Shown here in pieces: positions 1 to 64,000 of a stretch of 64,000 bases of DNA. The stretch spans positions 1 through 64,000 of the forward strand of contig NZ_CAKKNS010000004.1 of NCBI RefSeq assembly GCF_918814575.1, written 5' to 3'. Source of the DNA: Periweissella fabaria. GTDB taxonomy: Bacteria; Bacillota; Bacilli; Lactobacillales; Lactobacillaceae. The notes under the pieces were generated by a model that had not been told where the DNA came from, did no database searches, and worked only from the letters and a program-made list of their open reading frames with translations. The position numbers and the translations under genes were made by a program. The first letter of the stretch is position 1. Every line of letters begins with the position of its first letter.

Positions 1-41
1 CTCTCAAAACTAAATAAAGTTTTAACAATGCGTAAGTTTCC
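1..41 (-). other. 16S trailer arm of the rRNA processing stalk
   Basis: The spacer just downstream of the 16S 3' end is complementary over about 40 nt, with G-U pairs and a short bulge, to the 16S leader at 1743-1788. The transcript parts ACTTTATTTAGTTTT (trailer) and AAAACTGAATAAAGT (leader) pair almost perfectly. In known bacterial rRNA operons such a duplex is cut by RNase III to release pre-16S. The pairing is seen in the sequence; the cleavage is inferred. Confidence 0.75.
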
Positions 42-45
42 GTAT

Positions 46-1623
<1,578 letters not shown>

Positions 1624-1742
1624 AAAATGATGTCTGTTGACTCATTTGTTATCCGCTTCAAACATCGGGGAGATGTTTGAAGCATAATTTACTAGCGAAA
1701 TTGACATTCGCAAATTTGTTTAACTCTGAAATCTAGTTTCAA

Positions 1743-1788
1743 AGTACTTACACATTTGATTGTCAAAACTTTATTCAGTTTTCAAAGA
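1743..1788 (-). other. 16S leader arm of the processing stalk, with boxA-like segment
   Basis: This leader segment, transcribed before 16S, pairs with the trailer at 1-41 to close a stalk around the 16S precursor. It begins with GATCTTTGAAAACTGA, which resembles the boxA-type antitermination segments of Firmicutes rRNA leaders. The boxA role is an inference from similarity. Confidence 0.65.
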
Positions 1789-1834
1789 TCTACGTTGCCG
1801 TTAACAACTTAATATGTCGTAACAATATTCATTA

Positions 1835-1863
1835 ATAATACTTGATGTTTCAAACAATGTCAA
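1835..1863 (-). promoter_or_regulatory. rrn promoter P2
   Basis: A -35 TTGACA (complement at 1858-1863) and -10 TATTAT (complement at 1835-1840) are separated by exactly 17 bp and point toward the 16S gene. This is the proximal of two tandem near-consensus promoters, an arrangement typical of rRNA operons. Confidence 0.8.
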
Positions 1864-1935
1864 CACCTTTTTGAAATTGCTTTGAAATCAAAATTTGATG
1901 TTTGTTATTTGTTATTTGTTTGAGACAACTTAAAT

Positions 1936-1964
1936 ATAATACCGCGTCCCTAAATAAAAGACAA
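1936..1964 (-). promoter_or_regulatory. rrn promoter P1
   Basis: A -35 TTGTCT (complement at 1959-1964) and -10 TATTAT (complement at 1936-1941) have a 17-bp spacer with a GC-rich stretch (GGGACGCGG) just before the -10. It lies 101 bp upstream of P2 and has the same orientation. Confidence 0.75.
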
Positions 1965-2033
1965 CCTTTTTTTGAATTTATTTTATTTTAATCATTATTC
2001 CCAGATTAAACGTCACATAATTAGCCCTTACAT

Positions 2034-2050
2034 CAGGTAAATTTTACCTG
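2034..2050. repeat. 17-bp perfect palindrome CAGGTAAA-t-TTTACCTG
   Basis: Two 8-bp arms around a single central base lie between the kimA terminator and rrn promoter P1. No T run follows on either strand, so it looks more like a protein-binding site than a terminator. The regulator is unknown. Apart from this, the rRNA promoters and the kimA terminator, the 1624-2160 gap is AT-rich with no gene. Confidence 0.4.
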
Positions 2051-2092
2051 CAGTACCCATTTTACAATTAAGTTCATGAACTAAATAGCAAC

Positions 2093-2127
2093 AAAAAAGA
2101 TCGGAAGAACATTTCTTCCGACCTTTT
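2093..2127 (-). terminator. Terminator after kimA
   Basis: Hairpin with arms related to GGTCGGAAGAA/TTCTTCCGATC and a T6 run on the minus strand, 33 bp after the kimA stop codon. Confidence 0.85.
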
Positions 2128-2160
2128 GAAATTTATTTTAGTAACACTCAATACTTAAAA

Positions 2161-3996
2161 TTATTCTTTTAAGTGATAGTAATACGTTGAAATCGTCACA
2201 TCATCTCGTGTATTTAACACTGCCCGTAATCGAAAACTAGTTTGGTTATGCAAAATATTTTGCCAACCCTTCTTCGGCGTAAATTGTGGCACGATAATCG
2301 TTGTTGAATGATTTCGTTCCTTAGCCTTTTTAGCAATGACATCTACAAAGCGCACTGTTGGAGCCGCAATTGAACGATATGATGAATGGATATCAACATA
2401 GCGTACATCAGGAAATTCCGCCTTAAATTCTGCGGCAGTCCGATGTTCTTTGGTCGGATCGGTATCAAATGAAACGTGCATTGCAACAACATAGTCCCCA
2501 ATTGAGCGCGCATAGTCAATAGCCCCTGCTGTAACTCGAGTTACGTTTGAAACCAAGACAATTACTGTTGACCCAGAATAATTAACCCGTTGAATAGGTT
2601 GTTCTGAAACTAAGCGTAATTGACGAGCGACATTCCGATAGTGTTTGTTGATTTTTAAGAACATGTAAATAAGTGCTGGCATGATAATTAAGTATGGCCA
2701 AACGTTGGTGAAGTGTAGCGCAAACAAAATTAAAACTAAAACACCTGAGATAATGGCACCAATCGCATTAATAACTGACTTAGTAATCCATCCCCGACCA
2801 CGTTCGCGATACCAGTGAATAATCATTCCTGATTGACTCAACGTAAACGGTACAAACACCCCCACAGCATACAATGGAATTAACTTATCAGTTTGCCCAT
2901 TAAAAATGGCAATCAAGATAATCGCCCCAACAGCTAAAGAAACAATCCCATTTGAGTAACCTAAACGATCACCTTTATCCATGTACATATGTGGCATAAA
3001 CTTGTCTTTAGCTAAGTTATACGCCAACATTGGAAACGCTGAGAAACCAGTATTAGCCGCAACTGCCAAAATCATCGCTGTTGCTAGTTGTAATAGATAG
3101 AAGAAAATTCCATGACCAAATGTTTTAATCCCAATTTGAGCTAAAACCGTCACATGTCCATTAGGCCGGATACCATACCAATATGATAAGAATGTAATCC
3201 CGGCAAAAAAGAAAGCCAAAATTGTAGCCATGATTGCTAATGTAGCTGCCGCATTTTTAGGTTTGGGATCTTTAAAATTAGGCACAGCATTACTAATTGC
3301 TTCTACTCCGGTTAATGAAGATGAACCACTAGAAAACGCCCGTAAAAATAATACAATACTCATCCCGGCAAATGAATGTCCCACTGCTAATGGCGCAGAA
3401 AATTCAACATGACCGGTCACAATATTGTAAAATCCGATGATAATCATCAACGAAATCATCACAACAAAGGAGTATACTGGCACCATTAAAAATGATGCTG
3501 ATTCACGAACCCCACGTAGATTAAGGCACATTACTAAAATCACAATGACAATCGAAATCGGTACTGTTTGTCCTTGCAGCGCTGGAATTGCAGACGTAAT
3601 CGCCTCTGTCCCAGCTGTTACAGATACCGCAACTGTTAACATATAGTCAACTAGCAATGAACCACCCGCAACTAAACCCAGGTTACGCCCCCAATTGGTT
3701 GAAGCGACCATATACGCACCACCACCACCAGGATAAGCGTGAATAATCATGCGATATGATAACGTAATTGCTGCTAATAAAATTAACACCAACATCGCAA
3801 CTGGAATTTGAAACCACATTGCTGAAGCAGATACGGCCAAAAGCACCGCAGTAATTTGTTCAGTCCCATACGCAACTGATGACAACGCATCAGATGATAA
3901 TAAGGCCAACGCTTTAAACTTCGATAAAGATTGGTTACCTTCATCCAAAGTTTTCAACGGCTTCCCAATAATCAGTCGTTTTAGATAACGCCACAT
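2161..3996 (-). CDS. kimA: KimA-like potassium importer (APC/KUP superfamily)
   Basis: This 611-residue membrane protein matches, from memory, B. subtilis KimA (YdaO), a high-affinity K+/H+ symporter inhibited by c-di-AMP. Diagnostic stretches are IGKPLKTLDEG (about 10-20), LLSSDALSSVAYGTEQ (32-47), AYPGGGGAY (about 86-94) and LTGVEAISNAVPNF (about 230). Roughly twelve membrane segments occupy the first 450 residues. A cytoplasmic C-terminal domain with a universal-stress-protein-like fold follows, ending in YYYHLKE. The ATG at 3996 was chosen over an upstream start at 4032 because AAGGAGA sits 8 nt before it. The ydaO-type c-di-AMP riboswitch that controls the Bacillus gene is not visible. 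Potassium is the inferred substrate. Confidence 0.85.
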   Translation of the reverse strand: MWRYLKRLIIGKPLKTLDEGNQSLSKFKALALLSSDALSSVAYGTEQITAVLLAVSASAMWFQIPVAMLVLILLAAITLSYRMIIHAYPGGGGAYMVASTNWGRNLGLVAGGSLLVDYMLTVAVSVTAGTEAITSAIPALQGQTVPISIVIVILVMCLNLRGVRESASFLMVPVYSFVVMISLMIIIGFYNIVTGHVEFSAPLAVGHSFAGMSIVLFLRAFSSGSSSLTGVEAISNAVPNFKDPKPKNAAATLAIMATILAFFFAGITFLSYWYGIRPNGHVTVLAQIGIKTFGHGIFFYLLQLATAMILAVAANTGFSAFPMLAYNLAKDKFMPHMYMDKGDRLGYSNGIVSLAVGAIILIAIFNGQTDKLIPLYAVGVFVPFTLSQSGMIIHWYRERGRGWITKSVINAIGAIISGVLVLILFALHFTNVWPYLIIMPALIYMFLKINKHYRNVARQLRLVSEQPIQRVNYSGSTVIVLVSNVTRVTAGAIDYARSIGDYVVAMHVSFDTDPTKEHRTAAEFKAEFPDVRYVDIHSSYRSIAAPTVRFVDVIAKKAKERNHSTTIIVPQFTPKKGWQNILHNQTSFRLRAVLNTRDDVTISTYYYHLKE

Positions 3997-4157
3997 TATA
4001 AAAGTTCTCCTTAGAAACAATTTAGAGCGCACATTAAATTTGTGCTAAATAATATCAATACCAAGGCAATTTTACGCTTTTTACCTATATAAGCAACCCC
4101 TTGTTAGCAACATAATTACTCTGTAACTAAAATACGGGATTAAACGCTAGATTGCAA

Positions 4158-4186
4158 TTGTAGTCGTTGATAATTTCAGCTACAAT
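4158..4186 (+). promoter_or_regulatory. Promoter of the deoxynucleoside kinase gene
   Basis: TTGTAG (4158-4163), 17 bp, TACAAT (4181-4186), 34 bp before the start codon. The gap between the divergent kimA and kinase genes holds nothing else that I recognise. Confidence 0.55.
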
Positions 4187-4219
4187 TAATTATGAATTTT
4201 TTAGACAAGGAAGGACATT

Positions 4220-4855
4220 ATGGTGATTATTACAGCTGGTATGATTGGTGTCGGAAAAACAACATTAACAGGTCTCATTGCAGACCATCTTGACACACAA
4301 GCATTTTTTGAACCCGTAGGAGAAAATCCGGTACTCCCACTTTTTTACGCAAATCCAAAACAATATGCCTTTTTATTACAAATTTATTTTTTAAATAAAC
4401 GTTTTGGTATGATTAAATCTGCTTTAGCAGACAACAACAATGTCCTTGATCGTTCAATCTATGAAGATGCGTTATTCACCAAAGAAAATAATAAAGAAGG
4501 TAATATTTCTGATACTGAATTAGATGTTTACCTCTCATTATTAGATAACATGATGGCCGAATTACAACAATTACCTAAAAAGGCTCCTGATTTATTAGTG
4601 TATGCAGAAACTGACTTTGAAACGATTCTTTACCGCATTCGTAAACGTGGGCGTGATTACGAACAATTTGATAATAATGAAGAACTTCGTGATTATTATT
4701 TCAAAATGTGGAGCGCTTATAAGCAATGGTTTGATGAGTATGACGTTTCACCAAAACTTAAAATCGATTTACAAAAATATGATTTAGAATTACCCGAAAA
4801 TCAAGCAATTGTCCTCAAAATGATTGACGATGAATTAGCTAAAGTTCGTTCATAA
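4220..4855 (+). CDS. Deoxynucleoside kinase (dGK/dAK family)
   Basis: A 211-residue cytosolic kinase that phosphorylates deoxynucleosides to dNMPs for salvage. The P-loop GMIGVGKTT is at 7-15. The catalytic acidic residue follows in FFEPVGENP (29-37). The family's DRS motif is in LDRSIYED (76-83). The arginine-rich lid RKRGRDYE is at 141-148. Length is typical of Lactobacillales dGK/dAK enzymes, which often act as heterodimers; no second subunit is in this window. The start is supported by AAGGAAGG upstream. It is monocistronic, between its own promoter and a terminator at 4857-4886. Whether it prefers dG, dA or dC cannot be read here. Confidence 0.9.
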   Translation: MVIITAGMIGVGKTTLTGLIADHLDTQAFFEPVGENPVLPLFYANPKQYAFLLQIYFLNKRFGMIKSALADNNNVLDRSIYEDALFTKENNKEGNISDTELDVYLSLLDNMMAELQQLPKKAPDLLVYAETDFETILYRIRKRGRDYEQFDNNEELRDYYFKMWSAYKQWFDEYDVSPKLKIDLQKYDLELPENQAIVLKMIDDELAKVRS

Positions 4856-4856
4856 T

Positions 4857-4886
4857 AAAAAAGGATGCATTAGCATCCTTTTTTAT
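4857..4886. terminator. Bidirectional terminator between kinase and usp genes
   Basis: Hairpin AAAAGGATGC-ATTA-GCATCCTTTT with A and T runs on both sides, serving the convergent kinase (plus) and usp (minus) genes. Confidence 0.85.
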
Positions 4887-4930
4887 TTGTTTATTTATGC
4901 CCGGACAACTAAGACGTCAACGTTAGCATG

Positions 4931-5347
4931 TTACACAATAAAGTGTGCGTTTGAACCAATCAAAACCCGTTCAACAACGTTGGTCCCAGTTGCCCCAATA
5001 ACTACTAAGTCAGCATCGTATTTAGTCACTAAATCTTCAGCGAGTGCTGTTTTAGAATTGCCCTTTGTTACTTCCAAAATAACATTTTGAATACCTGCCG
5101 CTTTAGCTTGTTGTACTAAGACTTCACCGCTATCTTGTAGGCGTCCTAACATATCAACCTCAGCAGCTTTGTTAATATAAGATGCCCCTAATGCCATCCC
5201 CATTCCAACGTAACGATCAGAATTTAAAATACTAGCAATGATTAAGGTTGCTTCATTTTGTTTTGCCAATTCCACCGCTCGGTCAAATGCTTCTCGAGCT
5301 TGTGATGAACCATCAACTCCAACGAGAATCTTTTGATATCTTTTCAT
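4931..5347 (-). CDS. Universal stress protein, shortened by an in-frame stop
   Basis: UspA-family ATP-binding protein of 138 residues. ILVGVDGSS opens the fold (7-15), and the nucleotide-binding signature G-x2-G-x9-G-S is intact (GATG 118-121, GS 131-132). The reading frame stops with TAA at 4931-4933 directly after HFIV. The same frame continues as HANVDVLVVRA to a second TAA at 4895-4897, just before the terminator. That continuation is the usual last beta strand of the family, so the ancestral gene was about 150 residues (4895-5347). The stop could be a recent nonsense mutation, a sequencing error or a tolerated truncation. The upstream GGGGGG is an unusual ribosome-binding site. Confidence 0.85.
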   Translation of the reverse strand: MKRYQKILVGVDGSSQAREAFDRAVELAKQNEATLIIASILNSDRYVGMGMALGASYINKAAEVDMLGRLQDSGEVLVQQAKAAGIQNVILEVTKGNSKTALAEDLVTKYDADLVVIGATGTNVVERVLIGSNAHFIV

Positions 5348-5472
5348 AAGTAACCCCCCATTACAATAATCAGTACCTTACAAACTTAATAAGTAAGCAT
5401 TCCGTATTTTGAGCTCACTTATCTACTCACATTATAACGCTTTTGTCATTATTAACTAATATATTTACATAC

Positions 5473-5525
5473 AAAAAGGCCCAGCTTAGATACTCCTTAG
5501 TAGTTATCCAAGCTGGACCTTTTTT
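5473..5525 (-). terminator. Terminator after the ABC exporter operon
   Basis: Long hairpin with arms AAAAAGG(T)CCAGCTT and AAGCTGGGCCTTTTT read on the minus strand, just after the stop codon of the second exporter gene. Confidence 0.85.
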
Positions 5526-5537
5526 ATTTAATTAAGT

Positions 5538-7319
5538 TTACTCAAAAACCATTTGGTTATTATACAATTCGGCGTAAAATCCATTTTCAGCCAGCAACTC
5601 ATGGTGGTTACCTTCTTCAATGATATTACCGTCCTTGAGAACAACAATCTTATCGGCATTTAAAATAGTCTTCAAACGGTGCGCAATTACAAAACTAGTC
5701 CGACCTTTAATCACGTTATCCATTGCTTTTTGAATGCGGGCTTCTGTGACCGTATCAACATTAGACGTTGCTTCATCTAAAATCAATAAATCCGGATTAG
5801 TTAAAATTGTCCGCGCAATTGAAATCAATTGCTTTTGACCAGTTGAGAAAACTGAATTTTCATCCGTAACTTTCGTATCATAGCCATCTTCTAAGCTCAT
5901 GATAAAGTCATGAATATTGGCTTCTTCAGCTGCGGCATACATTTGCTCATCAGTTGCATCAGGCTTACCAAAAACAATATTATCTCGGATTGTACCACTA
6001 AAGAGAACTGATTCTTGCAAGACAATCCCAACGTGATCGCGTAATGAATCAATATCCATTTCACGGACATCCACACCATCAAACTTAACCGAACCACCCG
6101 TAACATCATAGAATCGATTAAGTAAATTCATCACCGTAGTTTTCCCAGAACCAGTTGGCCCCACTAAGGCAACCATCTGACCTTTATCAACTTCAATTGA
6201 AATACCGTGTAAGATTTCACGATTAGCATCATAGCCAAAATGAACGTCATCTAACATAATCTTACTCTTGAGATTATCAATATGTTTCCCATTAGTTGGA
6301 TTAATTTCATTTGGTTCAACCATCACTTCATTAATTCGACGAGCCCCTGTTAAAGCAAGTTGTAACATGTTATACATTGAGGTTAATTGGGTAATTGGTT
6401 GGTAGTATTGTTGTGAATATTGAACAAAGATAACCACTAACCCAAGGGCTGTAGCTCGACTCATATCACCATGTAAGGCTAAATATGAACCAAAGAAAAT
6501 GACAACAGCCGTATTAATCAATGACATTCCTTGCATTAATGGGAAAAGCATTCCTGAATATACTTGGCCGGTAAATGTCGCTTGCCGCACCCGTTCGTTA
6601 TGTTCAAGGAAGTTATCCACAGATTCTTTTTGCAACCCGTTAGTAATAATTACGCGTTCACCAGTAATTTGTTCATTAATATAACCGTTTAAACGGCCAA
6701 CTTCATCTTGTTGTAAATCAACATATTTACGTGCTTTTCGAATCATGAAAAAAGCAATCAAAATGGTAATTGGGGTACTGGCAACCGTAACCCAAGCCAA
6801 TTCGGCACTTTCACGAAACATCATAATTAAAATTCCAATCATCAACGTAATATTTGAGAATAATTGAAATAGTCCTTGGTTCATCGCATTAAAGATATTA
6901 TCCAAATCAGACGTAAAGCGTGATAGGATTTCACCATCTTTGTGTGAATCAAAATACTTAATCGTCATTTTTTGAAGTTTTTGAAAAAGGCCAACCCGCA
7001 TCGCATTCGTAGAATAACCTGTAATGCGTGAAATCACTAAACTTGAAATAAACATTGCCACGGCATTAAAGAGAAAAAACATTAACATCATCATTAATGC
7101 ATGATGAAAATCCGTTTTTGAGGCTAAATTATGTGTCATCGGATTAAGCCGTAATTCAACATATTTAGCCAAATCCGTGATGGCATTTCCCATAAAAATT
7201 GGTGCTTTTACTTGTAAATACGTTGAGACAATCGTTAAAACAAATACAAAAGCAATCCCTAATTTGTATTGTTTCAAATACTGCACAAAAAATTTCGTAC
7301 CTTGTTTAAATTCTTGCAT
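5538..7319 (-). CDS. Heterodimeric ABC exporter, consensus-site subunit
   Basis: A 593-residue half-transporter: six-helix transmembrane domain (about 1-330), then ATPase domain. Walker A is GPTGSGKTT, Walker B is LLILDEATS with the catalytic glutamate, and the switch histidine is present (FVIAHR). The signature is degenerate, FSTGQ instead of LSGGQ. It starts one base after the stop of the upstream ABC gene (TAAGATG), so the two are translationally coupled. The asymmetric motifs fit the LmrCD/BmrCD type of multidrug exporter, in which this subunit supplies Walker A/B of the active ATP site and the defective signature of the dead site. Transported substrates cannot be inferred. Confidence 0.9.
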
Positions 7320-7320
7320 C

Positions 7321-9033
7321 TTAAACCTCCAATGCCTTTTGGGTTTGGTAGATTTCTTGGTAAGCCTTATTATTAGCGACTAACTCTTGGTGCGTTCCTT
7401 CACCAACAATCTTACCTTCATCCAAAACGATAATCTTATCTGCATTAATCACTGACGCAATCTTTTCAGCAATCACAAAGGTTGTTGAACCTGCCAACTC
7501 ACGATCAAGGGCTTCTTTAACTAATTTTTCTGATTTTGCATCCAAAGCTGATGTTGAATCATCTAAAATCAAAATTTTAGGCGAACCAATTACCCCACGA
7601 GCAATTGAGAGCCGTTGCTTTTGTCCCCCTGAGAAGTTAGCTGAACGTTCTTCAACTGGTGCATCATACTGTTTATCAAGTTTTTCAATAAATTCTGATG
7701 CCTGGGCAATATCTGCGGCCCGTTTCATATCTTCAAGGGTTGCATCACGTTTACCTTGACGTAAATTATCAGCAATCGTTCCTGAAAACAAGGTTGCCCG
7801 TTGTAAAACAAACGACACTGCTTTACGCAATGATTTTTCATTAACGTTCTTTAAATCAGCCCCATCAATCAACACTTCCCCTTCAGTTGGATCAAAAAGA
7901 CGTGGAATTAACTGCGCCAATGTTGATTTACCAGAACCAGTTGCCCCGACAATCCCGATCATTTGCCCAGCTTGAGCCGTAAATGAAATATCTTTTAAAG
8001 TTGGACTTTCATCGCCTGGATAAGTAAATGAAACGTTTTTGAATTCAACGTTTCCGACAATATCTTTTTCAGGTGTATCGCCATACGTCAAAGTGTTTTT
8101 GGTTTTTAAAATTTCATTCAACCGGCTTAATGAAACCATCCCACGTGATGCAAAAGTCATCATCATTCCACCAATGATAATGGCCATCATAATTTGGGCT
8201 AAGTAGTTAATATATGAAGTAACCGCTGCTAAGGCAGTTGGGTCACTATCAACCATTTTACCAACAAAGAAAATCGCACCGGTAATAGTTAAGTTGGCAA
8301 TTAACATGAACGCCGGCACAATTACTGAAAACCAGTTACCAATAACAATATTTAGATCCCGCATGTCATCAGATACTTTAGTAAATCGTTTAATTTCGTT
8401 GTCTTCTTGAACAAATGATTTAACTACTCGGACACCGCCTAAGTTTTCCTTAGCCAATGTATTCACATGATCAATTGATTTTTGCATCTTACCAAAATTA
8501 CGACCCATGCGGCCAAATGATACTCCAGCCACTGCCACAATTAGGACAATCATGACAATAATAATCCACCATAATTTAGGTAGTGTAACAATCGCTAAAA
8601 TAAATGCCCCCACAAAAATAATCGGAATTCGCATTAACGTTTGCAAGAACATCATCATTAAGTTTTGCACTTGATTAATATCATTCGTTAACCGGACAAC
8701 TAAGTTACTGGCCGCAAACTTTTCAATATTTTCAAATGAAAAGTTTTGAATTTTCCGGTAAACTTCCTCCCGAACATCGGCAGCCACTCCTTGAGCAACT
8801 TTAGCGGCAAAAATCGTATTAATTGCCCCACCAATTAAGCCAACAATTGCGATAATAATAAGTTCCAAACCTAATTTATCAACTTCATGTGTATTATTTT
8901 TGATAATTGCTTCAAGCACTTTTTGTAATAACTTTGGTTGCCACAACATCGACAACGCCATAATAGTAACTGAAATAAAGGCCCATAAAATATCAAACCG
9001 ATATTTCTTACCATGTCTAATCAATATTTCCAC
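7321..9033 (-). CDS. Heterodimeric ABC exporter, degenerate-site subunit
   Basis: A 570-residue half-transporter that is the first gene of the pair. After the transmembrane domain, the ATPase domain has Walker [10 protein letters not shown] and an intact FSGGQKQR signature. Walker B, however, ends ILILDDSTS with Asp in place of the catalytic Glu, and the switch region reads FVIAEK, with Glu replacing the conserved His. These changes predict a non-hydrolysing site formed with the FSTGQ signature of the downstream partner. The GTG start at 9033 follows GAGGA by 6 nt. This is very likely an LmrCD/BmrCD-type drug or lipid exporter at the plasma membrane. Confidence 0.9.
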
Positions 9034-9120
9034 AAGAGTTCCTCACTTTTTTTATGATAATAGTATTCTACGCTTCTTTTATTGGAAAAGCATAAATTAG
9101 TTACAAAAAAATAGTAAATT

Positions 9121-9585
9121 TCATTGCCAAATAGTTTCCCATTGTCCGGCCATATTGCGATTTTTTAAAGCTAATGCTGAAATATCAGGATTATCAAAAA
9201 CAGGTAACATCTCTTTAAAAGTCTTTGGAAGTACATAATCATCAAGTTGCTCACGGGTCGTCCAAAAAATAGCCCCTTCCTTAGAAGCTTTAATTTCACC
9301 ATGATATGCGGTCGCTTTAAATAAAAAGACGATATACCGTGCACCATCAGCTAATGGCCATTCTTTAATACCAACTAAACTTGGTTTATTTATTTCAAGC
9401 CCCGTCTCTTCACGAACTTCACGAATCGCTGATTCAACAATCGTCTCATTTACTTCAACATGCCCACCAGGAAAAGTTACTCCCGGCCACTTCGGATTAC
9501 GTCGGTCCTCCACTAAAATTTGCCCCGTTTGTGGATTTTCAATCATAATCATATTAGTAATTTCAATTGCTTGATACCGTGCCAT
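9121..9585 (-). CDS. Nudix hydrolase
   Basis: A 154-residue Nudix protein with a perfect box G-x5-E-x7-REVREETGL at 41-63, preceded by WPGVTFPGGHVE. MutT/8-oxo-dGTP diphosphatase relatives have this size and layout, so nucleotide-pool sanitation is plausible, but Nudix substrates cannot be told from the box alone. The start is supported by AGAGGAAAA. It runs in the same direction as the ABC exporter genes, 87 bp upstream of them, with no clear terminator in between. Confidence 0.85.
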   Translation of the reverse strand: MARYQAIEITNMIMIENPQTGQILVEDRRNPKWPGVTFPGGHVEVNETIVESAIREVREETGLEINKPSLVGIKEWPLADGARYIVFLFKATAYHGEIKASKEGAIFWTTREQLDDYVLPKTFKEMLPVFDNPDISALALKNRNMAGQWETIWQ

Positions 9586-9724
9586 TGCATTTTCCTCTTT
9601 TCGAATTTGTACTTTATTTTACTGAATGTTCTTTAATAAGCAAGTTTTCGATACATAATCCCCACGCCATTTTAAGATTTTCAATGCTATACTAGTTCTA
9701 TATAAATTTTTACAAGGAGTTACC

Positions 9725-10054
9725 ATGAAACCAAAAAAAATCAGCACCCACGTCATTCCGGTTAGTAATCCTGCTCGCGCCTTTCGTTTTTTCCATGAAG
9801 TATTTGACGTTCCCGCTTTTGAGGAAACAAATACAAATAAATATCTTGTCCTTGAACAAGAACGATTAGCCTTTATTACTGGCGAACCAACCGAGTTAGA
9901 GTTAACTGTTAAGGATCATTTCGAAACGGTACAAAATCACTTAGCAAGCTACTATGTAACCATCTTAAGTATCGAAGAAGCACGTTTAAAAAAGATGATT
10001 GTTACGATCGAAGATTTTGAAAAGAATAAAATACGAATTATTTGCAATAAATAA
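9725..10054 (+). CDS. VOC (glyoxalase/bleomycin-resistance)-like protein
   Basis: A 109-residue protein starting ISTHVIPVSNPARAFRFFHEVFDV, which has the beta strand plus helix pattern of a VOC-superfamily module (strand, 'AxxFYxxvFg'-like helix, strand pair). Only one module is present, so an active form would need to dimerise. Metal-ligand positions are uncertain and no enzymatic role is claimed. The start follows AAGGAG. The AT-rich upstream gap contains a TATACT-like -10. It could instead be a family-specific hypothetical protein. Confidence 0.6.
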   Translation: MKPKKISTHVIPVSNPARAFRFFHEVFDVPAFEETNTNKYLVLEQERLAFITGEPTELELTVKDHFETVQNHLASYYVTILSIEEARLKKMIVTIEDFEKNKIRIICNK

Positions 10055-10107
10055 ACGTATTCTTTACATTTTTATATTTCTTTTACAAACTATAAAGTTA
10101 TCAAAAG

Positions 10108-10136
10108 TTGAAACGTTCGTATTTTAATGGTATAGT
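10108..10136 (+). promoter_or_regulatory. Promoter of the NUMOD4-like gene
   Basis: TTGAAA (10108-10113), a 17-bp spacer and TATAGT (10131-10136), near-consensus, give a short 5' leader of about 58 nt before the start codon at 10202. Confidence 0.75.
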
Positions 10137-10201
10137 TAACTTACCAAACAAGCTTTGGGTTAAGATTCTACCAAATTGAATACAATATGGAGCGTTTTGA
10201 T

Positions 10202-10456
10202 ATGAAAAATTTGCGAGCAATCCCTGGTTTTGAAGGCCATTATGGCATGAGTAGTACTGGTGATGTCTATCGCCTATCAACTGTTGACCAACGTGGTCAT
10301 AAACGAAATCAACGCTCACTTAGAGCAAGTATGCACGGACGTGGTTATTTATACGTTCGCCTCAGCCTTCACGGTGAAAGAAAAATGTATAGCTTGAACA
10401 CATTAATTCGGAAGACTTTTCCTGAAGCAACAACTTTACTAAGTGTTGTTTCGTAA
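10202..10456 (+). CDS. Solitary NUMOD4-domain small protein
   Basis: An 84-residue protein. LRAIPGFEGHYGMSSTGDVYRL matches the NUMOD4 motif (typically 'W+.IPGFEGYYEVSNxGRVRSL'), and YLYVRLSLHGERKMYSLNTL resembles the segment that normally precedes the HNH nuclease domain in phage homing endonucleases. No HNH catalytic segment follows; the protein ends after RKTFPEATTLLSVVS. The ATG at 10202 is preferred over the one at 10187 because GGAG (10189-10192) lies 9 nt before it. It has its own promoter and terminator. It is either a decayed homing endonuclease or a free-standing DNA-binding protein. Confidence 0.6.
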   Translation: MKNLRAIPGFEGHYGMSSTGDVYRLSTVDQRGHKRNQRSLRASMHGRGYLYVRLSLHGERKMYSLNTLIRKTFPEATTLLSVVS

Positions 10457-10470
10457 TCATTTAACGCAAC

Positions 10471-10505
10471 AAAAAATCCCATGAAAAATTTCATGGGATT
10501 TTTTA
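10471..10505. terminator. Bidirectional terminator
   Basis: Near-perfect hairpin AAAAAATCCCATGAAA/TTTCATGGGATTTTTT between the convergent NUMOD4-like gene and the alpha/beta hydrolase gene. Confidence 0.9.
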
Positions 10506-10507
10506 GT

Positions 10508-11449
10508 TTAGTGGAAGTAGCGATCCAAGAAACTTTGGACTTTACTTGCGTACATCACCGGATTTTTTTCAAATGACATCGCATGGCCAACTCCTGGTAA
10601 GACCCATAATTCTTTAGGCCCTTGCGTTGCTGCATAGTTTTTGTAAACCATTTCTGTTGGCACAAACTTATCTGCTCCACCATGAATAAACATCATTGGG
10701 AGGTGATTTTTGTGTAATTGCTTAATCGAACTGGCTTCACCATATGAGTAACCCGCCCGGACTTTTGAAATGCCAGACACAATATCAACCAATGGGAACC
10801 GTGGAACTAATGGTAAATGATACATTGATTGCGCTTGGAAATTAATTTCGTTTTTAACAGTATCATAACCGCAATCTTCAATGAAAACTTTCACGTTATT
10901 AGGCAATTTTTCACCCGCCGTCATCATAGTGGTTGCCCCACCCATTGATACTCCAAACATCGCAATTTGAACTTGGGGATTTTTTTGGACAATTTGATTG
11001 ATCCAACGAACATAGTCTTTGCGGTCAGTCCAACCAAAGCCAATCAAGTTACCTTGTGATTGACCGGCTGCTCGATCATCTGGAATCAAAACATTATAGC
11101 CAAGATTTAAAAACATCTGACCGTACATCGCCATTTTATTTTTATTACCCGCAAACCCATGAGCAATCACAACCGTCTTGTTAGTTGGTTTTGGATTAGC
11201 GACATACCATGCCTCTAATTTTAAACCGTCGGGAGTTGTCTGATACCAAATTTCCTTATGTTGCTTATTAAAAGTGGCGTCATAAATGTAAGTTGGATTA
11301 TTTTTCTTAACTGATGCATTATTAATGAATGCTTTAGGTGCACGAACTTCAGCCACATGGAAAAAATACATACCACTTCCAACTAGCACAATTGCGATAA
11401 CGGCAACAATTCCAGCAATCCACATCATGATTTTTTTTGATTTACTCAT
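10508..11449 (-). CDS. Membrane-anchored alpha/beta hydrolase
   Basis: A 313-residue serine hydrolase with an uncleaved-looking N-terminal membrane anchor (about 8-30) that would place the catalytic domain outside the membrane. The oxyanion region is VIAHGFAGNKNKM (94-106), the nucleophile Ser168 is in GVSMGG, the acid is Asp260 in HGGADKF, and the base is His289 in GVGHAMS. It resembles YqkD/FrsA-like peptidase-esterases of Firmicutes. The substrate is unknown. It is a single gene ending at a strong terminator shared with the opposing gene. Confidence 0.85.
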   Translation of the reverse strand: MSKSKKIMMWIAGIVAVIAIVLVGSGMYFFHVAEVRAPKAFINNASVKKNNPTYIYDATFNKQHKEIWYQTTPDGLKLEAWYVANPKPTNKTVVIAHGFAGNKNKMAMYGQMFLNLGYNVLIPDDRAAGQSQGNLIGFGWTDRKDYVRWINQIVQKNPQVQIAMFGVSMGGATTMMTAGEKLPNNVKVFIEDCGYDTVKNEINFQAQSMYHLPLVPRFPLVDIVSGISKVRAGYSYGEASSIKQLHKNHLPMMFIHGGADKFVPTEMVYKNYAATQGPKELWVLPGVGHAMSFEKNPVMYASKVQSFLDRYFH

Positions 11450-11619
11450 TATATTTTGAACTTCCTTTAATTTCTAATCACTCGGTCAAATAGTATACTA
11501 TGTTAACAATATTCAAAATATTATACATTAATCTCCGCATGGATTCCAGTTGTAATAAAAGGTTATTTATTTTCATTAAAATGTTATAATAATTCTAATT
11601 AATCAATGGAGGACTACAC

Positions 11620-13425
11620 ATGACTTACTCTCAAAACTGGGATTTAGATAGTATTTTCCCGGGGGGTGTTAATTCACCTGAACTTGCCCAAAAATTAGAA
11701 TTACTCAAAGAACAAATTAAAACATTCGCAAGTGCCGTTACTAATTATGTGGTAACTGCCGATGATGCTAGCTTCACTAACTTTGTTGCGCTAACTAATC
11801 AAGCGCAAATAATCGAAGCCGGCCTCCTCCAAGTTGGGGTTTTTATCACTGCCTTAATGTCTGATGACTTTACTAATAGCAGCCTTAGTGCTAAAGCTAG
11901 TGAAATTGATGCCCTAGAAGCTAGTTATGCTAAGCCTCGCTCACAATTCAAAAAGTTACTAGCAACCATTGATGATCCTACATGGTCAAATATCCTTGAT
12001 GTACCAACATTAAAAGCAATTGATTTTGCCTTAAATGAAATGCGCCAAGAAGCCAACGAATTATTAGATGATGCCACGGAAGAACTACTTACACAATTAG
12101 GCCTTGATGGCATTAATGCGTGGAGCAGTCACTACGATACCATTGCTGCTGGCTTAACAATGCCGTTTACTGATGAACATGGTGCTACAACCACTATCTC
12201 AGCTGGACAAGCGCTCAATCACCTTGAAGGCTATCCCGATGCCCAAGTACGTGAAAAATTATTAGCTGGTTATGAAAAGATGTGGGGCCAAGCCGATGGT
12301 CTCGTGGCGGATACGTTAAATCACTTAGCGGGATTCCGTTTAACCGATTACAAAGCCCATGGTGTCACTGACTTTTTGAAAAAGCCATTAGAATTAAACC
12401 GTATGAGCCAAGCAACCTTAGATACGATGTGGCAAGTGGTTAGTGATAATAAAGCAATGCTCACCAAATACTTTGCCCGTAAGGCTCAATTAATGGGTAA
12501 ACAAGCGCTGGGCTTCCAAGATATTTATGCGCCGGTCCACGTTGGTGAATTTAAGAACCAAGAACTTTCATACGATGATGCTGCAGAATTTATTATGGCT
12601 AATTTTGCTCAATTTTCACCAAAAATGGCCGCCCTTGCGAAGACAGCTTTTGAAAAACGGTGGATTGAATCAGAAAACCGGCCTGGTAAACAACCGGGTG
12701 GCTATATGGAAAGTGTCCCTGAATTAGGTGAATCACGCATTTTCTTAACTTTTACAGGCTCACAAAATGATGCAGCTACCATTGCTCACGAGCTTGGTCA
12801 TGCGTTCCACAGTTCTGTTTTGACTGATTTGCCATTCTGGCGTGGTAACTATGCCATGAACGTTGCTGAAACTGCCTCAACATTTGCCGAATTAGTCGTC
12901 AATGACGCTAAAGTAAAAGCGGCCACCAACGATGCTGAAAAAGTTACGTTACTAGATGCTAAATTAAATAATCCGGTAGCAATGTTCATGAACATCCATG
13001 CTCGCTACTTATTTGAAACTAAATTCTATAAATTACGCCAAGAAAAAGTACTAACACCTGATGAATTAAGTACTTTAATGGATGAAGCCCAACACGAAGC
13101 ATTTGCTAATAGTCTTGATACTTACCATCCCCACTTCTGGGCAAGTAAACTGCACTTCTACATTGACAGCGTACCATTCTACAACTTCCCATACACGTTT
13201 GGTTACCTCTTTAGCTTAGGTATCTATGCTAAAGCGCAAACCACTGAAAACTTCGAAGAACAATACATTGCCTTATTACGTGACACTGCCAATATGTCAA
13301 CCGAAGAATTAGCGCAAAAGCACCTCGGCGTTGATTTAACGCAACCCGCCTTCTGGCAAGCTGGGGCCGATTTAGTTGCTAAAGATATTAACGAATTCTT
13401 AGCGCTTACCGAACAATTTATTTAA
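11620..13425 (+). CDS. pepF: Oligoendopeptidase F (M3B family)
   Basis: A 601-residue cytosolic zinc endopeptidase of the normal PepF length. The zinc site HELGH is at 390-394 (IAHELGHAFHS), and the third-ligand region NVAETASTFAEL follows. The enzyme cuts medium-sized peptides, which here would arrive through the Opp system encoded 5-13 kb further on. ATG is preceded by GGAGG. A TATAAT at 11585-11590 is a likely -10. It is followed after 16 bp by an XRE regulator and then a methyltransferase gene on the same strand with no terminator between. Confidence 0.93.
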   Translation: MTYSQNWDLDSIFPGGVNSPELAQKLELLKEQIKTFASAVTNYVVTADDASFTNFVALTNQAQIIEAGLLQVGVFITALMSDDFTNSSLSAKASEIDALEASYAKPRSQFKKLLATIDDPTWSNILDVPTLKAIDFALNEMRQEANELLDDATEELLTQLGLDGINAWSSHYDTIAAGLTMPFTDEHGATTTISAGQALNHLEGYPDAQVREKLLAGYEKMWGQADGLVADTLNHLAGFRLTDYKAHGVTDFLKKPLELNRMSQATLDTMWQVVSDNKAMLTKYFARKAQLMGKQALGFQDIYAPVHVGEFKNQELSYDDAAEFIMANFAQFSPKMAALAKTAFEKRWIESENRPGKQPGGYMESVPELGESRIFLTFTGSQNDAATIAHELGHAFHSSVLTDLPFWRGNYAMNVAETASTFAELVVNDAKVKAATNDAEKVTLLDAKLNNPVAMFMNIHARYLFETKFYKLRQEKVLTPDELSTLMDEAQHEAFANSLDTYHPHFWASKLHFYIDSVPFYNFPYTFGYLFSLGIYAKAQTTENFEEQYIALLRDTANMSTEELAQKHLGVDLTQPAFWQAGADLVAKDINEFLALTEQFI

Positions 13426-13441
13426 TTAGGAGGTTGATTCG

Positions 13442-13849
13442 ATGTTCCCTGAACGCTTACGCGCACTTCGCCGGGGCCGTCATATCACACTCGAAGCACT
13501 CGCTGAAGCACTTAACGAACACCTAAGTCCCCAAGAAAAACCTAATACAGCTTCACAAATTGGGAACTGGGAACGTGGTGTGCGCACACCTTCATATATT
13601 GAAGTCAAAAAAATTGCCACCTATTTCAATGTCTCTTTGGACTATTTAGTTGGTCATTCACAGCACACAGAAATTGATTTAGCGATGTTGTTTTTATCTG
13701 AGAGTTTGTTATCCTTTAATAAAGAACCCCTTGATAACCAAGATCGATACGAGATTTTCCAACTCATCGATGGTTATCTTCACGGTAAATCAAGTCGGCA
13801 TAATAATGTTCCGATAGACCATCAAGAAGCCCTTGATTTAGACTTTTAA
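13442..13849 (+). CDS. XRE-family transcriptional regulator
   Basis: A 135-residue protein with an N-terminal helix-turn-helix of the Cro/CI type (about 3-65: FPERLRALRRGRHITLEAL, then IGNWERGVRTPSYIEVKKIA and FNVSLDYLVGHS). The C-terminal half (70-135) is a short unassigned alpha-helical region. AGGAGG precedes the start. It is probably co-transcribed with pepF and the methyltransferase gene. Targets are unknown. Confidence 0.85.
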   Translation: MFPERLRALRRGRHITLEALAEALNEHLSPQEKPNTASQIGNWERGVRTPSYIEVKKIATYFNVSLDYLVGHSQHTEIDLAMLFLSESLLSFNKEPLDNQDRYEIFQLIDGYLHGKSSRHNNVPIDHQEALDLDF

Positions 13850-13868
13850 TAAATTTTAGGATATTAAT

Positions 13869-14711
13869 ATGCAGGCCAAAAAGCTAAAAAAATTAAAAAA
13901 AAACCTCAAACAAAATAATGCGACACCGGTCAGTTATATCGATCGCATTTTGAGTTATCAAAAGTTATATGACGCGATTTTACCAATTAAATTATTACTT
14001 AATCACGTCTTGAATGCTGACCATCGTTTACAAAATGGCCTTGAACCACAACCATTACCACCCCTCTTGCTACCAGATAATATTCAAGATATTATCTACG
14101 AGTATGTTAATACTCAATATGCTGCTAAAGATCCACGTGGTGATGCACTATGGAATCAACTAACCACTCCATTAGCTAGCTTAGACCATGACTTACGTGA
14201 TTTTCGTGATCATTTATCAGAGCAATATGGCATGTGGGCCTATACGAACGCCGTTTTCTTGCAAGACTTAAGTAATTATTTAGCTGGCGCATCAGTTTTA
14301 GAAATTATGGCTGGTAATGGTTATATTTCCGCTGGCTTACGTGCCCGCAAATTGACTAAAGCTGTCTACACGACCGATGACACGAGTTGGCTTAGTGAAA
14401 ATGCAACTGGGCATCATACCGTAACTACCGTTGAGTCATTGGATGCCCTTGCGGCTATTGAAAAATACGGTCAAGAAGTTGATTATGTAATTATGTCTTG
14501 GTCACCAGATGGCGTAGATATCGATTGGCAAATCCTTCAAAAATTACGTGCGGAATACCCAACCATTAAGTTTTTAGTAATTGGTGAAAAAGATGGGGCG
14601 ACTGATTCTGCGATTTTTTGGCAAAATGCTAAATTAACGCTTGTCCCTGAATTAAATACTCATTATCATCCTTTTGATTTAATTAATGAACAAGTTTATT
14701 TAGTTAAATAA
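13869..14711 (+). CDS. Putative SAM-dependent methyltransferase
   Basis: A 280-residue protein. Its N-terminus is very basic (about 1-17, lysine-rich), followed by a helical region. A Rossmann methyltransferase core starts with the motif-I-like VLEIMAGNGYISAGL (about 143-157) and continues with DYVIMSWSPDG (motif IV position) and FLVIGEKDG. The class is recognisable but not the substrate. It lies 19 bp after the XRE gene and ends at a terminator, so it closes the pepF group. Conserved lactic-acid-bacterial proteins of this kind are usually annotated only as methyltransferases. Confidence 0.65.
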   Translation: MQAKKLKKLKKNLKQNNATPVSYIDRILSYQKLYDAILPIKLLLNHVLNADHRLQNGLEPQPLPPLLLPDNIQDIIYEYVNTQYAAKDPRGDALWNQLTTPLASLDHDLRDFRDHLSEQYGMWAYTNAVFLQDLSNYLAGASVLEIMAGNGYISAGLRARKLTKAVYTTDDTSWLSENATGHHTVTTVESLDALAAIEKYGQEVDYVIMSWSPDGVDIDWQILQKLRAEYPTIKFLVIGEKDGATDSAIFWQNAKLTLVPELNTHYHPFDLINEQVYLVK

Positions 14712-14718
14712 TTTCTAC

Positions 14719-14765
14719 AAAAAAGCCTTCGTAATAAGCAGTTGCTTATTACGAAGGCTTTTTAT
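14719..14765. terminator. Bidirectional terminator
   Basis: Long perfect hairpin AAAAAAGCCTTCGTAATAAGCA/TGCTTATTACGAAGGCTTTTT (arms 14719-14765) between the convergent methyltransferase and pepO genes. Confidence 0.92.
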
Positions 14766-14800
14766 TTTTAAATCCATCAATCAGGATTATTTCATTTTTA

Positions 14801-16687
14801 CTACCAAATTTGAACCCGGGCTTCTGGATTTCGCCACATCTTATCTGTTGATGTCACATTAAAGGTTGTAAAGAAATCATCAAAGTTTGTTACTTGCACA
14901 TTGGCCCGTAGGCGAGCTGGTGCGTGAACATCAACTTTTGATAATAATTTCATGTATTCTTTGGAAGCATTCATCCGCCATACGGTTGCCCAGTTAGTAA
15001 AGAAATCAGTCAAACTAACCTCAGCTTCACCCTTGGCCGCTTCAAGGGCAACACTCATTCCCCCAACATCGGCGACATTCTCAGAAACAACTAATTTACC
15101 ATTAACAGTTGATCCATCACTATCCAAACCGTCAAATTCTTCAATCATCGCTGCGGTCCGCTTTTCAAAAGCGGCAAAATCCGCATCCGTCCACCATGAA
15201 TTCAAGTTACCCTTTTCATCAAAACGAGCACCATTAGTATCAAAAGCATGTGATATTTCATGGGCAATTACGGCGCCAATACCGCCATAATTTGCTGACT
15301 TACTTTGATCCAAACTATAAAACGGTGCTTGGAGAATTGCTGCTGGAAAGACAATAATATTATGGAACGGATGGTAGTAAGCATTAACCATATCAGCGGG
15401 CATTTCCCATTCAGACTTATCTGGTGCTAACTTAAATTGTGAAAAGTTGTGACTAACTTGAATTGCTCGGAAACGTAAAGCATTGGCCAATAATCCGGCT
15501 GCTTCATCAACGACAAATAATGTATATCGAGCGGGAATTGTATCTGGGTAGCCAACATTTAACCCAATTGTTGAGAGCTTTAAAATTGCTTTTTTCTTCG
15601 TATCAGTACTTAACCAAATATTATTTTCAAGGCGTTCTTGATACACCCCAATCATTTTTTTGACCATATCAAGTACATCGGCTTTAGCTGTTTCACCAAA
15701 ATACTTCCGACCATAATAATCACCTACAACGGGACTAAAGGCCCCATGAGCTAAGCTAAAGGCAGCTTTTTCTGATGAACGGGCTTCTGCAGTTCCACTC
15801 AATGCACGTCCAAAAGCACCACTAGCAATGCGAATTTCATCGCTAAGGTAACTTGCTAAATCTGCAACAACCGCTAAAATCAATTTAGCTTTAATACCAG
15901 CAAAATTGTCTTCATTAACAATCTGGTCATAGTTTTGCCAGAAACGAACATCCGTTACATTAATCAGCGTTGGTTTAGCATCGATTAATGCGGGAATAAT
16001 CGCCGCTAAATCAATATGACTGGCTTGTTTAGTAAATTCGATAAAGTCTTGTGGATTGTAAAGTTTCCAATAATCACTTTTAGCTTCATTTGAAAGCACA
16101 TATTGGGCAACGATTTTATCAAATTCGATGGCTTGTTGCACAATGTGATGTGCTTCTTCAGTTGCATAGCCATACATTTCTAGTAATGGAACATAACTAG
16201 CTTCAAATAAGCCAAAAAGCTCAGCTGCATCGCCACCTTCTTCATAATAAGTCGTATCGGGCAATAACGTTCCCATGGCATCGGCATGCAAAATATTCCG
16301 AGATGTGTCGTGCATATCCTGATCAACATACACTGGAAGGATACCGGTTGGCAGACCGGCCAATTTTAAATCAACTAATTGCGCTTGCAAATCAGCTAGT
16401 GAGTTTAACTTTTCATATTTTTGCAGAATTGGTTGAGCTGGTTGCGCACCTTTAGCATTCCGGGTTGCCCAATCACTCGTTAACCGATAATACTTAACAA
16501 ATTCACCCAACATCCCTGTGGCTGAATTATCTTGTAACATCGTAGTAAAATCTGCCAATTCTTGTTGCTCAATTTTAATATCAATTTCGTCAAAGGCCCC
16601 AATCCGTGGACGGTCCGCTGGGATTTCGGTATTAGCTAACCAATCCGCGTTGACGTGTTCATATAAATCGTCTTGAATCTTAACCAT
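14801..16687 (-). CDS. pepO: Endopeptidase O (M13, neprilysin-like)
   Basis: A 628-residue zinc endopeptidase without a signal peptide, hence cytosolic. The zinc site HEISH is at 476-480 (VIAHEISHAFDTNG), the third ligand is in SENVADVGG, and the substrate-binding NAYY and the C-terminal ARVQIW are typical of bacterial PepO. It degrades peptides of roughly 5-35 residues imported by Opp. It lies directly downstream of the opp genes, as in Lactococcus lactis, but a terminator-like hairpin at 16745-16782 separates it from the last oppA. GAGGG precedes the start. Confidence 0.93.
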   Translation of the reverse strand: MVKIQDDLYEHVNADWLANTEIPADRPRIGAFDEIDIKIEQQELADFTTMLQDNSATGMLGEFVKYYRLTSDWATRNAKGAQPAQPILQKYEKLNSLADLQAQLVDLKLAGLPTGILPVYVDQDMHDTSRNILHADAMGTLLPDTTYYEEGGDAAELFGLFEASYVPLLEMYGYATEEAHHIVQQAIEFDKIVAQYVLSNEAKSDYWKLYNPQDFIEFTKQASHIDLAAIIPALIDAKPTLINVTDVRFWQNYDQIVNEDNFAGIKAKLILAVVADLASYLSDEIRIASGAFGRALSGTAEARSSEKAAFSLAHGAFSPVVGDYYGRKYFGETAKADVLDMVKKMIGVYQERLENNIWLSTDTKKKAILKLSTIGLNVGYPDTIPARYTLFVVDEAAGLLANALRFRAIQVSHNFSQFKLAPDKSEWEMPADMVNAYYHPFHNIIVFPAAILQAPFYSLDQSKSANYGGIGAVIAHEISHAFDTNGARFDEKGNLNSWWTDADFAAFEKRTAAMIEEFDGLDSDGSTVNGKLVVSENVADVGGMSVALEAAKGEAEVSLTDFFTNWATVWRMNASKEYMKLLSKVDVHAPARLRANVQVTNFDDFFTTFNVTSTDKMWRNPEARVQIW

Positions 16688-16744
16688 ATAAATATACCCT
16701 CTTTTCCAAAATCTAATTGTGTCGTTTTAACTTATCCGAAAACT

Positions 16745-16782
16745 AAAACCGGACTATCTAGTAGCAGATAATCCGGTTAGTT
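16745..16782 (-). terminator. Terminator between oppA (second copy) and pepO
   Basis: Hairpin with arms AACCGGATTATCT/AGATAGTCCGGTT followed by TTAGTTTT on the minus strand; the T tract is interrupted, so read-through into pepO is possible. Confidence 0.7.
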
Positions 16783-16863
16783 TGAACGGACTTTAAAAGA
16801 AACATGAGTATCTTCTAACTACTTATTAATAGTTTGTCACATTCACAAGTATTAAGCTAGTAA

Positions 16864-18663
16864 TTATTTAGGTGTCTTAGCTGTAACACCGACATTGAGC
16901 CAACGGGTATTGTTATCCGCATTTTCATTAGTCCAACCAACAACTCGTTTGTTAACTGGGTACCAGTCAAGGGTGTAGGTAAGTGGAATAACAAAAGCTT
17001 GTTTTTGCATGTATGTTTGCATTTCATAAAAGGCTTTTTGGCGAACTTCTGGATTAATTGCTGCTTCAGAATCAATTTTTTCCAAAATGTTGGTAAATTC
17101 AGGACTTGTAAAGTGCCCAAAGTTACTTTGAGTCCCTGCCCCAAATAATGAGATTAATGATGGATCTGTCGTATCAGCCCAGCCACCAATTGTAAGATCC
17201 CAATCGTTGCTAGTTCCGCTTTGCATTGCTTGGGCCCACGTATTAAAGTCCGTCAAGCGATCGTGGTAGAGAACCACATCAACCCCAATTTGCTTCCATT
17301 GTTGAATATAGTTTTGGGCGACTGCCTGGGCGTTTGAGTTACCTGAACGAGCCATAAATACTAACTTAAATGGCTTGCCATTGGTGTTCAAGCGATATTG
17401 ATGTTTAGCATCCCACTTAAAGCCTGCCTTATCAAGTAAGTTATTAGCTTTCTTAATGTCTAATGGGAAGCCCTTAACTGATGAATCATGCGCATCTTTA
17501 AATGGAGGCACAATTACCGTATTGGCACGCGTTGCTAAACCATAATTAAATTTCTGGTTAACTTGGTCCACATTCATAGCATAGCCCATTGCTTGACGAA
17601 GGGCTACATTTTGAAGGGGTGTCTTTCGGTCTTGAACATTAACGGACTTACTAGCATCATAGTGTCCTAAGTTATAAGACAAGTAATAGAATGAAAGTGA
17701 CTGATCACCTGTTTGAACATAGTCTTTAATGTTTTTAACGGTTGGGTAGGCAGTTGCTGGCATTTGATAAGCGATATCATATTTTTTATCTTTCAATGCA
17801 GCGGCAATTGTTGATGTTGATACTACTGAAGTCACAATCTTTTTAAGTTTTGGCTTTTGACCATACCAGTATGGGTTAGGAACATATGATACTGATTGGC
17901 CTGCGACCACGCTTGAAATCTTGTATGGGCCATATGAAAGTGGCGCTTGGCGAATTTGTTTTGAACCTGCTAAGTCACCTGGCTTAATATCTTTCAAGTA
18001 ATGATAAGGTTCGGCTGATTCAAGATAGTACCCTGAACCTGAGTTCCACATTCCTGGTGTCATATGATTAAATTGAATTTTAATTGAATTTCCATCCTCA
18101 CCATCAGGATATGTAATTCCCGAAATCGTTTGCGCTTTTCCTTCATGGAAAGCTTGTAAGCCAACAATATTAGCTAATGAATCGGTATACAATTGTGATT
18201 GGTAAGCATTGTTAGCAATAATTTCATATGGGAATTCCAAATCTTTGGCAGTAACTGGCTTACCATCTGACCACTTGAGTCCCTTATGTAATGTAATTGT
18301 CGCTGTTTTATCCGCTTTATTAAGTTTAATATTTGCCTGTCCACCATCAATAATCTTAAATTGTGAGGTAGTCTTAAACAACGTGCCATAAACACCAGCT
18401 ACTGGTTCCGTTAAAAATTGATCAACTAAATCTTGTTGTAGCACTGGTGCAAAAATCCCTTGAAATGGCGTGTCTTGAACCATTGCAATATTTAACGTTC
18501 CATCTTTAACGGGTGCTTCTTTATTGTCATATGCTAACTTCAAATTACCAACAGAGGCTGTTGGTGTACTAGAAGCACCTTTATTTCCACAGCCTGCTAA
18601 TACTAACGAAAATAATGCTGTTGTGGCTGCCAAGCCAGTAAAATACTTTGTTGCTTTTTTCAT
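16864..18663 (-). CDS. oppA: Oligopeptide-binding lipoprotein OppA, copy 2
   Basis: A 599-residue extracellular peptide-binding lipoprotein (SBP family 5). The signal peptide MKKATKYFTGLAATTAL ends in the lipobox LAGC, giving a lipid-anchored Cys at about 24. The mature protein carries typical segments, SDGKPVTAKDLEF and YLKDIKPGDLAGSKQ. The ATG at 18663 is chosen because GGGGAG lies 6 nt before it; an ATG six bases earlier touches the GGGGAG. It is a clear paralogue of the next gene along its entire length, differing in the ligand region, so different peptide preferences are likely. It has its own promoter and terminator. Confidence 0.92.
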   Translation of the reverse strand: MKKATKYFTGLAATTALFSLVLAGCGNKGASSTPTASVGNLKLAYDNKEAPVKDGTLNIAMVQDTPFQGIFAPVLQQDLVDQFLTEPVAGVYGTLFKTTSQFKIIDGGQANIKLNKADKTATITLHKGLKWSDGKPVTAKDLEFPYEIIANNAYQSQLYTDSLANIVGLQAFHEGKAQTISGITYPDGEDGNSIKIQFNHMTPGMWNSGSGYYLESAEPYHYLKDIKPGDLAGSKQIRQAPLSYGPYKISSVVAGQSVSYVPNPYWYGQKPKLKKIVTSVVSTSTIAAALKDKKYDIAYQMPATAYPTVKNIKDYVQTGDQSLSFYYLSYNLGHYDASKSVNVQDRKTPLQNVALRQAMGYAMNVDQVNQKFNYGLATRANTVIVPPFKDAHDSSVKGFPLDIKKANNLLDKAGFKWDAKHQYRLNTNGKPFKLVFMARSGNSNAQAVAQNYIQQWKQIGVDVVLYHDRLTDFNTWAQAMQSGTSNDWDLTIGGWADTTDPSLISLFGAGTQSNFGHFTSPEFTNILEKIDSEAAINPEVRQKAFYEMQTYMQKQAFVIPLTYTLDWYPVNKRVVGWTNENADNNTRWLNVGVTAKTPK

Positions 18664-18734
18664 AAACATCTCCCCGTACTTTCATCATCTTTACTTAATA
18701 CTTAACCTTCGCTAATGTTTTAGCTATGCCCCAT

Positions 18735-18762
18735 ATATTAGCAACTCTTTCCACAAATGCAA
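18735..18762 (-). promoter_or_regulatory. Promoter of oppA copy 2
   Basis: TTGCAT (complement at 18757-18762), a 16-bp spacer and TAATAT (complement at 18735-18740), about 72 bp upstream of the start codon. Confidence 0.6.
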
Positions 18763-18903
18763 TCTAATTTTAATGGTAATCTCATTTCAAAAGAGTTTTT
18801 TCTCATAAAAATCCTCAAAGAGTCGCAATATCAGCATTTTTATAAAGTTTAAAAAACATAAAGAATCGTTTAATATTTTTTCTATACAAAGATAACTTAA
18901 ATT

Positions 18904-18937
18904 AAAAAACAAGCATTGCAAAAGCAATACTTGTTTT
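18904..18937 (-). terminator. Terminator after oppA copy 1
   Basis: Hairpin AAAACAAGtATTGC/GCAATgCTTGTTTT on the minus strand with one mismatch and a flanking T run, 13 bp after the stop codon. Confidence 0.8.
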
Positions 18938-18949
18938 AAATGCTGTTTA

Positions 18950-20743
18950 TTATTTAGTTGAATCAGCTGAGACACCAATTCCAGCCCAGTAGTTCAAACC
19001 AGTATCATTGGCGTTTGACCATCCAACAACTCGTGAGTTAACTGGAACCCAGTCAAGTGAGAATGATGTTGGAATAACGGCAGCTTGATCTTGCATGTAT
19101 TCTTGGTAAGCATAGAATGCTTTTTGACGAACCTTAGGATCGATTGCGGCTGGCGCGTCAACGGCGTTAAGCAAACTAGTCAACTTAGGTGTTGTAAAGT
19201 GTCCGAAGTTATAAGGAGCACCCTTTGAGTACAAGTCCATTTGTGATGGATCTGATGAAACTGACCATGCACCACTAGTGAAGTCCCAGTCGTTGTTGTT
19301 ACCACCAGTCATGATTTGACCCCAGCTATTAAAGTCAGTCAAACGATCGTGGTAAAGCGCTACATGAACCCCAATTTGTTTCCATTGTTGGATGTAGTTT
19401 TGGGCAACGGCTTCAGCGTTAGCATTACCTGAACGAGCTAAGTAAACTAACTTAAATGGTTTGCCTTCTGGAGTTGTACGGTATTCGTGTTTTGAATCCC
19501 ACTTGTATCCTGCCTTATCAAGAATGCTATCAGCTTTCTTGATATCTAATGGGTAACCCTTAACAGAAGGATCATTTGCTTCCTTGAAGACCGGTACAAT
19601 TGTTGAGTTGGCACGGGTTGCAAGACCATTGTTAAACTTCTTGTTAACTTGGTCAACATTCATTGCGTATCCCATGGCTTGACGAAGTGCTTTGTCTTGT
19701 AATGGTGTCTTACGATCTTGCACATTTTCTGATGCCTTAGTGTCATAGTGTCCTAAGTTAAAGGCAACGTATGAGAATGAAAGTGATTGGTCACCAGTTT
19801 GAACATAGTCTTTCAAGCCTTTAACTGTTGGGAAAGCAGTTGATGGCATTTGGTATGCAACATCATACTTCTTAGACTTCAATGCAGTTGCTGCAGTTGC
19901 AGTTGAAACAACAGTTGAAGTAATGCGCTTAAGTTTAGGTTGTGGACCCTTCCAGAATGGGTTTGGTACATAGGTTACTGATTGTCCAGCGACAACTTTA
20001 GAAACCTTGTATGGTCCAAACGCAAGTGGGGCTTGACGAACTTGCTTAGAAGCCGCTAAGTCGCCAGGCTTAACATCTTTCAAGTAGTGGTATGGTTCAA
20101 TTGATTCAAGGTAGTAACCTGAACCTGATTGCCACATACCTGGTGTCATGTGATCAAATTGAATCTTAATTGAGTTACCATTTTCACCATCTGGGAAAGT
20201 GATTCCAGAAATAGTTTTGGCCTTACCACTGTGGTAATCAGCCAAACCTTTAATGTTTGCTAATGAATCAGTATACCGTTGTGATTGGTACGCTGGGTTA
20301 GCTGTAATTTCGTATGGGAATTCCAAATCTTTAGCAGTTACTGCCTTACCATCTGACCAAGTAAGGCCCTTACGAATTGTGATTGTCGCAGTTTTGCTTG
20401 CTTTGTCCAATTTAAGATTAGCAGCACCACCATCAACAATTTTGAATGAATTAGTTGTGTTAAATAAACCTGTACCAGTTGGTGATTGGAGGTATGAATC
20501 AGTCAAATCATTTGATAATTCAGATGCAAAAATTCCTTGGAACGGTGTATCTTGGACCATAGCAATGTTCAAAGTACCATCTTTAATTGCTTTATCCTTG
20601 TTGTCATAAGCAAGCTTCAAAGAACCTAACGAAGCTGATTCTGTACCATTTTGTGCACTCTTATTACCACATCCGGCAAGCACAACAGAGAACAATGCCG
20701 CTGCTGCTGCAAGACCAGTAATATATTTAGTAGATTTCTTCAT
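18950..20743 (-). CDS. oppA: Oligopeptide-binding lipoprotein OppA, copy 1
   Basis: A 597-residue peptide-binding lipoprotein with signal peptide MKKSTKYITGLAAAAAL and lipobox LAGC. It has the same domain plan as the downstream copy, for example SDGKAVTAKDLEFPYEI and YLKDVKPGDLAASKQ. It follows oppC as in the lactococcal oppDFBCA order. A terminator-like hairpin lies after oppC and a near-consensus promoter lies directly before this gene, which would let the binding protein be made in excess over the membrane components. That is a known feature of ABC importers; its operation here is inferred. Confidence 0.93.
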   Translation of the reverse strand: MKKSTKYITGLAAAAALFSVVLAGCGNKSAQNGTESASLGSLKLAYDNKDKAIKDGTLNIAMVQDTPFQGIFASELSNDLTDSYLQSPTGTGLFNTTNSFKIVDGGAANLKLDKASKTATITIRKGLTWSDGKAVTAKDLEFPYEITANPAYQSQRYTDSLANIKGLADYHSGKAKTISGITFPDGENGNSIKIQFDHMTPGMWQSGSGYYLESIEPYHYLKDVKPGDLAASKQVRQAPLAFGPYKVSKVVAGQSVTYVPNPFWKGPQPKLKRITSTVVSTATAATALKSKKYDVAYQMPSTAFPTVKGLKDYVQTGDQSLSFSYVAFNLGHYDTKASENVQDRKTPLQDKALRQAMGYAMNVDQVNKKFNNGLATRANSTIVPVFKEANDPSVKGYPLDIKKADSILDKAGYKWDSKHEYRTTPEGKPFKLVYLARSGNANAEAVAQNYIQQWKQIGVHVALYHDRLTDFNSWGQIMTGGNNNDWDFTSGAWSVSSDPSQMDLYSKGAPYNFGHFTTPKLTSLLNAVDAPAAIDPKVRQKAFYAYQEYMQDQAAVIPTSFSLDWVPVNSRVVGWSNANDTGLNYWAGIGVSADSTK

Positions 20744-20822
20744 AAACTAAAACCCCATACTTTCATCATAATTACTAAGAGATTTGAAATCATCCATCTA
20801 AATGATTTCTTCTATGTCGAAT

Positions 20823-20851
20823 ATATTATCACTTCAATTTCAAAGTTGCAA
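20823..20851 (-). promoter_or_regulatory. Promoter of oppA copy 1
   Basis: TTGCAA (complement at 20846-20851), a 17-bp spacer and TAATAT (complement at 20823-20828). The transcribed leader contains a small hairpin AAATCAT/ATGATTT. Confidence 0.75.
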
Positions 20852-20903
20852 TGCTTTTTTAATTTTATTTTAATATTAAACTCATTTAGATAGGTTTTTT
20901 ATG

Positions 20904-20952
20904 AAAAAAAGGTGATTATTCTCATTTTAAACAAGAATAATCACCTTTTTTT
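20904..20952 (-). terminator. Terminator after oppC
   Basis: Strong hairpin AAAAAAAGGTGATTATTC/GAATAATCACCTTTTTTT between oppC and oppA copy 1; it separates the membrane/ATPase genes from the binding-protein genes. Confidence 0.85.
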
Positions 20953-20988
20953 AAATAACGGAATTAAAAAATTAGCAAATTGCAATTT

Positions 20989-21933
20989 TTATCCTAGACG
21001 TTGACGTGCATCAGCTGCCCGACGGAAAACTTGACCAACAAATGAGATTCCCACACAGATTACGATAATAAAGATTACTGGTGGTACCCAAACATATGGC
21101 TTAGTTGCAAGCACCGTTGGATCCGTTGCTGCTGAGACCATTGTCCCTAATGATGGGGTCCCATTTGGTAACCCAAAACCTAAGAATGACAATGTTGTTT
21201 CAATCCCAATGTTTCCTGCAAAGTTCAACGTTGTATCAACGATAATAAGTGATGCTAAGTTTGGTAAAATTTCACGGAACATAATCATAAAGTTACTTGA
21301 ACCAGATGTTTTTGATGCCCGAACATAATCTCGATCAGCTTCTGAAAGCACTTTTGACCGGATTAACCGCGTTGTTCCTTGCCATGCAAAGAGCCCAATA
21401 ATCCAAATCAATGTCCATTCATTGTACTTAGGCACAATTGAAACCAATACGATAATAATCATAAGAAATGGTAACACAATCCAGAAGTCAATAACCCGCA
21501 TAATGATTGTATCAACGATTCCGCGGAAGTATCCGGTAATTAAACCTACAATAACCCCAAAGAATTGGCCAATGATACTAATCATAAAGGCAATCATCAA
21601 TGAATTACGTGCAGACGCAATTAACATCTTAACTTGATCACGCCCTTGTTCATCGGTTCCTAAAAGGTGACCTTGTGTGCCTGGTGTTAAGTATTGATCA
21701 ATGATATTAACGTTAGTAACTGCTGAGCGTGGAATGAAGAAGGCCCAAATAATAACCGTTACAAAAACAACTGCTAATATAATGGCTGACACTAAGGCCA
21801 CTTTATCCTTCAAAAATTCCCGTTTAATGGTACGCCACGTAGAAGGAGTTTCAACAATGACGGCACCGTCTTTAATTTCTGGCACTTTGCCTTGTACAGA
21901 TTGCTGTACTTGTGTTTCATTTTTTTCTGACAT
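20989..21933 (-). CDS. oppC: Oligopeptide ABC transporter permease OppC
   Basis: A 314-residue inner-membrane permease with six predicted helices and the binding-protein-dependent transport loop (EILPNLASLIIVDTTLNFAG, about 218-237) that contacts the ATPases. The cytoplasmic N-terminal tail is long and rich in Gln/Glu. GGAGGAG precedes the start, and the oppB stop lies 15 bp upstream. It forms the translocation pore with OppB. An IS-free, intact operon context makes the assignment firm. Confidence 0.92.
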   Translation of the reverse strand: MSEKNETQVQQSVQGKVPEIKDGAVIVETPSTWRTIKREFLKDKVALVSAIILAVVFVTVIIWAFFIPRSAVTNVNIIDQYLTPGTQGHLLGTDEQGRDQVKMLIASARNSLMIAFMISIIGQFFGVIVGLITGYFRGIVDTIIMRVIDFWIVLPFLMIIIVLVSIVPKYNEWTLIWIIGLFAWQGTTRLIRSKVLSEADRDYVRASKTSGSSNFMIMFREILPNLASLIIVDTTLNFAGNIGIETTLSFLGFGLPNGTPSLGTMVSAATDPTVLATKPYVWVPPVIFIIVICVGISFVGQVFRRAADARQRLG

Positions 21934-21948
21934 AATTACTCCTCCTTT

Positions 21949-22908
21949 CTATTCAATGCGAATCCGTGGATCAACCAAGCTCAAGATAATATCTGATAGT
22001 AATGATCCAAATAACGCTAAGATACCGGTAAATAAGACAATTGCCGTTACCACTGAGTAATCACGTGATGTGATTGCGGTAATAAATAATTGCCCCATCC
22101 CTGGGTATGAGAAAACTTGTTCAATAACCACAGAACCACCAATTAATCCCGTAATTTGGAATCCTGCAAAGGCCGCAATTGGTAATAATGAGTTACGGAA
22201 GATGTGCCGTGAGTACACTTTATTAGTTGGCACCCCTTTTGACCGTGCTGTTCGTACATAATCTTGTGATTTAGCATCAATAATTTCTGAACGTAAGTAT
22301 TGGACCGTTGAAGTCGTTCCAAGAACCCCGGCTAAAATACCTGGTAAAATCATGTGATAGAAGCGTGATGCTGTTTCTTCAAAGAAACCTGAAGCATTGA
22401 TGCTAATAGTTCCAGAAGTTGGGAACCAGTTTAATTGGTACCCAAAAATGTAGAGTCCTAGTAGGAAAACAACAAAAGTTGGTAATCCAAACGTAAAGTA
22501 GTTAAAAATTGTAATGGCGCGGTCACGACGAGAACCGTCAAAACGTCCAGCCGTCATCCCCAATGGAATTGCCACAGCGTATGAAACAATCAATGAAAGT
22601 AATGACAACCAGACGGTGTTACCAATCCGGTTACCAAGGACCGTTACAACAGGTTGCTTCAATGTGTAACTTTGACCCAAGTTACCATGGAATAAGTTGA
22701 CAATCCAGTGCCAGTATTGAACATACCAAGGATCAAACAGACCCGCAGCACGCTTTAAAGCTTCAATTTGCTTGGGATCGGTGTTAGGTCCGATTGTTCC
22801 AGAGAATGGGTCCCCAGGCATTAATTTAGCTAATATGAACACCAAAGCTGAAAGGATTACGATTTGTGGAATCATAATCAAAACGCGGCGAATAATCGTT
22901 TTCCACAT
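21949..22908 (-). CDS. oppB: Oligopeptide ABC transporter permease OppB
   Basis: A 319-residue permease with the N-terminal single helix and periplasmic-type loop typical of DppB/OppB (IIRRVLIMIPQIVILSALVF at the start, LMPGDPF at about 29-35). The EAA-like loop HIFRNSLLPIAAFAG lies near 235-249. It starts one base after the oppF stop, which indicates tight co-translation, and partners OppC. Confidence 0.92.
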   Translation of the reverse strand: MWKTIIRRVLIMIPQIVILSALVFILAKLMPGDPFSGTIGPNTDPKQIEALKRAAGLFDPWYVQYWHWIVNLFHGNLGQSYTLKQPVVTVLGNRIGNTVWLSLLSLIVSYAVAIPLGMTAGRFDGSRRDRAITIFNYFTFGLPTFVVFLLGLYIFGYQLNWFPTSGTISINASGFFEETASRFYHMILPGILAGVLGTTSTVQYLRSEIIDAKSQDYVRTARSKGVPTNKVYSRHIFRNSLLPIAAFAGFQITGLIGGSVVIEQVFSYPGMGQLFITAITSRDYSVVTAIVLFTGILALFGSLLSDIILSLVDPRIRIE

Positions 22909-22909
22909 A

Positions 22910-23869
22910 TTACTTACCTGCCCCTTCTGAAATATTTGTTGGTGGGGTTGAAACCCAGTGTGTATCTGAAATTTGGTGCATTGGGTACGCTAAGCCATCT
23001 TGGTCATAAAAGTGTGACCGCTTTTCTTGATATTCAGCTTCAACTTGCGCCCGTTTTGCTTTGTTTGCATCCCGATTTGCAATATCGATTTGTGGAATGG
23101 CTGAAAGTAACCGTTTAGTGTAAATATGTTGTGGGTTGTTATAAATATCTTCCCGCGTGCCGAGTTCAACAAACCGGCCTAAGTGCATAATGGCAATATT
23201 TTTAGTCATGTGACGCACAACCCCAAGGTCATGCGAAATAAATAAGAATGAAATTCCTAATTCTTTTTGAATCCGTTTCATAAAGTTCAATACTTGCGCT
23301 TGAATTGATAAATCTAGCGCTGAAACTGGTTCATCGGCAATGATTAATTTAGGATTAGTGGCAATTGCACGCGCAATCCCAATCCGTTGCCGTTGTCCAC
23401 CAGAAAATTGGTGGGGATATTGGAACATCGCATTTTTTGATAAACCAACAATGTCCAATAATTGAATCACTCGTTGCTTTTCACTTTCTTTATCCATCTT
23501 GTCGAAATTCCGAATTGGTTCGGCAATGATTTGATAAATTGTCTTTTTAGGATTAAGTGATGAAAGTGAATCTTGGAAGATCATTTGAACGTCTTTATTA
23601 TATTTCATCTTACGACGAACACTTGGTTTACTTACATCTTCACCATTGAATAAAATTTGACCACTCGTAATCTTTTCAAGACCAACAATGGCTTTACCAA
23701 TTGTTGATTTACCTGAACCTGATTCACCAACTAATCCGTATGTCTTACCAGCCTCAATCGTAAATGAAATTCCATCTGCGGCGTAGACATAATCTGTAAT
23801 ACGGTTCCAGAAACCTGATCGAATCGGGTAGTGAACCTTTAAATCTTTAATTTCCATTAATACTGTCAT
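22910..23869 (-). CDS. oppF: Oligopeptide ABC transporter ATPase OppF
   Basis: A 319-residue ATPase: Walker [10 protein letters not shown] (about 49-57), signature [13 protein letters not shown], Walker [13 protein letters not shown], and switch [10 protein letters not shown]. The C-terminal oligopeptide-transporter extension (about 240-319, [10 protein letters not shown] near the end) is present. It starts 23 bp after the oppD stop. It works as a heterodimer with OppD on the cytoplasmic face of OppBC. Confidence 0.93.
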
Positions 23870-23892
23870 ATTGCACGTCTCCTACTCACTAC

Positions 23893-24882
23893 CTAGAGCT
23901 CATCTTTAAATTTAAATTCACGCCAACTCTCACCACGTACATAGTGGTTAGGGGCAATTTCTTTCAAGACTGGATGTCCAACGTCCGGTTTCGTCCACGG
24001 AATTCGTGGTGCAAATAAATCAGAATTGCGATCCATATCTTTAATAGAAGGAACTGCGCCTTCAACAACATATAATTCATCATCTTCAGAATCAATTGTT
24101 GGCATTGCACGTAATAAGGAACGTGTGTAGGGGTGCTTGGCATCATTAAATAATGTTGCAACTGGGGCTTGTTCGACAATTTCACCAGCATACATTACCG
24201 CAACTGTATCCGCTACTTCTGCCACAACCCCTAAATCGTGGGTAATCAAAATGATTCCGGCATGGTTTTCACGTTGAATATCTTTTAATAAGTCCAAGAT
24301 TTGCGCTTGAATTGTAACATCCAAGGCCGTTGTTGGTTCATCGGCAATAATTAATTGAGGTTTGTTAGCAATCGCAATGGCGATAATAATCCGTTGGCGC
24401 ATTCCACCAGATAATTGGTGGGGGAATTGCTTAGCGACCCGTTCTGGGTGTGGAATCCCAACTTGATTAAGTAATTCATGCACGCGGGCTTGCTTTTGAT
24501 CTTCAGTCATATCTGAGTGAACATCTAGACTTTCTTTAATTTGATCACCAATGCGAATCAATGGATTCAAGGCGGCCAAAGGATCTTGGAAAATCATTCC
24601 CATTTCATCCCCACGGATATCATTAAATTCATCTTCTGATAATTCCAAAATTTCTTTATTTTGGAAGTTAATCTCACCAGTAATTTTTGTTGCATTCATA
24701 TTATGTAACCCAATTACTGTTGTGGCTAACGTTGACTTACCTGAACCTGATTCACCAACAATGGCTAAGACTTCATCACGGTGAAGTTCAAGGCTAACAT
24801 CATCAATAGCTGTGTAAAATTCACCATTAATTTTGAAAGCCACTGAAACACCGTTGATTGATAATAAAGTTTCTTCCTTCAT
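23893..24882 (-). CDS. oppD: Oligopeptide ABC transporter ATPase OppD
   Basis: A 329-residue ATPase and the first gene of oppDFBC. Walker [10 protein letters not shown], signature LSGGMRQRIIIA, Walker B LIIADEPTTALD and ITHDLGVVAEVAD are all intact. The C-terminal OppD extension with RIPWTKPDVGHP is present, although the usual iron-sulfur cysteines of some OppD proteins are not visible. The ribosome-binding site upstream of the ATG is weak (GTGAGTG). The 240-bp gap upstream holds the terminator of the glutamine-type operon and an AT-rich region where I could not settle on a promoter. Confidence 0.92.
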   Translation of the reverse strand: MKEETLLSINGVSVAFKINGEFYTAIDDVSLELHRDEVLAIVGESGSGKSTLATTVIGLHNMNATKITGEINFQNKEILELSEDEFNDIRGDEMGMIFQDPLAALNPLIRIGDQIKESLDVHSDMTEDQKQARVHELLNQVGIPHPERVAKQFPHQLSGGMRQRIIIAIAIANKPQLIIADEPTTALDVTIQAQILDLLKDIQRENHAGIILITHDLGVVAEVADTVAVMYAGEIVEQAPVATLFNDAKHPYTRSLLRAMPTIDSEDDELYVVEGAVPSIKDMDRNSDLFAPRIPWTKPDVGHPVLKEIAPNHYVRGESWREFKFKDEL

Positions 24883-25001
24883 ATTTAATCACTCACACTT
24901 CGTTTCAATTAGAATTTTATTAGAAATATAATATCTCAAGTTTACTAAAATTTTTCTCATAATAAAAGCATTTTTTTTAATTTTCATTTTAATTTAAAAA
25001 T

Positions 25002-25053
25002 AAAAATCGCCGAAAAACGCCAATTAACAGGCTTTTAACGACGATTCTTTTTA
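25002..25053 (-). terminator. Terminator after the glutamine-type ABC operon
   Basis: Hairpin with outer arms AATCGTCG/CGGCGATT (one G-U pair) and inner AAAGCC/GGCGTTT, followed by TTTTTATTTTT on the minus strand. Confidence 0.75.
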
Positions 25054-25122
25054 TTATAAATTTCTCTTAAAACATATTTAGCACGACAAACGCCAATTAT
25101 TTTTATTATAGTAGTTTAATAA

Positions 25123-25785
25123 TTAAGCCGTTTTATTGCCTCGGCGACCAAACCATGTTCCAACTAATGATAAACAGTAATTAACAATAAAGTACATTAC
25201 TGCAATGGCTAAAAACATTGGAATCATGTAACTATTATTTTGTCCATAAATTATTTGGGCGTGGTACGTCAATTCTGGTAAAACAATAATTGTAGCCAAT
25301 GACGTATCCTTAATTAACGAAATCAATTGGCTCACTAATGGTGGAATCATACGCTTATATGCTTGCGGTAAAATAATATGCCACATGGTTTGTGCCCCTG
25401 TAAGACCATTGGCACGGGCTCCTTCTGTTTGGCCGATTGGTACCGAAATAATTCCGGAACGGACAATTTCAGCAATCATCGCCGCTTCAAAAACAGTTAA
25501 AGCAGCAATTGCAGATGTCATAATATTTAACCGAATACCAAAGTTAGGTAAACCAAAATACGTGAAGAAAATAATTAACAACAATGGTAAATTACGTAAA
25601 ATATCAACAATAAAGCCAACTACCATTGAAATAACCGGAAATTTAGCATACCGAATAACCCCTAAAAACGAGCCAATCACAAAACTTAATGCGCCGGAAA
25701 TTAACGAAACTTCGATTGTAATCCATAACCCCTTTAATAAGAAAATGAGGTTAATTGATGTATAAGCATTTAAAAATTCTTGCAT
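25123..25785 (-). CDS. Polar amino acid ABC transporter permease (GlnP-like)
   Basis: A 220-residue permease with about five membrane helices. The ATPase-contact loop GARANGLTGAQTMWHIILPQA (142-162) carries the EAA-type glycine. It is the last gene of a four-gene importer and starts 15 bp after the preceding permease. The pair forms a heterodimeric channel, as in the GlnQHMP/PEB1-type transporters for glutamine, glutamate or aspartate. The exact amino acid cannot be read from the permease. Confidence 0.88.
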   Translation of the reverse strand: MQEFLNAYTSINLIFLLKGLWITIEVSLISGALSFVIGSFLGVIRYAKFPVISMVVGFIVDILRNLPLLLIIFFTYFGLPNFGIRLNIMTSAIAALTVFEAAMIAEIVRSGIISVPIGQTEGARANGLTGAQTMWHIILPQAYKRMIPPLVSQLISLIKDTSLATIIVLPELTYHAQIIYGQNNSYMIPMFLAIAVMYFIVNYCLSLVGTWFGRRGNKTA

Positions 25786-25800
25786 CTCATACCCTCCTTT

Positions 25801-26436
25801 CTACGCGAGTTTATTTTCTAGATAACGCATGTAATAGCTCAATGGTAAGGTAATTACTAAGTAAAATAACCCAACCACCACATACGTATCAATCGTATCA
25901 AACGTTGTTGAAGCAATTTCATTTCCTTGATACATTAAATCAAATCCAGCCACAAAGGCTAAAATTGAGGAATTCTTAACAAGATTAATGAATTGATTAC
26001 CAAGAGGTGGAATCACAATTTTAAACGCTTGCGGTAATACGATGATTCGCATGGTCTGCCAATATGTTAATCCATTCGCGCGGGCCCCTTCTGTTTGGCC
26101 TTTATCAACGGCTAAAATCCCTGCCCGCACAGTTTCAGCAATAAACGCTGAGGTATAGAGTGCTAAGCCAATGGTACCGGCTACTAGACCACTCATCTTA
26201 ACAAATTGTGTCACAACTACATAAAAAAACATTGTAACTACTAACAACGGAATATTACGAAAAATTTGAATATAAATATGGGCAATTGTATTCACCAATT
26301 TATTTGGCACAATTTCAAGGATTGCAAAGCCGGTCCCTAAAATCATTGAGATTATAAGGGCAATGATACTTGATAGTAAGGTAATTCCAAATCCGTGAAC
26401 GAAATCTGACCAATGAGTTGTTAAAATATTAATCAT
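25801..26436 (-). CDS. Polar amino acid ABC transporter permease (GlnM-like)
   Basis: A 211-residue permease paralogous to the next one, with the same loop (GARANGLTYWQTMRIIVLPQ, 138-157). Its start overlaps the end of the binding-protein gene by 8 bp, so translation is coupled. It is the first of the two channel subunits. Confidence 0.88.
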   Translation of the reverse strand: MINILTTHWSDFVHGFGITLLSSIIALIISMILGTGFAILEIVPNKLVNTIAHIYIQIFRNIPLLVVTMFFYVVVTQFVKMSGLVAGTIGLALYTSAFIAETVRAGILAVDKGQTEGARANGLTYWQTMRIIVLPQAFKIVIPPLGNQFINLVKNSSILAFVAGFDLMYQGNEIASTTFDTIDTYVVVGLFYLVITLPLSYYMRYLENKLA

Positions 26437-27268
26437 TTAATAACGTCCTCCAATTAAATCCTGGCACATTACTGAACCATTTTTTGACTAAGCGATCATA
26501 GGTACCATCTTTATGAATCGCCGCAATTGCTTTGTTAATAGCATTTTTTAATTCAGCTTGATTTTTATCAATCGCCACACTATATGGTTCTTTGGTAAAA
26601 GTACCACCAACAACACGCGTAGTTGGATTTTGTTCTGACATCCCGTACAAAATTCCGTTATCAGTTGTTAACGCATCACCTTGTCCTGATTTTAAAGCCG
26701 TCAGTGCTTGTGCATAATCTTGTAATTGTAACACGTGTGCTTTAGGAGCTACTTTTTTGATATTGATTACTGAATTTGACCCAACAGTTCCTAATACCGT
26801 CACACCTTTATGATTTAAATCATTAACATCTTTAATTTTGCTACCTTTAACAACTAGCAATGATTGGCCCGCATTAAAATATGGTTTTGAAAAATCAACA
26901 ATTTTAGCCCGCTCAGGTGTTCCCGTCATAGTAGCAATAATTGCTTGAATATTACCATTTTTTAACAGCGGAATCCGCGTTTGTGACGTTACTTGAACAA
27001 ACACCGGCTTGGCTTTGGGATCGATACGCTTGGTAATTTCTTTAGCCATATCAACATCGAAGCCTTCAATTTTACCGGTTTTAATATTCATCAAACCAAA
27101 CAAACGAGTATCGGCTTTAACTCCCCAAACCATTTGTTTACTAGTATTAACCTTATCATATTCATTTTGCTTGGTTAGTGCCGTTTCATTACCACATGCA
27201 CTTAGGGTTAAGAGCATGAGCATCAAGAAAGTCACTAACCCAAACAATTTATATTTGCGTACTGGCAT
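26429..27268 (-). CDS. Amino acid-binding lipoprotein (GlnH-like)
   Basis: A 279-residue SBP family 3 lipoprotein with lipobox LSAC (lipidated Cys at about 25). The fold signature is in MNIKTGKIEGFDVDMAKEI and the lobe II ligand region is in ATMTGTPERAKIVDFSKPY. Ligand-site residues resemble glutamine/glutamate binders more than cystine or basic amino acid binders, but this is a judgement by eye. AAGGAG lies 8 nt before the start. Confidence 0.88.
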   Translation of the reverse strand: MPVRKYKLFGLVTFLMLMLLTLSACGNETALTKQNEYDKVNTSKQMVWGVKADTRLFGLMNIKTGKIEGFDVDMAKEITKRIDPKAKPVFVQVTSQTRIPLLKNGNIQAIIATMTGTPERAKIVDFSKPYFNAGQSLLVVKGSKIKDVNDLNHKGVTVLGTVGSNSVINIKKVAPKAHVLQLQDYAQALTALKSGQGDALTTDNGILYGMSEQNPTTRVVGGTFTKEPYSVAIDKNQAELKNAINKAIAAIHKDGTYDRLVKKWFSNVPGFNWRTLLND

Positions 27269-27301
27269 TCAAACATCTCCTTTTCACTTGTATTAGTAAT
27301 A

Positions 27302-28039
27302 CTAGTGGTTTAACACTTGGCTCAGGAATTTCTTAGCCCGTTCTTCTTTTGGATTTTCAAAGAATTCCTTAGCACCACTTTTTTCAATAATTGTTCCATC
27401 CGCCATAAAGATTACTTGATCGGCCACTTGCTTAGCAAAGCCCATTTCATGGGTTACCACAACCATGGTCATATCTGAATCACGCGCAATTTTTTTCATA
27501 ACTTCCAAAACATCCCCAATCATTTCGGGATCAAGGGCACTGGTTGGTTCATCAAAAAGTAATACCTTAGGTTTCATAGCTAATGAGCGCGCAATCGCTA
27601 CCCGTTGTTCTTGACCACCAGAAAGCATGTTAGGATAACTATTACCTTTATCTGCTAACCCCACCATTTCCAATAATTTTTCGGCCAGTTCCCGATTTTC
27701 TTTTTCATCACGCTTAAGAACAATTCGAGGGGCTAACATAATATTTTCTAAGACCGTTTTGTTTGCGTATAAATTAAAGTGTTGAAATACCATTCCAACA
27801 TTTTTACGTAATAAATTCATATCAGTTTTCTTTTTGGCAAGATTTTCACCGTGAACAATTAAATCTCCAGATTGAATTTGCTCCAATCCATTAATTGTCC
27901 GAATCAATGTTGATTTACCTGAACCTGATGGTCCAATCAAAACAACAGTTTTACCTTCTTCAATCTCCAAGTTAATATTTTTTAACGCATGAAAATTACC
28001 GTAATATTTTTCCACGTTTTTAAACTCGATCATTGCCAT
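27302..28039 (-). CDS. glnQ: Amino acid ABC transporter ATPase (GlnQ-like)
   Basis: A 245-residue ATPase and first gene of the operon. Walker A is GPSGSGKST (36-44). The signature reads [13 protein letters not shown], where most relatives have LSGGQQQR. Walker B is [13 protein letters not shown] and the switch is THEMGFA, both typical of the polar amino acid family. AGGAGG precedes the start by 7 nt. The 180-bp upstream gap holds the terminator of the next unit and a very AT-rich leader. Confidence 0.92.
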
Positions 28040-28174
28040 AAATAAACCTCCTAAAAATCATCTAGATTGTTTAATTTAAAAATTCAGCGGTGCTAAACTT
28101 TTAAATTTTAATCGTTATTAGAAATTTTAAATTTTTCTTTAACCCTTAGTTTATACGGTGTGTCTAATTTATGC

Positions 28175-28210
28175 AAAAAAAAAACTCTTTTCCGTAGAAA
28201 TGAGTTTTTT
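28175..28210 (-). terminator. Terminator after the 28220-29017 gene
   Basis: Hairpin AAAAACTCatTT/AAaaGAGTTTTT ending in a T10 run on the minus strand. Confidence 0.8.
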
Positions 28211-28219
28211 CATTTTTTA

Positions 28220-29017
28220 CTATTTTAAGCGATAAGCAACTTCCACCTTCAAGGTGTATGGATAAGCAGTTTCAATAAAACTACTACGTGTCATCGTTTT
28301 TCCTAAACCACCATTTACAATAATTGAAGCTAAGAAAACATCAGAATTTTTCAAGGCTGTTGCGACATCCGCTAAGCCAACCCGTGAAATTTCACCTAGG
28401 CGTACTGCTTGCATCTCATTAATTCCACCATAAATAACCAAATGAGTTCCTTCCATAACTAATTTAGCAAATGGGACTGTACTTCCTGGATGGTTAGCAT
28501 AAATGGGCTTATCGTGGTCCAAAACTAATTGTTGGCGTAATTCGCGATCAGTCATTTTTTGATAATCTTGACTGATTAACCCTAAATTAAGCATTTGTTG
28601 GGCAACCGCTTGAATATTCGCCTCTTCATCACTATTACTCTTAACTGCAGTTGGTAAAACTTGTTGTTCTCGGTAAACCCCATTATTAGGTCCTACCACT
28701 TGTTGGGTATTTTGCTTAGCATCAGCTGCTTGCGTATTTCCAACAACTTTTTCAAAGTGTGGTGAAATATCAAAGTGGGCCTTTTTTTCGGTAAAATAAT
28801 ACATAAAATTTAAATAAATAACATACATCAAACCAATAAAGGCCGCAACTAATCCAAAGCCTCGCAAGTACCGTTGCGCCGTAATAAAACTAATCCCAAT
28901 ATATAAAATATACCAAGAACCTCCAAAACCAAGGATGGTATATAAACGGCCTTTAAACTTAGTATTAACATTGAAAAAACCAACATATTGATTTAATAAA
29001 CCTAAAATCGTTAGCAT
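28220..29017 (-). CDS. Conserved lactobacillar membrane protein of unknown function
   Basis: A 265-residue protein. The first 95 residues contain two to three membrane helices (LYTILGFGGSWYILYIGISF and FGLVAAFIGLMYVIYLNFMY). A linker rich in Asn/Gln (about 96-130) follows, then a soluble domain (140-265) with GTHLVIYGGINEMQAVRLGE and a beta-rich end. I believe it belongs to the DUF6681 type of lactobacillar proteins, but I cannot confirm the number. It follows a Ser-rich exported protein by 18 bp, with AGGAAGGAAA before its start, so the two are probably co-transcribed. No function is assigned. Confidence 0.75.
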   Translation of the reverse strand: MLTILGLLNQYVGFFNVNTKFKGRLYTILGFGGSWYILYIGISFITAQRYLRGFGLVAAFIGLMYVIYLNFMYYFTEKKAHFDISPHFEKVVGNTQAADAKQNTQQVVGPNNGVYREQQVLPTAVKSNSDEEANIQAVAQQMLNLGLISQDYQKMTDRELRQQLVLDHDKPIYANHPGSTVPFAKLVMEGTHLVIYGGINEMQAVRLGEISRVGLADVATALKNSDVFLASIIVNGGLGKTMTRSSFIETAYPYTLKVEVAYRLK

Positions 29018-29035
29018 CTTATTTTCCTTCCTATA

Positions 29036-29524
29036 TTATTTATTAGTTGAAACACTACTTTGTTGAGCTGACGTTCCTTGTCCAGCTGGTGCCTTGTTTT
29101 CTGCTGGTGCACTACTTGACTGAGCAGGTGCTTGTTTTGATTCTTGGTCACCACTATCTGTTGAGTTTGTACTTGAACTTGTACTTGCATCGGTATTTTT
29201 ATCGGTGTTTGAACTTGAAGTTGCTGGGTTACTTGAGCTTGATTTTTGGTCCTCTTGTTGGTCATTGGTAGTAGAACTAGAAGTCGCACTACTTGATGAA
29301 CTAGATACCTCACTGCTTGAAGTTTCACTTGACGAATCAACACTAGAACTACTCTTAGCATCGTTGTCACTACTTGAAACTGGTGCACTAGGTGCTACCC
29401 GTTGAACGGGGTGTCCTTGATTAGTATTAGTTACTTGATTGACAACAACATTCGCTGCACTAAGAGCTAAAATAATTGATACTACGGCCACAGGGGTCAT
29501 AAATGGTGGAGTTCGATAATTCAT
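29036..29524 (-). CDS. Membrane-anchored Ser/Thr-rich low-complexity protein
   Basis: A 162-residue protein: one N-terminal hydrophobic segment (PVAVVSIILALSAANVVVN, about 11-29), then about 125 residues of Ser, Thr, Asn, Asp, Gln and Ala in strings such as SSSETSSSEVSSSSSS. No cleavage motif, LPXTG or catalytic motif is visible. The protein probably sits on the membrane with a disordered, possibly glycosylated or wall-spanning tail on the outside. It is the first gene of a two-gene unit with the membrane protein downstream. Low complexity makes homology searching unreliable. Confidence 0.7.
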   Translation of the reverse strand: MNYRTPPFMTPVAVVSIILALSAANVVVNQVTNTNQGHPVQRVAPSAPVSSSDNDAKSSSSVDSSSETSSSEVSSSSSSATSSSTTNDQQEDQKSSSSNPATSSSNTDKNTDASTSSSTNSTDSGDQESKQAPAQSSSAPAENKAPAGQGTSAQQSSVSTNK

Positions 29525-29610
29525 TTTTTATATCTCCTTAAATAAATCACACAATTTGTTACATTATCACATAGCTTGTATAGAATAGCATCTAAACCCT
29601 ATAAAACCTA

Positions 29611-30177
29611 TTAAATATTTTCTAATTTTAGGGATTGCATCAAATCTTTAATTTGTGTTTTTGCAGCTGTTAAATCATCATTTAAAATCACATGCACCGG
29701 ATGATTATTGAGCTGCGGGGTTACTAAATCACGCTGAAAATCATCACTCGCTAGCCGTTGTTTTATTCTTTCAGGTTGATCACCCCGTTGCACTAAACGT
29801 TGCGCCAAAATCGTACTATTTGAAACGGTTACATAGACAATAATTGTTTGTGCTCCTAACTGATCAGCATATGTTTGGGCACCTTTAGTGTCTAATACAA
29901 TTACCGCATCATTCCCAGTATGCCACACTAACTCTAAGGCCTCCCGTGAGGATCCATAACGATGACCAGCATATTCCACTTGTTCCAAATAATGTTTTTG
30001 CGCAAAAGTTGTTTCATTTTCAAAATAATAATCTTGCCCATCAATTTCACCTTTACGGGGAGACCGTGTTGTATGGGTTATTACTTTTTTCAAATTAAAT
30101 TCCTGTTGGAGGTAGTGGGCAATCGTTGTTTTGCCTGCACCAGTTGGTCCGGTAATCACAAAAATCTTTCGTTGCAT
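29611..30177 (-). CDS. Guanylate kinase-like protein
   Basis: A 188-residue P-loop kinase: GPTGAGKTT (9-17), the GMP-binding stretch THTTRSPRKGEIDGQDYYF (35-53) and VEYAGHRYGSSREALE (67-82), as in guanylate kinases. The lid and C-terminus are shorter and less conserved than in the essential gmk. Many lactic acid bacteria carry such a second, divergent guanylate kinase, so this may not be the housekeeping copy, which would lie near rpoZ and is not in the window. AGGAAA lies 8 nt before the start. Confidence 0.8.
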   Translation of the reverse strand: MQRKIFVITGPTGAGKTTIAHYLQQEFNLKKVITHTTRSPRKGEIDGQDYYFENETTFAQKHYLEQVEYAGHRYGSSREALELVWHTGNDAVIVLDTKGAQTYADQLGAQTIIVYVTVSNSTILAQRLVQRGDQPERIKQRLASDDFQRDLVTPQLNNHPVHVILNDDLTAAKTQIKDLMQSLKLENI

Positions 30178-30265
30178 GTGTTCATTTCCTAAGTATTTTT
30201 ATTTCTTATTATAAATGATTTTAACGATCCACATACGATTTATTTTATTTAATCCTACTATATAC

Positions 30266-30304
30266 AAAAAAACATAGGTTTAAGCATGCGCAACCTATGT
30301 TTTT
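30266..30304. terminator. Bidirectional hairpin terminator
   Basis: Perfect arms AAAACATAGGTT/AACCTATGTTTT with A and T runs, between the APC permease gene (minus, ending at 30364) and the guanylate kinase-like gene. Confidence 0.85.
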
Positions 30305-30363
30305 CTTACATATTATATTAATGGTAATTCCAGTGTTTCATCACCCACGAATTAGCATCAGTT

Positions 30364-31770
30364 TTATTTATCATTCAAATGAGACCGACGCATCCCGTAA
30401 CCAAGGTAGATTAGAATTCCAATCACAAACCAAATCCCCCCAGCAATCAAGGTTGTCTTTTGTAACGTTGTCATTAAGTATAGTGAAACTAGTGCTGAGG
30501 CAATTGGTAAAACTGGGACTAATGGCATTTTGTAGCCATCATTTTTAATTGTCTTATTTTTCCGTAATAAGATAACACCCAATGATACAAAGATAAATGC
30601 CAGTAATGTTCCCATATTAACTAGTTCGGCCAATTGACCAAGGGGAACTAAGCCAGCCATTATTGAAACAATAATAACAACTACGATTAAGGCTTTCTTT
30701 GGTAACCCATTTTTTTCATCAATTTCACCTAAAAATGGTGGTAATAAACGATCACGTCCCATGGCGTATAATAATCGTGAACCAGCAAAGACCATCGCCA
30801 TTAAACTAGTAAACATTCCCGCTAATGCCCCAATTGTTAAGAGGTATGCAATTCCGCGTTGACCAACTCGTTCTAGAGCAAATGCAACAGGATCACTAAC
30901 ATTTAAGTGTGTGTAGTGGACCATTCCAGTTAAGACAAACCCAACTAACGCGTAGAGAATTGCTGCAACAATCAATGTCCCAATAATCCCGATTGGCATG
31001 TTACGTTTAACATTTTTGGTTTCAGCCGCGGATGATGACACCGCATCAAAACCTAAGAAAGCAAAGAATACACTCGCTGCTCCAGCAAAAACACCTTGAA
31101 TTCCAAAAGCACCATGCGCACGTGGTGGAATAATTGGTGAGTAATTATCAGCCTTAATGTAGAAAAAGCCAACGACAATAAATAAAACAATAATTGCAAT
31201 TTTAAGTAACACCATTAAACGTTGGACAGCACTTGATGTTTGCTTTCCTTTAGTCAACAACCAGCCGACAAAAATTAAAATTAAAATTGCCACCACATTT
31301 AAGTATGAACCATGACTTGGATCAAATGAACCCGCAATAGCGGTTGGAATTTGAAAAAGTGGTTTTACAAAGTAACTAAAGTAAGCCGACCATCCAGTGG
31401 CAATAGCGGCGACCGCTAATAAGTATTCTAAAATCAGTGCCCAACCAAGGACCCAACCAATAACCTCACCATATAATAAATTACCGTAAGCGTAGGCTGA
31501 ACCGGCAACTGGCATTGCTGAAGCTAACTCAGCGTAAGCCATAGCAGCTAAAGCACAAATAATAGCAGCAATAATAAAACTAAATACAATTGCCGGACCA
31601 GCCGTGGTTGCGGCAACCGTTCCTGGTAAAATAAAAATCCCGGTACCGATAACGGCCCCAATTCCCATACTTAATAAATCTTTAGCACCTAAAACTTTCG
31701 TCAAGTGCATGTCTTCGTTCAAGTAATTTTCTAAACTGTCTTTCTTGAACATTCTCTGTATAATACTCAT
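30364..31770 (-). CDS. APC-family amino acid permease (CAT/YfnA-like)
   Basis: A 468-residue permease with twelve predicted helices. The APC start motif MGIGAVIGTGIFILPG (about 35-50) and the family segments PVAGSAYAYG and FFAFLGFDAVSSSAAE are present; this layout belongs to the cationic amino acid transporter branch. Start 31770 is chosen because AGGAG lies 8 nt before it, over an upstream ATG at 31806 that lies in the T run of the leader terminator. The 276-nt leader contains a short aromatic-rich peptide and an intrinsic terminator, which implies amino-acid-dependent attenuation. The substrate could therefore be aromatic rather than cationic amino acids. Confidence 0.85.
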   Translation of the reverse strand: MSIIQRMFKKDSLENYLNEDMHLTKVLGAKDLLSMGIGAVIGTGIFILPGTVAATTAGPAIVFSFIIAAIICALAAMAYAELASAMPVAGSAYAYGNLLYGEVIGWVLGWALILEYLLAVAAIATGWSAYFSYFVKPLFQIPTAIAGSFDPSHGSYLNVVAILILIFVGWLLTKGKQTSSAVQRLMVLLKIAIIVLFIVVGFFYIKADNYSPIIPPRAHGAFGIQGVFAGAASVFFAFLGFDAVSSSAAETKNVKRNMPIGIIGTLIVAAILYALVGFVLTGMVHYTHLNVSDPVAFALERVGQRGIAYLLTIGALAGMFTSLMAMVFAGSRLLYAMGRDRLLPPFLGEIDEKNGLPKKALIVVVIIVSIMAGLVPLGQLAELVNMGTLLAFIFVSLGVILLRKNKTIKNDGYKMPLVPVLPIASALVSLYLMTTLQKTTLIAGGIWFVIGILIYLGYGMRRSHLNDK

Positions 31771-31804
31771 ACTCGATACTCCTATCAAAGTTAAATTTTC
31801 TGAC

Positions 31805-31853
31805 AAAAAAAGGACGTCCGCAAGCTAGATAAATACTAAGCATACAGGCGTCC
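31805..31853 (-). terminator. Leader terminator (attenuator) before the APC permease
   Basis: A hairpin between GGACGCCTGTATGC and GCTTGCGGACGTCC (several G-U pairs, two mismatches) followed by T7 on the minus strand, 34 nt before the permease start. It sits inside the transcribed leader of its own gene. A small hairpin, CAAATT/AATTTG (31851-31868), precedes it and could be part of a competing fold. Confidence 0.8.
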
Positions 31854-31863
31854 AAATTAATTA

Positions 31864-31964
31864 CAATTTGACTAGGTTTGATAAGAGGTTTCATCAGGCC
31901 ATTCCGGATACTTAGTAACAAGTAAACCCGCATGGCAAAATGATCTTGGCATCCGGATTTACAT
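31864..31964 (-). promoter_or_regulatory. Structured leader RNA between leader peptide and terminator
   Basis: The transcript contains GTAAATCC/GGGTTTAC enclosing an imperfect ATGCCAAGAT/ATTTTGCCAT hairpin. Two copies of the self-complementary TCCGGA(T) can pair with each other instead, giving mutually exclusive folds. I could not match it to a T-box (no TGGNACCGCG), a lysine riboswitch or another class I can recall. Unknown or leader-peptide-coupled attenuation RNA. Confidence 0.5.
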
Positions 31965-32018
31965 CTCGAAATAACCAAAATAAAAGTTTGATTTAACTGT
32001 ATTTACATTTTTAATCAT
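31959..32018 (-). CDS. Aromatic-rich leader peptide
   Basis: A 19-codon open reading frame in the 5' leader of the APC permease, starting about 28 nt after the predicted transcription start and preceded by AAGGAAG at 9 nt. It ends NFYFGYFEM-stop; five of six consecutive codons (TTT TAT TTT GGT TAT TTC) encode Phe or Tyr. The peptide is too short to have an enzymatic role. It has the hallmarks of a ribosome-stalling sensor for Phe/Tyr starvation, followed by structured RNA and a terminator. The open reading frame, its ribosome-binding site, promoter and terminator are seen; the sensing is inferred. Confidence 0.6.
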   Translation of the reverse strand: MIKNVNTVKSNFYFGYFEM

Positions 32019-32052
32019 ACTCTTAAACTTCCTTCTCTATTAGATGTTTTTA

Positions 32053-32081
32053 ACTATACACATTTCATTCTAAGAAAGCAA
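32053..32081 (-). promoter_or_regulatory. Promoter of the APC permease leader
   Basis: TTGCTT (complement at 32076-32081), 17 bp, TATAGT (complement at 32053-32058); predicted start of transcription near 32046. Confidence 0.75.
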
Positions 32082-32191
32082 GCTTTTTTTAAGTTTTCAT
32101 ATTTCACGCGCCACCAAACGGGTTTTTTATTAATTCTCATGAACTTTTAATGTATAATGTAGCTAATATACTTTTAAAAAGAGGTTTCTTT

Positions 32192-34600
32192 ATGAAAAAC
32201 AATCAATTTGCCCTATTGCCTGTTGATTCTAGCCAAGTTCTTGCGGAACTCAAACTAACCAAGTTTGTGGATGAACATGTTTTAGCAGCAACAACCATTC
32301 CCCATGCGTTCCAACTTTTATTAGAAAAAACATTCCCTGAAGTTGAAGATCAATCAGCTCTAAACACTAAATTAAGTACCTTGTTAGCCACGCCTAAATG
32401 TGACGTTTATACTTGGATTACATCCGCTAAGTTAATTACAGCTGATGTTTTCTACCGGATTGCTTTACAATTACTTGAATTTCTACCTGAAGTTGATTTT
32501 GATATTGATAATCCATTAGCCGCAATGGATAAAATGCATTTACCAACCGTTCAAACAAACCAATTTGATCGTGAAACCCTCTATGAAGCATGGTATTTAT
32601 TACTTAATACCCATACTAAAAACGGTAAAAGTTTGCTTGACCGCCTAGCAACACGTGGCTATTTCCAACCTTTCATGTATGAAGCAGATACACCCCGCCC
32701 ACTATTTTTCAATGGTAAGGCACAACCAGTTTTTGATACTCGCAACTTATTACACGAAGTCGTTTATATTGAAACTGACTTTGATACGGATAACGATGGC
32801 CAACGTGACTTAGTTAAAGCCGAAATTGTCCGCCCTATTGATGCTGACTTACAAGTCCCTGTCTTATTCACCGCATCACCATATAATCAAGGTACAAATG
32901 ATGAGCATGGTGAAAAACTAACCCATAACGTTAATGTTCCATTAACACATAAAAAACCAACTGAGTTAGCCTACACTACAATTGAACATCATGCCAACCT
33001 TGAAACAACCATTGCACCACGTGAAATCGCTGCTGAAGTTGATACGGCAACAGAAACATTTGCCCGAGAACAAAGCTATACCCTCAATGATTACTTCTTA
33101 GCTCGTGGTTATGCGGTTATCTATTCTGCGGGTATTGGTTCCAAAGATTCAGAAGGTTTACAAACAACTGGTGATGAATATGAAGTTGCCAGTGCTAAAG
33201 CCGTTGTTGAATGGGTTCATGGTGATCGGGTGGCCTTCACTAATAAAACCGATAACTTGGCTATTAAAGCAACTTGGTCAAATGGTAAAGTTGCCATGAC
33301 TGGTCGGTCATACCTTGGGACTTTAGCAACTGCTGTGGCTACTACTGGTGTTGCCGGTTTAGAAACAATTGTTTCTGAAGCCGCGATTTCTTCATGGTAT
33401 GACTACTATCGGTCAAATGGATTAGTAATTGCCCCAGGTGGTTATCCTGGTGAAGATGCTGATGTGTTAGCAGAAGAAACTTTCTCACGACGCAAGCAAC
33501 CTGGTGATTTTTATCGTATTAAAGATCAATATCAAGCATATCTTGACCAAATGGGGATTGACCAAGACCGCGATACTGGATCATATAATGCATTCTGGGA
33601 TGCTCGAAATTACTTAAAAGATGTTGCTAACATTAAAGCTGATATCATCATGGTCCACGGTCTTAATGACTGGAACGTTAAACCTGAACAAGTAAACAAT
33701 CTTTGGCACGCACTTGACGCAGCCCCCGTTAATAAAAAAATCATTCTCCACCAAGGTGAACACATTTATATCAATGCCATGCGTTCAATTGACTTTACAG
33801 ACATGATGAATTTATGGTTTGCCCACAAACTATATGGTTTGGACAATCACGCCCCTGAATTACTGCCAAATGTGTTAATCCAAGATAACGTAACTCCTGA
33901 AACATGGCATGCCGAAAAAGATTGGGACGCCGTTACAGATAAAAAAATATTATATCTAAACAACGGTCAATTAAGTAATACAGCAGGTGATCGTAAAATC
34001 AGTTTCATGGATCAAGTCGGTGAAGAAGCTTTTAAAGCTTACACAAACGACATCGCTGCATGGGATCATTTGCTTAAAGCACCTAAATCCGCATTATCAA
34101 CTAATCGCGCTTTATTCCAAACAGTACCGCTTGAACGGGCTGAAATTATTGACGGTCGCGTTACTGTTAAATTACGCCTAAAAAGTTCGGTTAACTTCGG
34201 GATGATCAGTTGTCAATTAGTCGATTATGGTGATGCTAAACGCTTTAATATTAAGCCCACGCCCCTTGGTGTCAAACTTGATAGCGGCTTCCAATGGCGT
34301 GAAGATACTTTAAATGAATTCACTCTAGCAAGTAAAGCAACACCATTTAAAATGATTAGTAAAGGTCACATCAACTTGCAAAACCGAACTAATGCATGGC
34401 AAGCTGATGAATTACGTGCTGATCAATATGTTGACGTTGAACTAGCATTGCAACCGACATATTATCACTTACCAGCTGGTCACCAATTAGGATTAGTAGT
34501 ATACGCAACTGATTACGGAATGACTGTCCGTGGTAATCAAGATATTACTTACACAATTGATGAAAGTGCTAGTCAAATTAGCATTCCTTTCATTCCTTAA
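32192..34600 (+). CDS. pepX: X-prolyl dipeptidyl aminopeptidase
   Basis: An 802-residue cytosolic S15 serine peptidase that releases X-Pro dipeptides. It shows the PepX N-terminal domain (1-145), the alpha/beta-hydrolase core with nucleophile Ser373 in GRSYLG, acid in HGLNDWNV, base in QGEHIYIN, and the C-terminal jelly-roll domain. The length fits lactobacillar PepX. ATG 32192 follows AGAGG by 7 nt; an upstream TTG-type start at 32150 overlaps the -10 TATAAT (32153-32158) and is rejected. It is monocistronic with a strong terminator. Confidence 0.95.
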   Translation: MKNNQFALLPVDSSQVLAELKLTKFVDEHVLAATTIPHAFQLLLEKTFPEVEDQSALNTKLSTLLATPKCDVYTWITSAKLITADVFYRIALQLLEFLPEVDFDIDNPLAAMDKMHLPTVQTNQFDRETLYEAWYLLLNTHTKNGKSLLDRLATRGYFQPFMYEADTPRPLFFNGKAQPVFDTRNLLHEVVYIETDFDTDNDGQRDLVKAEIVRPIDADLQVPVLFTASPYNQGTNDEHGEKLTHNVNVPLTHKKPTELAYTTIEHHANLETTIAPREIAAEVDTATETFAREQSYTLNDYFLARGYAVIYSAGIGSKDSEGLQTTGDEYEVASAKAVVEWVHGDRVAFTNKTDNLAIKATWSNGKVAMTGRSYLGTLATAVATTGVAGLETIVSEAAISSWYDYYRSNGLVIAPGGYPGEDADVLAEETFSRRKQPGDFYRIKDQYQAYLDQMGIDQDRDTGSYNAFWDARNYLKDVANIKADIIMVHGLNDWNVKPEQVNNLWHALDAAPVNKKIILHQGEHIYINAMRSIDFTDMMNLWFAHKLYGLDNHAPELLPNVLIQDNVTPETWHAEKDWDAVTDKKILYLNNGQLSNTAGDRKISFMDQVGEEAFKAYTNDIAAWDHLLKAPKSALSTNRALFQTVPLERAEIIDGRVTVKLRLKSSVNFGMISCQLVDYGDAKRFNIKPTPLGVKLDSGFQWREDTLNEFTLASKATPFKMISKGHINLQNRTNAWQADELRADQYVDVELALQPTYYHLPAGHQLGLVVYATDYGMTVRGNQDITYTIDESASQISIPFIP

Positions 34601-34628
34601 TAGCCCCCATTTTAATCACAGGCAATAC

Positions 34629-34665
34629 AAAAGGCCCGGAAAATAACTTTTCCCGGGCCTTTTTG
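34629..34665. terminator. Terminator after pepX
   Basis: Hairpin AAAAGGCCCGG(G)AAA/TTTCCCGGGCCTTTTT, usable in both directions (pepX on plus, bioY on minus). Confidence 0.9.
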
Positions 34666-34711
34666 CTATCGCTTAATTTCTGTCATAGCGACTTACTTGG
34701 CTAGCTTTTAA

Positions 34712-35260
34712 TTATTTAAAAATACCAAACCGTTGAATAATCTTAGTAGCAACTAGCGTCACAATAATTACTTTAACAATTGCTAATGGTATAAAGACGA
34801 CCATACCAGCATATAATGCTTGGATGACTGGTACATGAATCCATAGCGCATAAACAATCGTACCGAGTAATAATTGTAATAACGCCGCCACTAAGTTAAC
34901 CAAACCAATTTGCCACCAACGATGATATTTAACAATCACTAAACTAACAACTGCTACATAAACAAAAAAGCCAAATAAGTAGCCTGCATTGGGACCAAAA
35001 AGAACAGTTAAACCAGTACTACCACCAGCAAATACTGGCAAACCAATGGCTCCTAAAATCAAATACAACCCAACGGTGCTCATACTTATTTTAGGACGGG
35101 CAATACTAGCAAATAACCCTAATGCTAGGGTTTGGCCTGTAAAAGGTACAATACCAAAAGGAATTGAAATTTGGGCAAAAATTGCTAAAAATACTGCAAA
35201 TTCAGCGGCCAGAATTAACGTCCGAACATTCGCTTGTTTCTTACTCGTTGGTTTATCCAT
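34712..35260 (-). CDS. bioY: Biotin transporter substrate-binding subunit BioY
   Basis: A 182-residue S component of the ECF-type biotin importer with six membrane helices. The family motifs IPFGIVPFTGQTLALGL (about 34-50) and GSTGLTVLFGPNAGYL are conserved. ATG 35260 is chosen because GGAG lies 6 nt before it; an earlier ATG at 35272 covers that Shine-Dalgarno. It overlaps the birA stop by 8 bp, so birA and bioY are translationally coupled. The ECF energising genes (ecfA1A2T) are elsewhere. The absence of biotin synthesis genes nearby fits a biotin auxotroph. Confidence 0.92.
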   Translation of the reverse strand: MDKPTSKKQANVRTLILAAEFAVFLAIFAQISIPFGIVPFTGQTLALGLFASIARPKISMSTVGLYLILGAIGLPVFAGGSTGLTVLFGPNAGYLFGFFVYVAVVSLVIVKYHRWWQIGLVNLVAALLQLLLGTIVYALWIHVPVIQALYAGMVVFIPLAIVKVIIVTLVATKIIQRFGIFK

Positions 35261-36215
35261 GATATTCTCCATCTAAAAGTTTTACTTTAGTAATTTCACC
35301 ACCATTGAATATTTGAACACCCGTTGTTGTTGCCACAACTAAAGCTCCTTGGTTATCAATATCAACTACGCGGCCTTGAATTAATTTACCCCGTTGATCT
35401 AATACGATTTCATGACCGATTACTAATGAGTGTTCCCGATAATAAGCCAATAAAGCTGGTGTCAATTCACCCATTAATACTTGATACATTTCATCGATTA
35501 ATCGTGCGACTAATAAATTACGATCTAAATCTTGTAAATTAAGTGAGCCCGCTTTGGCTTGCATTTCGATTGGAAAATTACTGGTGGTTAAATTAATGCC
35601 AATACCGACAATCACGTAACTCAATGAACCCGTTTCAAAATCAGTAATTCCTTCCGTCATAATCCCGGCAATCTTGCCATTTTCATAAATTAAATCATTA
35701 ACCCACTTTATTTGTAATTTAACATGATACAAAGATTCAAATATTTTCACAACCGCTACCGCAGCCCCAGTTGTCAACAATCCGCTCGTTACATTTTTAT
35801 TTGCCATCGGTAGCAACAAACTAATATAAACCCCGGTATCTTTTGGACTATAATATTGGCGGCCATAGCGCCCATATCCGGCCGTCTGTTGGTTAGCAAT
35901 AATTGCTAACGGCCGACTCGGATTTTCTGTTGCTAGTTGCTTGGCTAACTTATTCGTTGAATCAATTGTTTGGAACACTTGGACCTGTAAACTATGCTGT
36001 AAGTGAACTGCAATCTGTTCGGCTGACAAATTTTTCGTACCTAAATACCGGTAGCCACGCCGATGTTGGCTTTCAATCAGATAGCCTTCTGCTTGTAATT
36101 GTTTAATAACTTTCCAGACCGCATTACGACTAACTTGATAACGTGTTGCTAATTGTTCTCCACTAGTATCCTCATCAGTATGCTGCATTAAATATGATAA
36201 AATTTCTGTTTTCAA
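35253..36215 (-). CDS. birA: Bifunctional biotin--protein ligase / biotin repressor
   Basis: A 320-residue BirA. An N-terminal winged helix (about 1-60: EDTSGEQLATRYQVSRNAVWK) is followed by the ligase domain with GYGRYGRQYYSPKDTGVYIS (112-131, the biotinyl-AMP loop), LQIKWVNDL and the SH3-like C-domain. The DNA-binding domain makes it a repressor as well as the ligase for acetyl-CoA carboxylase. The start is TTG at 36215, after AAAGGTG; the first base of the start codon is also the first base of the left half-site of an operator-like inverted repeat. It is co-transcribed with bioY. Confidence 0.93.
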   Translation of the reverse strand: MKTEILSYLMQHTDEDTSGEQLATRYQVSRNAVWKVIKQLQAEGYLIESQHRRGYRYLGTKNLSAEQIAVHLQHSLQVQVFQTIDSTNKLAKQLATENPSRPLAIIANQQTAGYGRYGRQYYSPKDTGVYISLLLPMANKNVTSGLLTTGAAVAVVKIFESLYHVKLQIKWVNDLIYENGKIAGIMTEGITDFETGSLSYVIVGIGINLTTSNFPIEMQAKAGSLNLQDLDRNLLVARLIDEMYQVLMGELTPALLAYYREHSLVIGHEIVLDQRGKLIQGRVVDIDNQGALVVATTTGVQIFNGGEITKVKLLDGEYHG

Positions 36216-36254
36216 TTTTAGTCACCTTTTTTTTACTATATCAGTGACTAAAAT
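36215..36254 (-). promoter_or_regulatory. Operator-like inverted repeat at birA-bioY
   Basis: Perfect 11-bp arms ATTTTAGTCAC (36215-36225) and GTGACTAAAAT (36244-36254) around 18 bp that contain a -10-like TATAGT on the minus strand. The left arm runs into the TTG start and Shine-Dalgarno of birA. The geometry resembles BirA operators (two short arms with a 14-18-bp spacer), although the half-site differs from TTGTTAAC. Auto-repression by BirA is inferred. Confidence 0.65.
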
Positions 36255-36288
36255 GATACTATACCTCACGTTAAATTTCAAGACTAGC

Positions 36289-36316
36289 AAAAAACCGCAC
36301 CCATATTAGGTACGGT
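36289..36316 (-). terminator. Probable terminator after the PepI-like gene
   Basis: Imperfect hairpin ACCG(TA)CC/GG(GT)GCGGT with T6 on the minus strand, just after the stop codon. Confidence 0.55.
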
Positions 36317-36324
36317 CATAACTA

Positions 36325-37230
36325 TTATTTAAAAGTGTTCTTTTCAACATCGTTAATAAATTGTGCTAAATTATCATAGTATACATCGGGATTATCCATC
36401 ATAGCATGGTGGCCAGCATCTGGGGTAATGGCCAAGCGCGCATGTGGAATTTGTTTAGCCATCCGTTCAGCAGTTGCGACTGGCATGGTCTCATGACCTC
36501 CAAAAGTCACTAATGTTGGTACTGTAATATTTTGAATTTGATCACGTAAATCGAATTCTTTTAATTTTCCTGTGACCACAAATTCATTATCACCTTGGAA
36601 TGGACCGTACACATCAGTTGCCATAGTTGAAATTAAGTGGGTTGGTAAAACTGGTTGCTTACGGTCAACATATTGCTCGTTGAGAATTTGCACATAACTT
36701 TGATATTGTGCATCTTCCCAATTACCAGCTGCTTCCACAGTCTTCATGTAAGCAACTGCGTCCGCCGGCAATGCTTCTTCACGTCGTTGATTAATCGAAA
36801 CAACATATTCCTCAATATTATCTGTCATTGATGAAATAATGGCCCCTTTTAAATGTTGGCCATATTTCAAAGCATATAATTGAGTTAACGCACCACCCCA
36901 ACTTTGACCAATCAAATAGAAGTCATCAATCCCTAATTTTTGTCGAACTTCTTCAACTTCATCAATATAATAATCATATGTTAAAATATTAGCATTTTTA
37001 GGATCAGAAAAATCTGGTTGATCAGAATACCATGATCCTAATTGATCATACATATGCACTTGAATATCTAAGCCACGTGCCGCTAAACGTTTAGCGGTAT
37101 CTTCCCAATATTCATGATTTCCACCAGGGCCACCATGCAGTGCTAATAAGTGAATTTTACCGGAACCTTGTGTATTGGTCCAAAGATGATACCCATTGTC
37201 TAATTCAATAATCGTTGTGCCTGTCTTCAT
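36325..37230 (-). CDS. Proline iminopeptidase-like alpha/beta hydrolase (S33)
   Basis: A 301-residue hydrolase resembling PepI/PepL of lactobacilli. HGGPGG (about 32-37) is the family's oxyanion signature, MYDQLG follows, the nucleophile is in GQSWGG, and a conserved GHHAMM near the end supplies the histidine. PepI-type enzymes release N-terminal proline from di- and tripeptides, which would complement PepX. Start 37230 is chosen because AAGGGG lies 8 nt before it; the upstream ATG at 37278 has no good site. Specificity for proline is inferred. Confidence 0.82.
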   Translation of the reverse strand: MKTGTTIIELDNGYHLWTNTQGSGKIHLLALHGGPGGNHEYWEDTAKRLAARGLDIQVHMYDQLGSWYSDQPDFSDPKNANILTYDYYIDEVEEVRQKLGIDDFYLIGQSWGGALTQLYALKYGQHLKGAIISSMTDNIEEYVVSINQRREEALPADAVAYMKTVEAAGNWEDAQYQSYVQILNEQYVDRKQPVLPTHLISTMATDVYGPFQGDNEFVVTGKLKEFDLRDQIQNITVPTLVTFGGHETMPVATAERMAKQIPHARLAITPDAGHHAMMDNPDVYYDNLAQFINDVEKNTFK

Positions 37231-37362
37231 AATCGAAACCCCTTTTAATTTATTATCACTTATAAGGTAGTATAGCACTTTTGATAACGAGTAAAAATTT
37301 TAGCCGCATGTAAATTTAGTAAACAAGGTATAATAAACTTATGCCAATCTAGGAGGTCTGAC

Positions 37363-38217
37363 ATGTTCAATAAAAAATATCTATTGGCGCTTTTACCTAT
37401 CATGCTTTTTTTAATTCTAAGTGGCTGTACGTCAGCCAAGCAATTAGTCAAAAAAGCTCCTGTTGATGCCCAATTCACGGATAACCCAACTTTATTTTTA
37501 CATGGTTTTGGCGGGGATGCAGATTCAATGAAACCCATGATTAAATCAATTGAAGCAGCTAAACTTGGGACCGAAGTTGAAACGATTCACGTTCGTGCCA
37601 ACGATACATTAACAACCAGTGGTACCCTAACTGCTAAACGGAATAATCCCCTCATTAACATTGTTTTCGATGATAGTACCAATGGAAACCCTGCCCATAA
37701 TGCAGTTGTCTTGCAGGCAATCCTTAAAAAACTACATCGCCAATACCATTTCAAACAATTCAATGTCGTTGCGCATTCAATGGGAAATAGCACATTGGCA
37801 GAATATTTACTAAACAATGCTAATAATCCTGAATTACCAACTTTAAATAAGTACGTTGCCATTGCTAGTATCTCAAATAGCTTTATGGGTGGTAATAGTG
37901 GTAATACGCAAGCTAGCCGTTCACCACTTACCGCAACTGGTGAACCAACGATTAAAAGTGATATGTTCACGCATATTAGTAAGCTCCATACCACCTTCCC
38001 AAAAACCACACATGTCTTAAATATTTTTGGTAACCTCGATGATGGTTCTAATTCAGATGGAAGGGTCCCAACTAACTCAGCCCAAGCACTCAAATATTTA
38101 ACAACACACGGTGCATCCTACCAACAGCAAGAGTTTATTGGTGCTGATGCGCAACACTCTAAATTAAAACGTAATCCCAAAGTTGAAAAGGCGGTTATGA
38201 AATTTCTTTTCGAATAA
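37363..38217 (+). CDS. DUF915-type alpha/beta hydrolase lipoprotein
   Basis: A 284-residue exported protein. Its signal peptide ends in a lipobox ILSGC (Cys at about 22). The alpha/beta-hydrolase core contains TLFLHGFGGDADSMKPMI (45-62), the nucleophile in VVAHSMGNST and a C-terminal ADAQHSKLKRNP carrying a histidine. This matches the DUF915 family of Firmicutes cell-surface hydrolases of unknown substrate. AGGAGG precedes the start and a TATAAT lies at 37329-37334. It is monocistronic and divergent from the PepI-like gene. Confidence 0.85.
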   Translation: MFNKKYLLALLPIMLFLILSGCTSAKQLVKKAPVDAQFTDNPTLFLHGFGGDADSMKPMIKSIEAAKLGTEVETIHVRANDTLTTSGTLTAKRNNPLINIVFDDSTNGNPAHNAVVLQAILKKLHRQYHFKQFNVVAHSMGNSTLAEYLLNNANNPELPTLNKYVAIASISNSFMGGNSGNTQASRSPLTATGEPTIKSDMFTHISKLHTTFPKTTHVLNIFGNLDDGSNSDGRVPTNSAQALKYLTTHGASYQQQEFIGADAQHSKLKRNPKVEKAVMKFLFE

Positions 38218-38233
38218 GGTATTAACCATAAAT

Positions 38234-38285
38234 AAAAAGATCGTAATTACTAAGTTAGCTAAAACTTGGTAATTACGACCTTTTT
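38234..38285. terminator. Bidirectional terminator
   Basis: Long hairpin with arms AAAAAGaTCGTAATTACtAAGTT/AACTTgGTAATTACGAcCTTTTT, serving the DUF915 gene (plus) and the DUF421 gene (minus). Confidence 0.88.
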
Positions 38286-38289
38286 CATA

Positions 38290-38925
38290 TTAACTAATAT
38301 AATTATGAATAATCAAATGACCATTAACATATTCTGCTAAATATATTTTCCGGACATCGTGTTGTTTTTGACTTTTTAACTGATCGTGTAACCATAATTC
38401 ATCACGTTTAATCAAACTAAGCGCATCAAAATCGACTTGTCCATCTACAATAATTGGGTAAATAATATTATCTTCACCAAATTTGATAATTGTTATTTGC
38501 CCATTTTGTTCAAGAATTGCGCGTTTAACTTGATTGATTTCATAAATTCCTTGCATCCGGAGCTTAAACATTAACTCATTAGCTGACATACCAACTTTCA
38601 AACAACTACTGATATTTAACTTACCACGTTCAACTAAGCTAATTGGCCGCCCGTCAATGACAAAGCGCACATATCGATTATGTTCCTTGGCAAATTTAAC
38701 AATTAAAACTAGTAGGGTCCAAATAACTAATACTAAGAAAAATTGTAGAACTGAAATACTATCATTATAAATAACACCCCCAATAATACCCCCAAGCACA
38801 TAATTTTGCACTTGATCCAATGCTGAAGTCGGTGCTAAATTACCCTTTCCCAACAAATTAATTTGTAGAATTAGACATAATATCCCTAAAGCAAGCTTAA
38901 TAATAATCGGACTATATAGTTGCAT
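38290..38925 (-). CDS. DUF421 (YetF-like) membrane protein
   Basis: A 211-residue protein with three N-terminal helices (about 7-25, 42-60, 62-80) and a cytoplasmic domain carrying the DUF421 core (VRFVIDGRPISLVERGKL and MSANELMFKLRMQGIYEI). It lies 4 bp after the DUF3290 gene; GGAAGG at the end of that gene supplies the ribosome-binding site. The DUF3290-DUF421 pair is common in lactic acid bacteria and probably forms a membrane complex. Its function is unknown; stress or spore-germination roles have been proposed for Bacillus relatives. Confidence 0.85.
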   Translation of the reverse strand: MQLYSPIIIKLALGILCLILQINLLGKGNLAPTSALDQVQNYVLGGIIGGVIYNDSISVLQFFLVLVIWTLLVLIVKFAKEHNRYVRFVIDGRPISLVERGKLNISSCLKVGMSANELMFKLRMQGIYEINQVKRAILEQNGQITIIKFGEDNIIYPIIVDGQVDFDALSLIKRDELWLHDQLKSQKQHDVRKIYLAEYVNGHLIIHNYIS

Positions 38926-38929
38926 ACTG

Positions 38930-39379
38930 TTAACCTTCCTCTCTTACAATCGTCACTTTAACCAATAAATGCGTCCGAACCAAAACATATGATGACTGAT
39001 CTGCAGTTAGTTTAATTTGATAATAACTTGATCCCAATTTAACAATTATTCCATCGGTAAGTTGGGTCGCATTTACATAGACATCTTTAACGTTAAGATG
39101 CCGTTCTGCTGCAATGGCCTTCACAAAATTAATCATTTGTGTTGATTGGGTATCTTGGCTTTTCAACTTCGTATAGTCGGTATATTGTAATCCAAACATA
39201 AAAGTTAAAAATAAAAAGATGATAATACTTAAATCGCGATATTTTCGTTTTAGGCGCTTAAATATGTACAAACTTGTTAAAATAATAAAACTTAACACCG
39301 CTAACCCAATGATAAATGTTTGTAAATAATTATTTACCGCTGCTTGATGTTCTAAATATGTTAGATCATAAAAATTCAT
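38930..39379 (-). CDS. DUF3290 membrane protein
   Basis: A 149-residue protein with two helices (about 19-40 and 52-66) and a small extracytoplasmic or cytoplasmic beta domain (90-149) with VYVNATQLTDGIIVKLGSSY. It matches DUF3290 from memory, supported by the DUF421 neighbour. AGGAGAAATT precedes the ATG. It is the first gene of the two-gene unit. Confidence 0.82.
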   Translation of the reverse strand: MNFYDLTYLEHQAAVNNYLQTFIIGLAVLSFIILTSLYIFKRLKRKYRDLSIIIFLFLTFMFGLQYTDYTKLKSQDTQSTQMINFVKAIAAERHLNVKDVYVNATQLTDGIIVKLGSSYYQIKLTADQSSYVLVRTHLLVKVTIVREEG

Positions 39380-39410
39380 AATTTCTCCTGAGAATATTCA
39401 CTCTACACAA

Positions 39411-39457
39411 ACAAGCTCCACAATTATCAGCCGTAACCGTTAATAATTATGGAGCCC
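39411..39457 (-). terminator. Hairpin after mazF, possible terminator
   Basis: Arms GCTCCATAATTATTA/TAATTGTGGAGC on the minus strand; the following GTTTGTG is a poor T run, so termination may be partial. Confidence 0.5.
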
Positions 39458-39463
39458 GTGTAT

Positions 39464-39889
39464 TTATTTATTTTCTGGTGTATCCACCATCTCTAAATGT
39501 TCACTAGACCGATTTACTTCTTCGTAAGTCCGACTATCCGTTACTAATCCTAGACTAATCGCAAGTCCGACATCAACTTTACTCATAACCTCAGTATCTA
39601 AATGTGAAACTCGATCTTTAAGACGACTCTTATCAATCGTGCGTAACTGTTCTAGTAAAATGACTGAATCTTTAGCAATCCCCTCTTCGGTTGGCAAAAG
39701 AATATGGGTTGGTAATTTTGATTTTGATGCCTTGGCAGTGATTGCCGCAACAATTACTGTTGGTGAATAATAATTCCCCATATTATTTTGTACAATCACA
39801 ACAGGTCGTGTGCCCCCTTGTTCAGAACCAGTTACCGGTGAAAGGTCAGCGTAATAAATATCACCACGCTTGATTTCAGTCTTTGCCAT
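39464..39889 (-). CDS. mazF: MazF/PemK-family endoribonuclease toxin
   Basis: A 141-residue protein of the MazF (EndoA) type: [19 protein letters not shown] (8-26), TRPVVIVQN and [16 protein letters not shown] are conserved, including the catalytic arginine and threonine regions. MazF enzymes cut single-stranded mRNA at short motifs. It starts one base after the alr stop, with GAGGT inside alr as ribosome-binding site, so the two are coupled. In Bacillus the antitoxin gene (ndoAI/mazE) lies between alr and this gene; here there is no room for one. The extra C-terminal tail (about 118-141) is charged and unassigned. Confidence 0.9.
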
Positions 39890-39890
39890 C

Positions 39891-41012
39891 CTATTTTACC
39901 TCGCGTTTAATTCTCGTTGAAAGATTCGTTACGATTTCATAGGGAATAGTATTAGCATACGTTGCCAATTCTACAAGTGATAAGTTTTGGCCGCCATTTT
40001 CACCGACAATTGTTACTTCTGTACCAACAGCATACTTTTTAGGTAACCGAATCATCATCTGATCCATGGTAACACGACCTACTATTTCGGCTTTTTGACC
40101 GTCGACAAGGACATGATAACCTTGCATACGTCGAAGAAAGCCATCGGCGTAGCCAATTGGCAATGTTGCAATCCACTCATTTTCAGTGGCTTGGTAAGTG
40201 GCCCCATAGCTAACTGACTTCCCCTTGGCCAGTTGCTTCACAAATACCATCTCTGTAGTTAATGATAACACGGGTTTTAACATTGGTGCAGATAAATCTG
40301 TCCCTGATGGGTTAAACCCATACATGCCCGCTCCTAAACGTAAAACATTAGTTTGCATCGCTTTAGGATGCCAAATAGTAGCCGCCGAATTAGCTGCATG
40401 AACATATTTAGGTAAAGGATTAACCACACTAATAGCTTCCTCCCAGTTGGCTACTTGGCTATCAAAATAAGCCTCGTCAACCGCATCAGCCGTTGCAAAG
40501 TGTGTAAACATTCCTTCAAAATTAAATTCCCGTGGATGGTTACGTAAAAATTTCACCATTTCACTTAAATCAACTGGATTTTGTGCGCCAATCCGCCCCA
40601 TTCCAGTGTCGACTGCTAAATGAACCTTTAATGGCGGAATATCTTCACTATCTAAAATTGGTTGTGCTGCTTTAAGCCAGTCTAAATCACCAACGGTTAA
40701 AGAAATCCCATTAATCGCTGCATCAACAATATATTCAATTGAAGTAATCCCTAATACAAGAACCGGTTCCTTTTCATAACCTAATTCACGTACTTCTAAA
40801 GCTTCATCTAAAATGGCAACTGCAAACCCGGTTACTCCCGCTTGTTTTGCCATTTGTGTAATTTCACGAACTCCATGTCCGTATGCATTAGCCTTAACAA
40901 CTGCAAAAACATTAATATCATCTGCAAACGGTGCTTTGGCAACATTAATGTTATGTACCAATGCATCTGTATCTAATGTAATTTTGGTTGGCCGATGAAT
41001 CCCAATTGCCAT
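39891..41012 (-). CDS. alr: Alanine racemase
   Basis: A 373-residue PLP enzyme making D-alanine for peptidoglycan and teichoic acids. The PLP lysine is Lys40 in [10 protein letters not shown]. The C-terminal catalytic tyrosine region follows [11 protein letters not shown], and DQMMIRLP is conserved. The order acpS-alr-mazF downstream of cshA is typical of lactobacilli. GAGGTGA precedes the start. Confidence 0.95.
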
Positions 41013-41038
41013 ATCTATATTTCACCTCTATATTATCA

Positions 41039-41395
41039 CTACACTTGTTCTAAAATAACTTCTGTCATCACTAATTTATCTGTGTGTGTAATTGACACAT
41101 GTGCTCGCCCGGTAAACGGATGCTTCGTAAATACTGGTTGCCCTACTTCATTGTTGATGATTTCTAAATCTAAAAAACTTAATTCCCGACCGATTCCGGT
41201 ACCAAAAGCCTTACTATAGGCTTCTTTGGCTGACCAACGACCAGCAACAAATTCCGCAGCATGCATTCCTTTAAATTTCGTCAATTCACTCTGTTCCCGA
41301 GGAGTTAAAAATTTAGCCATAAATTCAGGTTTGCGAACGGTTAAATCCCATACCCGATCAATGTCAGCTAAATCAATTCCCAATCCATAAATCAT
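41039..41395 (-). CDS. acpS: Holo-[acyl-carrier-protein] synthase
   Basis: A 118-residue phosphopantetheinyl transferase that loads ACP with 4'-phosphopantetheine from CoA. The motifs GLGIDLADIDRV (5-16, metal-binding Asp) and GRWSAKEAYSKAFGTGI (52-68, Glu and Lys) are intact. It lies 26 bp upstream of alr, apparently in one transcription unit. Confidence 0.94.
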   Translation of the reverse strand: MIYGLGIDLADIDRVWDLTVRKPEFMAKFLTPREQSELTKFKGMHAAEFVAGRWSAKEAYSKAFGTGIGRELSFLDLEIINNEVGQPVFTKHPFTGRAHVSITHTDKLVMTEVILEQV

Positions 41396-41518
41396 GGTTA
41401 CTCCAACATTTATATAACTTTTATTTTATTTATCAGTTCATTATACCAAATAACAAAACTATAAGATAATATTACCGAAAATTTTATTGTTGATTATTTA
41501 CTAAATTTTACCAATCAA

Positions 41519-41557
41519 CAAAAAGAGCGCATCAGGTTTACACCTAGTGCGCTCTTC
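41519..41557 (-). terminator. Terminator after cshA
   Basis: Hairpin AAGAGCGCACTAGGTGT/ACACCTGATGCGCTCTT (one mismatch in the arms) with a T run on the minus strand. Confidence 0.9.
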
Positions 41558-41593
41558 ATATATTCATAGAATATTAGGTTTAACAACTCCTAA

Positions 41594-43192
41594 TTAGTCG
41601 TTGTTGTTTTCGTGAATTGTGAATGGTCGACGACCGTGTGAACCGTTACCGTTACCACGGAATCCACCACGTTTTTCGCCATCACGGCCACCACGGTAGC
41701 CGCCTTCACGACGACCTTCACCACGGCCACCTTCGCGACGATCGCCACCACGACCGCCTTCACGACGACCACGGTAACCACCTTCACGACGATCACCACC
41801 GCGACGATCACCACCACGACGATCACCACCACGACGGTTTCCGCCACGGTAGCCACCACCATTACCCTTCTTACGAGGTAATGGACGTTCTGGTGTAATC
41901 TTAACTGGTACTGCTTCTGAATCTGGACGTGCAGCAGCAGTTAATAATGCAGCAGCCAATGTTTCAGAATCATATTGGTTAACCAAGTTAGCGATTTGTT
42001 CTTCGATACCTTCAGTCTTAGTACGACCAATGATATTTTCAACTTCACCAAGAGCAGTTGCAATACGCCCAGCTAAAGCTTCTTCCTTTGTAGGTGGCTT
42101 CAATGGCAACATCCGCTTCTTAGTTAACTTTTCAATATCACGTAAGTAATCAATTTCACTTGGTGATACAAAAGTTAATGAAGTTCCGTGAGCACCGGCA
42201 CGACCAGTACGGCCAATACGGTGAACATAGCTTTCTGGATCTTGAGGAATATCGTAGTTGTAAACGTGAGTAACGTCCTTGATATCCAAACCACGAGCAG
42301 CCACATCAGTTGCTACAAGGATGTCAAGTTCGCCACCCTTGAATTGACGAAGAACCTTCATCCGCATTTGTTGTGATAAGTCACCGTGAATACCAGCAGC
42401 ACGGTAACCGCGTGCTTCAAGACCCTTAGCTAATTCATCAACACGACGCTTAGTACGACCGAAGATGATTGTCAAGTTAGGGTTTTGAACGTCGAATAAA
42501 CGAGTCATAACATCAAACTTTTCAAATTCTTTAGTCTTAACGTAGTATTGATCAACTAAATCAGTTGTCAATTCTTTGGCTTCAATTTTAATGTGTTTAG
42601 GATCTTGCATAAATTGCACACCAATACGCTTGATAGCTGGTGGCATCGTAGCTGAGAACAACATTGTTTGACGTTCTGCAGGTACGGCTTTCAAGATTGA
42701 TTCAATATCATCTAAGAATCCCATGTCAAGCATTTCATCGGCTTCATCAAGAACCAAGTTCTTAATTGAGTCAAGCTTAACAGTCTTACGGTTCAAGTGG
42801 TCAAGTAAACGACCAGGAGTACCAACTAAGATGTTGGGGTGGTTTTTCAAACCATTGATTTGTTTACGGATGTCAGAACCACCGTAAACTACTTGTACTT
42901 TAACCCGCTTATCGCGACCAAGTTGGTACAATTCTTCTTGTGTTTGAATAGCCAATTCACGTGTTGGTGAAATGATTAAGGCTTGCAAACCACCTTGTGG
43001 ATCGATGTTTTCTAAGATTGGTAACCCAAAGGCAGCTGTTTTACCAGTACCAGTTTGGGCTTGTCCAATCACATCGATTCCTTGTAAAGTCAACGGAATT
43101 GTTTGTTCTTGGATTGGGGTTGCTTCAACATAGCCATGTTTTTCGATGGCTGTCAACAGGTCTTGTGTAAGACCGAGTTCTGAAAATTTCAA
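41594..43192 (-). CDS. cshA: DEAD-box RNA helicase CshA
   Basis: A 532-residue helicase: Q motif region, AQTGTGKTAAF (motif I), PTRELAIQ (Ia), LDEADEMLDMG (II), FSATMP (III), and HRIGRTGRAG (VI). The C-terminal 90 residues are a basic Gly/Arg-rich tail with (R)GGDRR repeats, typical of CshA/CshB-like helicases that bind RNA and the degradosome. It acts in mRNA turnover, ribosome assembly and cold adaptation. The start is TTG at 43192, preceded by GGAGG at 7 nt. The 5' leader is about 105 nt and structured, behind a strong promoter. Confidence 0.94.
   Translation of the reverse strand: MKFSELGLTQDLLTAIEKHGYVEATPIQEQTIPLTLQGIDVIGQAQTGTGKTAAFGLPILENIDPQGGLQALIISPTRELAIQTQEELYQLGRDKRVKVQVVYGGSDIRKQINGLKNHPNILVGTPGRLLDHLNRKTVKLDSIKNLVLDEADEMLDMGFLDDIESILKAVPAERQTMLFSATMPPAIKRIGVQFMQDPKHIKIEAKELTTDLVDQYYVKTKEFEKFDVMTRLFDVQNPNLTIIFGRTKRRVDELAKGLEARGYRAAGIHGDLSQQMRMKVLRQFKGGELDILVATDVAARGLDIKDVTHVYNYDIPQDPESYVHRIGRTGRAGAHGTSLTFVSPSEIDYLRDIEKLTKKRMLPLKPPTKEEALAGRIATALGEVENIIGRTKTEGIEEQIANLVNQYDSETLAAALLTAAARPDSEAVPVKITPERPLPRKKGNGGGYRGGNRRGGDRRGGDRRGGDRREGGYRGRREGGRGGDRREGGRGEGRREGGYRGGRDGEKRGGFRGNGNGSHGRRPFTIHENNND
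41787..41831 (+). repeat. Three 15-bp tandem repeats in cshA
   Basis: Three head-to-tail copies of a 15-bp unit (CGACGATCACCACCR, plus strand) encode repeated GGDRR in the CshA tail. Such exact repeats can expand or contract, so tail length may vary between strains. Confidence 0.85.
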
Positions 43193-43299
43193 AATATTTC
43201 CTCCATATACATGAAGCTTGCATTACTAACTGGCTACGAAAAATCCGTTCCGCTTAAAGCGCACAGCAGCTGAGCTTGCTTCAACTTACAACATATAAC
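43193..43299 (-). promoter_or_regulatory. Structured 5' leader of cshA
   Basis: The leader transcript has outer arms GAAGC/GCTTC enclosing CAGC/GCTG, GCGCTTTAAGCG and ACGG...CGT hairpins, then GGAGG before the TTG start. It resembles a multi-branch fold that could sequester or expose the ribosome-binding site, as in cold-shock leaders; this is an inference. Confidence 0.4.
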
Positions 43300-43305
43300 T
43301 TATCA

Positions 43306-43334
43306 AGTATACTTTCGTTTGCTATAGATAGCAA
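43306..43334 (-). promoter_or_regulatory. Promoter of cshA
   Basis: TTGCTA (complement at 43329-43334), 17 bp, TATACT (complement at 43306-43311). The remainder of the gap to 43493 is AT-rich with no gene that I can see. Confidence 0.75.
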
Positions 43335-43493
43335 GGAATTAAAACAATTTATTACTAATAATTACAATAATTACCTTACCTCATTTTACATTTTTCAATC
43401 CTATCAATGCCAATATTTAAACACATTTCGCTATTTCCTCTGATATTTATAATTAGATAAATTTTATAAGCATCGTTATAACCATAACCAAAA

Positions 43494-43603
43494 AGTGCGA
43501 CCTCCCCTCAAAATACTGTACCTACCACCACATACCTTTAGCTGTATAGCCCATTACGGTATCTGTCAGTAGTGCTCGTATTTTCCCAAGGGAGTGTCGC
43601 ACT
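43494..43603 (-). ncRNA. 110-nt rod-like structured RNA, unassigned
   Basis: The ends are perfectly complementary (AGTGCGAC 43494-43501, GTCGCACT 43596-43603). Pairing continues inward through CTCCC/GGGAG, AAAATAC/GTATTTT, CTAC/GTAG and ATACC/GGTAT to a terminal GGCT-ATAC-AGCT hairpin. On the minus strand T5 follows the closing arm, so it can act as a terminator for pgpA, whose stop codon is 8 bp upstream. It is far longer than needed for that. I found no SRP, 6S, tmRNA, RNase P or riboswitch core. Either a small RNA, a processed 3' UTR or a repeat-type element. Confidence 0.5.
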
Positions 43604-43611
43604 CTACTTAT

Positions 43612-44142
43612 TTAATCCTTTATTCCAAAATTATCATGCACTTCTTGAGGATGGCTATGGGCAATCCGAGCTGCCGCCGCGGCAGCAATTGCCCCTACTA
43701 AGTCATCAGCAAACGTATTCACACGACCACCCTTATGTTGATTTAAGCGCCCAATCAATTGCGGTTTAACTTTATCTAAATACCCATAATTAGTAATCCC
43801 AATTGAGCCATACACCGAAGTAATCCCCATCGCAATTTGTTCATCGATCCCATACAGACCTTCATCATTTTCGACAATTGTTTGGAGTGGTTCGGGTAAT
43901 AACTTTTCATTAGCTAGTGAATCCAATGCTAAGCCTGTTAAAATCGCATTTTGAACTTCCCGCTTAGCCAATACATGTTCCACTGCATCAGTTGCCAATG
44001 CTGGTGTCAATTGTAAGATATAATCTTTTTGTAAATCATACACAATTTCACCAATCTCACTTGGTGTGATATCGTGAATTGCTAATTGTTGAATCACATG
44101 ATCATGTAAATCTAGATATGGTTTAGTTTCAGTTTTATTCAT
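43612..44142 (-). CDS. pgpA: Phosphatidylglycerophosphatase A (YutG-like)
   Basis: A 176-residue protein that matches the Gram-positive PgpA/YutG family: ITPSEIGEIVYDLQKDY, KREVQNAILTGLALDSLA (about 60-77), PLQTIVENDEGLYGIDE and GRVNTFADDLVGAIAAAAAAR near the end. The family dephosphorylates phosphatidylglycerol phosphate or acts on related substrates; the exact substrate in lactobacilli is not settled. AAAGGAAG precedes the start. Confidence 0.85.
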   Translation of the reverse strand: MNKTETKPYLDLHDHVIQQLAIHDITPSEIGEIVYDLQKDYILQLTPALATDAVEHVLAKREVQNAILTGLALDSLANEKLLPEPLQTIVENDEGLYGIDEQIAMGITSVYGSIGITNYGYLDKVKPQLIGRLNQHKGGRVNTFADDLVGAIAAAAAARIAHSHPQEVHDNFGIKD

Positions 44143-44222
44143 TGATACTTCCTTTCATTAGGCCTTCATTGTACTACGGCTTTATCAATTTTAATGCAAT
44201 AACAAGTAAAGATTTATATCCC

Positions 44223-45464
44223 CTACTTGATTGGTAGTGAGATTCTAAACGTTGTGCCTTGCGGCTTGAAATCTTCAACGACAATTTTCCCTTTATGAAT
44301 ATCGACAATCCACTGTGCAATTGACAATCCTAAACCAGTTCCACCAGTCGCCCGTGAACCAGATTTATCTTCCCGATAAAAGCGGTCAAATACATGCTTC
44401 TTACCTTCATCAGATATCCCTCGGCCAGTATCATTAACAGCAATAATTAATTGCTTATTTTTGATACTAGTCTCCAAGCTAATGGCTTGGCCTGGCTCCG
44501 TATACTTAAGAGCATTATCAAGTAAGATAACTAGTAATTGGTGAATTCGTTGCCGATCAAACATAACTGTTCCGGTTGCTGCTAAATTAGTTGTAAATTG
44601 TTTATCATCTAACTGCGCAATCTCACTATACGGTTCAATAACTTGATTAATAAACGTAGCTAATTCAATTGGTTCACGATTAATTACCGCCATGTTTGAA
44701 TGTGCCTTAGCAAGCGTCAACATATCTGCTGATAGTGAATTTAATCGGCGTATTTCAGATAATGCCATTATGACACCATCGTATTGGTCTTTAATTTGAG
44801 CATTGGGTTTAGTCAACAATAGTTCTAATTTATTTTGAATAATTGTTAACGGTGTCTTTAACTCATGCGCGGCACTATTAACAAAATCTTGTTGTTGCTG
44901 CCAAGCTTTTAATACTGGTCGCATATAGCGTTGCGATAACTGCCAGCTTACAAAAATAGTCAAGGTTGTAAATGCTAGAAAGGCTACAAACATCACCCGA
45001 GCAAAACTTGAGACACTTTGACGTTCTGATGTAATATTTTCCATCAAAAGGGCATAAGTTGCCGTCTGGACTCCGTCGGTAACCGGATTTGGAAGCTTAA
45101 CAAGCACCGACCGGAAATAGACCGAACCATTCAAGCGAATATTATGAATCTCATTGACACCATCTTTATCCATTCGAATTTTAGCCAACGGTGTACTACG
45201 ATCACCCAATTCATTGAAATTAACAATATTACCTTTATCATTAAATAACAACGAAAGGGTTTTAAAATTTGCCGGATTAGGCAACGTATTTTCTGTCCGT
45301 AAATTATAGGCGGCCGTCCGTAAATCATTATCCGCTGAGCGATATAAAATTTGCCTAAAGGTTAATAAAACAATCATCCCTAAGACTGCAAAAATCATCG
45401 AAAAAACTACCGCTTCACTAATAAACATCCGTAAACGCTGTTTGTTATTAACTAGTTCACTCAT
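44223..45464 (-). CDS. ciaH: Sensor histidine kinase, CiaH-like
   Basis: A 413-residue membrane kinase: helix 1 (about 14-38), an extracytoplasmic domain (40-155), helix 2 (about 160-180), then an H box FVNSAAHELKTPLTIIQNK and an ATPase with LLDNALKYT (N box), DTGRGIS (G1) and GGTGLGLSIAQW (G2). It overlaps the response-regulator gene by 8 bp. The H-box wording and the partner point to the streptococcal CiaH type, a sensor of cell-envelope stress. Naming follows the partner's strong resemblance. Confidence 0.85.
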   Translation of the reverse strand: MSELVNNKQRLRMFISEAVVFSMIFAVLGMIVLLTFRQILYRSADNDLRTAAYNLRTENTLPNPANFKTLSLLFNDKGNIVNFNELGDRSTPLAKIRMDKDGVNEIHNIRLNGSVYFRSVLVKLPNPVTDGVQTATYALLMENITSERQSVSSFARVMFVAFLAFTTLTIFVSWQLSQRYMRPVLKAWQQQQDFVNSAAHELKTPLTIIQNKLELLLTKPNAQIKDQYDGVIMALSEIRRLNSLSADMLTLAKAHSNMAVINREPIELATFINQVIEPYSEIAQLDDKQFTTNLAATGTVMFDRQRIHQLLVILLDNALKYTEPGQAISLETSIKNKQLIIAVNDTGRGISDEGKKHVFDRFYREDKSGSRATGGTGLGLSIAQWIVDIHKGKIVVEDFKPQGTTFRISLPIK

Positions 45465-46146
45465 CGCTTTCCTCTAGGATAAACCCAATGTTTCGTAAAG
45501 TTTTAATCAAATGTTCTTCACCAACTGATTCTAACTTGCGACGTAAATTATTAATATAAATATTAACTACGTTCATTGTCGTATCAGAATCAATGCCCCA
45601 GATACGATCAAAAATTTGTTCACGGGTCACAATAATATTCTTATTTTGAATTAAGTAAGCTAAAATATCAAATTCTTTCCCGACCAGTTTCAAAATTTCA
45701 CCACCAACCGCAACACTACGATTTTCAAGATTCATTTCAACTCGACCTGTCCGTAATTGGTGATCTTCAGAATATACCCCAGCCCGCCGTAGTAAGGCTT
45801 GGACACGTACAATTAATTCTTCTCGATGAAATGGTTTTGTTAAGTAATCATCAGCACCAATATTAAAACCGACAATTTTGTCATCTAGACTATCTTTAGC
45901 CGTTAAAATTAAAACCGGGGTTGAAATTTCATGCCCCCGAATATGTTTAATTACATCAAGACCATTTTGTAGTGGTAACATCAAATCACAAATAATTAAA
46001 TCATATGGTGCTTCTAAAGCTTGATATTCACCATCTTCACCATCAAAGGCTTGGTCAATATCAGCAAAATCACCTAACATCGCTTTAATATCATTCGATA
46101 AATCGTGTTCATCTTCAATTAATAAAATTTTGATTGCTTGTTTCAT
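45457..46146 (-). CDS. ciaR: Response regulator, CiaR-like (OmpR family)
   Basis: A 229-residue regulator. Receiver domain with Glu11-Asp12, phospho-acceptor Asp54 (ICDLMLP) and LTAKDSLDDK; winged-helix domain with QIFDRIWGIDSDTTMNVVNI, nearly the same wording as CiaR of streptococci (from memory). GGGAGA precedes the start. It is the first gene of the two-component pair. Direct targets would carry direct TTTAAG-type repeats in streptococci; I did not find a convincing one nearby. Confidence 0.87.
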   Translation of the reverse strand: MKQAIKILLIEDEHDLSNDIKAMLGDFADIDQAFDGEDGEYQALEAPYDLIICDLMLPLQNGLDVIKHIRGHEISTPVLILTAKDSLDDKIVGFNIGADDYLTKPFHREELIVRVQALLRRAGVYSEDHQLRTGRVEMNLENRSVAVGGEILKLVGKEFDILAYLIQNKNIIVTREQIFDRIWGIDSDTTMNVVNIYINNLRRKLESVGEEHLIKTLRNIGFILEESDE

Positions 46147-46256
46147 TAGTCGTCTCCCAACTATACTTTCGCTAAATATATTTTAACGTATCTTCACTTA
46201 AAAAACTCTAATCGTATGTATTGTTTTTAGAGTACGGTGACTAAATTAAAGGAATA

Positions 46257-46288
46257 TAAAAAAACATGCATTTACTGCATGTTTTTTT
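46257..46288 (-). terminator. Terminator after the nucleoside hydrolase gene
   Basis: Hairpin AAAAACATGCA-TTTAC-TGCATGTTTTT with T8 on the minus strand, immediately after (and partly overlapping the end of) the intergenic gap before the stop codon at 46290. Confidence 0.85.
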
Positions 46289-46289
46289 A

Positions 46290-47228
46290 TTATTGCGCAC
46301 GTTTAATAACCATTTCTAAAAATTCAAAGAAAGCATCGTGATTAACATCATATACGAAATTAACTGGCCGGCCAGTTGGTGTCACAAACGTACGCCCACG
46401 ACTTTGACCAGTTGTAATAACATCACAATTAACAACTTTGGTCTTCGTTAACGTCGGATTTAACATATGGGCGGTCGTTAACACATCCCATAAAAAATAT
46501 GTTGAATTTGTTTCAAAATGCGTCAACGTTGGAACAATTGCATACCCTTGGCCGATAAAATCAAGGCCTACATATTGGCGTTGCTTAGCCCAACGTAACC
46601 GGTCAGCATTAGTTAATGGTACTTGATGAGTACTTTCAAGCGCCACCATATCAATTTCAATTTGGGTATCCCAAACTCGTTTTACTGCTTGTGGGTCCCA
46701 AAAAGCATTCCATTCTGCTGTATTATCTTGTTCGGGTTCCGCAATATTTCCGACACCAAATGTTCCCCCCATCCAATACAAGCGAGCAATCTTAGCTTCA
46801 ATTGCTGGATTAACATCAAGTGCAGCTGCTAAATCACTTAACGGACCTGTAAATAACAACGTTACGGGTTCATCAGCTGCCATTAACTTATCAACTAAAT
46901 CCAAATGGGCGGGTTGATTGGCAATTTGGACTTCACCAGTCCCAAATTCATTTAAAATTGGTAACGCATCAACGGTAAATGAATCCATCCGCCACTCTTT
47001 TGGAAATGGATCATTAGTTTTAGCCGTTGAAGCCGCCACCGTAAGTTGTTTATTTTTACCAAAGCGATTAATAATCTTTTGACTAGCCGCAACCCCAGGT
47101 TCTAAATATGAATCGGCGGGCACATCCCCCACTCCAATTAATTCAACCTCTGGTGATTCAAGTAACATCAACAATGATACTAAATCATCAACCCCAGCAT
47201 CATGATTAAAATAAACGGATTTACGCAT
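46290..47228 (-). CDS. Inosine-uridine-type nucleoside hydrolase
   Basis: A 312-residue enzyme of the nucleoside N-ribohydrolase family. The N-terminal calcium-site motif reads NHDAGVDDLVSL (6-17), close to the usual DxDxxxDD. LLFTGPLSDLAAAL and a downstream NAFWDPQAVKRV are conserved. It splits ribonucleosides into base and ribose for salvage. ATG 47228 follows GAGGTG by 7 nt; a TTG-type start at 47243 lies upstream and is rejected. The first Asp of the motif is Asn here, which could alter activity. Confidence 0.85.
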   Translation of the reverse strand: MRKSVYFNHDAGVDDLVSLLMLLESPEVELIGVGDVPADSYLEPGVAASQKIINRFGKNKQLTVAASTAKTNDPFPKEWRMDSFTVDALPILNEFGTGEVQIANQPAHLDLVDKLMAADEPVTLLFTGPLSDLAAALDVNPAIEAKIARLYWMGGTFGVGNIAEPEQDNTAEWNAFWDPQAVKRVWDTQIEIDMVALESTHQVPLTNADRLRWAKQRQYVGLDFIGQGYAIVPTLTHFETNSTYFLWDVLTTAHMLNPTLTKTKVVNCDVITTGQSRGRTFVTPTGRPVNFVYDVNHDAFFEFLEMVIKRAQ

Positions 47229-47299
47229 TATCAAACACCTCATTTTTTATTATTATCTTCATTATACCCTAAAAAATTAATTATAAGTTTGACAATCAA

Positions 47300-47812
47300 C
47301 TAATCATTCGTGTTTAGATAGTGTTTCTCTGCAAAAATTATAATATCCTCCTTCGAAATCACTGTTGGATTTTCAATCCAAGCACTAAAAATCGCCACCA
47401 CCGTACGATATATTAATTCCGCTTCAGCCGGACTTTCAAGATTTATACCACGAAAATTAGTTAATCCAATATATTTAATGCGTTCAAATAATAATTGTTG
47501 AAATACATATTTAAAATCATCCACTTGATTAAGAATATGTTGAAATAATTTGAAATTTCCCTCAATAACATCAAAAATCCGTTGCATTTCCACCACAACC
47601 CCGTTTGGCTCATTACTAATTTCTGATAATTTAACTCGCACAATTTCACCAATTAGGTCATTGTATGCCGGAAAATGTCGATAAAAAGTACTTCGATTAA
47701 TCCTAGCTGCATTGCTAATTTTTTCCACACTAACTTTATTTTTTTGATTTGATACTAATAACTCTTCTGCGACAGTTAATATCTTTTGATGGGTCTGTTC
47801 ATATTTTTTCAT
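47300..47812 (-). CDS. TetR-family repressor
   Basis: A 170-residue regulator with an N-terminal TetR helix-turn-helix (about 4-52: ILTVAEELL, VSVEKISNAARINRSTFYRHF) and an all-helical ligand domain with no recognisable specificity. It is divergent from an MMPL exporter with a 26-bp inverted repeat between them, the classic arrangement in which the repressor controls itself and the exporter. Confidence 0.88.
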   Translation of the reverse strand: MKKYEQTHQKILTVAEELLVSNQKNKVSVEKISNAARINRSTFYRHFPAYNDLIGEIVRVKLSEISNEPNGVVVEMQRIFDVIEGNFKLFQHILNQVDDFKYVFQQLLFERIKYIGLTNFRGINLESPAEAELIYRTVVAIFSAWIENPTVISKEDIIIFAEKHYLNTND

Positions 47813-47825
47813 AATTATATGATAC

Positions 47826-47851
47826 CAAAATGCGACACTCGTTGCATTTTG
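47826..47851. promoter_or_regulatory. Operator-like inverted repeat between tetR and mmpL
   Basis: Perfect 8-bp arms CAAAATGC (47826-47833) and GCATTTTG (47844-47851) around 10 bp, only 14 bp before the repressor start. The size and symmetry fit a TetR-family operator. Binding is inferred. Confidence 0.65.
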
Positions 47852-47919
47852 ATGCTTACATCCCCTTTGACTTTTATTTAAAATAAACCATATTAATTTT
47901 TAATTTAGGAGTGAAAAAG

Positions 47920-50514
47920 ATGATTCAAAAAATTTTTAGGCAATTTAGCGATAAGATTATCCGCTATCCCAAAGTAGTCATTACGATTATCGCAGTCATC
48001 ACGGCGGTATTAGCCTTAGGTTTACCTAAGATTCAGCTTAAGATGGGAAATGACGTTTTTGTTAATGCACATTCCGTTGTCTATCAAAATACACAAAAAG
48101 CACAAAAATCTTTTGGCGGTGATAACGCTTATCTGCTATTTAGTGCCAAGCATGGTTCTGTAATAAATCACGAAACCTTTGCGGCGATTGCTGATTTTGA
48201 AAAGCAATTACATGATGTACCACATATCAGCCATACAACTAGTGTGATTACACTGTTAAATCAACAATTAAAATCAACCGGCGCTACTAAACTCGCTAAT
48301 AACACTAATCTATCACCAACAAAGCAACATAAGTTACAAGCTGACATTATGGCTAATTTAAGTCCAACTGCTAAAGCTCGTATCCAACAACATTTATTAA
48401 CTAGCCTGACTACTGAACAAAAGGCCCAATTACAAACTTATACGCTTAGTTTGTTAACTTCAACTCAGCAACTTACCATTGCTCATCAAGGTTCTACTGC
48501 TAATTTAACGAGTATTTTAACTAAACCACAGCAAAAACAACTAAATCAATACACCCAACAGTTATTAACCAAACAACAACAAGCACAACTCGCCCAAAGT
48601 ATGCTCGCATACTTACCTAGTGTGGAAAAGATGTCAACGTCGTTACTGCAAGATTTAATTCTCGACAATGGTCATGTTAACTCTAATCTTGCAACATTAT
48701 TACCAAAAGATGGCCAACATCTATTATTATTAGCAACTCTTGATAAAGCCGATATGGATAGTGATGTCCAACTAGTTAATGCTTTAAATAAAACGATTAA
48801 TCAACACCCAATCAAAAATATTACGATTCGTGTTGCGGGTCAACCTGCAATTTTAGGCAATATTTCTGGTGAAGTTATGACAACCATGGCTATTATGCTT
48901 GGACTCGCCGTTATCATGATGGTACTTATTTTAGCTTTAGTATTCCATGTCCGCCGCCGCTTATTATCATTACTTTTTGTCTTAATTGGGCTCATTTGGT
49001 CATTTGGAATTATGGGTTGGTTTAATATTTCATTAACTCTGGCAACGATGGCAACTTTACCAATTCTAATTGGTTTAGGAACTGACTTTGGGGTACAATT
49101 TCAAAATCGCTATGAAGAAGAGTATCGTAAACATCCAATTGCAACTGATGCAATTAAACAAGCAATTGTGGCAATGGGGCCCGGTGTCGGCAGTGCTTTA
49201 CTTGTTATGATGTGTACATTTCTAACCATGTTTTTATCAAAAGCACCTCTCATGCAACAATTTGGTTTAACCCTCGCTATCGGGGTTCTAGCGGTTTATA
49301 TCGTTGAATTTTTCTTAATGTTTGCCACATTACGGCTCCTTGATCGTAAAAATATACCTGTAAAAGCAACGCACCAAAATAATTTCATTAGTAACCTCCT
49401 CGCAATTTATGCCCGCTTTGTTACTAAACACGCCTTCATTGTCGTGTTATTAGGTATAGTCGTTGGAATTGCCGGTTTCACCGTGGAACATAATGTTCCC
49501 GTTGAAACAGACTTAATGAACATGATTCCTAAAAAAATGCCAGCACTTGAAAATACTAAATATCTGCAAAAACAGGTGGGGTCAACTAATTACATTACTT
49601 ATTTAGTTGAAGCACCAAATGTCACTCGTAAATCAACTTTGTTAGCAACTGATAAATTAACTACGCAAATTGTTAACAAGCATACTGATATTATTGATGC
49701 TACGACCATTACTAGTACGTATCACCAAATGTTTGGTTCATTTACCACTACCTCACAACCACAAATTAACGCAAACATTGCTAGTTTACCGGCGGCATTA
49801 CGTCAACAAATGATTAGTCATAATCATCATTACGCCATGATCCAATTTAAAGTTGGTAGCCACTTATCTTCAGCGGACCAAAATAAATTAATGAAGCGTA
49901 TTACGCGTGAATTTAATACAGCAACAGCACATCAAAATTATCAAATTGTACCCGCTGGTGCGCAAGTCCTCATGTTAGTTGGTCTGGATAACATTTCATC
50001 TAACCGAACTTTAATGATGTTAGCAGGCATTATGGTAATTGTTATTTTACTAACATTAATCTATCGCCGTTTTAGTCATGCGTTATTACCAGCCTTCCCA
50101 ATTATCGTTGTTCTTGGGGTTTCACCACTAACTTTATATTTATTAGGTCAATCATACAATCCCCTCACGTTAGGTTTAAGTGCCTTAGTGCTCGGTATTG
50201 GAACTGAATTCACCATCCTAATTATTGAACGCTACCGTGAAGAATTAATGCAAGGTCAATCAGTCCGAGAAGCCGTTATCCAAGCGGTGCAATCAGTCGG
50301 TCAAGCAATTACCGTTTCTGGTCTTACTGTAATTGGTGGTTTCTTTGCTATTATCTTTGTTAGTTTCCCGGTCTTAAGTTCATTTGTGTTAATTACGGTT
50401 TTAGATACCGCTTTCTCACTTTTAGCTGCATTAACTTTATTACCAGCCATTATCGTATTGACTCAAGGTAAAGTCGATAATAAGCTCAGCCCACAAGGGA
50501 TTGTTACCAAATAA
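47920..50514 (+). CDS. MMPL/RND-family lipid or drug exporter
   Basis: An 864-residue transporter made of two repeats, each with one helix (about 12-34; 500-520), a large extracytoplasmic loop and five helices (about 310-460 and 700-850). MMPL-type segments such as GLGTDFGVQFQNRYEEE (first half) and GIGTEFTILIIERYREE (second half) carry the proton-relay acidic residues. The first loop is very rich in Gln, Thr and Lys. ATG 47920 is preferred over GTG 47911 because AGGAG ends at 47911. It is controlled by the divergent TetR gene. The substrate is unknown. Confidence 0.88.
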   Translation: MIQKIFRQFSDKIIRYPKVVITIIAVITAVLALGLPKIQLKMGNDVFVNAHSVVYQNTQKAQKSFGGDNAYLLFSAKHGSVINHETFAAIADFEKQLHDVPHISHTTSVITLLNQQLKSTGATKLANNTNLSPTKQHKLQADIMANLSPTAKARIQQHLLTSLTTEQKAQLQTYTLSLLTSTQQLTIAHQGSTANLTSILTKPQQKQLNQYTQQLLTKQQQAQLAQSMLAYLPSVEKMSTSLLQDLILDNGHVNSNLATLLPKDGQHLLLLATLDKADMDSDVQLVNALNKTINQHPIKNITIRVAGQPAILGNISGEVMTTMAIMLGLAVIMMVLILALVFHVRRRLLSLLFVLIGLIWSFGIMGWFNISLTLATMATLPILIGLGTDFGVQFQNRYEEEYRKHPIATDAIKQAIVAMGPGVGSALLVMMCTFLTMFLSKAPLMQQFGLTLAIGVLAVYIVEFFLMFATLRLLDRKNIPVKATHQNNFISNLLAIYARFVTKHAFIVVLLGIVVGIAGFTVEHNVPVETDLMNMIPKKMPALENTKYLQKQVGSTNYITYLVEAPNVTRKSTLLATDKLTTQIVNKHTDIIDATTITSTYHQMFGSFTTTSQPQINANIASLPAALRQQMISHNHHYAMIQFKVGSHLSSADQNKLMKRITREFNTATAHQNYQIVPAGAQVLMLVGLDNISSNRTLMMLAGIMVIVILLTLIYRRFSHALLPAFPIIVVLGVSPLTLYLLGQSYNPLTLGLSALVLGIGTEFTILIIERYREELMQGQSVREAVIQAVQSVGQAITVSGLTVIGGFFAIIFVSFPVLSSFVLITVLDTAFSLLAALTLLPAIIVLTQGKVDNKLSPQGIVTK

Positions 50515-50562
50515 AAAATAACCTCCTAATAGCCTAAGTTGCTATTAGGAGGTTATTTTTTA
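50514..50562. terminator. Bidirectional terminator
   Basis: Perfect hairpin AAAATAACCTCCTAATAGC/GCTATTAGGAGGTTATTTTT between the MMPL gene and the convergent codB pseudogene. Confidence 0.9.
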
Positions 50563-50570
50563 TTATTAAA

Positions 50571-51933
50571 TCAAGCTTTTTTATTTTGACCAATTTTAGC
50601 TACTAAGAAATAAATCATACCCGTAATAATCATCGTAATAAATGTTGCCCCAATACTATCTTTAATTGCTGGGATCATTGAAATACCAAAAAATATTATA
50701 ACCCCAATAATCCACGTTCCTACCGCCAAAATATTAAATCCACCTTGATACCAGTACTTACCGTTTACTTTAGTAAATTCTGTAGTTTCATACTTTTGGT
50801 GACGAATAATAAAGAAATCTACTAAAAAAAATAGCGATTTCTGGGCCAAGAAACATCCCAATTAAATCAAGAAAACTTGTAAATGCATCCAAGAAAGTAG
50901 CAAAAAACAAAGGTACAAATGATACAAAAGTCGCAATAATTGTAACAATCCATAATGCGGGAGTTAGATCTAATTTTTTGAACATATTCGTCAATGCTGA
51001 ACCAGCGGCCATTAAATTAACCGCATTGGCAGTTGTTGATGTAATAACAATTACAAGTAATGCAATAATACCCAAGCCTAATTTGGATGCAATTGTTGAC
51101 GGATCCGAATTATTTGGATCATAGCTATTAAGGGTAATGGCCGTCGCAATTGTAGCGAATAAACCAATGAAAGCAAACCAAAACAAGCCAATGTTTGCAC
51201 CCAAGAATGACGTTGTTGTTGCTGCCTTAGCGTTAGGTGTAAAGCGTGAAAAATCAGCAGCAGCAGTAACCCAAGCTAAATTAAATGCTGCTAACACATC
51301 GATGGCATTCCCGAAACTTAAACGAATATTGGCTTTAGGTTGCCAATGTGCAATCGATGTAAAAGAAACGTGTTGAAAGACAACAATTGTTTCCCAAATT
51401 ACAAAAACAAAAACAAGAATAATTCCGATTCGTTCAATCATTTGAATTGATCGTTGACCTAACGAAATTGAAATTAAATGTAGAATACCCATAATTAAAA
51501 TTCCAATTGTAATACCTAAATAGCCATGATTTTGATATATTGCCAATCCAAAAACATCATGTAAAATAACACTAATTGAAATTGCGGCAATAAATGTATT
51601 GGCAGCTGTCCAACCAATAAATTGAACAACATTGATAATTGACGGAATAAAAGAGCCTTTTAATCCAAATGATGCGCGTGTTAAAGCCATTGCTGGTAAA
51701 CCGGTTTTATATCCCATATAACTTGCAAAACCTAAACAAATATATGATAAAATCCCTGCAACTATTAAAGCGGTCGCACCTGTCCACATACCAGCAGCTG
51801 CAATTACACCACCGATATACCAAGTTCCGTTATTAGCATTTGCACCAATCCAAGTCGCAAACATATCCCAATGTGACATTTTTCTTTGCTCCATCGGGAT
51901 TGACATCACACGACCAAATTCATTATTACTCAT
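50571..51933 (-). pseudogene. codB: Cytosine permease (NCS1 family), frameshifted
   Basis: A purine/cytosine permease of the CodB type. The first frame runs from ATG 51933 (GAGGAA 8 nt before) with MSNNEFGRVMSIPMEQRKMS and WIGANANNGTWYIGG, and continues to DLIGMFLGPEIAIFF; then it stops at 50788 after a foreign tail (SRFLYYSSPKV). The rest, VDFFIIRHQKYETTEFTKVNG to GQNKKA, is in another frame and ends at 50571. The break is a run of eight T (complement at 50824-50831); seven T would join the frames into about 453 residues. The gene is adjacent and divergent to codA. It is a mutation, a slippery site or a sequencing error. Confidence 0.9.
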
Positions 51934-51979
51934 TTTGCGTTTCCTCAGAAATTTATATTTTACCTTTAAAAAACGCCAT

Positions 51980-52009
51980 AAAAAAAGACAGCCGCACACT
52001 GTCTTTTTT
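51980..52009 (-). terminator. codB leader attenuator terminator
   Basis: Hairpin AAAAAAGACAG-TGTGCGG-CTGTCTTTTTT with a T7 run on the minus strand, about 45 bp before the codB start, inside the transcribed leader. Confidence 0.85.
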
Positions 52010-52050
52010 AAGTTATTAACTAACTTTTGCATTTAAACTGTGCTCTTGTT

Positions 52051-52070
52051 GGACTCACTGGACCATCTTA
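52051..52070 (-). promoter_or_regulatory. PyrR-binding-like motif in the codB leader
   Basis: The leader begins AAGATGGTCCAGTGAGTCC. TCCAGTGAG matches the anti-antiterminator loop (TCCAGAGAG type) bound by PyrR with UMP/UTP in pyrimidine genes. Downstream GAGCACAG can pair with CAGTGTGC of the terminator to give an antiterminator. Pyrimidine repression of codB is inferred from these. Confidence 0.6.
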
Positions 52071-52086
52071 AAAAGGTATTTGTATC

Positions 52087-52092
52087 ATTATA
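52087..52092 (-). promoter_or_regulatory. -10 element of codB
   Basis: TATAAT on the minus strand, 17 nt before the PyrR-like motif. No good -35 at 17 bp could be picked out in the AT-rich stretch. Confidence 0.45.
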
Positions 52093-52120
52093 GCAAATAA
52101 ATAAAATTAAGCTATAAAAA

Positions 52121-52129
52121 TGGTATACT
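52121..52129 (+). promoter_or_regulatory. Extended -10 of codA
   Basis: TGGTATACT, an extended -10 (TGn plus TATACT), 33 bp before the codA start; the two divergent promoters lie back to back. Confidence 0.5.
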
Positions 52130-52161
52130 TTGATCAACCCACCCTTCAAAGGAGACTTCAC

Positions 52162-53397
52162 ATGCTACTACAACAAGTACACATTGAAAATTTTTCAGAA
52201 TTAAAAGATATTCGCATTGAAAATGCTACATTTACCGCAATCGAAGCACACCTCGAACCGCAAGCTGGTGAAGAAGTAATTGATTTAGCTGGTAAACTTG
52301 TGATTCCACCATTCGTTGATCCCCACGTTCATCTTGATTCAACCATGACAGCTGGTGATCCTGAATGGAATGAAAGTGGGACATTGTTTGATGGTATTCG
52401 AATTTGGTCAGAACGTAAAAAAACGTTAACGCATGCCGATGTAAAGCAACGTGCAATTGCGGCTTTACGGCTCCAAGCTAGTAACGGTCTCCAATTTGTC
52501 CGTTCCCACGTTGATGTCACTGATCCAGATTTAACAGCCTTAAAAGCGTTAATTGAAGTCCGTGAAGAAGTAAAAGATTGGATGACCTTACAATTAGTTG
52601 CTTTCCCTCAAGAAGGGATTCTTTCTTTCCCACATGGTAAGGAATTAATGATTGAAGTGGCTGAGCTTGGTGTCGATGCGATCGGTGCCATTCCACACTT
52701 TGAATTCACACGAGAATATAGTGTCGAATCATTACACTTCGCCTTTGAAGTAGCCCAAAAATATAACTTACTCATTGATGCCCATACTGATGAAATCGAT
52801 GACCCAGCCTCTCGCGGCCTTGAAACAATGGCCACTTTGGCTCTTGAATCCGGACTTAAAGAAAAAGTAACCGCCTCACATACTACTGCAATGGGTTCAT
52901 ATAACGATGCGTATGTCTATAAATTAATGCGGCTGCTTAAAATGTCTGATATTAACTTTGTTGCTAATCCTCTAATTAATATGTATCTTGGTGGCCGCTT
53001 TGATACTTATCCAAAACGGCGTGGCCTTACCCGAGTCAAAGAACTTGATGCCAATGGGATTAACGTTGCTTTTGGTGAAGATGACATTAAAGATCCTTGG
53101 TACCCAATGGGCAATGGTAATATGCTTGATTCACTTCATATGGGGCTTCATGCGACCCAAATTATGGGTTATAGTGAAATTCTTAATTCATATCGCTTCA
53201 TTACCCATAACGGTGCTAAAGTTATGCACGTAACTGATCAGTATGGTATTGAAGTTGGTAAACCAGCTAACTTACTAGTTTTTAATGCGCCTGATTTCTA
53301 TACAACTTTAAATGAACGTGATGAAATGCTATATTCCATCCATAATGGGCATATTTTAGTTAGTACTAAACCAGCCAAAAAATATCTCCACTTCTAA
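52162..53397 (+). CDS. codA: Cytosine deaminase
   Basis: A 411-residue amidohydrolase that converts cytosine to uracil. The metal sites are DPHVHLDST (about 53-61), DAHTDEID (about 208-215), SHTTAMGSYND (about 239) and GEDDIKDPW (about 306-314), the last holding the catalytic Asp. The length agrees with bacterial CodA. AAGGAG lies 8 nt before the ATG; a start at 52120 has no ribosome-binding site and overlaps the -10. Its transporter gene codB, on the other strand, is broken. Confidence 0.93.
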   Translation: MLLQQVHIENFSELKDIRIENATFTAIEAHLEPQAGEEVIDLAGKLVIPPFVDPHVHLDSTMTAGDPEWNESGTLFDGIRIWSERKKTLTHADVKQRAIAALRLQASNGLQFVRSHVDVTDPDLTALKALIEVREEVKDWMTLQLVAFPQEGILSFPHGKELMIEVAELGVDAIGAIPHFEFTREYSVESLHFAFEVAQKYNLLIDAHTDEIDDPASRGLETMATLALESGLKEKVTASHTTAMGSYNDAYVYKLMRLLKMSDINFVANPLINMYLGGRFDTYPKRRGLTRVKELDANGINVAFGEDDIKDPWYPMGNGNMLDSLHMGLHATQIMGYSEILNSYRFITHNGAKVMHVTDQYGIEVGKPANLLVFNAPDFYTTLNERDEMLYSIHNGHILVSTKPAKKYLHF

Positions 53398-53432
53398 TGG
53401 CGAAACTAAGTATTCAAATGAATTAAATTTAA

Positions 53433-53474
53433 GAATGCATCTGAAAATTTTATATTTCAGATGCATTTTTTATT
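53433..53474 (+). terminator. Terminator after codA
   Basis: Hairpin AATGCATCTGAAA/TTTCAGATGCATT followed by T6 on the plus strand. Confidence 0.88.
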
Positions 53475-53504
53475 ATTCACTCCATCGTCCTGGTATTTAA
53501 ACAC

Positions 53505-53538
53505 AAAAAAACACCAACCTCTGTTGAAGTTGGTGTTT
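53505..53538 (-). terminator. Terminator after tRNA-Leu
   Basis: Hairpin AACACCAACtTC/GAgGTTGGTGTT followed by T7 on the minus strand, 7 bp after the tRNA. Confidence 0.85.
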
Positions 53539-53545
53539 ACTATGA

Positions 53546-53629
53546 TGCGGGTGAGAGGGTTCGAACCTCCACGGTATTTCTACCACAGGATCCTTAGTCC
53601 TGCGCGTCTGCCAATTCCGCCACACCCGC
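53546..53629 (-). tRNA. tRNA-Leu, anticodon AAG
   Basis: Class II tRNA of 84 nt without encoded CCA. The acceptor stem GCGGGTG/CACCCGC, the D-arm GCG/CGC, the anticodon stem CAGGA/TCCTG with loop CTAAGGA, a long variable arm GGTA-GAAA-TACC and the T-arm GGAGG-TTCGAAC-CCTCT all pair; the discriminator is A. The anticodon AAG reads CUU and, if A34 is deaminated to inosine by TadA, other CUN codons. A terminator follows. No other tRNA adjoins it. Confidence 0.95.
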
Positions 53630-53710
53630 ATGTTGTGTAGCAAGTTGTTATGTTTTAACAACATATATAAATATACCAGACAACTTAGACCTACGCAACA
53701 CTTTTTTGAA

Positions 53711-54160
53711 TTAAATTGTAATTAATTGTAATTTTCCCTTACAACGGCCACAAACATATCTTTTCAGATCAATTTTACGTTGCCGCCAATAATCAATTTG
53801 GCAATGATAACACACATAATGATATTTACGGGCTACCTCATTTTGCTGACTCTTAGGTGCGTAACGTAAGCCAGCCACTTGTTTGAGTAATTGCTTAAAT
53901 TCACGGCTACCATGTTGATATGCCTGCCCACTTAAGTGTAAATGATAGTGCACTAATTCATGCTTAATCACACCAATTAAGGTTGCCAAGTCATGTTCTG
54001 TGTACATCTTGGGATTAATTTCAATATTATGGTCCTGCAACCGATACCGACCACCCGTTGAGCGTAAGCGGCGATTGAAGGTTACTTGATGAACAAAAGG
54101 AGCTTCAAAAAAAGCTACTGAAATTTTTTGCACTAACACCTGCAATTCGTCATCAGTCAT
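53711..54160 (-). CDS. SprT-like zinc metalloprotease-family protein
   Basis: A 149-residue protein. The zinc site HELVHYHLH (about 79-87) and the C-terminal zinc ribbon CYHC...CGRC (about 115-140) are the SprT/YdcK layout. Distant eukaryotic SPRTN proteases repair DNA-protein crosslinks; the role in bacteria is not settled. The ATG at 54160 overlaps the tex stop by 8 bp (ATGACTGA) and is preferred to an upstream start at 54202. Confidence 0.85.
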   Translation of the reverse strand: MTDDELQVLVQKISVAFFEAPFVHQVTFNRRLRSTGGRYRLQDHNIEINPKMYTEHDLATLIGVIKHELVHYHLHLSGQAYQHGSREFKQLLKQVAGLRYAPKSQQNEVARKYHYVCYHCQIDYWRQRKIDLKRYVCGRCKGKLQLITI

Positions 54161-56312
54161 TGCTTGTTTCCAGTGGTAACAATGACAAACCAATCCGGTC
54201 ACGTTTTAAGTCAATATCTACGACCCAGACTTTCACCACATCACCAACTGCTAATAAGGCACTAGGATGCTTAATCCGTTGCTTACTCATCCGTGAAATA
54301 TGCACTAAGCCATCATGTTTAACACCTAAGTCAACAAACGCCCCAAAATCCGTTACATTGCGAACAGTGCCTTCAAGTTCCATCCCCGGTTTTAAATCTT
54401 CAATGTGTAAAACATCTGAACGTAAAATAACGCCTGGTAAATCATCGCGAACATCACGACCGGGCTTCAAAAGACTCGCAATAATATCAGCCACCGTAGC
54501 CGGTCCCGCTGCTAGTTTCGTTGCTAGTTCTTGCGCATTAACCGTAGCCAATTTTTGCATTGCTGGCGTATTAATATCGGCTAAGGTCAAATCTGAAGCT
54601 GCTAAAATTTCCTTAGCTAATGGGTAACTTTCTGGGTGGATATCGGTATTATCAAAAACATTTTTCCCATCCATAATCCGTAAAAAGCCCGCTGCTTGTT
54701 CATATGCTTTAGGCCCTAAACGAGGGACCTTTTTTAATTGATTCCGTAAGTTAAACTCACCATTTTCATCACGATATGTCACAATATTTTGCGCAATAGT
54801 CTTGTTCAGCCCTGAAATATGCGTTAATAGCGCCACACTGGCCGTATTTAAATTAACCCCAATCTGGTTAACGGCCGTTTCAATAACAGTCCCCACGGTC
54901 GCATCAAGCTCCTTAGTTGGTAGATCATGTTGGTACTGTCCAACCCCAATCGCCTTAGCATCGATTTTGATTAATTCGGCTAACGGATCTTGCAAACGAC
55001 GACCAATTGAAACAGCCGAACGTTCCTCAACATGCAACGTTGGAAATTCTTGACGCGCTTCATCACTTGCTGAATAAACCGACGCTCCCGCTTCATTTAC
55101 AATGACATAATGGACACCTGCAGGTATGGTTGCTGCCACAAACTCTTCAGACTCACGACTAGCCGTTCCATTACCAATCGCAATTAATTCAACTTGATTT
55201 TCACTAATTAATTTTTTAAGTGTTTCAGCAGCGGCTGCGCGGTCTTTAGCATTGGCGGGCTTATGAGGATAAATAACTGTCTTAGCCATAAATTTACCGT
55301 TAGCATCAATTACCGCTAACTTACAACCTGTCCGAAATCCGGGATCAAATCCCATCACAACTTGCCCTTTAATTGGCGTTTGCATTAATAAGTGATAGAG
55401 ATTTTCACCAAAAACATCAATTGCTTGCTGACTAGCATCACTTGTTAAACTAGCCCGAATTTCACGTTCAATGGCGGGTCCAATAAAGCGTTTATAGGCT
55501 TCTTGAATAGCATTATCAACAATTGTCCCAGCTGAATTTTTGATTGTTCCAATTTCTTTAAACCGTAAGCGATTCAAAATATCATCGACATTAATTGCAA
55601 TATCGACTTTTAAAACTTTTTCCCGTTCACCACGATTAATAGCTAGAATTTGATACCCGTTTAATCCTTTTAATGGTGCCCCAAATTCGTAATATTGTTG
55701 ATAAACACCTTTTTCATCAAGTTCTTTACCACCGTTTTTAACACTACTTTCTAAACGACCTTGTTTCCACGTTAATGTCCGAATCCATTCACGGTGATGT
55801 GCATTCTCACTGACTTGTTCGGCAATAATTTCAACTGCCCCAGCTATGACCGCCGTAGTTGTTGGAACATCCGCATTAACATAGTTTTGTGCCGTAACCT
55901 CAACATCCCCATTAGGTAATTTAAGTAGCCACTGAGCAAATGGTTCTAAGCCTTGTTCCTTGGCAATCATCGCTTTGGTCCGGCGCTTTTGTTTGAATGG
56001 TAAATATAAATCTTCAACAACTTGTAACGTTGATGCATTCGCAATTGCTTTGCTTAAGGCAGCTGTTAAGGCGCCTTGTTCGGTAATTGCTTTAGTAACC
56101 GCTGCCTTACGAGCAATTAAATCATTTAACGTTTTAGCCGCGCCCTCGATGTCGCGAATCGCAACTTCATCCAAATTTTGCGTCCGCTCTTTCCGATAAC
56201 GTGCAATAAACGGAACAGTATTCCCCTCAGCTAACATCGACAAAACATTAGTAACTTGGCTAATTTTTAAATTAAGTTGTTGCGCCACTTGGGCATTAAT
56301 TTCGGTATCCAT
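54153..56312 (-). CDS. tex: Tex family RNA-binding transcription accessory protein
   Basis: A 719-residue protein with the Tex layout: N-terminal helical domain (about 1-190, VPFIARYRKERTQNLDE at 33-49), YqgF-like RNase H fold (about 320-450, GFDPGFRTGCKLAVID), helix-hairpin-helix repeats (about 480-570, GVNLNTASVALLTHISGL and VPRLGPKAYEQAAGFLRI) and a C-terminal S1 domain (GMELEGTVRNVTDFGAFVDL). Tex proteins bind nucleic acid and associate with transcription. GAGGAG precedes the start. Co-transcribed with sprT-like. Confidence 0.94.
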   Translation of the reverse strand: MDTEINAQVAQQLNLKISQVTNVLSMLAEGNTVPFIARYRKERTQNLDEVAIRDIEGAAKTLNDLIARKAAVTKAITEQGALTAALSKAIANASTLQVVEDLYLPFKQKRRTKAMIAKEQGLEPFAQWLLKLPNGDVEVTAQNYVNADVPTTTAVIAGAVEIIAEQVSENAHHREWIRTLTWKQGRLESSVKNGGKELDEKGVYQQYYEFGAPLKGLNGYQILAINRGEREKVLKVDIAINVDDILNRLRFKEIGTIKNSAGTIVDNAIQEAYKRFIGPAIEREIRASLTSDASQQAIDVFGENLYHLLMQTPIKGQVVMGFDPGFRTGCKLAVIDANGKFMAKTVIYPHKPANAKDRAAAAETLKKLISENQVELIAIGNGTASRESEEFVAATIPAGVHYVIVNEAGASVYSASDEARQEFPTLHVEERSAVSIGRRLQDPLAELIKIDAKAIGVGQYQHDLPTKELDATVGTVIETAVNQIGVNLNTASVALLTHISGLNKTIAQNIVTYRDENGEFNLRNQLKKVPRLGPKAYEQAAGFLRIMDGKNVFDNTDIHPESYPLAKEILAASDLTLADINTPAMQKLATVNAQELATKLAAGPATVADIIASLLKPGRDVRDDLPGVILRSDVLHIEDLKPGMELEGTVRNVTDFGAFVDLGVKHDGLVHISRMSKQRIKHPSALLAVGDVVKVWVVDIDLKRDRIGLSLLPLETSND

Positions 56313-56353
56313 ATTTGCTCCTCAGTTAATTTAGTATTTTAATTATACCATTT

Positions 56354-56393
56354 AAAAAAAGCTACATGGGCAACTTACCCACGCAGCTTTTTT
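56354..56393 (-). terminator. Terminator after ltaS
   Basis: Hairpin AAAAAAGCTgCgTGGG/CCCAtGtAGCTTTTTT on the minus strand. Confidence 0.85.
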
Positions 56394-56402
56394 ACATATT
56401 AT

Positions 56403-58607
56403 TTAATTTGAATTACCATCATTAGAACTTGAGCTTGAAGCACTATCGTTAGAACTTGAACTCGAACCACCATCATTAGTGTCAGTTCGGCGAGTCTGTT
56501 GAATACGTGAACCGCTCATATCTTTGTGATTCAATTCTGGTGCATTGGTTTGATACAAATCAACCGTTGACTGATCATGATTTTGTGAGAAGATACTCGT
56601 TGATTTCAGATGTAAATTATTCTCAATTTTATCTGCTTCCTTGATTCCATTTGGATATACATAATTATAGTTATCCGGGTTAACTTTTGGTAAGCCCGCC
56701 GGTTGATAGAATCGCAGTAGATTCTTTTCATTCAATGAATCTGATAAACTCAGCCCTTCTTTAACTTTAGCATTCCAGGCATTAATAGTCTTCATTAAAT
56801 CCGGTGTTTGGGCTAAAACATCACCCGTTTTAGTATCATAGACCGTTCCATTAATGTAATTATACCAAGGTGATACAAAACCACCATTCCGGAAGGCAAC
56901 GACTTGACTATGTTGTGGTGACATTAAATCTTGCCCAAACTGGACATACTCACGATTATCAATCCCTAGTAAGTGTTCCAAGGTTGGTAATACATCAATT
57001 TCACCACCATATTGATCTTGGACCCCACCATCAGTAAGGCCAGGAATGTGAATAATCAATGGTACTCGTTGTAATTCGGCATTATCATTATCATTCCAGT
57101 TCGTGGCATTTTTATCTAAAACAGGAGCTAAACTTGGGTTTTCACTATCTGATATTCCATAGTGATCCCCATATAAAAGCACGACAGAATTGTCATATAA
57201 GCCTGATTTCTTCAAATAATCAAAGAATTCTCGTACTGAATCATCCAAATAACGATTTGTGACAAAATAGTTATTAACAAGTTTTGAATCAGTAGTCGTT
57301 GTCTTAAAGCCTTTATCGACATCTTCACTATCTAATGAATACGGGAAGTGATTGGTAACCGTAATGTATTTAGCATAGAACGGTTGTTGTAAGTGTTCCA
57401 AATATTGAATTGAATCATGGAATAACAACTTATCTTTGAGTCCATATCCAGTCGCTCGATCCCCAGTTGTATCATAATAACTCGCATCATAGAAATAGTT
57501 ATATCCCATGTTTTTATACGTATTATTACGGTTCCAGAAGGCCGCATTATTCCCATGGAAAACTGCTGATGTATAATCACCTTGTTGTTTTAAAATATCT
57601 GGAGCTGCTTGGAATGTTTCATCACTACCAAGCTGTGCGAAAAGTGAACCTTGTGGCAACCCAAAAGTTGACGTTTCTAACATGTTTTCAGCATCAGATG
57701 TTTTTCCTTGACCAACTTGGTTAAAGAAATTTGAAAATGACAAACTTGATTTTGAATTATATAACGAATTCAAGAATGGTGTGATTTCTTTGCCATCAAT
57801 TTTACGATTAATCACAAATTGTTGGAAGCTTTCCAAGTGAATCACAATCACATTGCGGCCTTTAGCAATACCATAGAATTTAGGATTACCTGGCACGTAA
57901 TGACTATGCACGTATTTAAGGACACCCGTAATTTCTGAACTTTTGGCATTTTTTCGTAATTCGGCTGTCTTATGTGAATTAATTGCATCATACGTGGTAA
58001 ACGCATCTAAGCCCAAATATTTCACCATATATGTGCGGTCAAATTGGCGCGTCAATAATTGCGGACGACTCATATCAGCTAAGGCAATATTGAATAAGAC
58101 CAAAACACTAGCGCCAGTTACAGCAGCTAGCCCGCCCCACCGATTAGGACGTTGTTTATCAAATTTAATTTTACGTAACAACATCAAGCCAATAATTACA
58201 ATAAAATCAAGCCAAAAGAACATATCATGGAAGGCCGTTAGTTCATAGCCAGCCCCCCCTAATCCTTGGTTAACTTTGTTATAGCCTAAAATAACATTAA
58301 TCGTCACAAAATCTGTAAACTCACGGAAATAAATAACGTTAAGATATAATAAAACTGTATTTAGCGTATATGCCAATCCTAGCCAAGCATAGAAAAACTT
58401 AGCTGATCGGAAAAACCACGCTATCCCTAGTAACAAAATGGTTGTCGCAAAGGGATTAATCGCCATAATAAAGGCTTGGAATGGGGTTGCCACTCCTAAA
58501 GAGCCAAAATCAACGATGTATGCTAAGAGTGTCTTAGCCCAAAAAAGTAATACTAAGCACCAGAAAAAACCTTTTCGGGTGCTTAACATACGAAATAATT
58601 TTTGCAT
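56403..58607 (-). CDS. ltaS: Lipoteichoic acid synthase
   Basis: A 734-residue LTA synthase: five N-terminal helices (about 15-190), then an extracellular sulfatase-type domain. The catalytic Thr303 is in QGKTSDAE, with metal ligands in HLESFQ and YGDHYG; TVTNHFPYS matches the family. It polymerises glycerol phosphate from phosphatidylglycerol. Unlike most LtaS, the C-terminus carries a 50-residue Ser/Asn/Asp-rich tail (GGSSSSSNDSASSSSSNDGN). AAAGGA precedes the start. It is monocistronic. Confidence 0.94.
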   Translation of the reverse strand: MQKLFRMLSTRKGFFWCLVLLFWAKTLLAYIVDFGSLGVATPFQAFIMAINPFATTILLLGIAWFFRSAKFFYAWLGLAYTLNTVLLYLNVIYFREFTDFVTINVILGYNKVNQGLGGAGYELTAFHDMFFWLDFIVIIGLMLLRKIKFDKQRPNRWGGLAAVTGASVLVLFNIALADMSRPQLLTRQFDRTYMVKYLGLDAFTTYDAINSHKTAELRKNAKSSEITGVLKYVHSHYVPGNPKFYGIAKGRNVIVIHLESFQQFVINRKIDGKEITPFLNSLYNSKSSLSFSNFFNQVGQGKTSDAENMLETSTFGLPQGSLFAQLGSDETFQAAPDILKQQGDYTSAVFHGNNAAFWNRNNTYKNMGYNYFYDASYYDTTGDRATGYGLKDKLLFHDSIQYLEHLQQPFYAKYITVTNHFPYSLDSEDVDKGFKTTTTDSKLVNNYFVTNRYLDDSVREFFDYLKKSGLYDNSVVLLYGDHYGISDSENPSLAPVLDKNATNWNDNDNAELQRVPLIIHIPGLTDGGVQDQYGGEIDVLPTLEHLLGIDNREYVQFGQDLMSPQHSQVVAFRNGGFVSPWYNYINGTVYDTKTGDVLAQTPDLMKTINAWNAKVKEGLSLSDSLNEKNLLRFYQPAGLPKVNPDNYNYVYPNGIKEADKIENNLHLKSTSIFSQNHDQSTVDLYQTNAPELNHKDMSGSRIQQTRRTDTNDGGSSSSSNDSASSSSSNDGNSN

Positions 58608-58704
58608 TCGAGAAAATCCTTTAATTATTTTTATTCATGTCTTATCAATTCTACCATTAATAGTATAAAATGTTTTTTAAATCAATATTAAGGAAAAATT
58701 TATC

Positions 58705-59136
58705 ATGAAAATTAACGTCCAATTCGGTGCTAACACCCCAACTAGTCAAGATGCCTTAGCCATTCGTAAAGCTGTCTTTGTAACTGAACAAGGCATTAGC
58801 TTGAAAGATGAAATTGACCATCTTGATGATCAAACATGGCACTATGTAGCTTACTTGAACAATCAGCCAAGTGCAACCGCCCGTGTTATTGAGGATGCGC
58901 CTGGGCAATGGCATGTTCAACGCGTTGCCACCTTAGCTTCAGCGCGTCATCAAGGACTAGCTCATGCGATTATGACCAGAATCATAACTGATGCAACCGC
59001 TCATAATATTAACAGTTTAACACTGGGAGCACAAATTACAGCTCGTGGATTTTACGAAACTTTGGGATTTCAAGCGCATGGCCCAGAATTCATTGATGCG
59101 GGCATCGTCCATATTAACATGCTCAAAAATATTTAA
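58705..59136 (+). CDS. GNAT-family N-acetyltransferase (YjcF/ElaA-like)
   Basis: A 143-residue acetyltransferase with the acetyl-CoA segment VQRVATLASARHQGLAHAIM (about 72-91, motif A R/Q-x2-G-x-A form) and the typical YjcF ending FYETLGFQAHGPEFIDAGI, which faces the acceptor site. The acceptor is unknown. AAGGA precedes the start. Confidence 0.86.
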   Translation: MKINVQFGANTPTSQDALAIRKAVFVTEQGISLKDEIDHLDDQTWHYVAYLNNQPSATARVIEDAPGQWHVQRVATLASARHQGLAHAIMTRIITDATAHNINSLTLGAQITARGFYETLGFQAHGPEFIDAGIVHINMLKNI

Positions 59137-59195
59137 TTTTTATTTTTAATTCAAAGTAAGCTATAATTATAAATCAAAACGCAGAAGGGATTATC

Positions 59196-60872
59196 ATGCC
59201 TATCCAACCTATTACTGTCGACCATTGTATTACTAATGCCCAAGTTTTAGACGTCTTCAATCTAACTTTCAAACCAACCACATTGTGGATTTTAGCCGAT
59301 AAGATCTACGCTGTCGGTGACCAACCCAATTTAGTAGCTCATGACACCTTTGATGCAAATGGCCGTACCATCGTTCCTGGCTTCATTGATGCCCATATGC
59401 ATATCGAAAGTTCGCTCCTAAATCCGGTTGAATTTGGTAAATTAGCCTTAAAACGGGGTATTACGACAATTTTTGCTGATCCTCATGAAATTGCTAACGT
59501 ACAAGGGACGGATGGCTTAGACTACTTTTTAAATGAAGGCCTAAAAAGTCCGATTGATATTCAATTCATGTTACCTTCATCGGTACCAGCTGTTAGCTTT
59601 GAACATGCTGGTGCTAAATTAACCGCTAAGGACTTAAAGCCATACTACCAACGCGCTAATGTTGGTGGTCTTGCTGAAGTGATGGATTTTCCAGCATTAG
59701 CAAATGCTGATTCCGATATGTTAGCTAAAATTGCCGATGCGCACGCAGCTGGTAAACAAATTGATGGCCACACAGCTGGTCTCCAAACCCCGCAATTAAA
59801 TATTTATCGCCACTATGGTATCACTACTGATCACGAAGCCCGCACAGCCCAAGAAGCACTTGAACGCATTGCAGCTGGTTTCTATGTTTATCTCCGTGAA
59901 GGAACGGTTGAGCGTGATTTAGAAAGACTCCTACCAGCAGTAACACCTGATAACTACCATCGTTTCGCCTTCTGTACGGATGATAAAACTGTAGTGGATA
60001 TGTTTAATGAGGGTGGGGTCGATTTTAATATCCAAAAGGCCATCGCATTAGGGATGTACCCAGCTATGGCTTATACATTAGCTTCATTTAATGGTGCCCA
60101 GTCGCATGCAATCAATGATTTAGGGGCGCTTGCTCCTGGCTTTAAAGCGGACCTTGTTGTCCTAGAAGATGTCGAAACCGTTGCAATTAATCGTGTTATG
60201 AAAGCTGGTGCTTGGCAGGCAGATAACCCAACTGCCCCCACCCCATGGCCATATACATCCATGAATTATACAATTGGTGATTTAAACTTACCGATTGCTA
60301 CTGGCCGAGCCCGCGTGATTGGCGTTATTCCCGATCACATCGATACGGAAAGTTTAGTATTAAATGTTCCCACTGAAAATGGCTTTTTTATCGCTGATAC
60401 GCAGCAAGATCTAGCGAAAATAGTTGTTGTTGAACGCCATAATAATCTCCCCAATACAGGTGTTGGTATCGTCAAAGGCTTCCAATTTAAAGCCGGTCAA
60501 CATGGGGCCATCGCTAGCTCGGTTGCACATGATTCTCATAACTTAATCGCCACCGGTACTGATGATTCTCTCATCACTAAGGCCATTGAGGCGATTGGTG
60601 CCGTTGGTGGTGGTTTGGCGGTTGTTAATGGCGCTGGTGAAGTGACTTGCTTACCGCTTCCAATTGGTGGTTTAGTTTCTAATGAAAATTACCAAACGGT
60701 CTGGGCAGAATACCATGCCTTATTGGCGGCATTTAGCGAAATCAGTACCGCTGAATATGATCCTTTTATTACCTTGTCATTTTTAGCATTACCAGTCATC
60801 CCCTCCCTTAAAATAACTGATCAAGGTTTATTTGATTTTGAGAGCTTTAGTTTTGTCAGTTGTGAAATATAA
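59196..60872 (+). CDS. ade: Adenine deaminase
   Basis: A 558-residue amidohydrolase that converts adenine to hypoxanthine. PGFIDAHMHIESSLL (about 60-74), TIFADPHEIANVQG, IDGHTAGLQ, TTDHEAR and FCTDDK hold the metal-binding histidines and acids. The C-terminal Ade domain with ASSVAHDSHNLIATGTDD (about 447) is intact. With codA it supplies bases for salvage. AGAAGGG precedes the start, and TATAAT at 59162-59167 is a likely -10. Confidence 0.93.
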   Translation: MPIQPITVDHCITNAQVLDVFNLTFKPTTLWILADKIYAVGDQPNLVAHDTFDANGRTIVPGFIDAHMHIESSLLNPVEFGKLALKRGITTIFADPHEIANVQGTDGLDYFLNEGLKSPIDIQFMLPSSVPAVSFEHAGAKLTAKDLKPYYQRANVGGLAEVMDFPALANADSDMLAKIADAHAAGKQIDGHTAGLQTPQLNIYRHYGITTDHEARTAQEALERIAAGFYVYLREGTVERDLERLLPAVTPDNYHRFAFCTDDKTVVDMFNEGGVDFNIQKAIALGMYPAMAYTLASFNGAQSHAINDLGALAPGFKADLVVLEDVETVAINRVMKAGAWQADNPTAPTPWPYTSMNYTIGDLNLPIATGRARVIGVIPDHIDTESLVLNVPTENGFFIADTQQDLAKIVVVERHNNLPNTGVGIVKGFQFKAGQHGAIASSVAHDSHNLIATGTDDSLITKAIEAIGAVGGGLAVVNGAGEVTCLPLPIGGLVSNENYQTVWAEYHALLAAFSEISTAEYDPFITLSFLALPVIPSLKITDQGLFDFESFSFVSCEI

Positions 60873-60884
60873 TTTTTATTAATT

Positions 60885-60919
60885 TAAACCATTGTTAACT
60901 AGCTTAACCGTGGTTTTTT
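60885..60919 (+). terminator. Terminator after ade
   Basis: Hairpin AAACCATTGTTAA/TTAACCGTGGTTT with T6 on the plus strand. Confidence 0.82.
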
Positions 60920-60979
60920 AATTACGACGCGCTATAATCAAAATATCAACAACTATCCTAATAATTATGAGGTATTGAT

Positions 60980-61852
60980 ATGCAAAAAATTGGTTTTATT
61001 GGTACAGGGGTCATGGGCGCAGCTATGATCACCAACCTTCTTGACGCTGGCTATCCTGTAACCGTCTATAATCGGACAAAAGTCAAAGCCGATGCGGTCG
61101 TTGCCCATGGTGCAACTTGGGCTGATACCCCAGCCGAAGTAACGCGCCAAGCTGATATCATTATTACAATCGTTGGTTATCCTAAAGATGTCGAAGAAGT
61201 CTATTTTGGCAAAGATGGTATCTTTAGTGGTGCCCATGCAAAACAAATTATCATCGATATGACCACCTCAACACCCGCATTAGCAACTAAAATCGCCAAC
61301 TACGCCCAAGCACATGATATCGCCGCACTTGATGCACCTGTTTCTGGGGGTGATATTGGCGCAAAAAACGGTACCTTAACCATTATGGTTGGTGGTTCAG
61401 AAACCGCATATCATGCTGTTGAACCAATTTTTACGGTTTTAGGTCATCAAATCAATCTGTTCGGGCAAGCCGGTGCTGGTCAACATACTAAAATGGCTAA
61501 TCAAATCATGATTGCTGCGACCATGATTGGGTTAAGTGAAATGCTAGTTTATGCTAAAGCGGCCAATCTTGATTTACAAAAAGTTTTAATGACTTTAAGC
61601 AGTGGTGGTGCCGATAACTGGAGTATGGATAACTATGTGCCACGTATCTTACAAGGTGATTTTCAACCTGGTTTCTATGCTAAACACTTACTAAAGGACT
61701 TACGCATTGCTTTAGATGGTGCTAACGAAATGCACCTTGATTTACCAGGTACTAAACTCGCTGAAAGACTCTACACTAAACTTAGCGAAGAAATGCACTT
61801 GGGGGATGAAGGGACACAAGCGCTCGTTAAACTATGGGCAAGTTTTCAATAA
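60980..61852 (+). CDS. Beta-hydroxyacid dehydrogenase (HIBADH/GarR family)
   Basis: A 290-residue NAD(P)-dependent dehydrogenase. GFIGTGVMGAAM (4-15) is the nucleotide-binding fingerprint; IDMTTSTP and DAPVSGGDIGAKNGTL bind the substrate, and the catalytic Lys is in GQHTKMANQ (about 169-177). The substrate is a small 3-hydroxyacid such as 3-hydroxyisobutyrate, tartronate or 6-phosphogluconate-like; no operon partner narrows it down. GAGGT precedes the start. Confidence 0.88.
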   Translation: MQKIGFIGTGVMGAAMITNLLDAGYPVTVYNRTKVKADAVVAHGATWADTPAEVTRQADIIITIVGYPKDVEEVYFGKDGIFSGAHAKQIIIDMTTSTPALATKIANYAQAHDIAALDAPVSGGDIGAKNGTLTIMVGGSETAYHAVEPIFTVLGHQINLFGQAGAGQHTKMANQIMIAATMIGLSEMLVYAKAANLDLQKVLMTLSSGGADNWSMDNYVPRILQGDFQPGFYAKHLLKDLRIALDGANEMHLDLPGTKLAERLYTKLSEEMHLGDEGTQALVKLWASFQ

Positions 61853-61861
61853 GCTTTAATT

Positions 61862-61892
61862 TACTCCTATACTACTAGTATAGGAGTTTTTA
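61862..61892 (+). terminator. Terminator after the dehydrogenase gene
   Basis: Perfect hairpin ACTCCTATAC-TACTA-GTATAGGAGT with T5 on the plus strand. Confidence 0.9.
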
Positions 61893-61962
61893 ATTAGGTC
61901 ATACCTTACCAACCTATTGTCACAGATTGCATAAAAATATTCTGTTACACGTAAAAAGCGCC

Positions 61963-62004
61963 ACAAAAAAACACCATAAGCATTAACTTTGGCGTCATTT
62001 TTTT
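61963..62004 (-). terminator. Terminator after uppP
   Basis: Hairpin ACGCCA...TGGTGT (one G-U) with T7 on the minus strand, followed by a second weaker GCGCC element. The rest of the 61893-62076 gap is featureless. Confidence 0.7.
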
Positions 62005-62076
62005 AGTAAGATAATTCAATTTTAACGAATGCTGTTTCAATGTTAGTAGTGTCAAAATAACTTATCAAAAAATTAT

Positions 62077-62922
62077 TTAGCTCAAGTTTCCTTGTAAGAC
62101 ACCCATTAAACCAAGAATAATAAAGACAATCCCTGCAACAATCCGGTAGTATCCAAAGGCTTTAAAGTCGTGGGTTTTGATAAAGCCAAGGAAGGTCTTA
62201 ATCGCAATGATTGCTACAATAAATGATACCAATGTTCCCATGAACAAGACCATTGTTTGGGGACCATTGAAAGTATTACCTTCCAATAAGAACTTACCAA
62301 CTTTTAGAATAGTTACCCCAATCATAGTTGGAATCGCAAGGAAGAAAGAAAATTCAGATGCGACAAATCGTGAAGCACCTACAAGAATTCCTCCAAGGAT
62401 AGTCGCTCCTGAACGTGAAGTTCCTGGTACAATACTCAAAACTTGGAATAAACCGATAAATAAAGCTGTTTTCCAAGGTAATGTGTATAAGTTAGCATGG
62501 CGCGGAGTTTGTTTTTCATTGTGTTTTTCAACAAAAATGAAAATTACCCCGTAGATGATGAAGAAGGCTGATACAACTTGCCAAGTCATCAAGTGAGCAT
62601 CCATCCAGTCATTCAAGGCTAACCCAACAACTACTGAAGGGAGAATCGCTACCACAACTTTAAACCATAAAATCCAAGTTTGTTTCTTTTCTTCAGCATC
62701 TTTTTTGCCAGAGAATGGATTTAATTTGTTAAAGTATAAAACAATCACAGCTAAAATAGCACCAAACTGAATAACATAATTAAACATATCCATAAATTGC
62801 TTTGATTCGCGCATGTGCACAAATTGTTCAGCAATAATGATATGCCCTGTTGATGAGACTGGTAGGAATTCAGTTAACCCTTCCACAATCCCAATAATTG
62901 CAGCTTTAATAAGTTCTAACAT
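62077..62922 (-). CDS. uppP: Undecaprenyl-diphosphatase (BacA)
   Basis: A 281-residue membrane enzyme that recycles undecaprenyl diphosphate, the carrier for peptidoglycan and teichoic acids. The two catalytic motifs EGLTEFLPVSSTGH (14-27) and PGTSRSGATILGG (about 166-178) are intact, and about eight helices are predicted. AAAGGAG precedes the start. It is monocistronic. Confidence 0.95.
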   Translation of the reverse strand: MLELIKAAIIGIVEGLTEFLPVSSTGHIIIAEQFVHMRESKQFMDMFNYVIQFGAILAVIVLYFNKLNPFSGKKDAEEKKQTWILWFKVVVAILPSVVVGLALNDWMDAHLMTWQVVSAFFIIYGVIFIFVEKHNEKQTPRHANLYTLPWKTALFIGLFQVLSIVPGTSRSGATILGGILVGASRFVASEFSFFLAIPTMIGVTILKVGKFLLEGNTFNGPQTMVLFMGTLVSFIVAIIAIKTFLGFIKTHDFKAFGYYRIVAGIVFIILGLMGVLQGNLS

Positions 62923-63137
62923 AGTTTCTCCTTTTACTTTGCGTACTTAGATAGTATACCAAAAGTAGTCATAAACAAATAGCTAGGAGTGATAATTTTA
63001 TAAAATATTCACTGTATTTAGGCTTATCAATACCTATTATTTACAATATAATCCCAATACATTCATTAGCGTATTCTTTAAATAATCTGTATAATATTGA
63101 TTAGGCCACAACGGCTTAGAAATGAGGATTTTAATTT

Positions 63138-64000
63138 TGGATAGTAGTCATATAATTACAAATTTAATTGTTATTTTTGTTGTGCTATTATTAGCTACAT
63201 TGTTTGTTGCCAGTGAATTTGCGTTGGTTAAGATTCGCATCAGTGCGCTTGAAGATGCTCAAAACCAATTACCCAAACCATCTAAAAAGATTGCCCGGGC
63301 AATTCACATGGTTAATAATCTAAATGAATATTTATCAACAACCCAAGTTGGGATTACCCTGGCTGGTTTAATTTTAGGTTGGCTTGGTGAATCAACAATT
63401 TCCGAGTTATTATTAAACCTTGGTTTTGTTGCGCACCTTTCAGATGGCCCAACTACAAAAATCATTGCATCCGTTGTCGCATTAGTACTATTAACTTATA
63501 TCGAAGTCGTTTTTACAGAATTGGTACCTAAAAACGTTGCTATCGATATGCCCATGAAAGTTTTAATGTTTGTTACCGGGCCGTTACACTTTTTCCATGT
63601 GATTTTCTATCCATTTGTATGGTTTTTAAATACATCCGCCAATCATACGGTTAAATTATTTGGCTTGAAGCCCGCTGACGAAAATGATGAAACATTCTCT
63701 GAAGCAGAAATTTTATCACTTTCTCGTAATGCCGTTCATGGTGGCCAATTATCACAAGAAGATTTTGTCTTTATGCAACGAGCGTTTCAAATGAACGATA
63801 AAGTGGCCGTTGATATTATGATTGACCGGACCCAATTAGAAGTCTTAGATATTACAACTACGGTTAAAGAAGCGTTGGCTTTTTACCTCCAAGAACAATT
63901 TTCGCGGTTCCCAGTTGTTGCTAACAACGATAAGGATAAAGTGCTTGGTTACGTCTATGCTTTTGATCTCGTCCGCCAAAGTCAAGTCGATGGTTCAATC
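63138..64000 (+). CDS. CNNM/HlyC-CorC-type membrane protein, truncated by the window end
   Basis: Open at the right edge; at least 287 residues visible. N-terminal DUF21 transmembrane module: helices ITNLIVIFVVLLLATLFVAS, YLSTTQVGITLAGLILGWLG and ASVVALVLLTYIEVVFTEL, with TELVPKNVA typical of the family. A cytosolic part begins near 180, and the CBS-pair domain begins with MIDRTQLEVLDI and EQFSRFPVV. The start is TTG at 63138 (MDSSHIITN), since GAGG lies 9 nt before it; ATG 63123 would lack a site. Family members are linked to Mg2+/cobalt handling. A TATAAT at 63090-63095 is a possible -10; the 62923-63137 gap shows nothing else. Confidence 0.85.

Follow-up and report, generated by a model that had tools for sequence, protein, structure and literature searches.

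A putative phenylalanine/tyrosine leader-peptide attenuator upstream of an amino-acid permease gene in Periweissella fabaria and other Lactobacillaceae

In Periweissella fabaria and in further Lactobacillaceae, a gene for an amino-acid permease is preceded by a short phenylalanine-rich leader open reading frame (ORF), by RNA segments with alternative pairings and by an intrinsic terminator. We propose, with a probability of about 0.8, that this leader is a ribosome-mediated transcription attenuator sensing charged tRNA-Phe and probably charged tRNA-Tyr. The computation shows the leader ORF itself, like leaders in related genomes, a set of alternative pairings and, in one genus here called g19, covariation of these pairings. 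A leader-peptide attenuator had been suggested in an earlier note on this DNA and is supported by conserved FYF-type codons, covarying stems and the lack of an Rfam family at threshold. Of the two residues, Phe is common to the leaders across genera, and Tyr is accessory. The leader offers a testable substrate, Phe and perhaps Tyr, for a widespread permease which is annotated only by its similarity to BcaP.

Leader region and permease gene

The window, i.e. the whole stretch of 64,000 nucleotides that was analysed, carries the following elements, given in the order of transcription.

32053..32081, minus strand: promoter-like site, TTGCTT at 32081-32076 (3/6), 17 nt, TATAGT at 32058-32053 (5/6); read directly, 8/12 to consensus
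32030..32034, minus strand: Shine-Dalgarno (SD) sequence AAGGA of the leader ORF, 11 nt upstream of it; an SD also precedes the leader ORFs of relatives
31959..32018, minus strand: leader ORF of 19 codons plus stop, MIKNVNTVKSNFYFGYFEM; core F-x-F-x-[FY]-F common to other Periweissella and genus g19
31922..31962, minus strand: hairpin 1:2 (protector), from the stop codon onwards, with arms at 31962-31954 and 31930-31922; fold modelled for a ribosome placed on the first aromatic codon
31898..31936, minus strand: hairpin 2:3, predicted to sequester the antiterminator strand; fold modelled for a ribosome placed on the stop codon
31904..31917, minus strand: segment 3, antiterminator 5' strand (UACUAAGUAU-C-CGG), pairing with 31843-31834 when the model has a stalled ribosome and a truncated transcript
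31834..31843, minus strand: segment 4, antiterminator 3' strand within the terminator (AUGCUUAGUA); modelled fold
31805..31853, minus strand: intrinsic terminator, hairpin 31853-31812 (GGACG...CGUCC) and T7 at 31811-31805
30364..31770, minus strand: the putatively regulated gene, a CAT/BcaP-like amino-acid permease of 468 aa with its ATG at 31770; Pfam AA_permease_2, 192 bits

The SD, the 19-codon Phe/Tyr-rich frame, the alternative pairings around UCCGGA and the terminator with T7 had all been described in the earlier note and were found on the minus strand. Its near-consensus promoter was overstated, given the matches listed above, and this site is absent from the list of a generic promoter scan. 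The terminator, the stem of which is long and interrupted, is likewise not listed by a generic terminator scan. From 32018 to 31959 the leader ORF reads ATG ATT AAA AAT GTA AAT ACA GTT AAA TCA AAC TTT TAT TTT GGT TAT TTC GAG ATG TAA, and its regulatory codons are probably Phe12, Tyr13 and Phe14. UCCGGAU abuts the stop codon, and a second UCCGGA lies about 45 nt further on. The fold of the leader RNA is better than that of 200/200 shuffles (z -4.1), and the topology of hairpin 1:2 is the same in the leaders L004 and L005.

Among Periweissella species, the block from promoter to terminator is better conserved than the DNA further upstream. In P. ghanensis and P. fabalis, the only close relatives obtained from the scan of named genomes, identity is 89-90% from the -35 element to the ATG and 52-71% in the DNA upstream. 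The codons for NFYFGYFEM and stop are identical in three Periweissella species and, with no variation of aromatic codons there, provide no gauge of codon-level selection.

The permease is a member of the APC superfamily (PF13520). Its nearest NCBIfam model is BcaP (NF053761) with 537 bits, below the curated cut-off of 690, so that the protein does not qualify as BcaP and the branched-chain label cannot be transferred to it. Judged by its leader, it may import aromatic amino acids. This fits with the distribution of prephenate dehydratase (PF00800), which is absent from 13/14 leader-bearing genomes and present in 14/14 control genomes; as a comparison of leader-bearing with control genomes, this is a fit rather than a discriminating test. 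Since the enzyme is missing, leader-bearing bacteria should need external Phe.

P. ghanensis has a tandem second permease copy with 69% identity to the window protein and without a leader ORF (L041, G114:C17:35739-37139). Further along the window lie a DUF6681 protein (28220-29017; PF20386, 290 bits) and, near it, a guanylate-kinase-like protein (29611-30177) scoring below the guanylate kinase cut-off.

Leaders before orthologous permeases

We examined the regions upstream of 91 permease orthologues of the family, and then those of further g19 members. A Phe or aromatic leader ORF with SD and terminator precedes orthologous permeases in g1, g19, g20, g23, g24, g25, g26 and g32, thus in seven Lactobacillaceae genera beyond Periweissella. 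FYF-type codons, which the earlier note had proposed to follow by alignment, are conserved in relatives, as seen in the leader peptides:

Periweissella: NFYFGYFEM, NFSFWYFTV, EFRFWFFVK
g19: QAFFYFTFFG (then stop), AFSYFTYFG, SFKGFTFFG
g26: IYYFAYFWRLAD
g24: YAFAFSLFG (then stop)
g32: KFFSFC
g23: NNNFFFNLN
g20: GFFFFN, RFFFFFN
g25: FSFFFK

The residue common across genera is Phe; Tyr is found mainly in Periweissella, g19 and g26. Upstream regions with at least three Phe per seven codons number 22/91, where dinucleotide shuffles give 2.6; for four or more Phe the figures are 7/91 and 0.33. The 91 regions contain near-copies within genera, and the leaders nonetheless cover eight genera. Downstream of the leader ORF, a terminator lies at the equivalent position in all 24 leaders examined. 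The sequences following the stop codon differ almost wholly between genera, whereas the Phe-coding ORF and its SD are maintained. In g19, where 16 of the 20 species having the gene carry the leader (including L218 and L219, read by eye), Thr, Phe and Gly codons show synonymous changes with the peptide maintained, and Phe and Tyr are exchanged at one position.

Outside the leader-bearing genera, most of the permease orthologues that were sampled have no leader, and no convincing Phe leader was found among order-level orthologues (L238-L265, many of them outside the family); one of these, L247, has the frame MVFFYIFRDFF. RFFFKF ORFs in genus g14 (L115, L123, L125) were rejected, as they have no clear SD or terminator arrangement. 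In the permease tree, leaders fall into at least three clades, and their gains and losses exceed what a single origin would need.

Some loci show peculiarities of their own. In g20 (G138, G115; L200-L203), two permease paralogues of one genome belong to different tree clades, and only one of them has a leader, of the FFFFF type. The L219 leader in g19 has TAA as its second codon (ATG TAA ...) and an in-frame ATG 12 nt downstream, from which MVTVESFKGFTFFG and a stop codon are read; the early TAA possibly reflects decay or reinitiation. In g25 (L159, L122, L126), the terminator of the Phe leader is separated from the permease gene by long 5' regions, which contain repeated-looking segments (AGTGCG...AAGCCTGG and similar).

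Alternative folds, proposed switch and rival readings

The short ORF with SD and codon cluster and the intrinsic terminator between it and the permease gene are the parts expected of an attenuator. For the switch, we modelled two states. In one, the ribosome sits on the first aromatic codon and the transcript ends after the 5' half of the terminator; in the other, the ribosome has reached the stop codon and the transcript is complete. In three Periweissella leaders that differ greatly in sequence, the first state gave hairpin 1:2 together with the antiterminator helix 3:4, which uses the terminator's own strand, and the second gave hairpin 2:3 together with the terminator. The window leader, for which the earlier note had suggested folding both states, is thus switched between antiterminator and terminator folds by ribosome position in these models. 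Its energy difference between terminator and antiterminator shifts by -6.7 kcal/mol, compared with -0.2 +/- 2.4 in shuffles (p 0.02). When the ribosome was moved from its stalling site at the first aromatic codon onto the stop codon, the balance shifted towards the terminator by -4.3 to -9.0 kcal/mol in 12/17 leaders. Over 12 lineages this gives a Fisher p of 1.8e-5, the terminator halves being set by hand and the p-values approximate. The shift was not seen in g20, g25 and g32, nor in the g19 leaders L215 and L216; these may have another arrangement or may have been wrongly modelled. The energy-difference test was used instead of equilibrium base-pair probabilities of the antiterminator, which did not discriminate for Periweissella, where the averaged positions apparently took in a local helix. 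Full-length folds prefer the terminator at both ribosome positions, so that the switch must be kinetic.

Covariation was assessed in g19, the genus with most sequences, and the covarying stems that the earlier note had looked to were found there. In ten distinct leaders, the helices 1:2, 2:3, 3:4 and 4:5 are paired at 96-100% and are stepwise mutually exclusive. A C-to-T change in segment 2 is accompanied by G-to-A in segment 3, C-to-T in segment 4 and G-to-A in segment 5, the pairing of segment 1 being kept via G-U. In the OFF helices, 20 cells are changed on both sides against 7.4 in shuffles (0/500), in the ON helices 5 against 1.8 (2/500), and slid controls gave far lower values. The changes which bear on the alternative helices are one pair in 3:4, two in 2:3 and three in the terminator; they mostly separate two subclades and may represent one or two evolutionary events. 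A mutually exclusive antiterminator which depends on ribosome position is thus indicated by modelling and covariation, modelling having given none in g20, g25 and g32.

From the sequence we infer that the leader is translated and that its ribosome stalls, with the following consequences. The ribosome would translate NFYFGYF while RNA polymerase transcribes the leader. With Phe- or Tyr-tRNA scarce, it would stall at codons 12-14, hairpin 1:2 would form from the stop codon, and segment 3, left free, would pair with segment 4 of the coming terminator, so that the permease gene is transcribed. With Phe and Tyr plentiful, the ribosome would reach the stop codon and cover segment 1; segment 2 would then pair with segment 3, segment 4 would go to its terminator partner, and transcription would end about 35 nt short of the permease gene. 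Within this five-segment logic, protector 1:2 would serve on stalling to free the antiterminator strand.

The TnaC peptide senses Trp in the ribosome tunnel. In a similar manner, the peptide F-x-F-x-[FYL]-F-, often ending in G and stop, might arrest the ribosome by binding a small molecule, free Phe or some other, within the tunnel, abundant ligand holding the ribosome at the stop codon over segment 1 and thus giving hairpin 2:3 and the terminator. The models agree that the OFF state would likewise result from a ribosome arrested at the stop codon, and the spacing of the Phe codons and the flanking Thr/Ser and Gly are conserved between g19 and g24 despite synonymous changes. Such a motif could, however, be kept by common descent, and sister clades have plain mid-peptide Phe runs (FFFFFNQPGYQPVS, NNNFFFNLN) without the terminal motif, as codon counting predicts; we consider nascent-peptide arrest unlikely.

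The strong structure with alternative pairings would also suit a leader that acts as a riboswitch or binds a protein, the small ORF being incidental, and g24 leaders give sub-threshold matches to the trpB motif, a proposed riboswitch. We regard this as very improbable: there is no conserved aptamer-like core, the Phe ORF and SD persist where the sequence behind them diverges between genera, and the trpB motif is itself accompanied by a Trp-codon uORF. TTT and TTC codons are frequent in AT-rich DNA and many orthologues have no leader, from which one might suspect a chance ORF in an AT-rich leader, followed by the ordinary terminator of an upstream transcript. The gene upstream of the window leader is divergent, hence no upstream transcript requires the terminator, and the excess over shuffles (22 regions for 2.6 expected), the same position in eight genera and the covarying switch helices make a chance ORF scarcely credible. 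Attenuation by codon-dependent stalling is therefore the reading that we prefer.

Comparison with known systems

Rfam searches at gathering and at relaxed thresholds gave no family at the window locus; a match to a known riboswitch family, named in the earlier note as evidence against the leader-peptide reading, did not appear. There is no match to the trpB motif (RF04312; cut-off 59 bits) at the locus, and the g24 leaders score 30-37 bits, under this gathering cut-off. In its description (Narunsky 2024, PMC11109978), the trpB motif ranks as a strong orphan candidate for a riboswitch, with a classic attenuator left as an alternative. It resembles the window leader in having a hairpin whose right arm is able to pair with a following terminator, in the uORF before it and in its place ahead of TrpX-like transporter genes and trpB, and differs in its relation to Trp rather than Phe/Tyr.

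As a side result, a Trp-containing uORF precedes the motif at all 58 Lactobacillales loci examined (L055-L112). In 55/58 it has an SD and its end lies immediately in front of the motif, where shuffles lead one to expect 0.8 such cases; the other three have the same WQSR-type frame with a weaker SD. Examples are WQSWRR, WQNWRR and RWQSR, each followed by stop. Judged by eye, the genes downstream mostly encode TrpX-like substrate-binding proteins or TrpB. The codons TGG CAA AGC are nearly invariant and AGCCGG can pair with the CCGGCU of the motif, so that RNA pairing is probably an added constraint. The ribosome-position test gave a mixed result here (median shift -2.5 kcal/mol; 8/17 at p <=0.07). 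A trpB-like match in the window's own genome (C8:59561) was taken as false, lying beside an apparent tRNA end and terminator and having no Trp uORF. Judging by these uORFs, the trpB motif is probably a Trp leader-peptide attenuator; if so, there is one reason fewer to seek its ligand. It is less likely that the conserved peptide F-x-F-x-[FYL]-F-(G)-stop senses free Phe as a nascent chain, holding the ribosome at the stop codon and so keeping the transporter off; in that case it would form, with the WQxW uORFs of the trpB motif, a Lactobacillales family of leader peptides that sense aromatic amino acids.

The Phe attenuators of enterobacteria of the pheL and pheST type have a Phe-codon-rich leader peptide, alternative hairpins and an intrinsic terminator, and are controlled by tRNA-Phe charging. 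The window leader has the same parts and, as we propose, the same signal. It differs in that it would control a permease instead of Phe biosynthesis or PheRS, belongs to a different phylum, mixes Phe with Tyr and protects the antiterminator strand by hairpin 1:2; a sequence relation is not apparent. The earlier note had called such an attenuator unusual for Firmicutes, and it is uncommon, although amino-acid leader-peptide attenuation is already documented there for the his genes of bacilli (PMC2965389) and ilv of Staphylococcus aureus (PMC5794164). Those leaders use His and Leu codons, precede biosynthesis or synthetase genes and are unrelated in sequence. The attenuation mechanism itself is thus not new, but the open-access papers that were searched contained no description of a Phe/Tyr leader from Lactobacillaceae. 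T-boxes (RF00230) are an alternative solution to the same task, sensing tRNA charging directly, whereas the window leader would do so via the ribosome. The whole genome has 19 T-box matches, 6 of them over the cut-off, and there is none in the window, nor at eight leader loci up to E 5. The leader suggests that classical Phe/Tyr attenuation is used in a group which normally relies on T-boxes.
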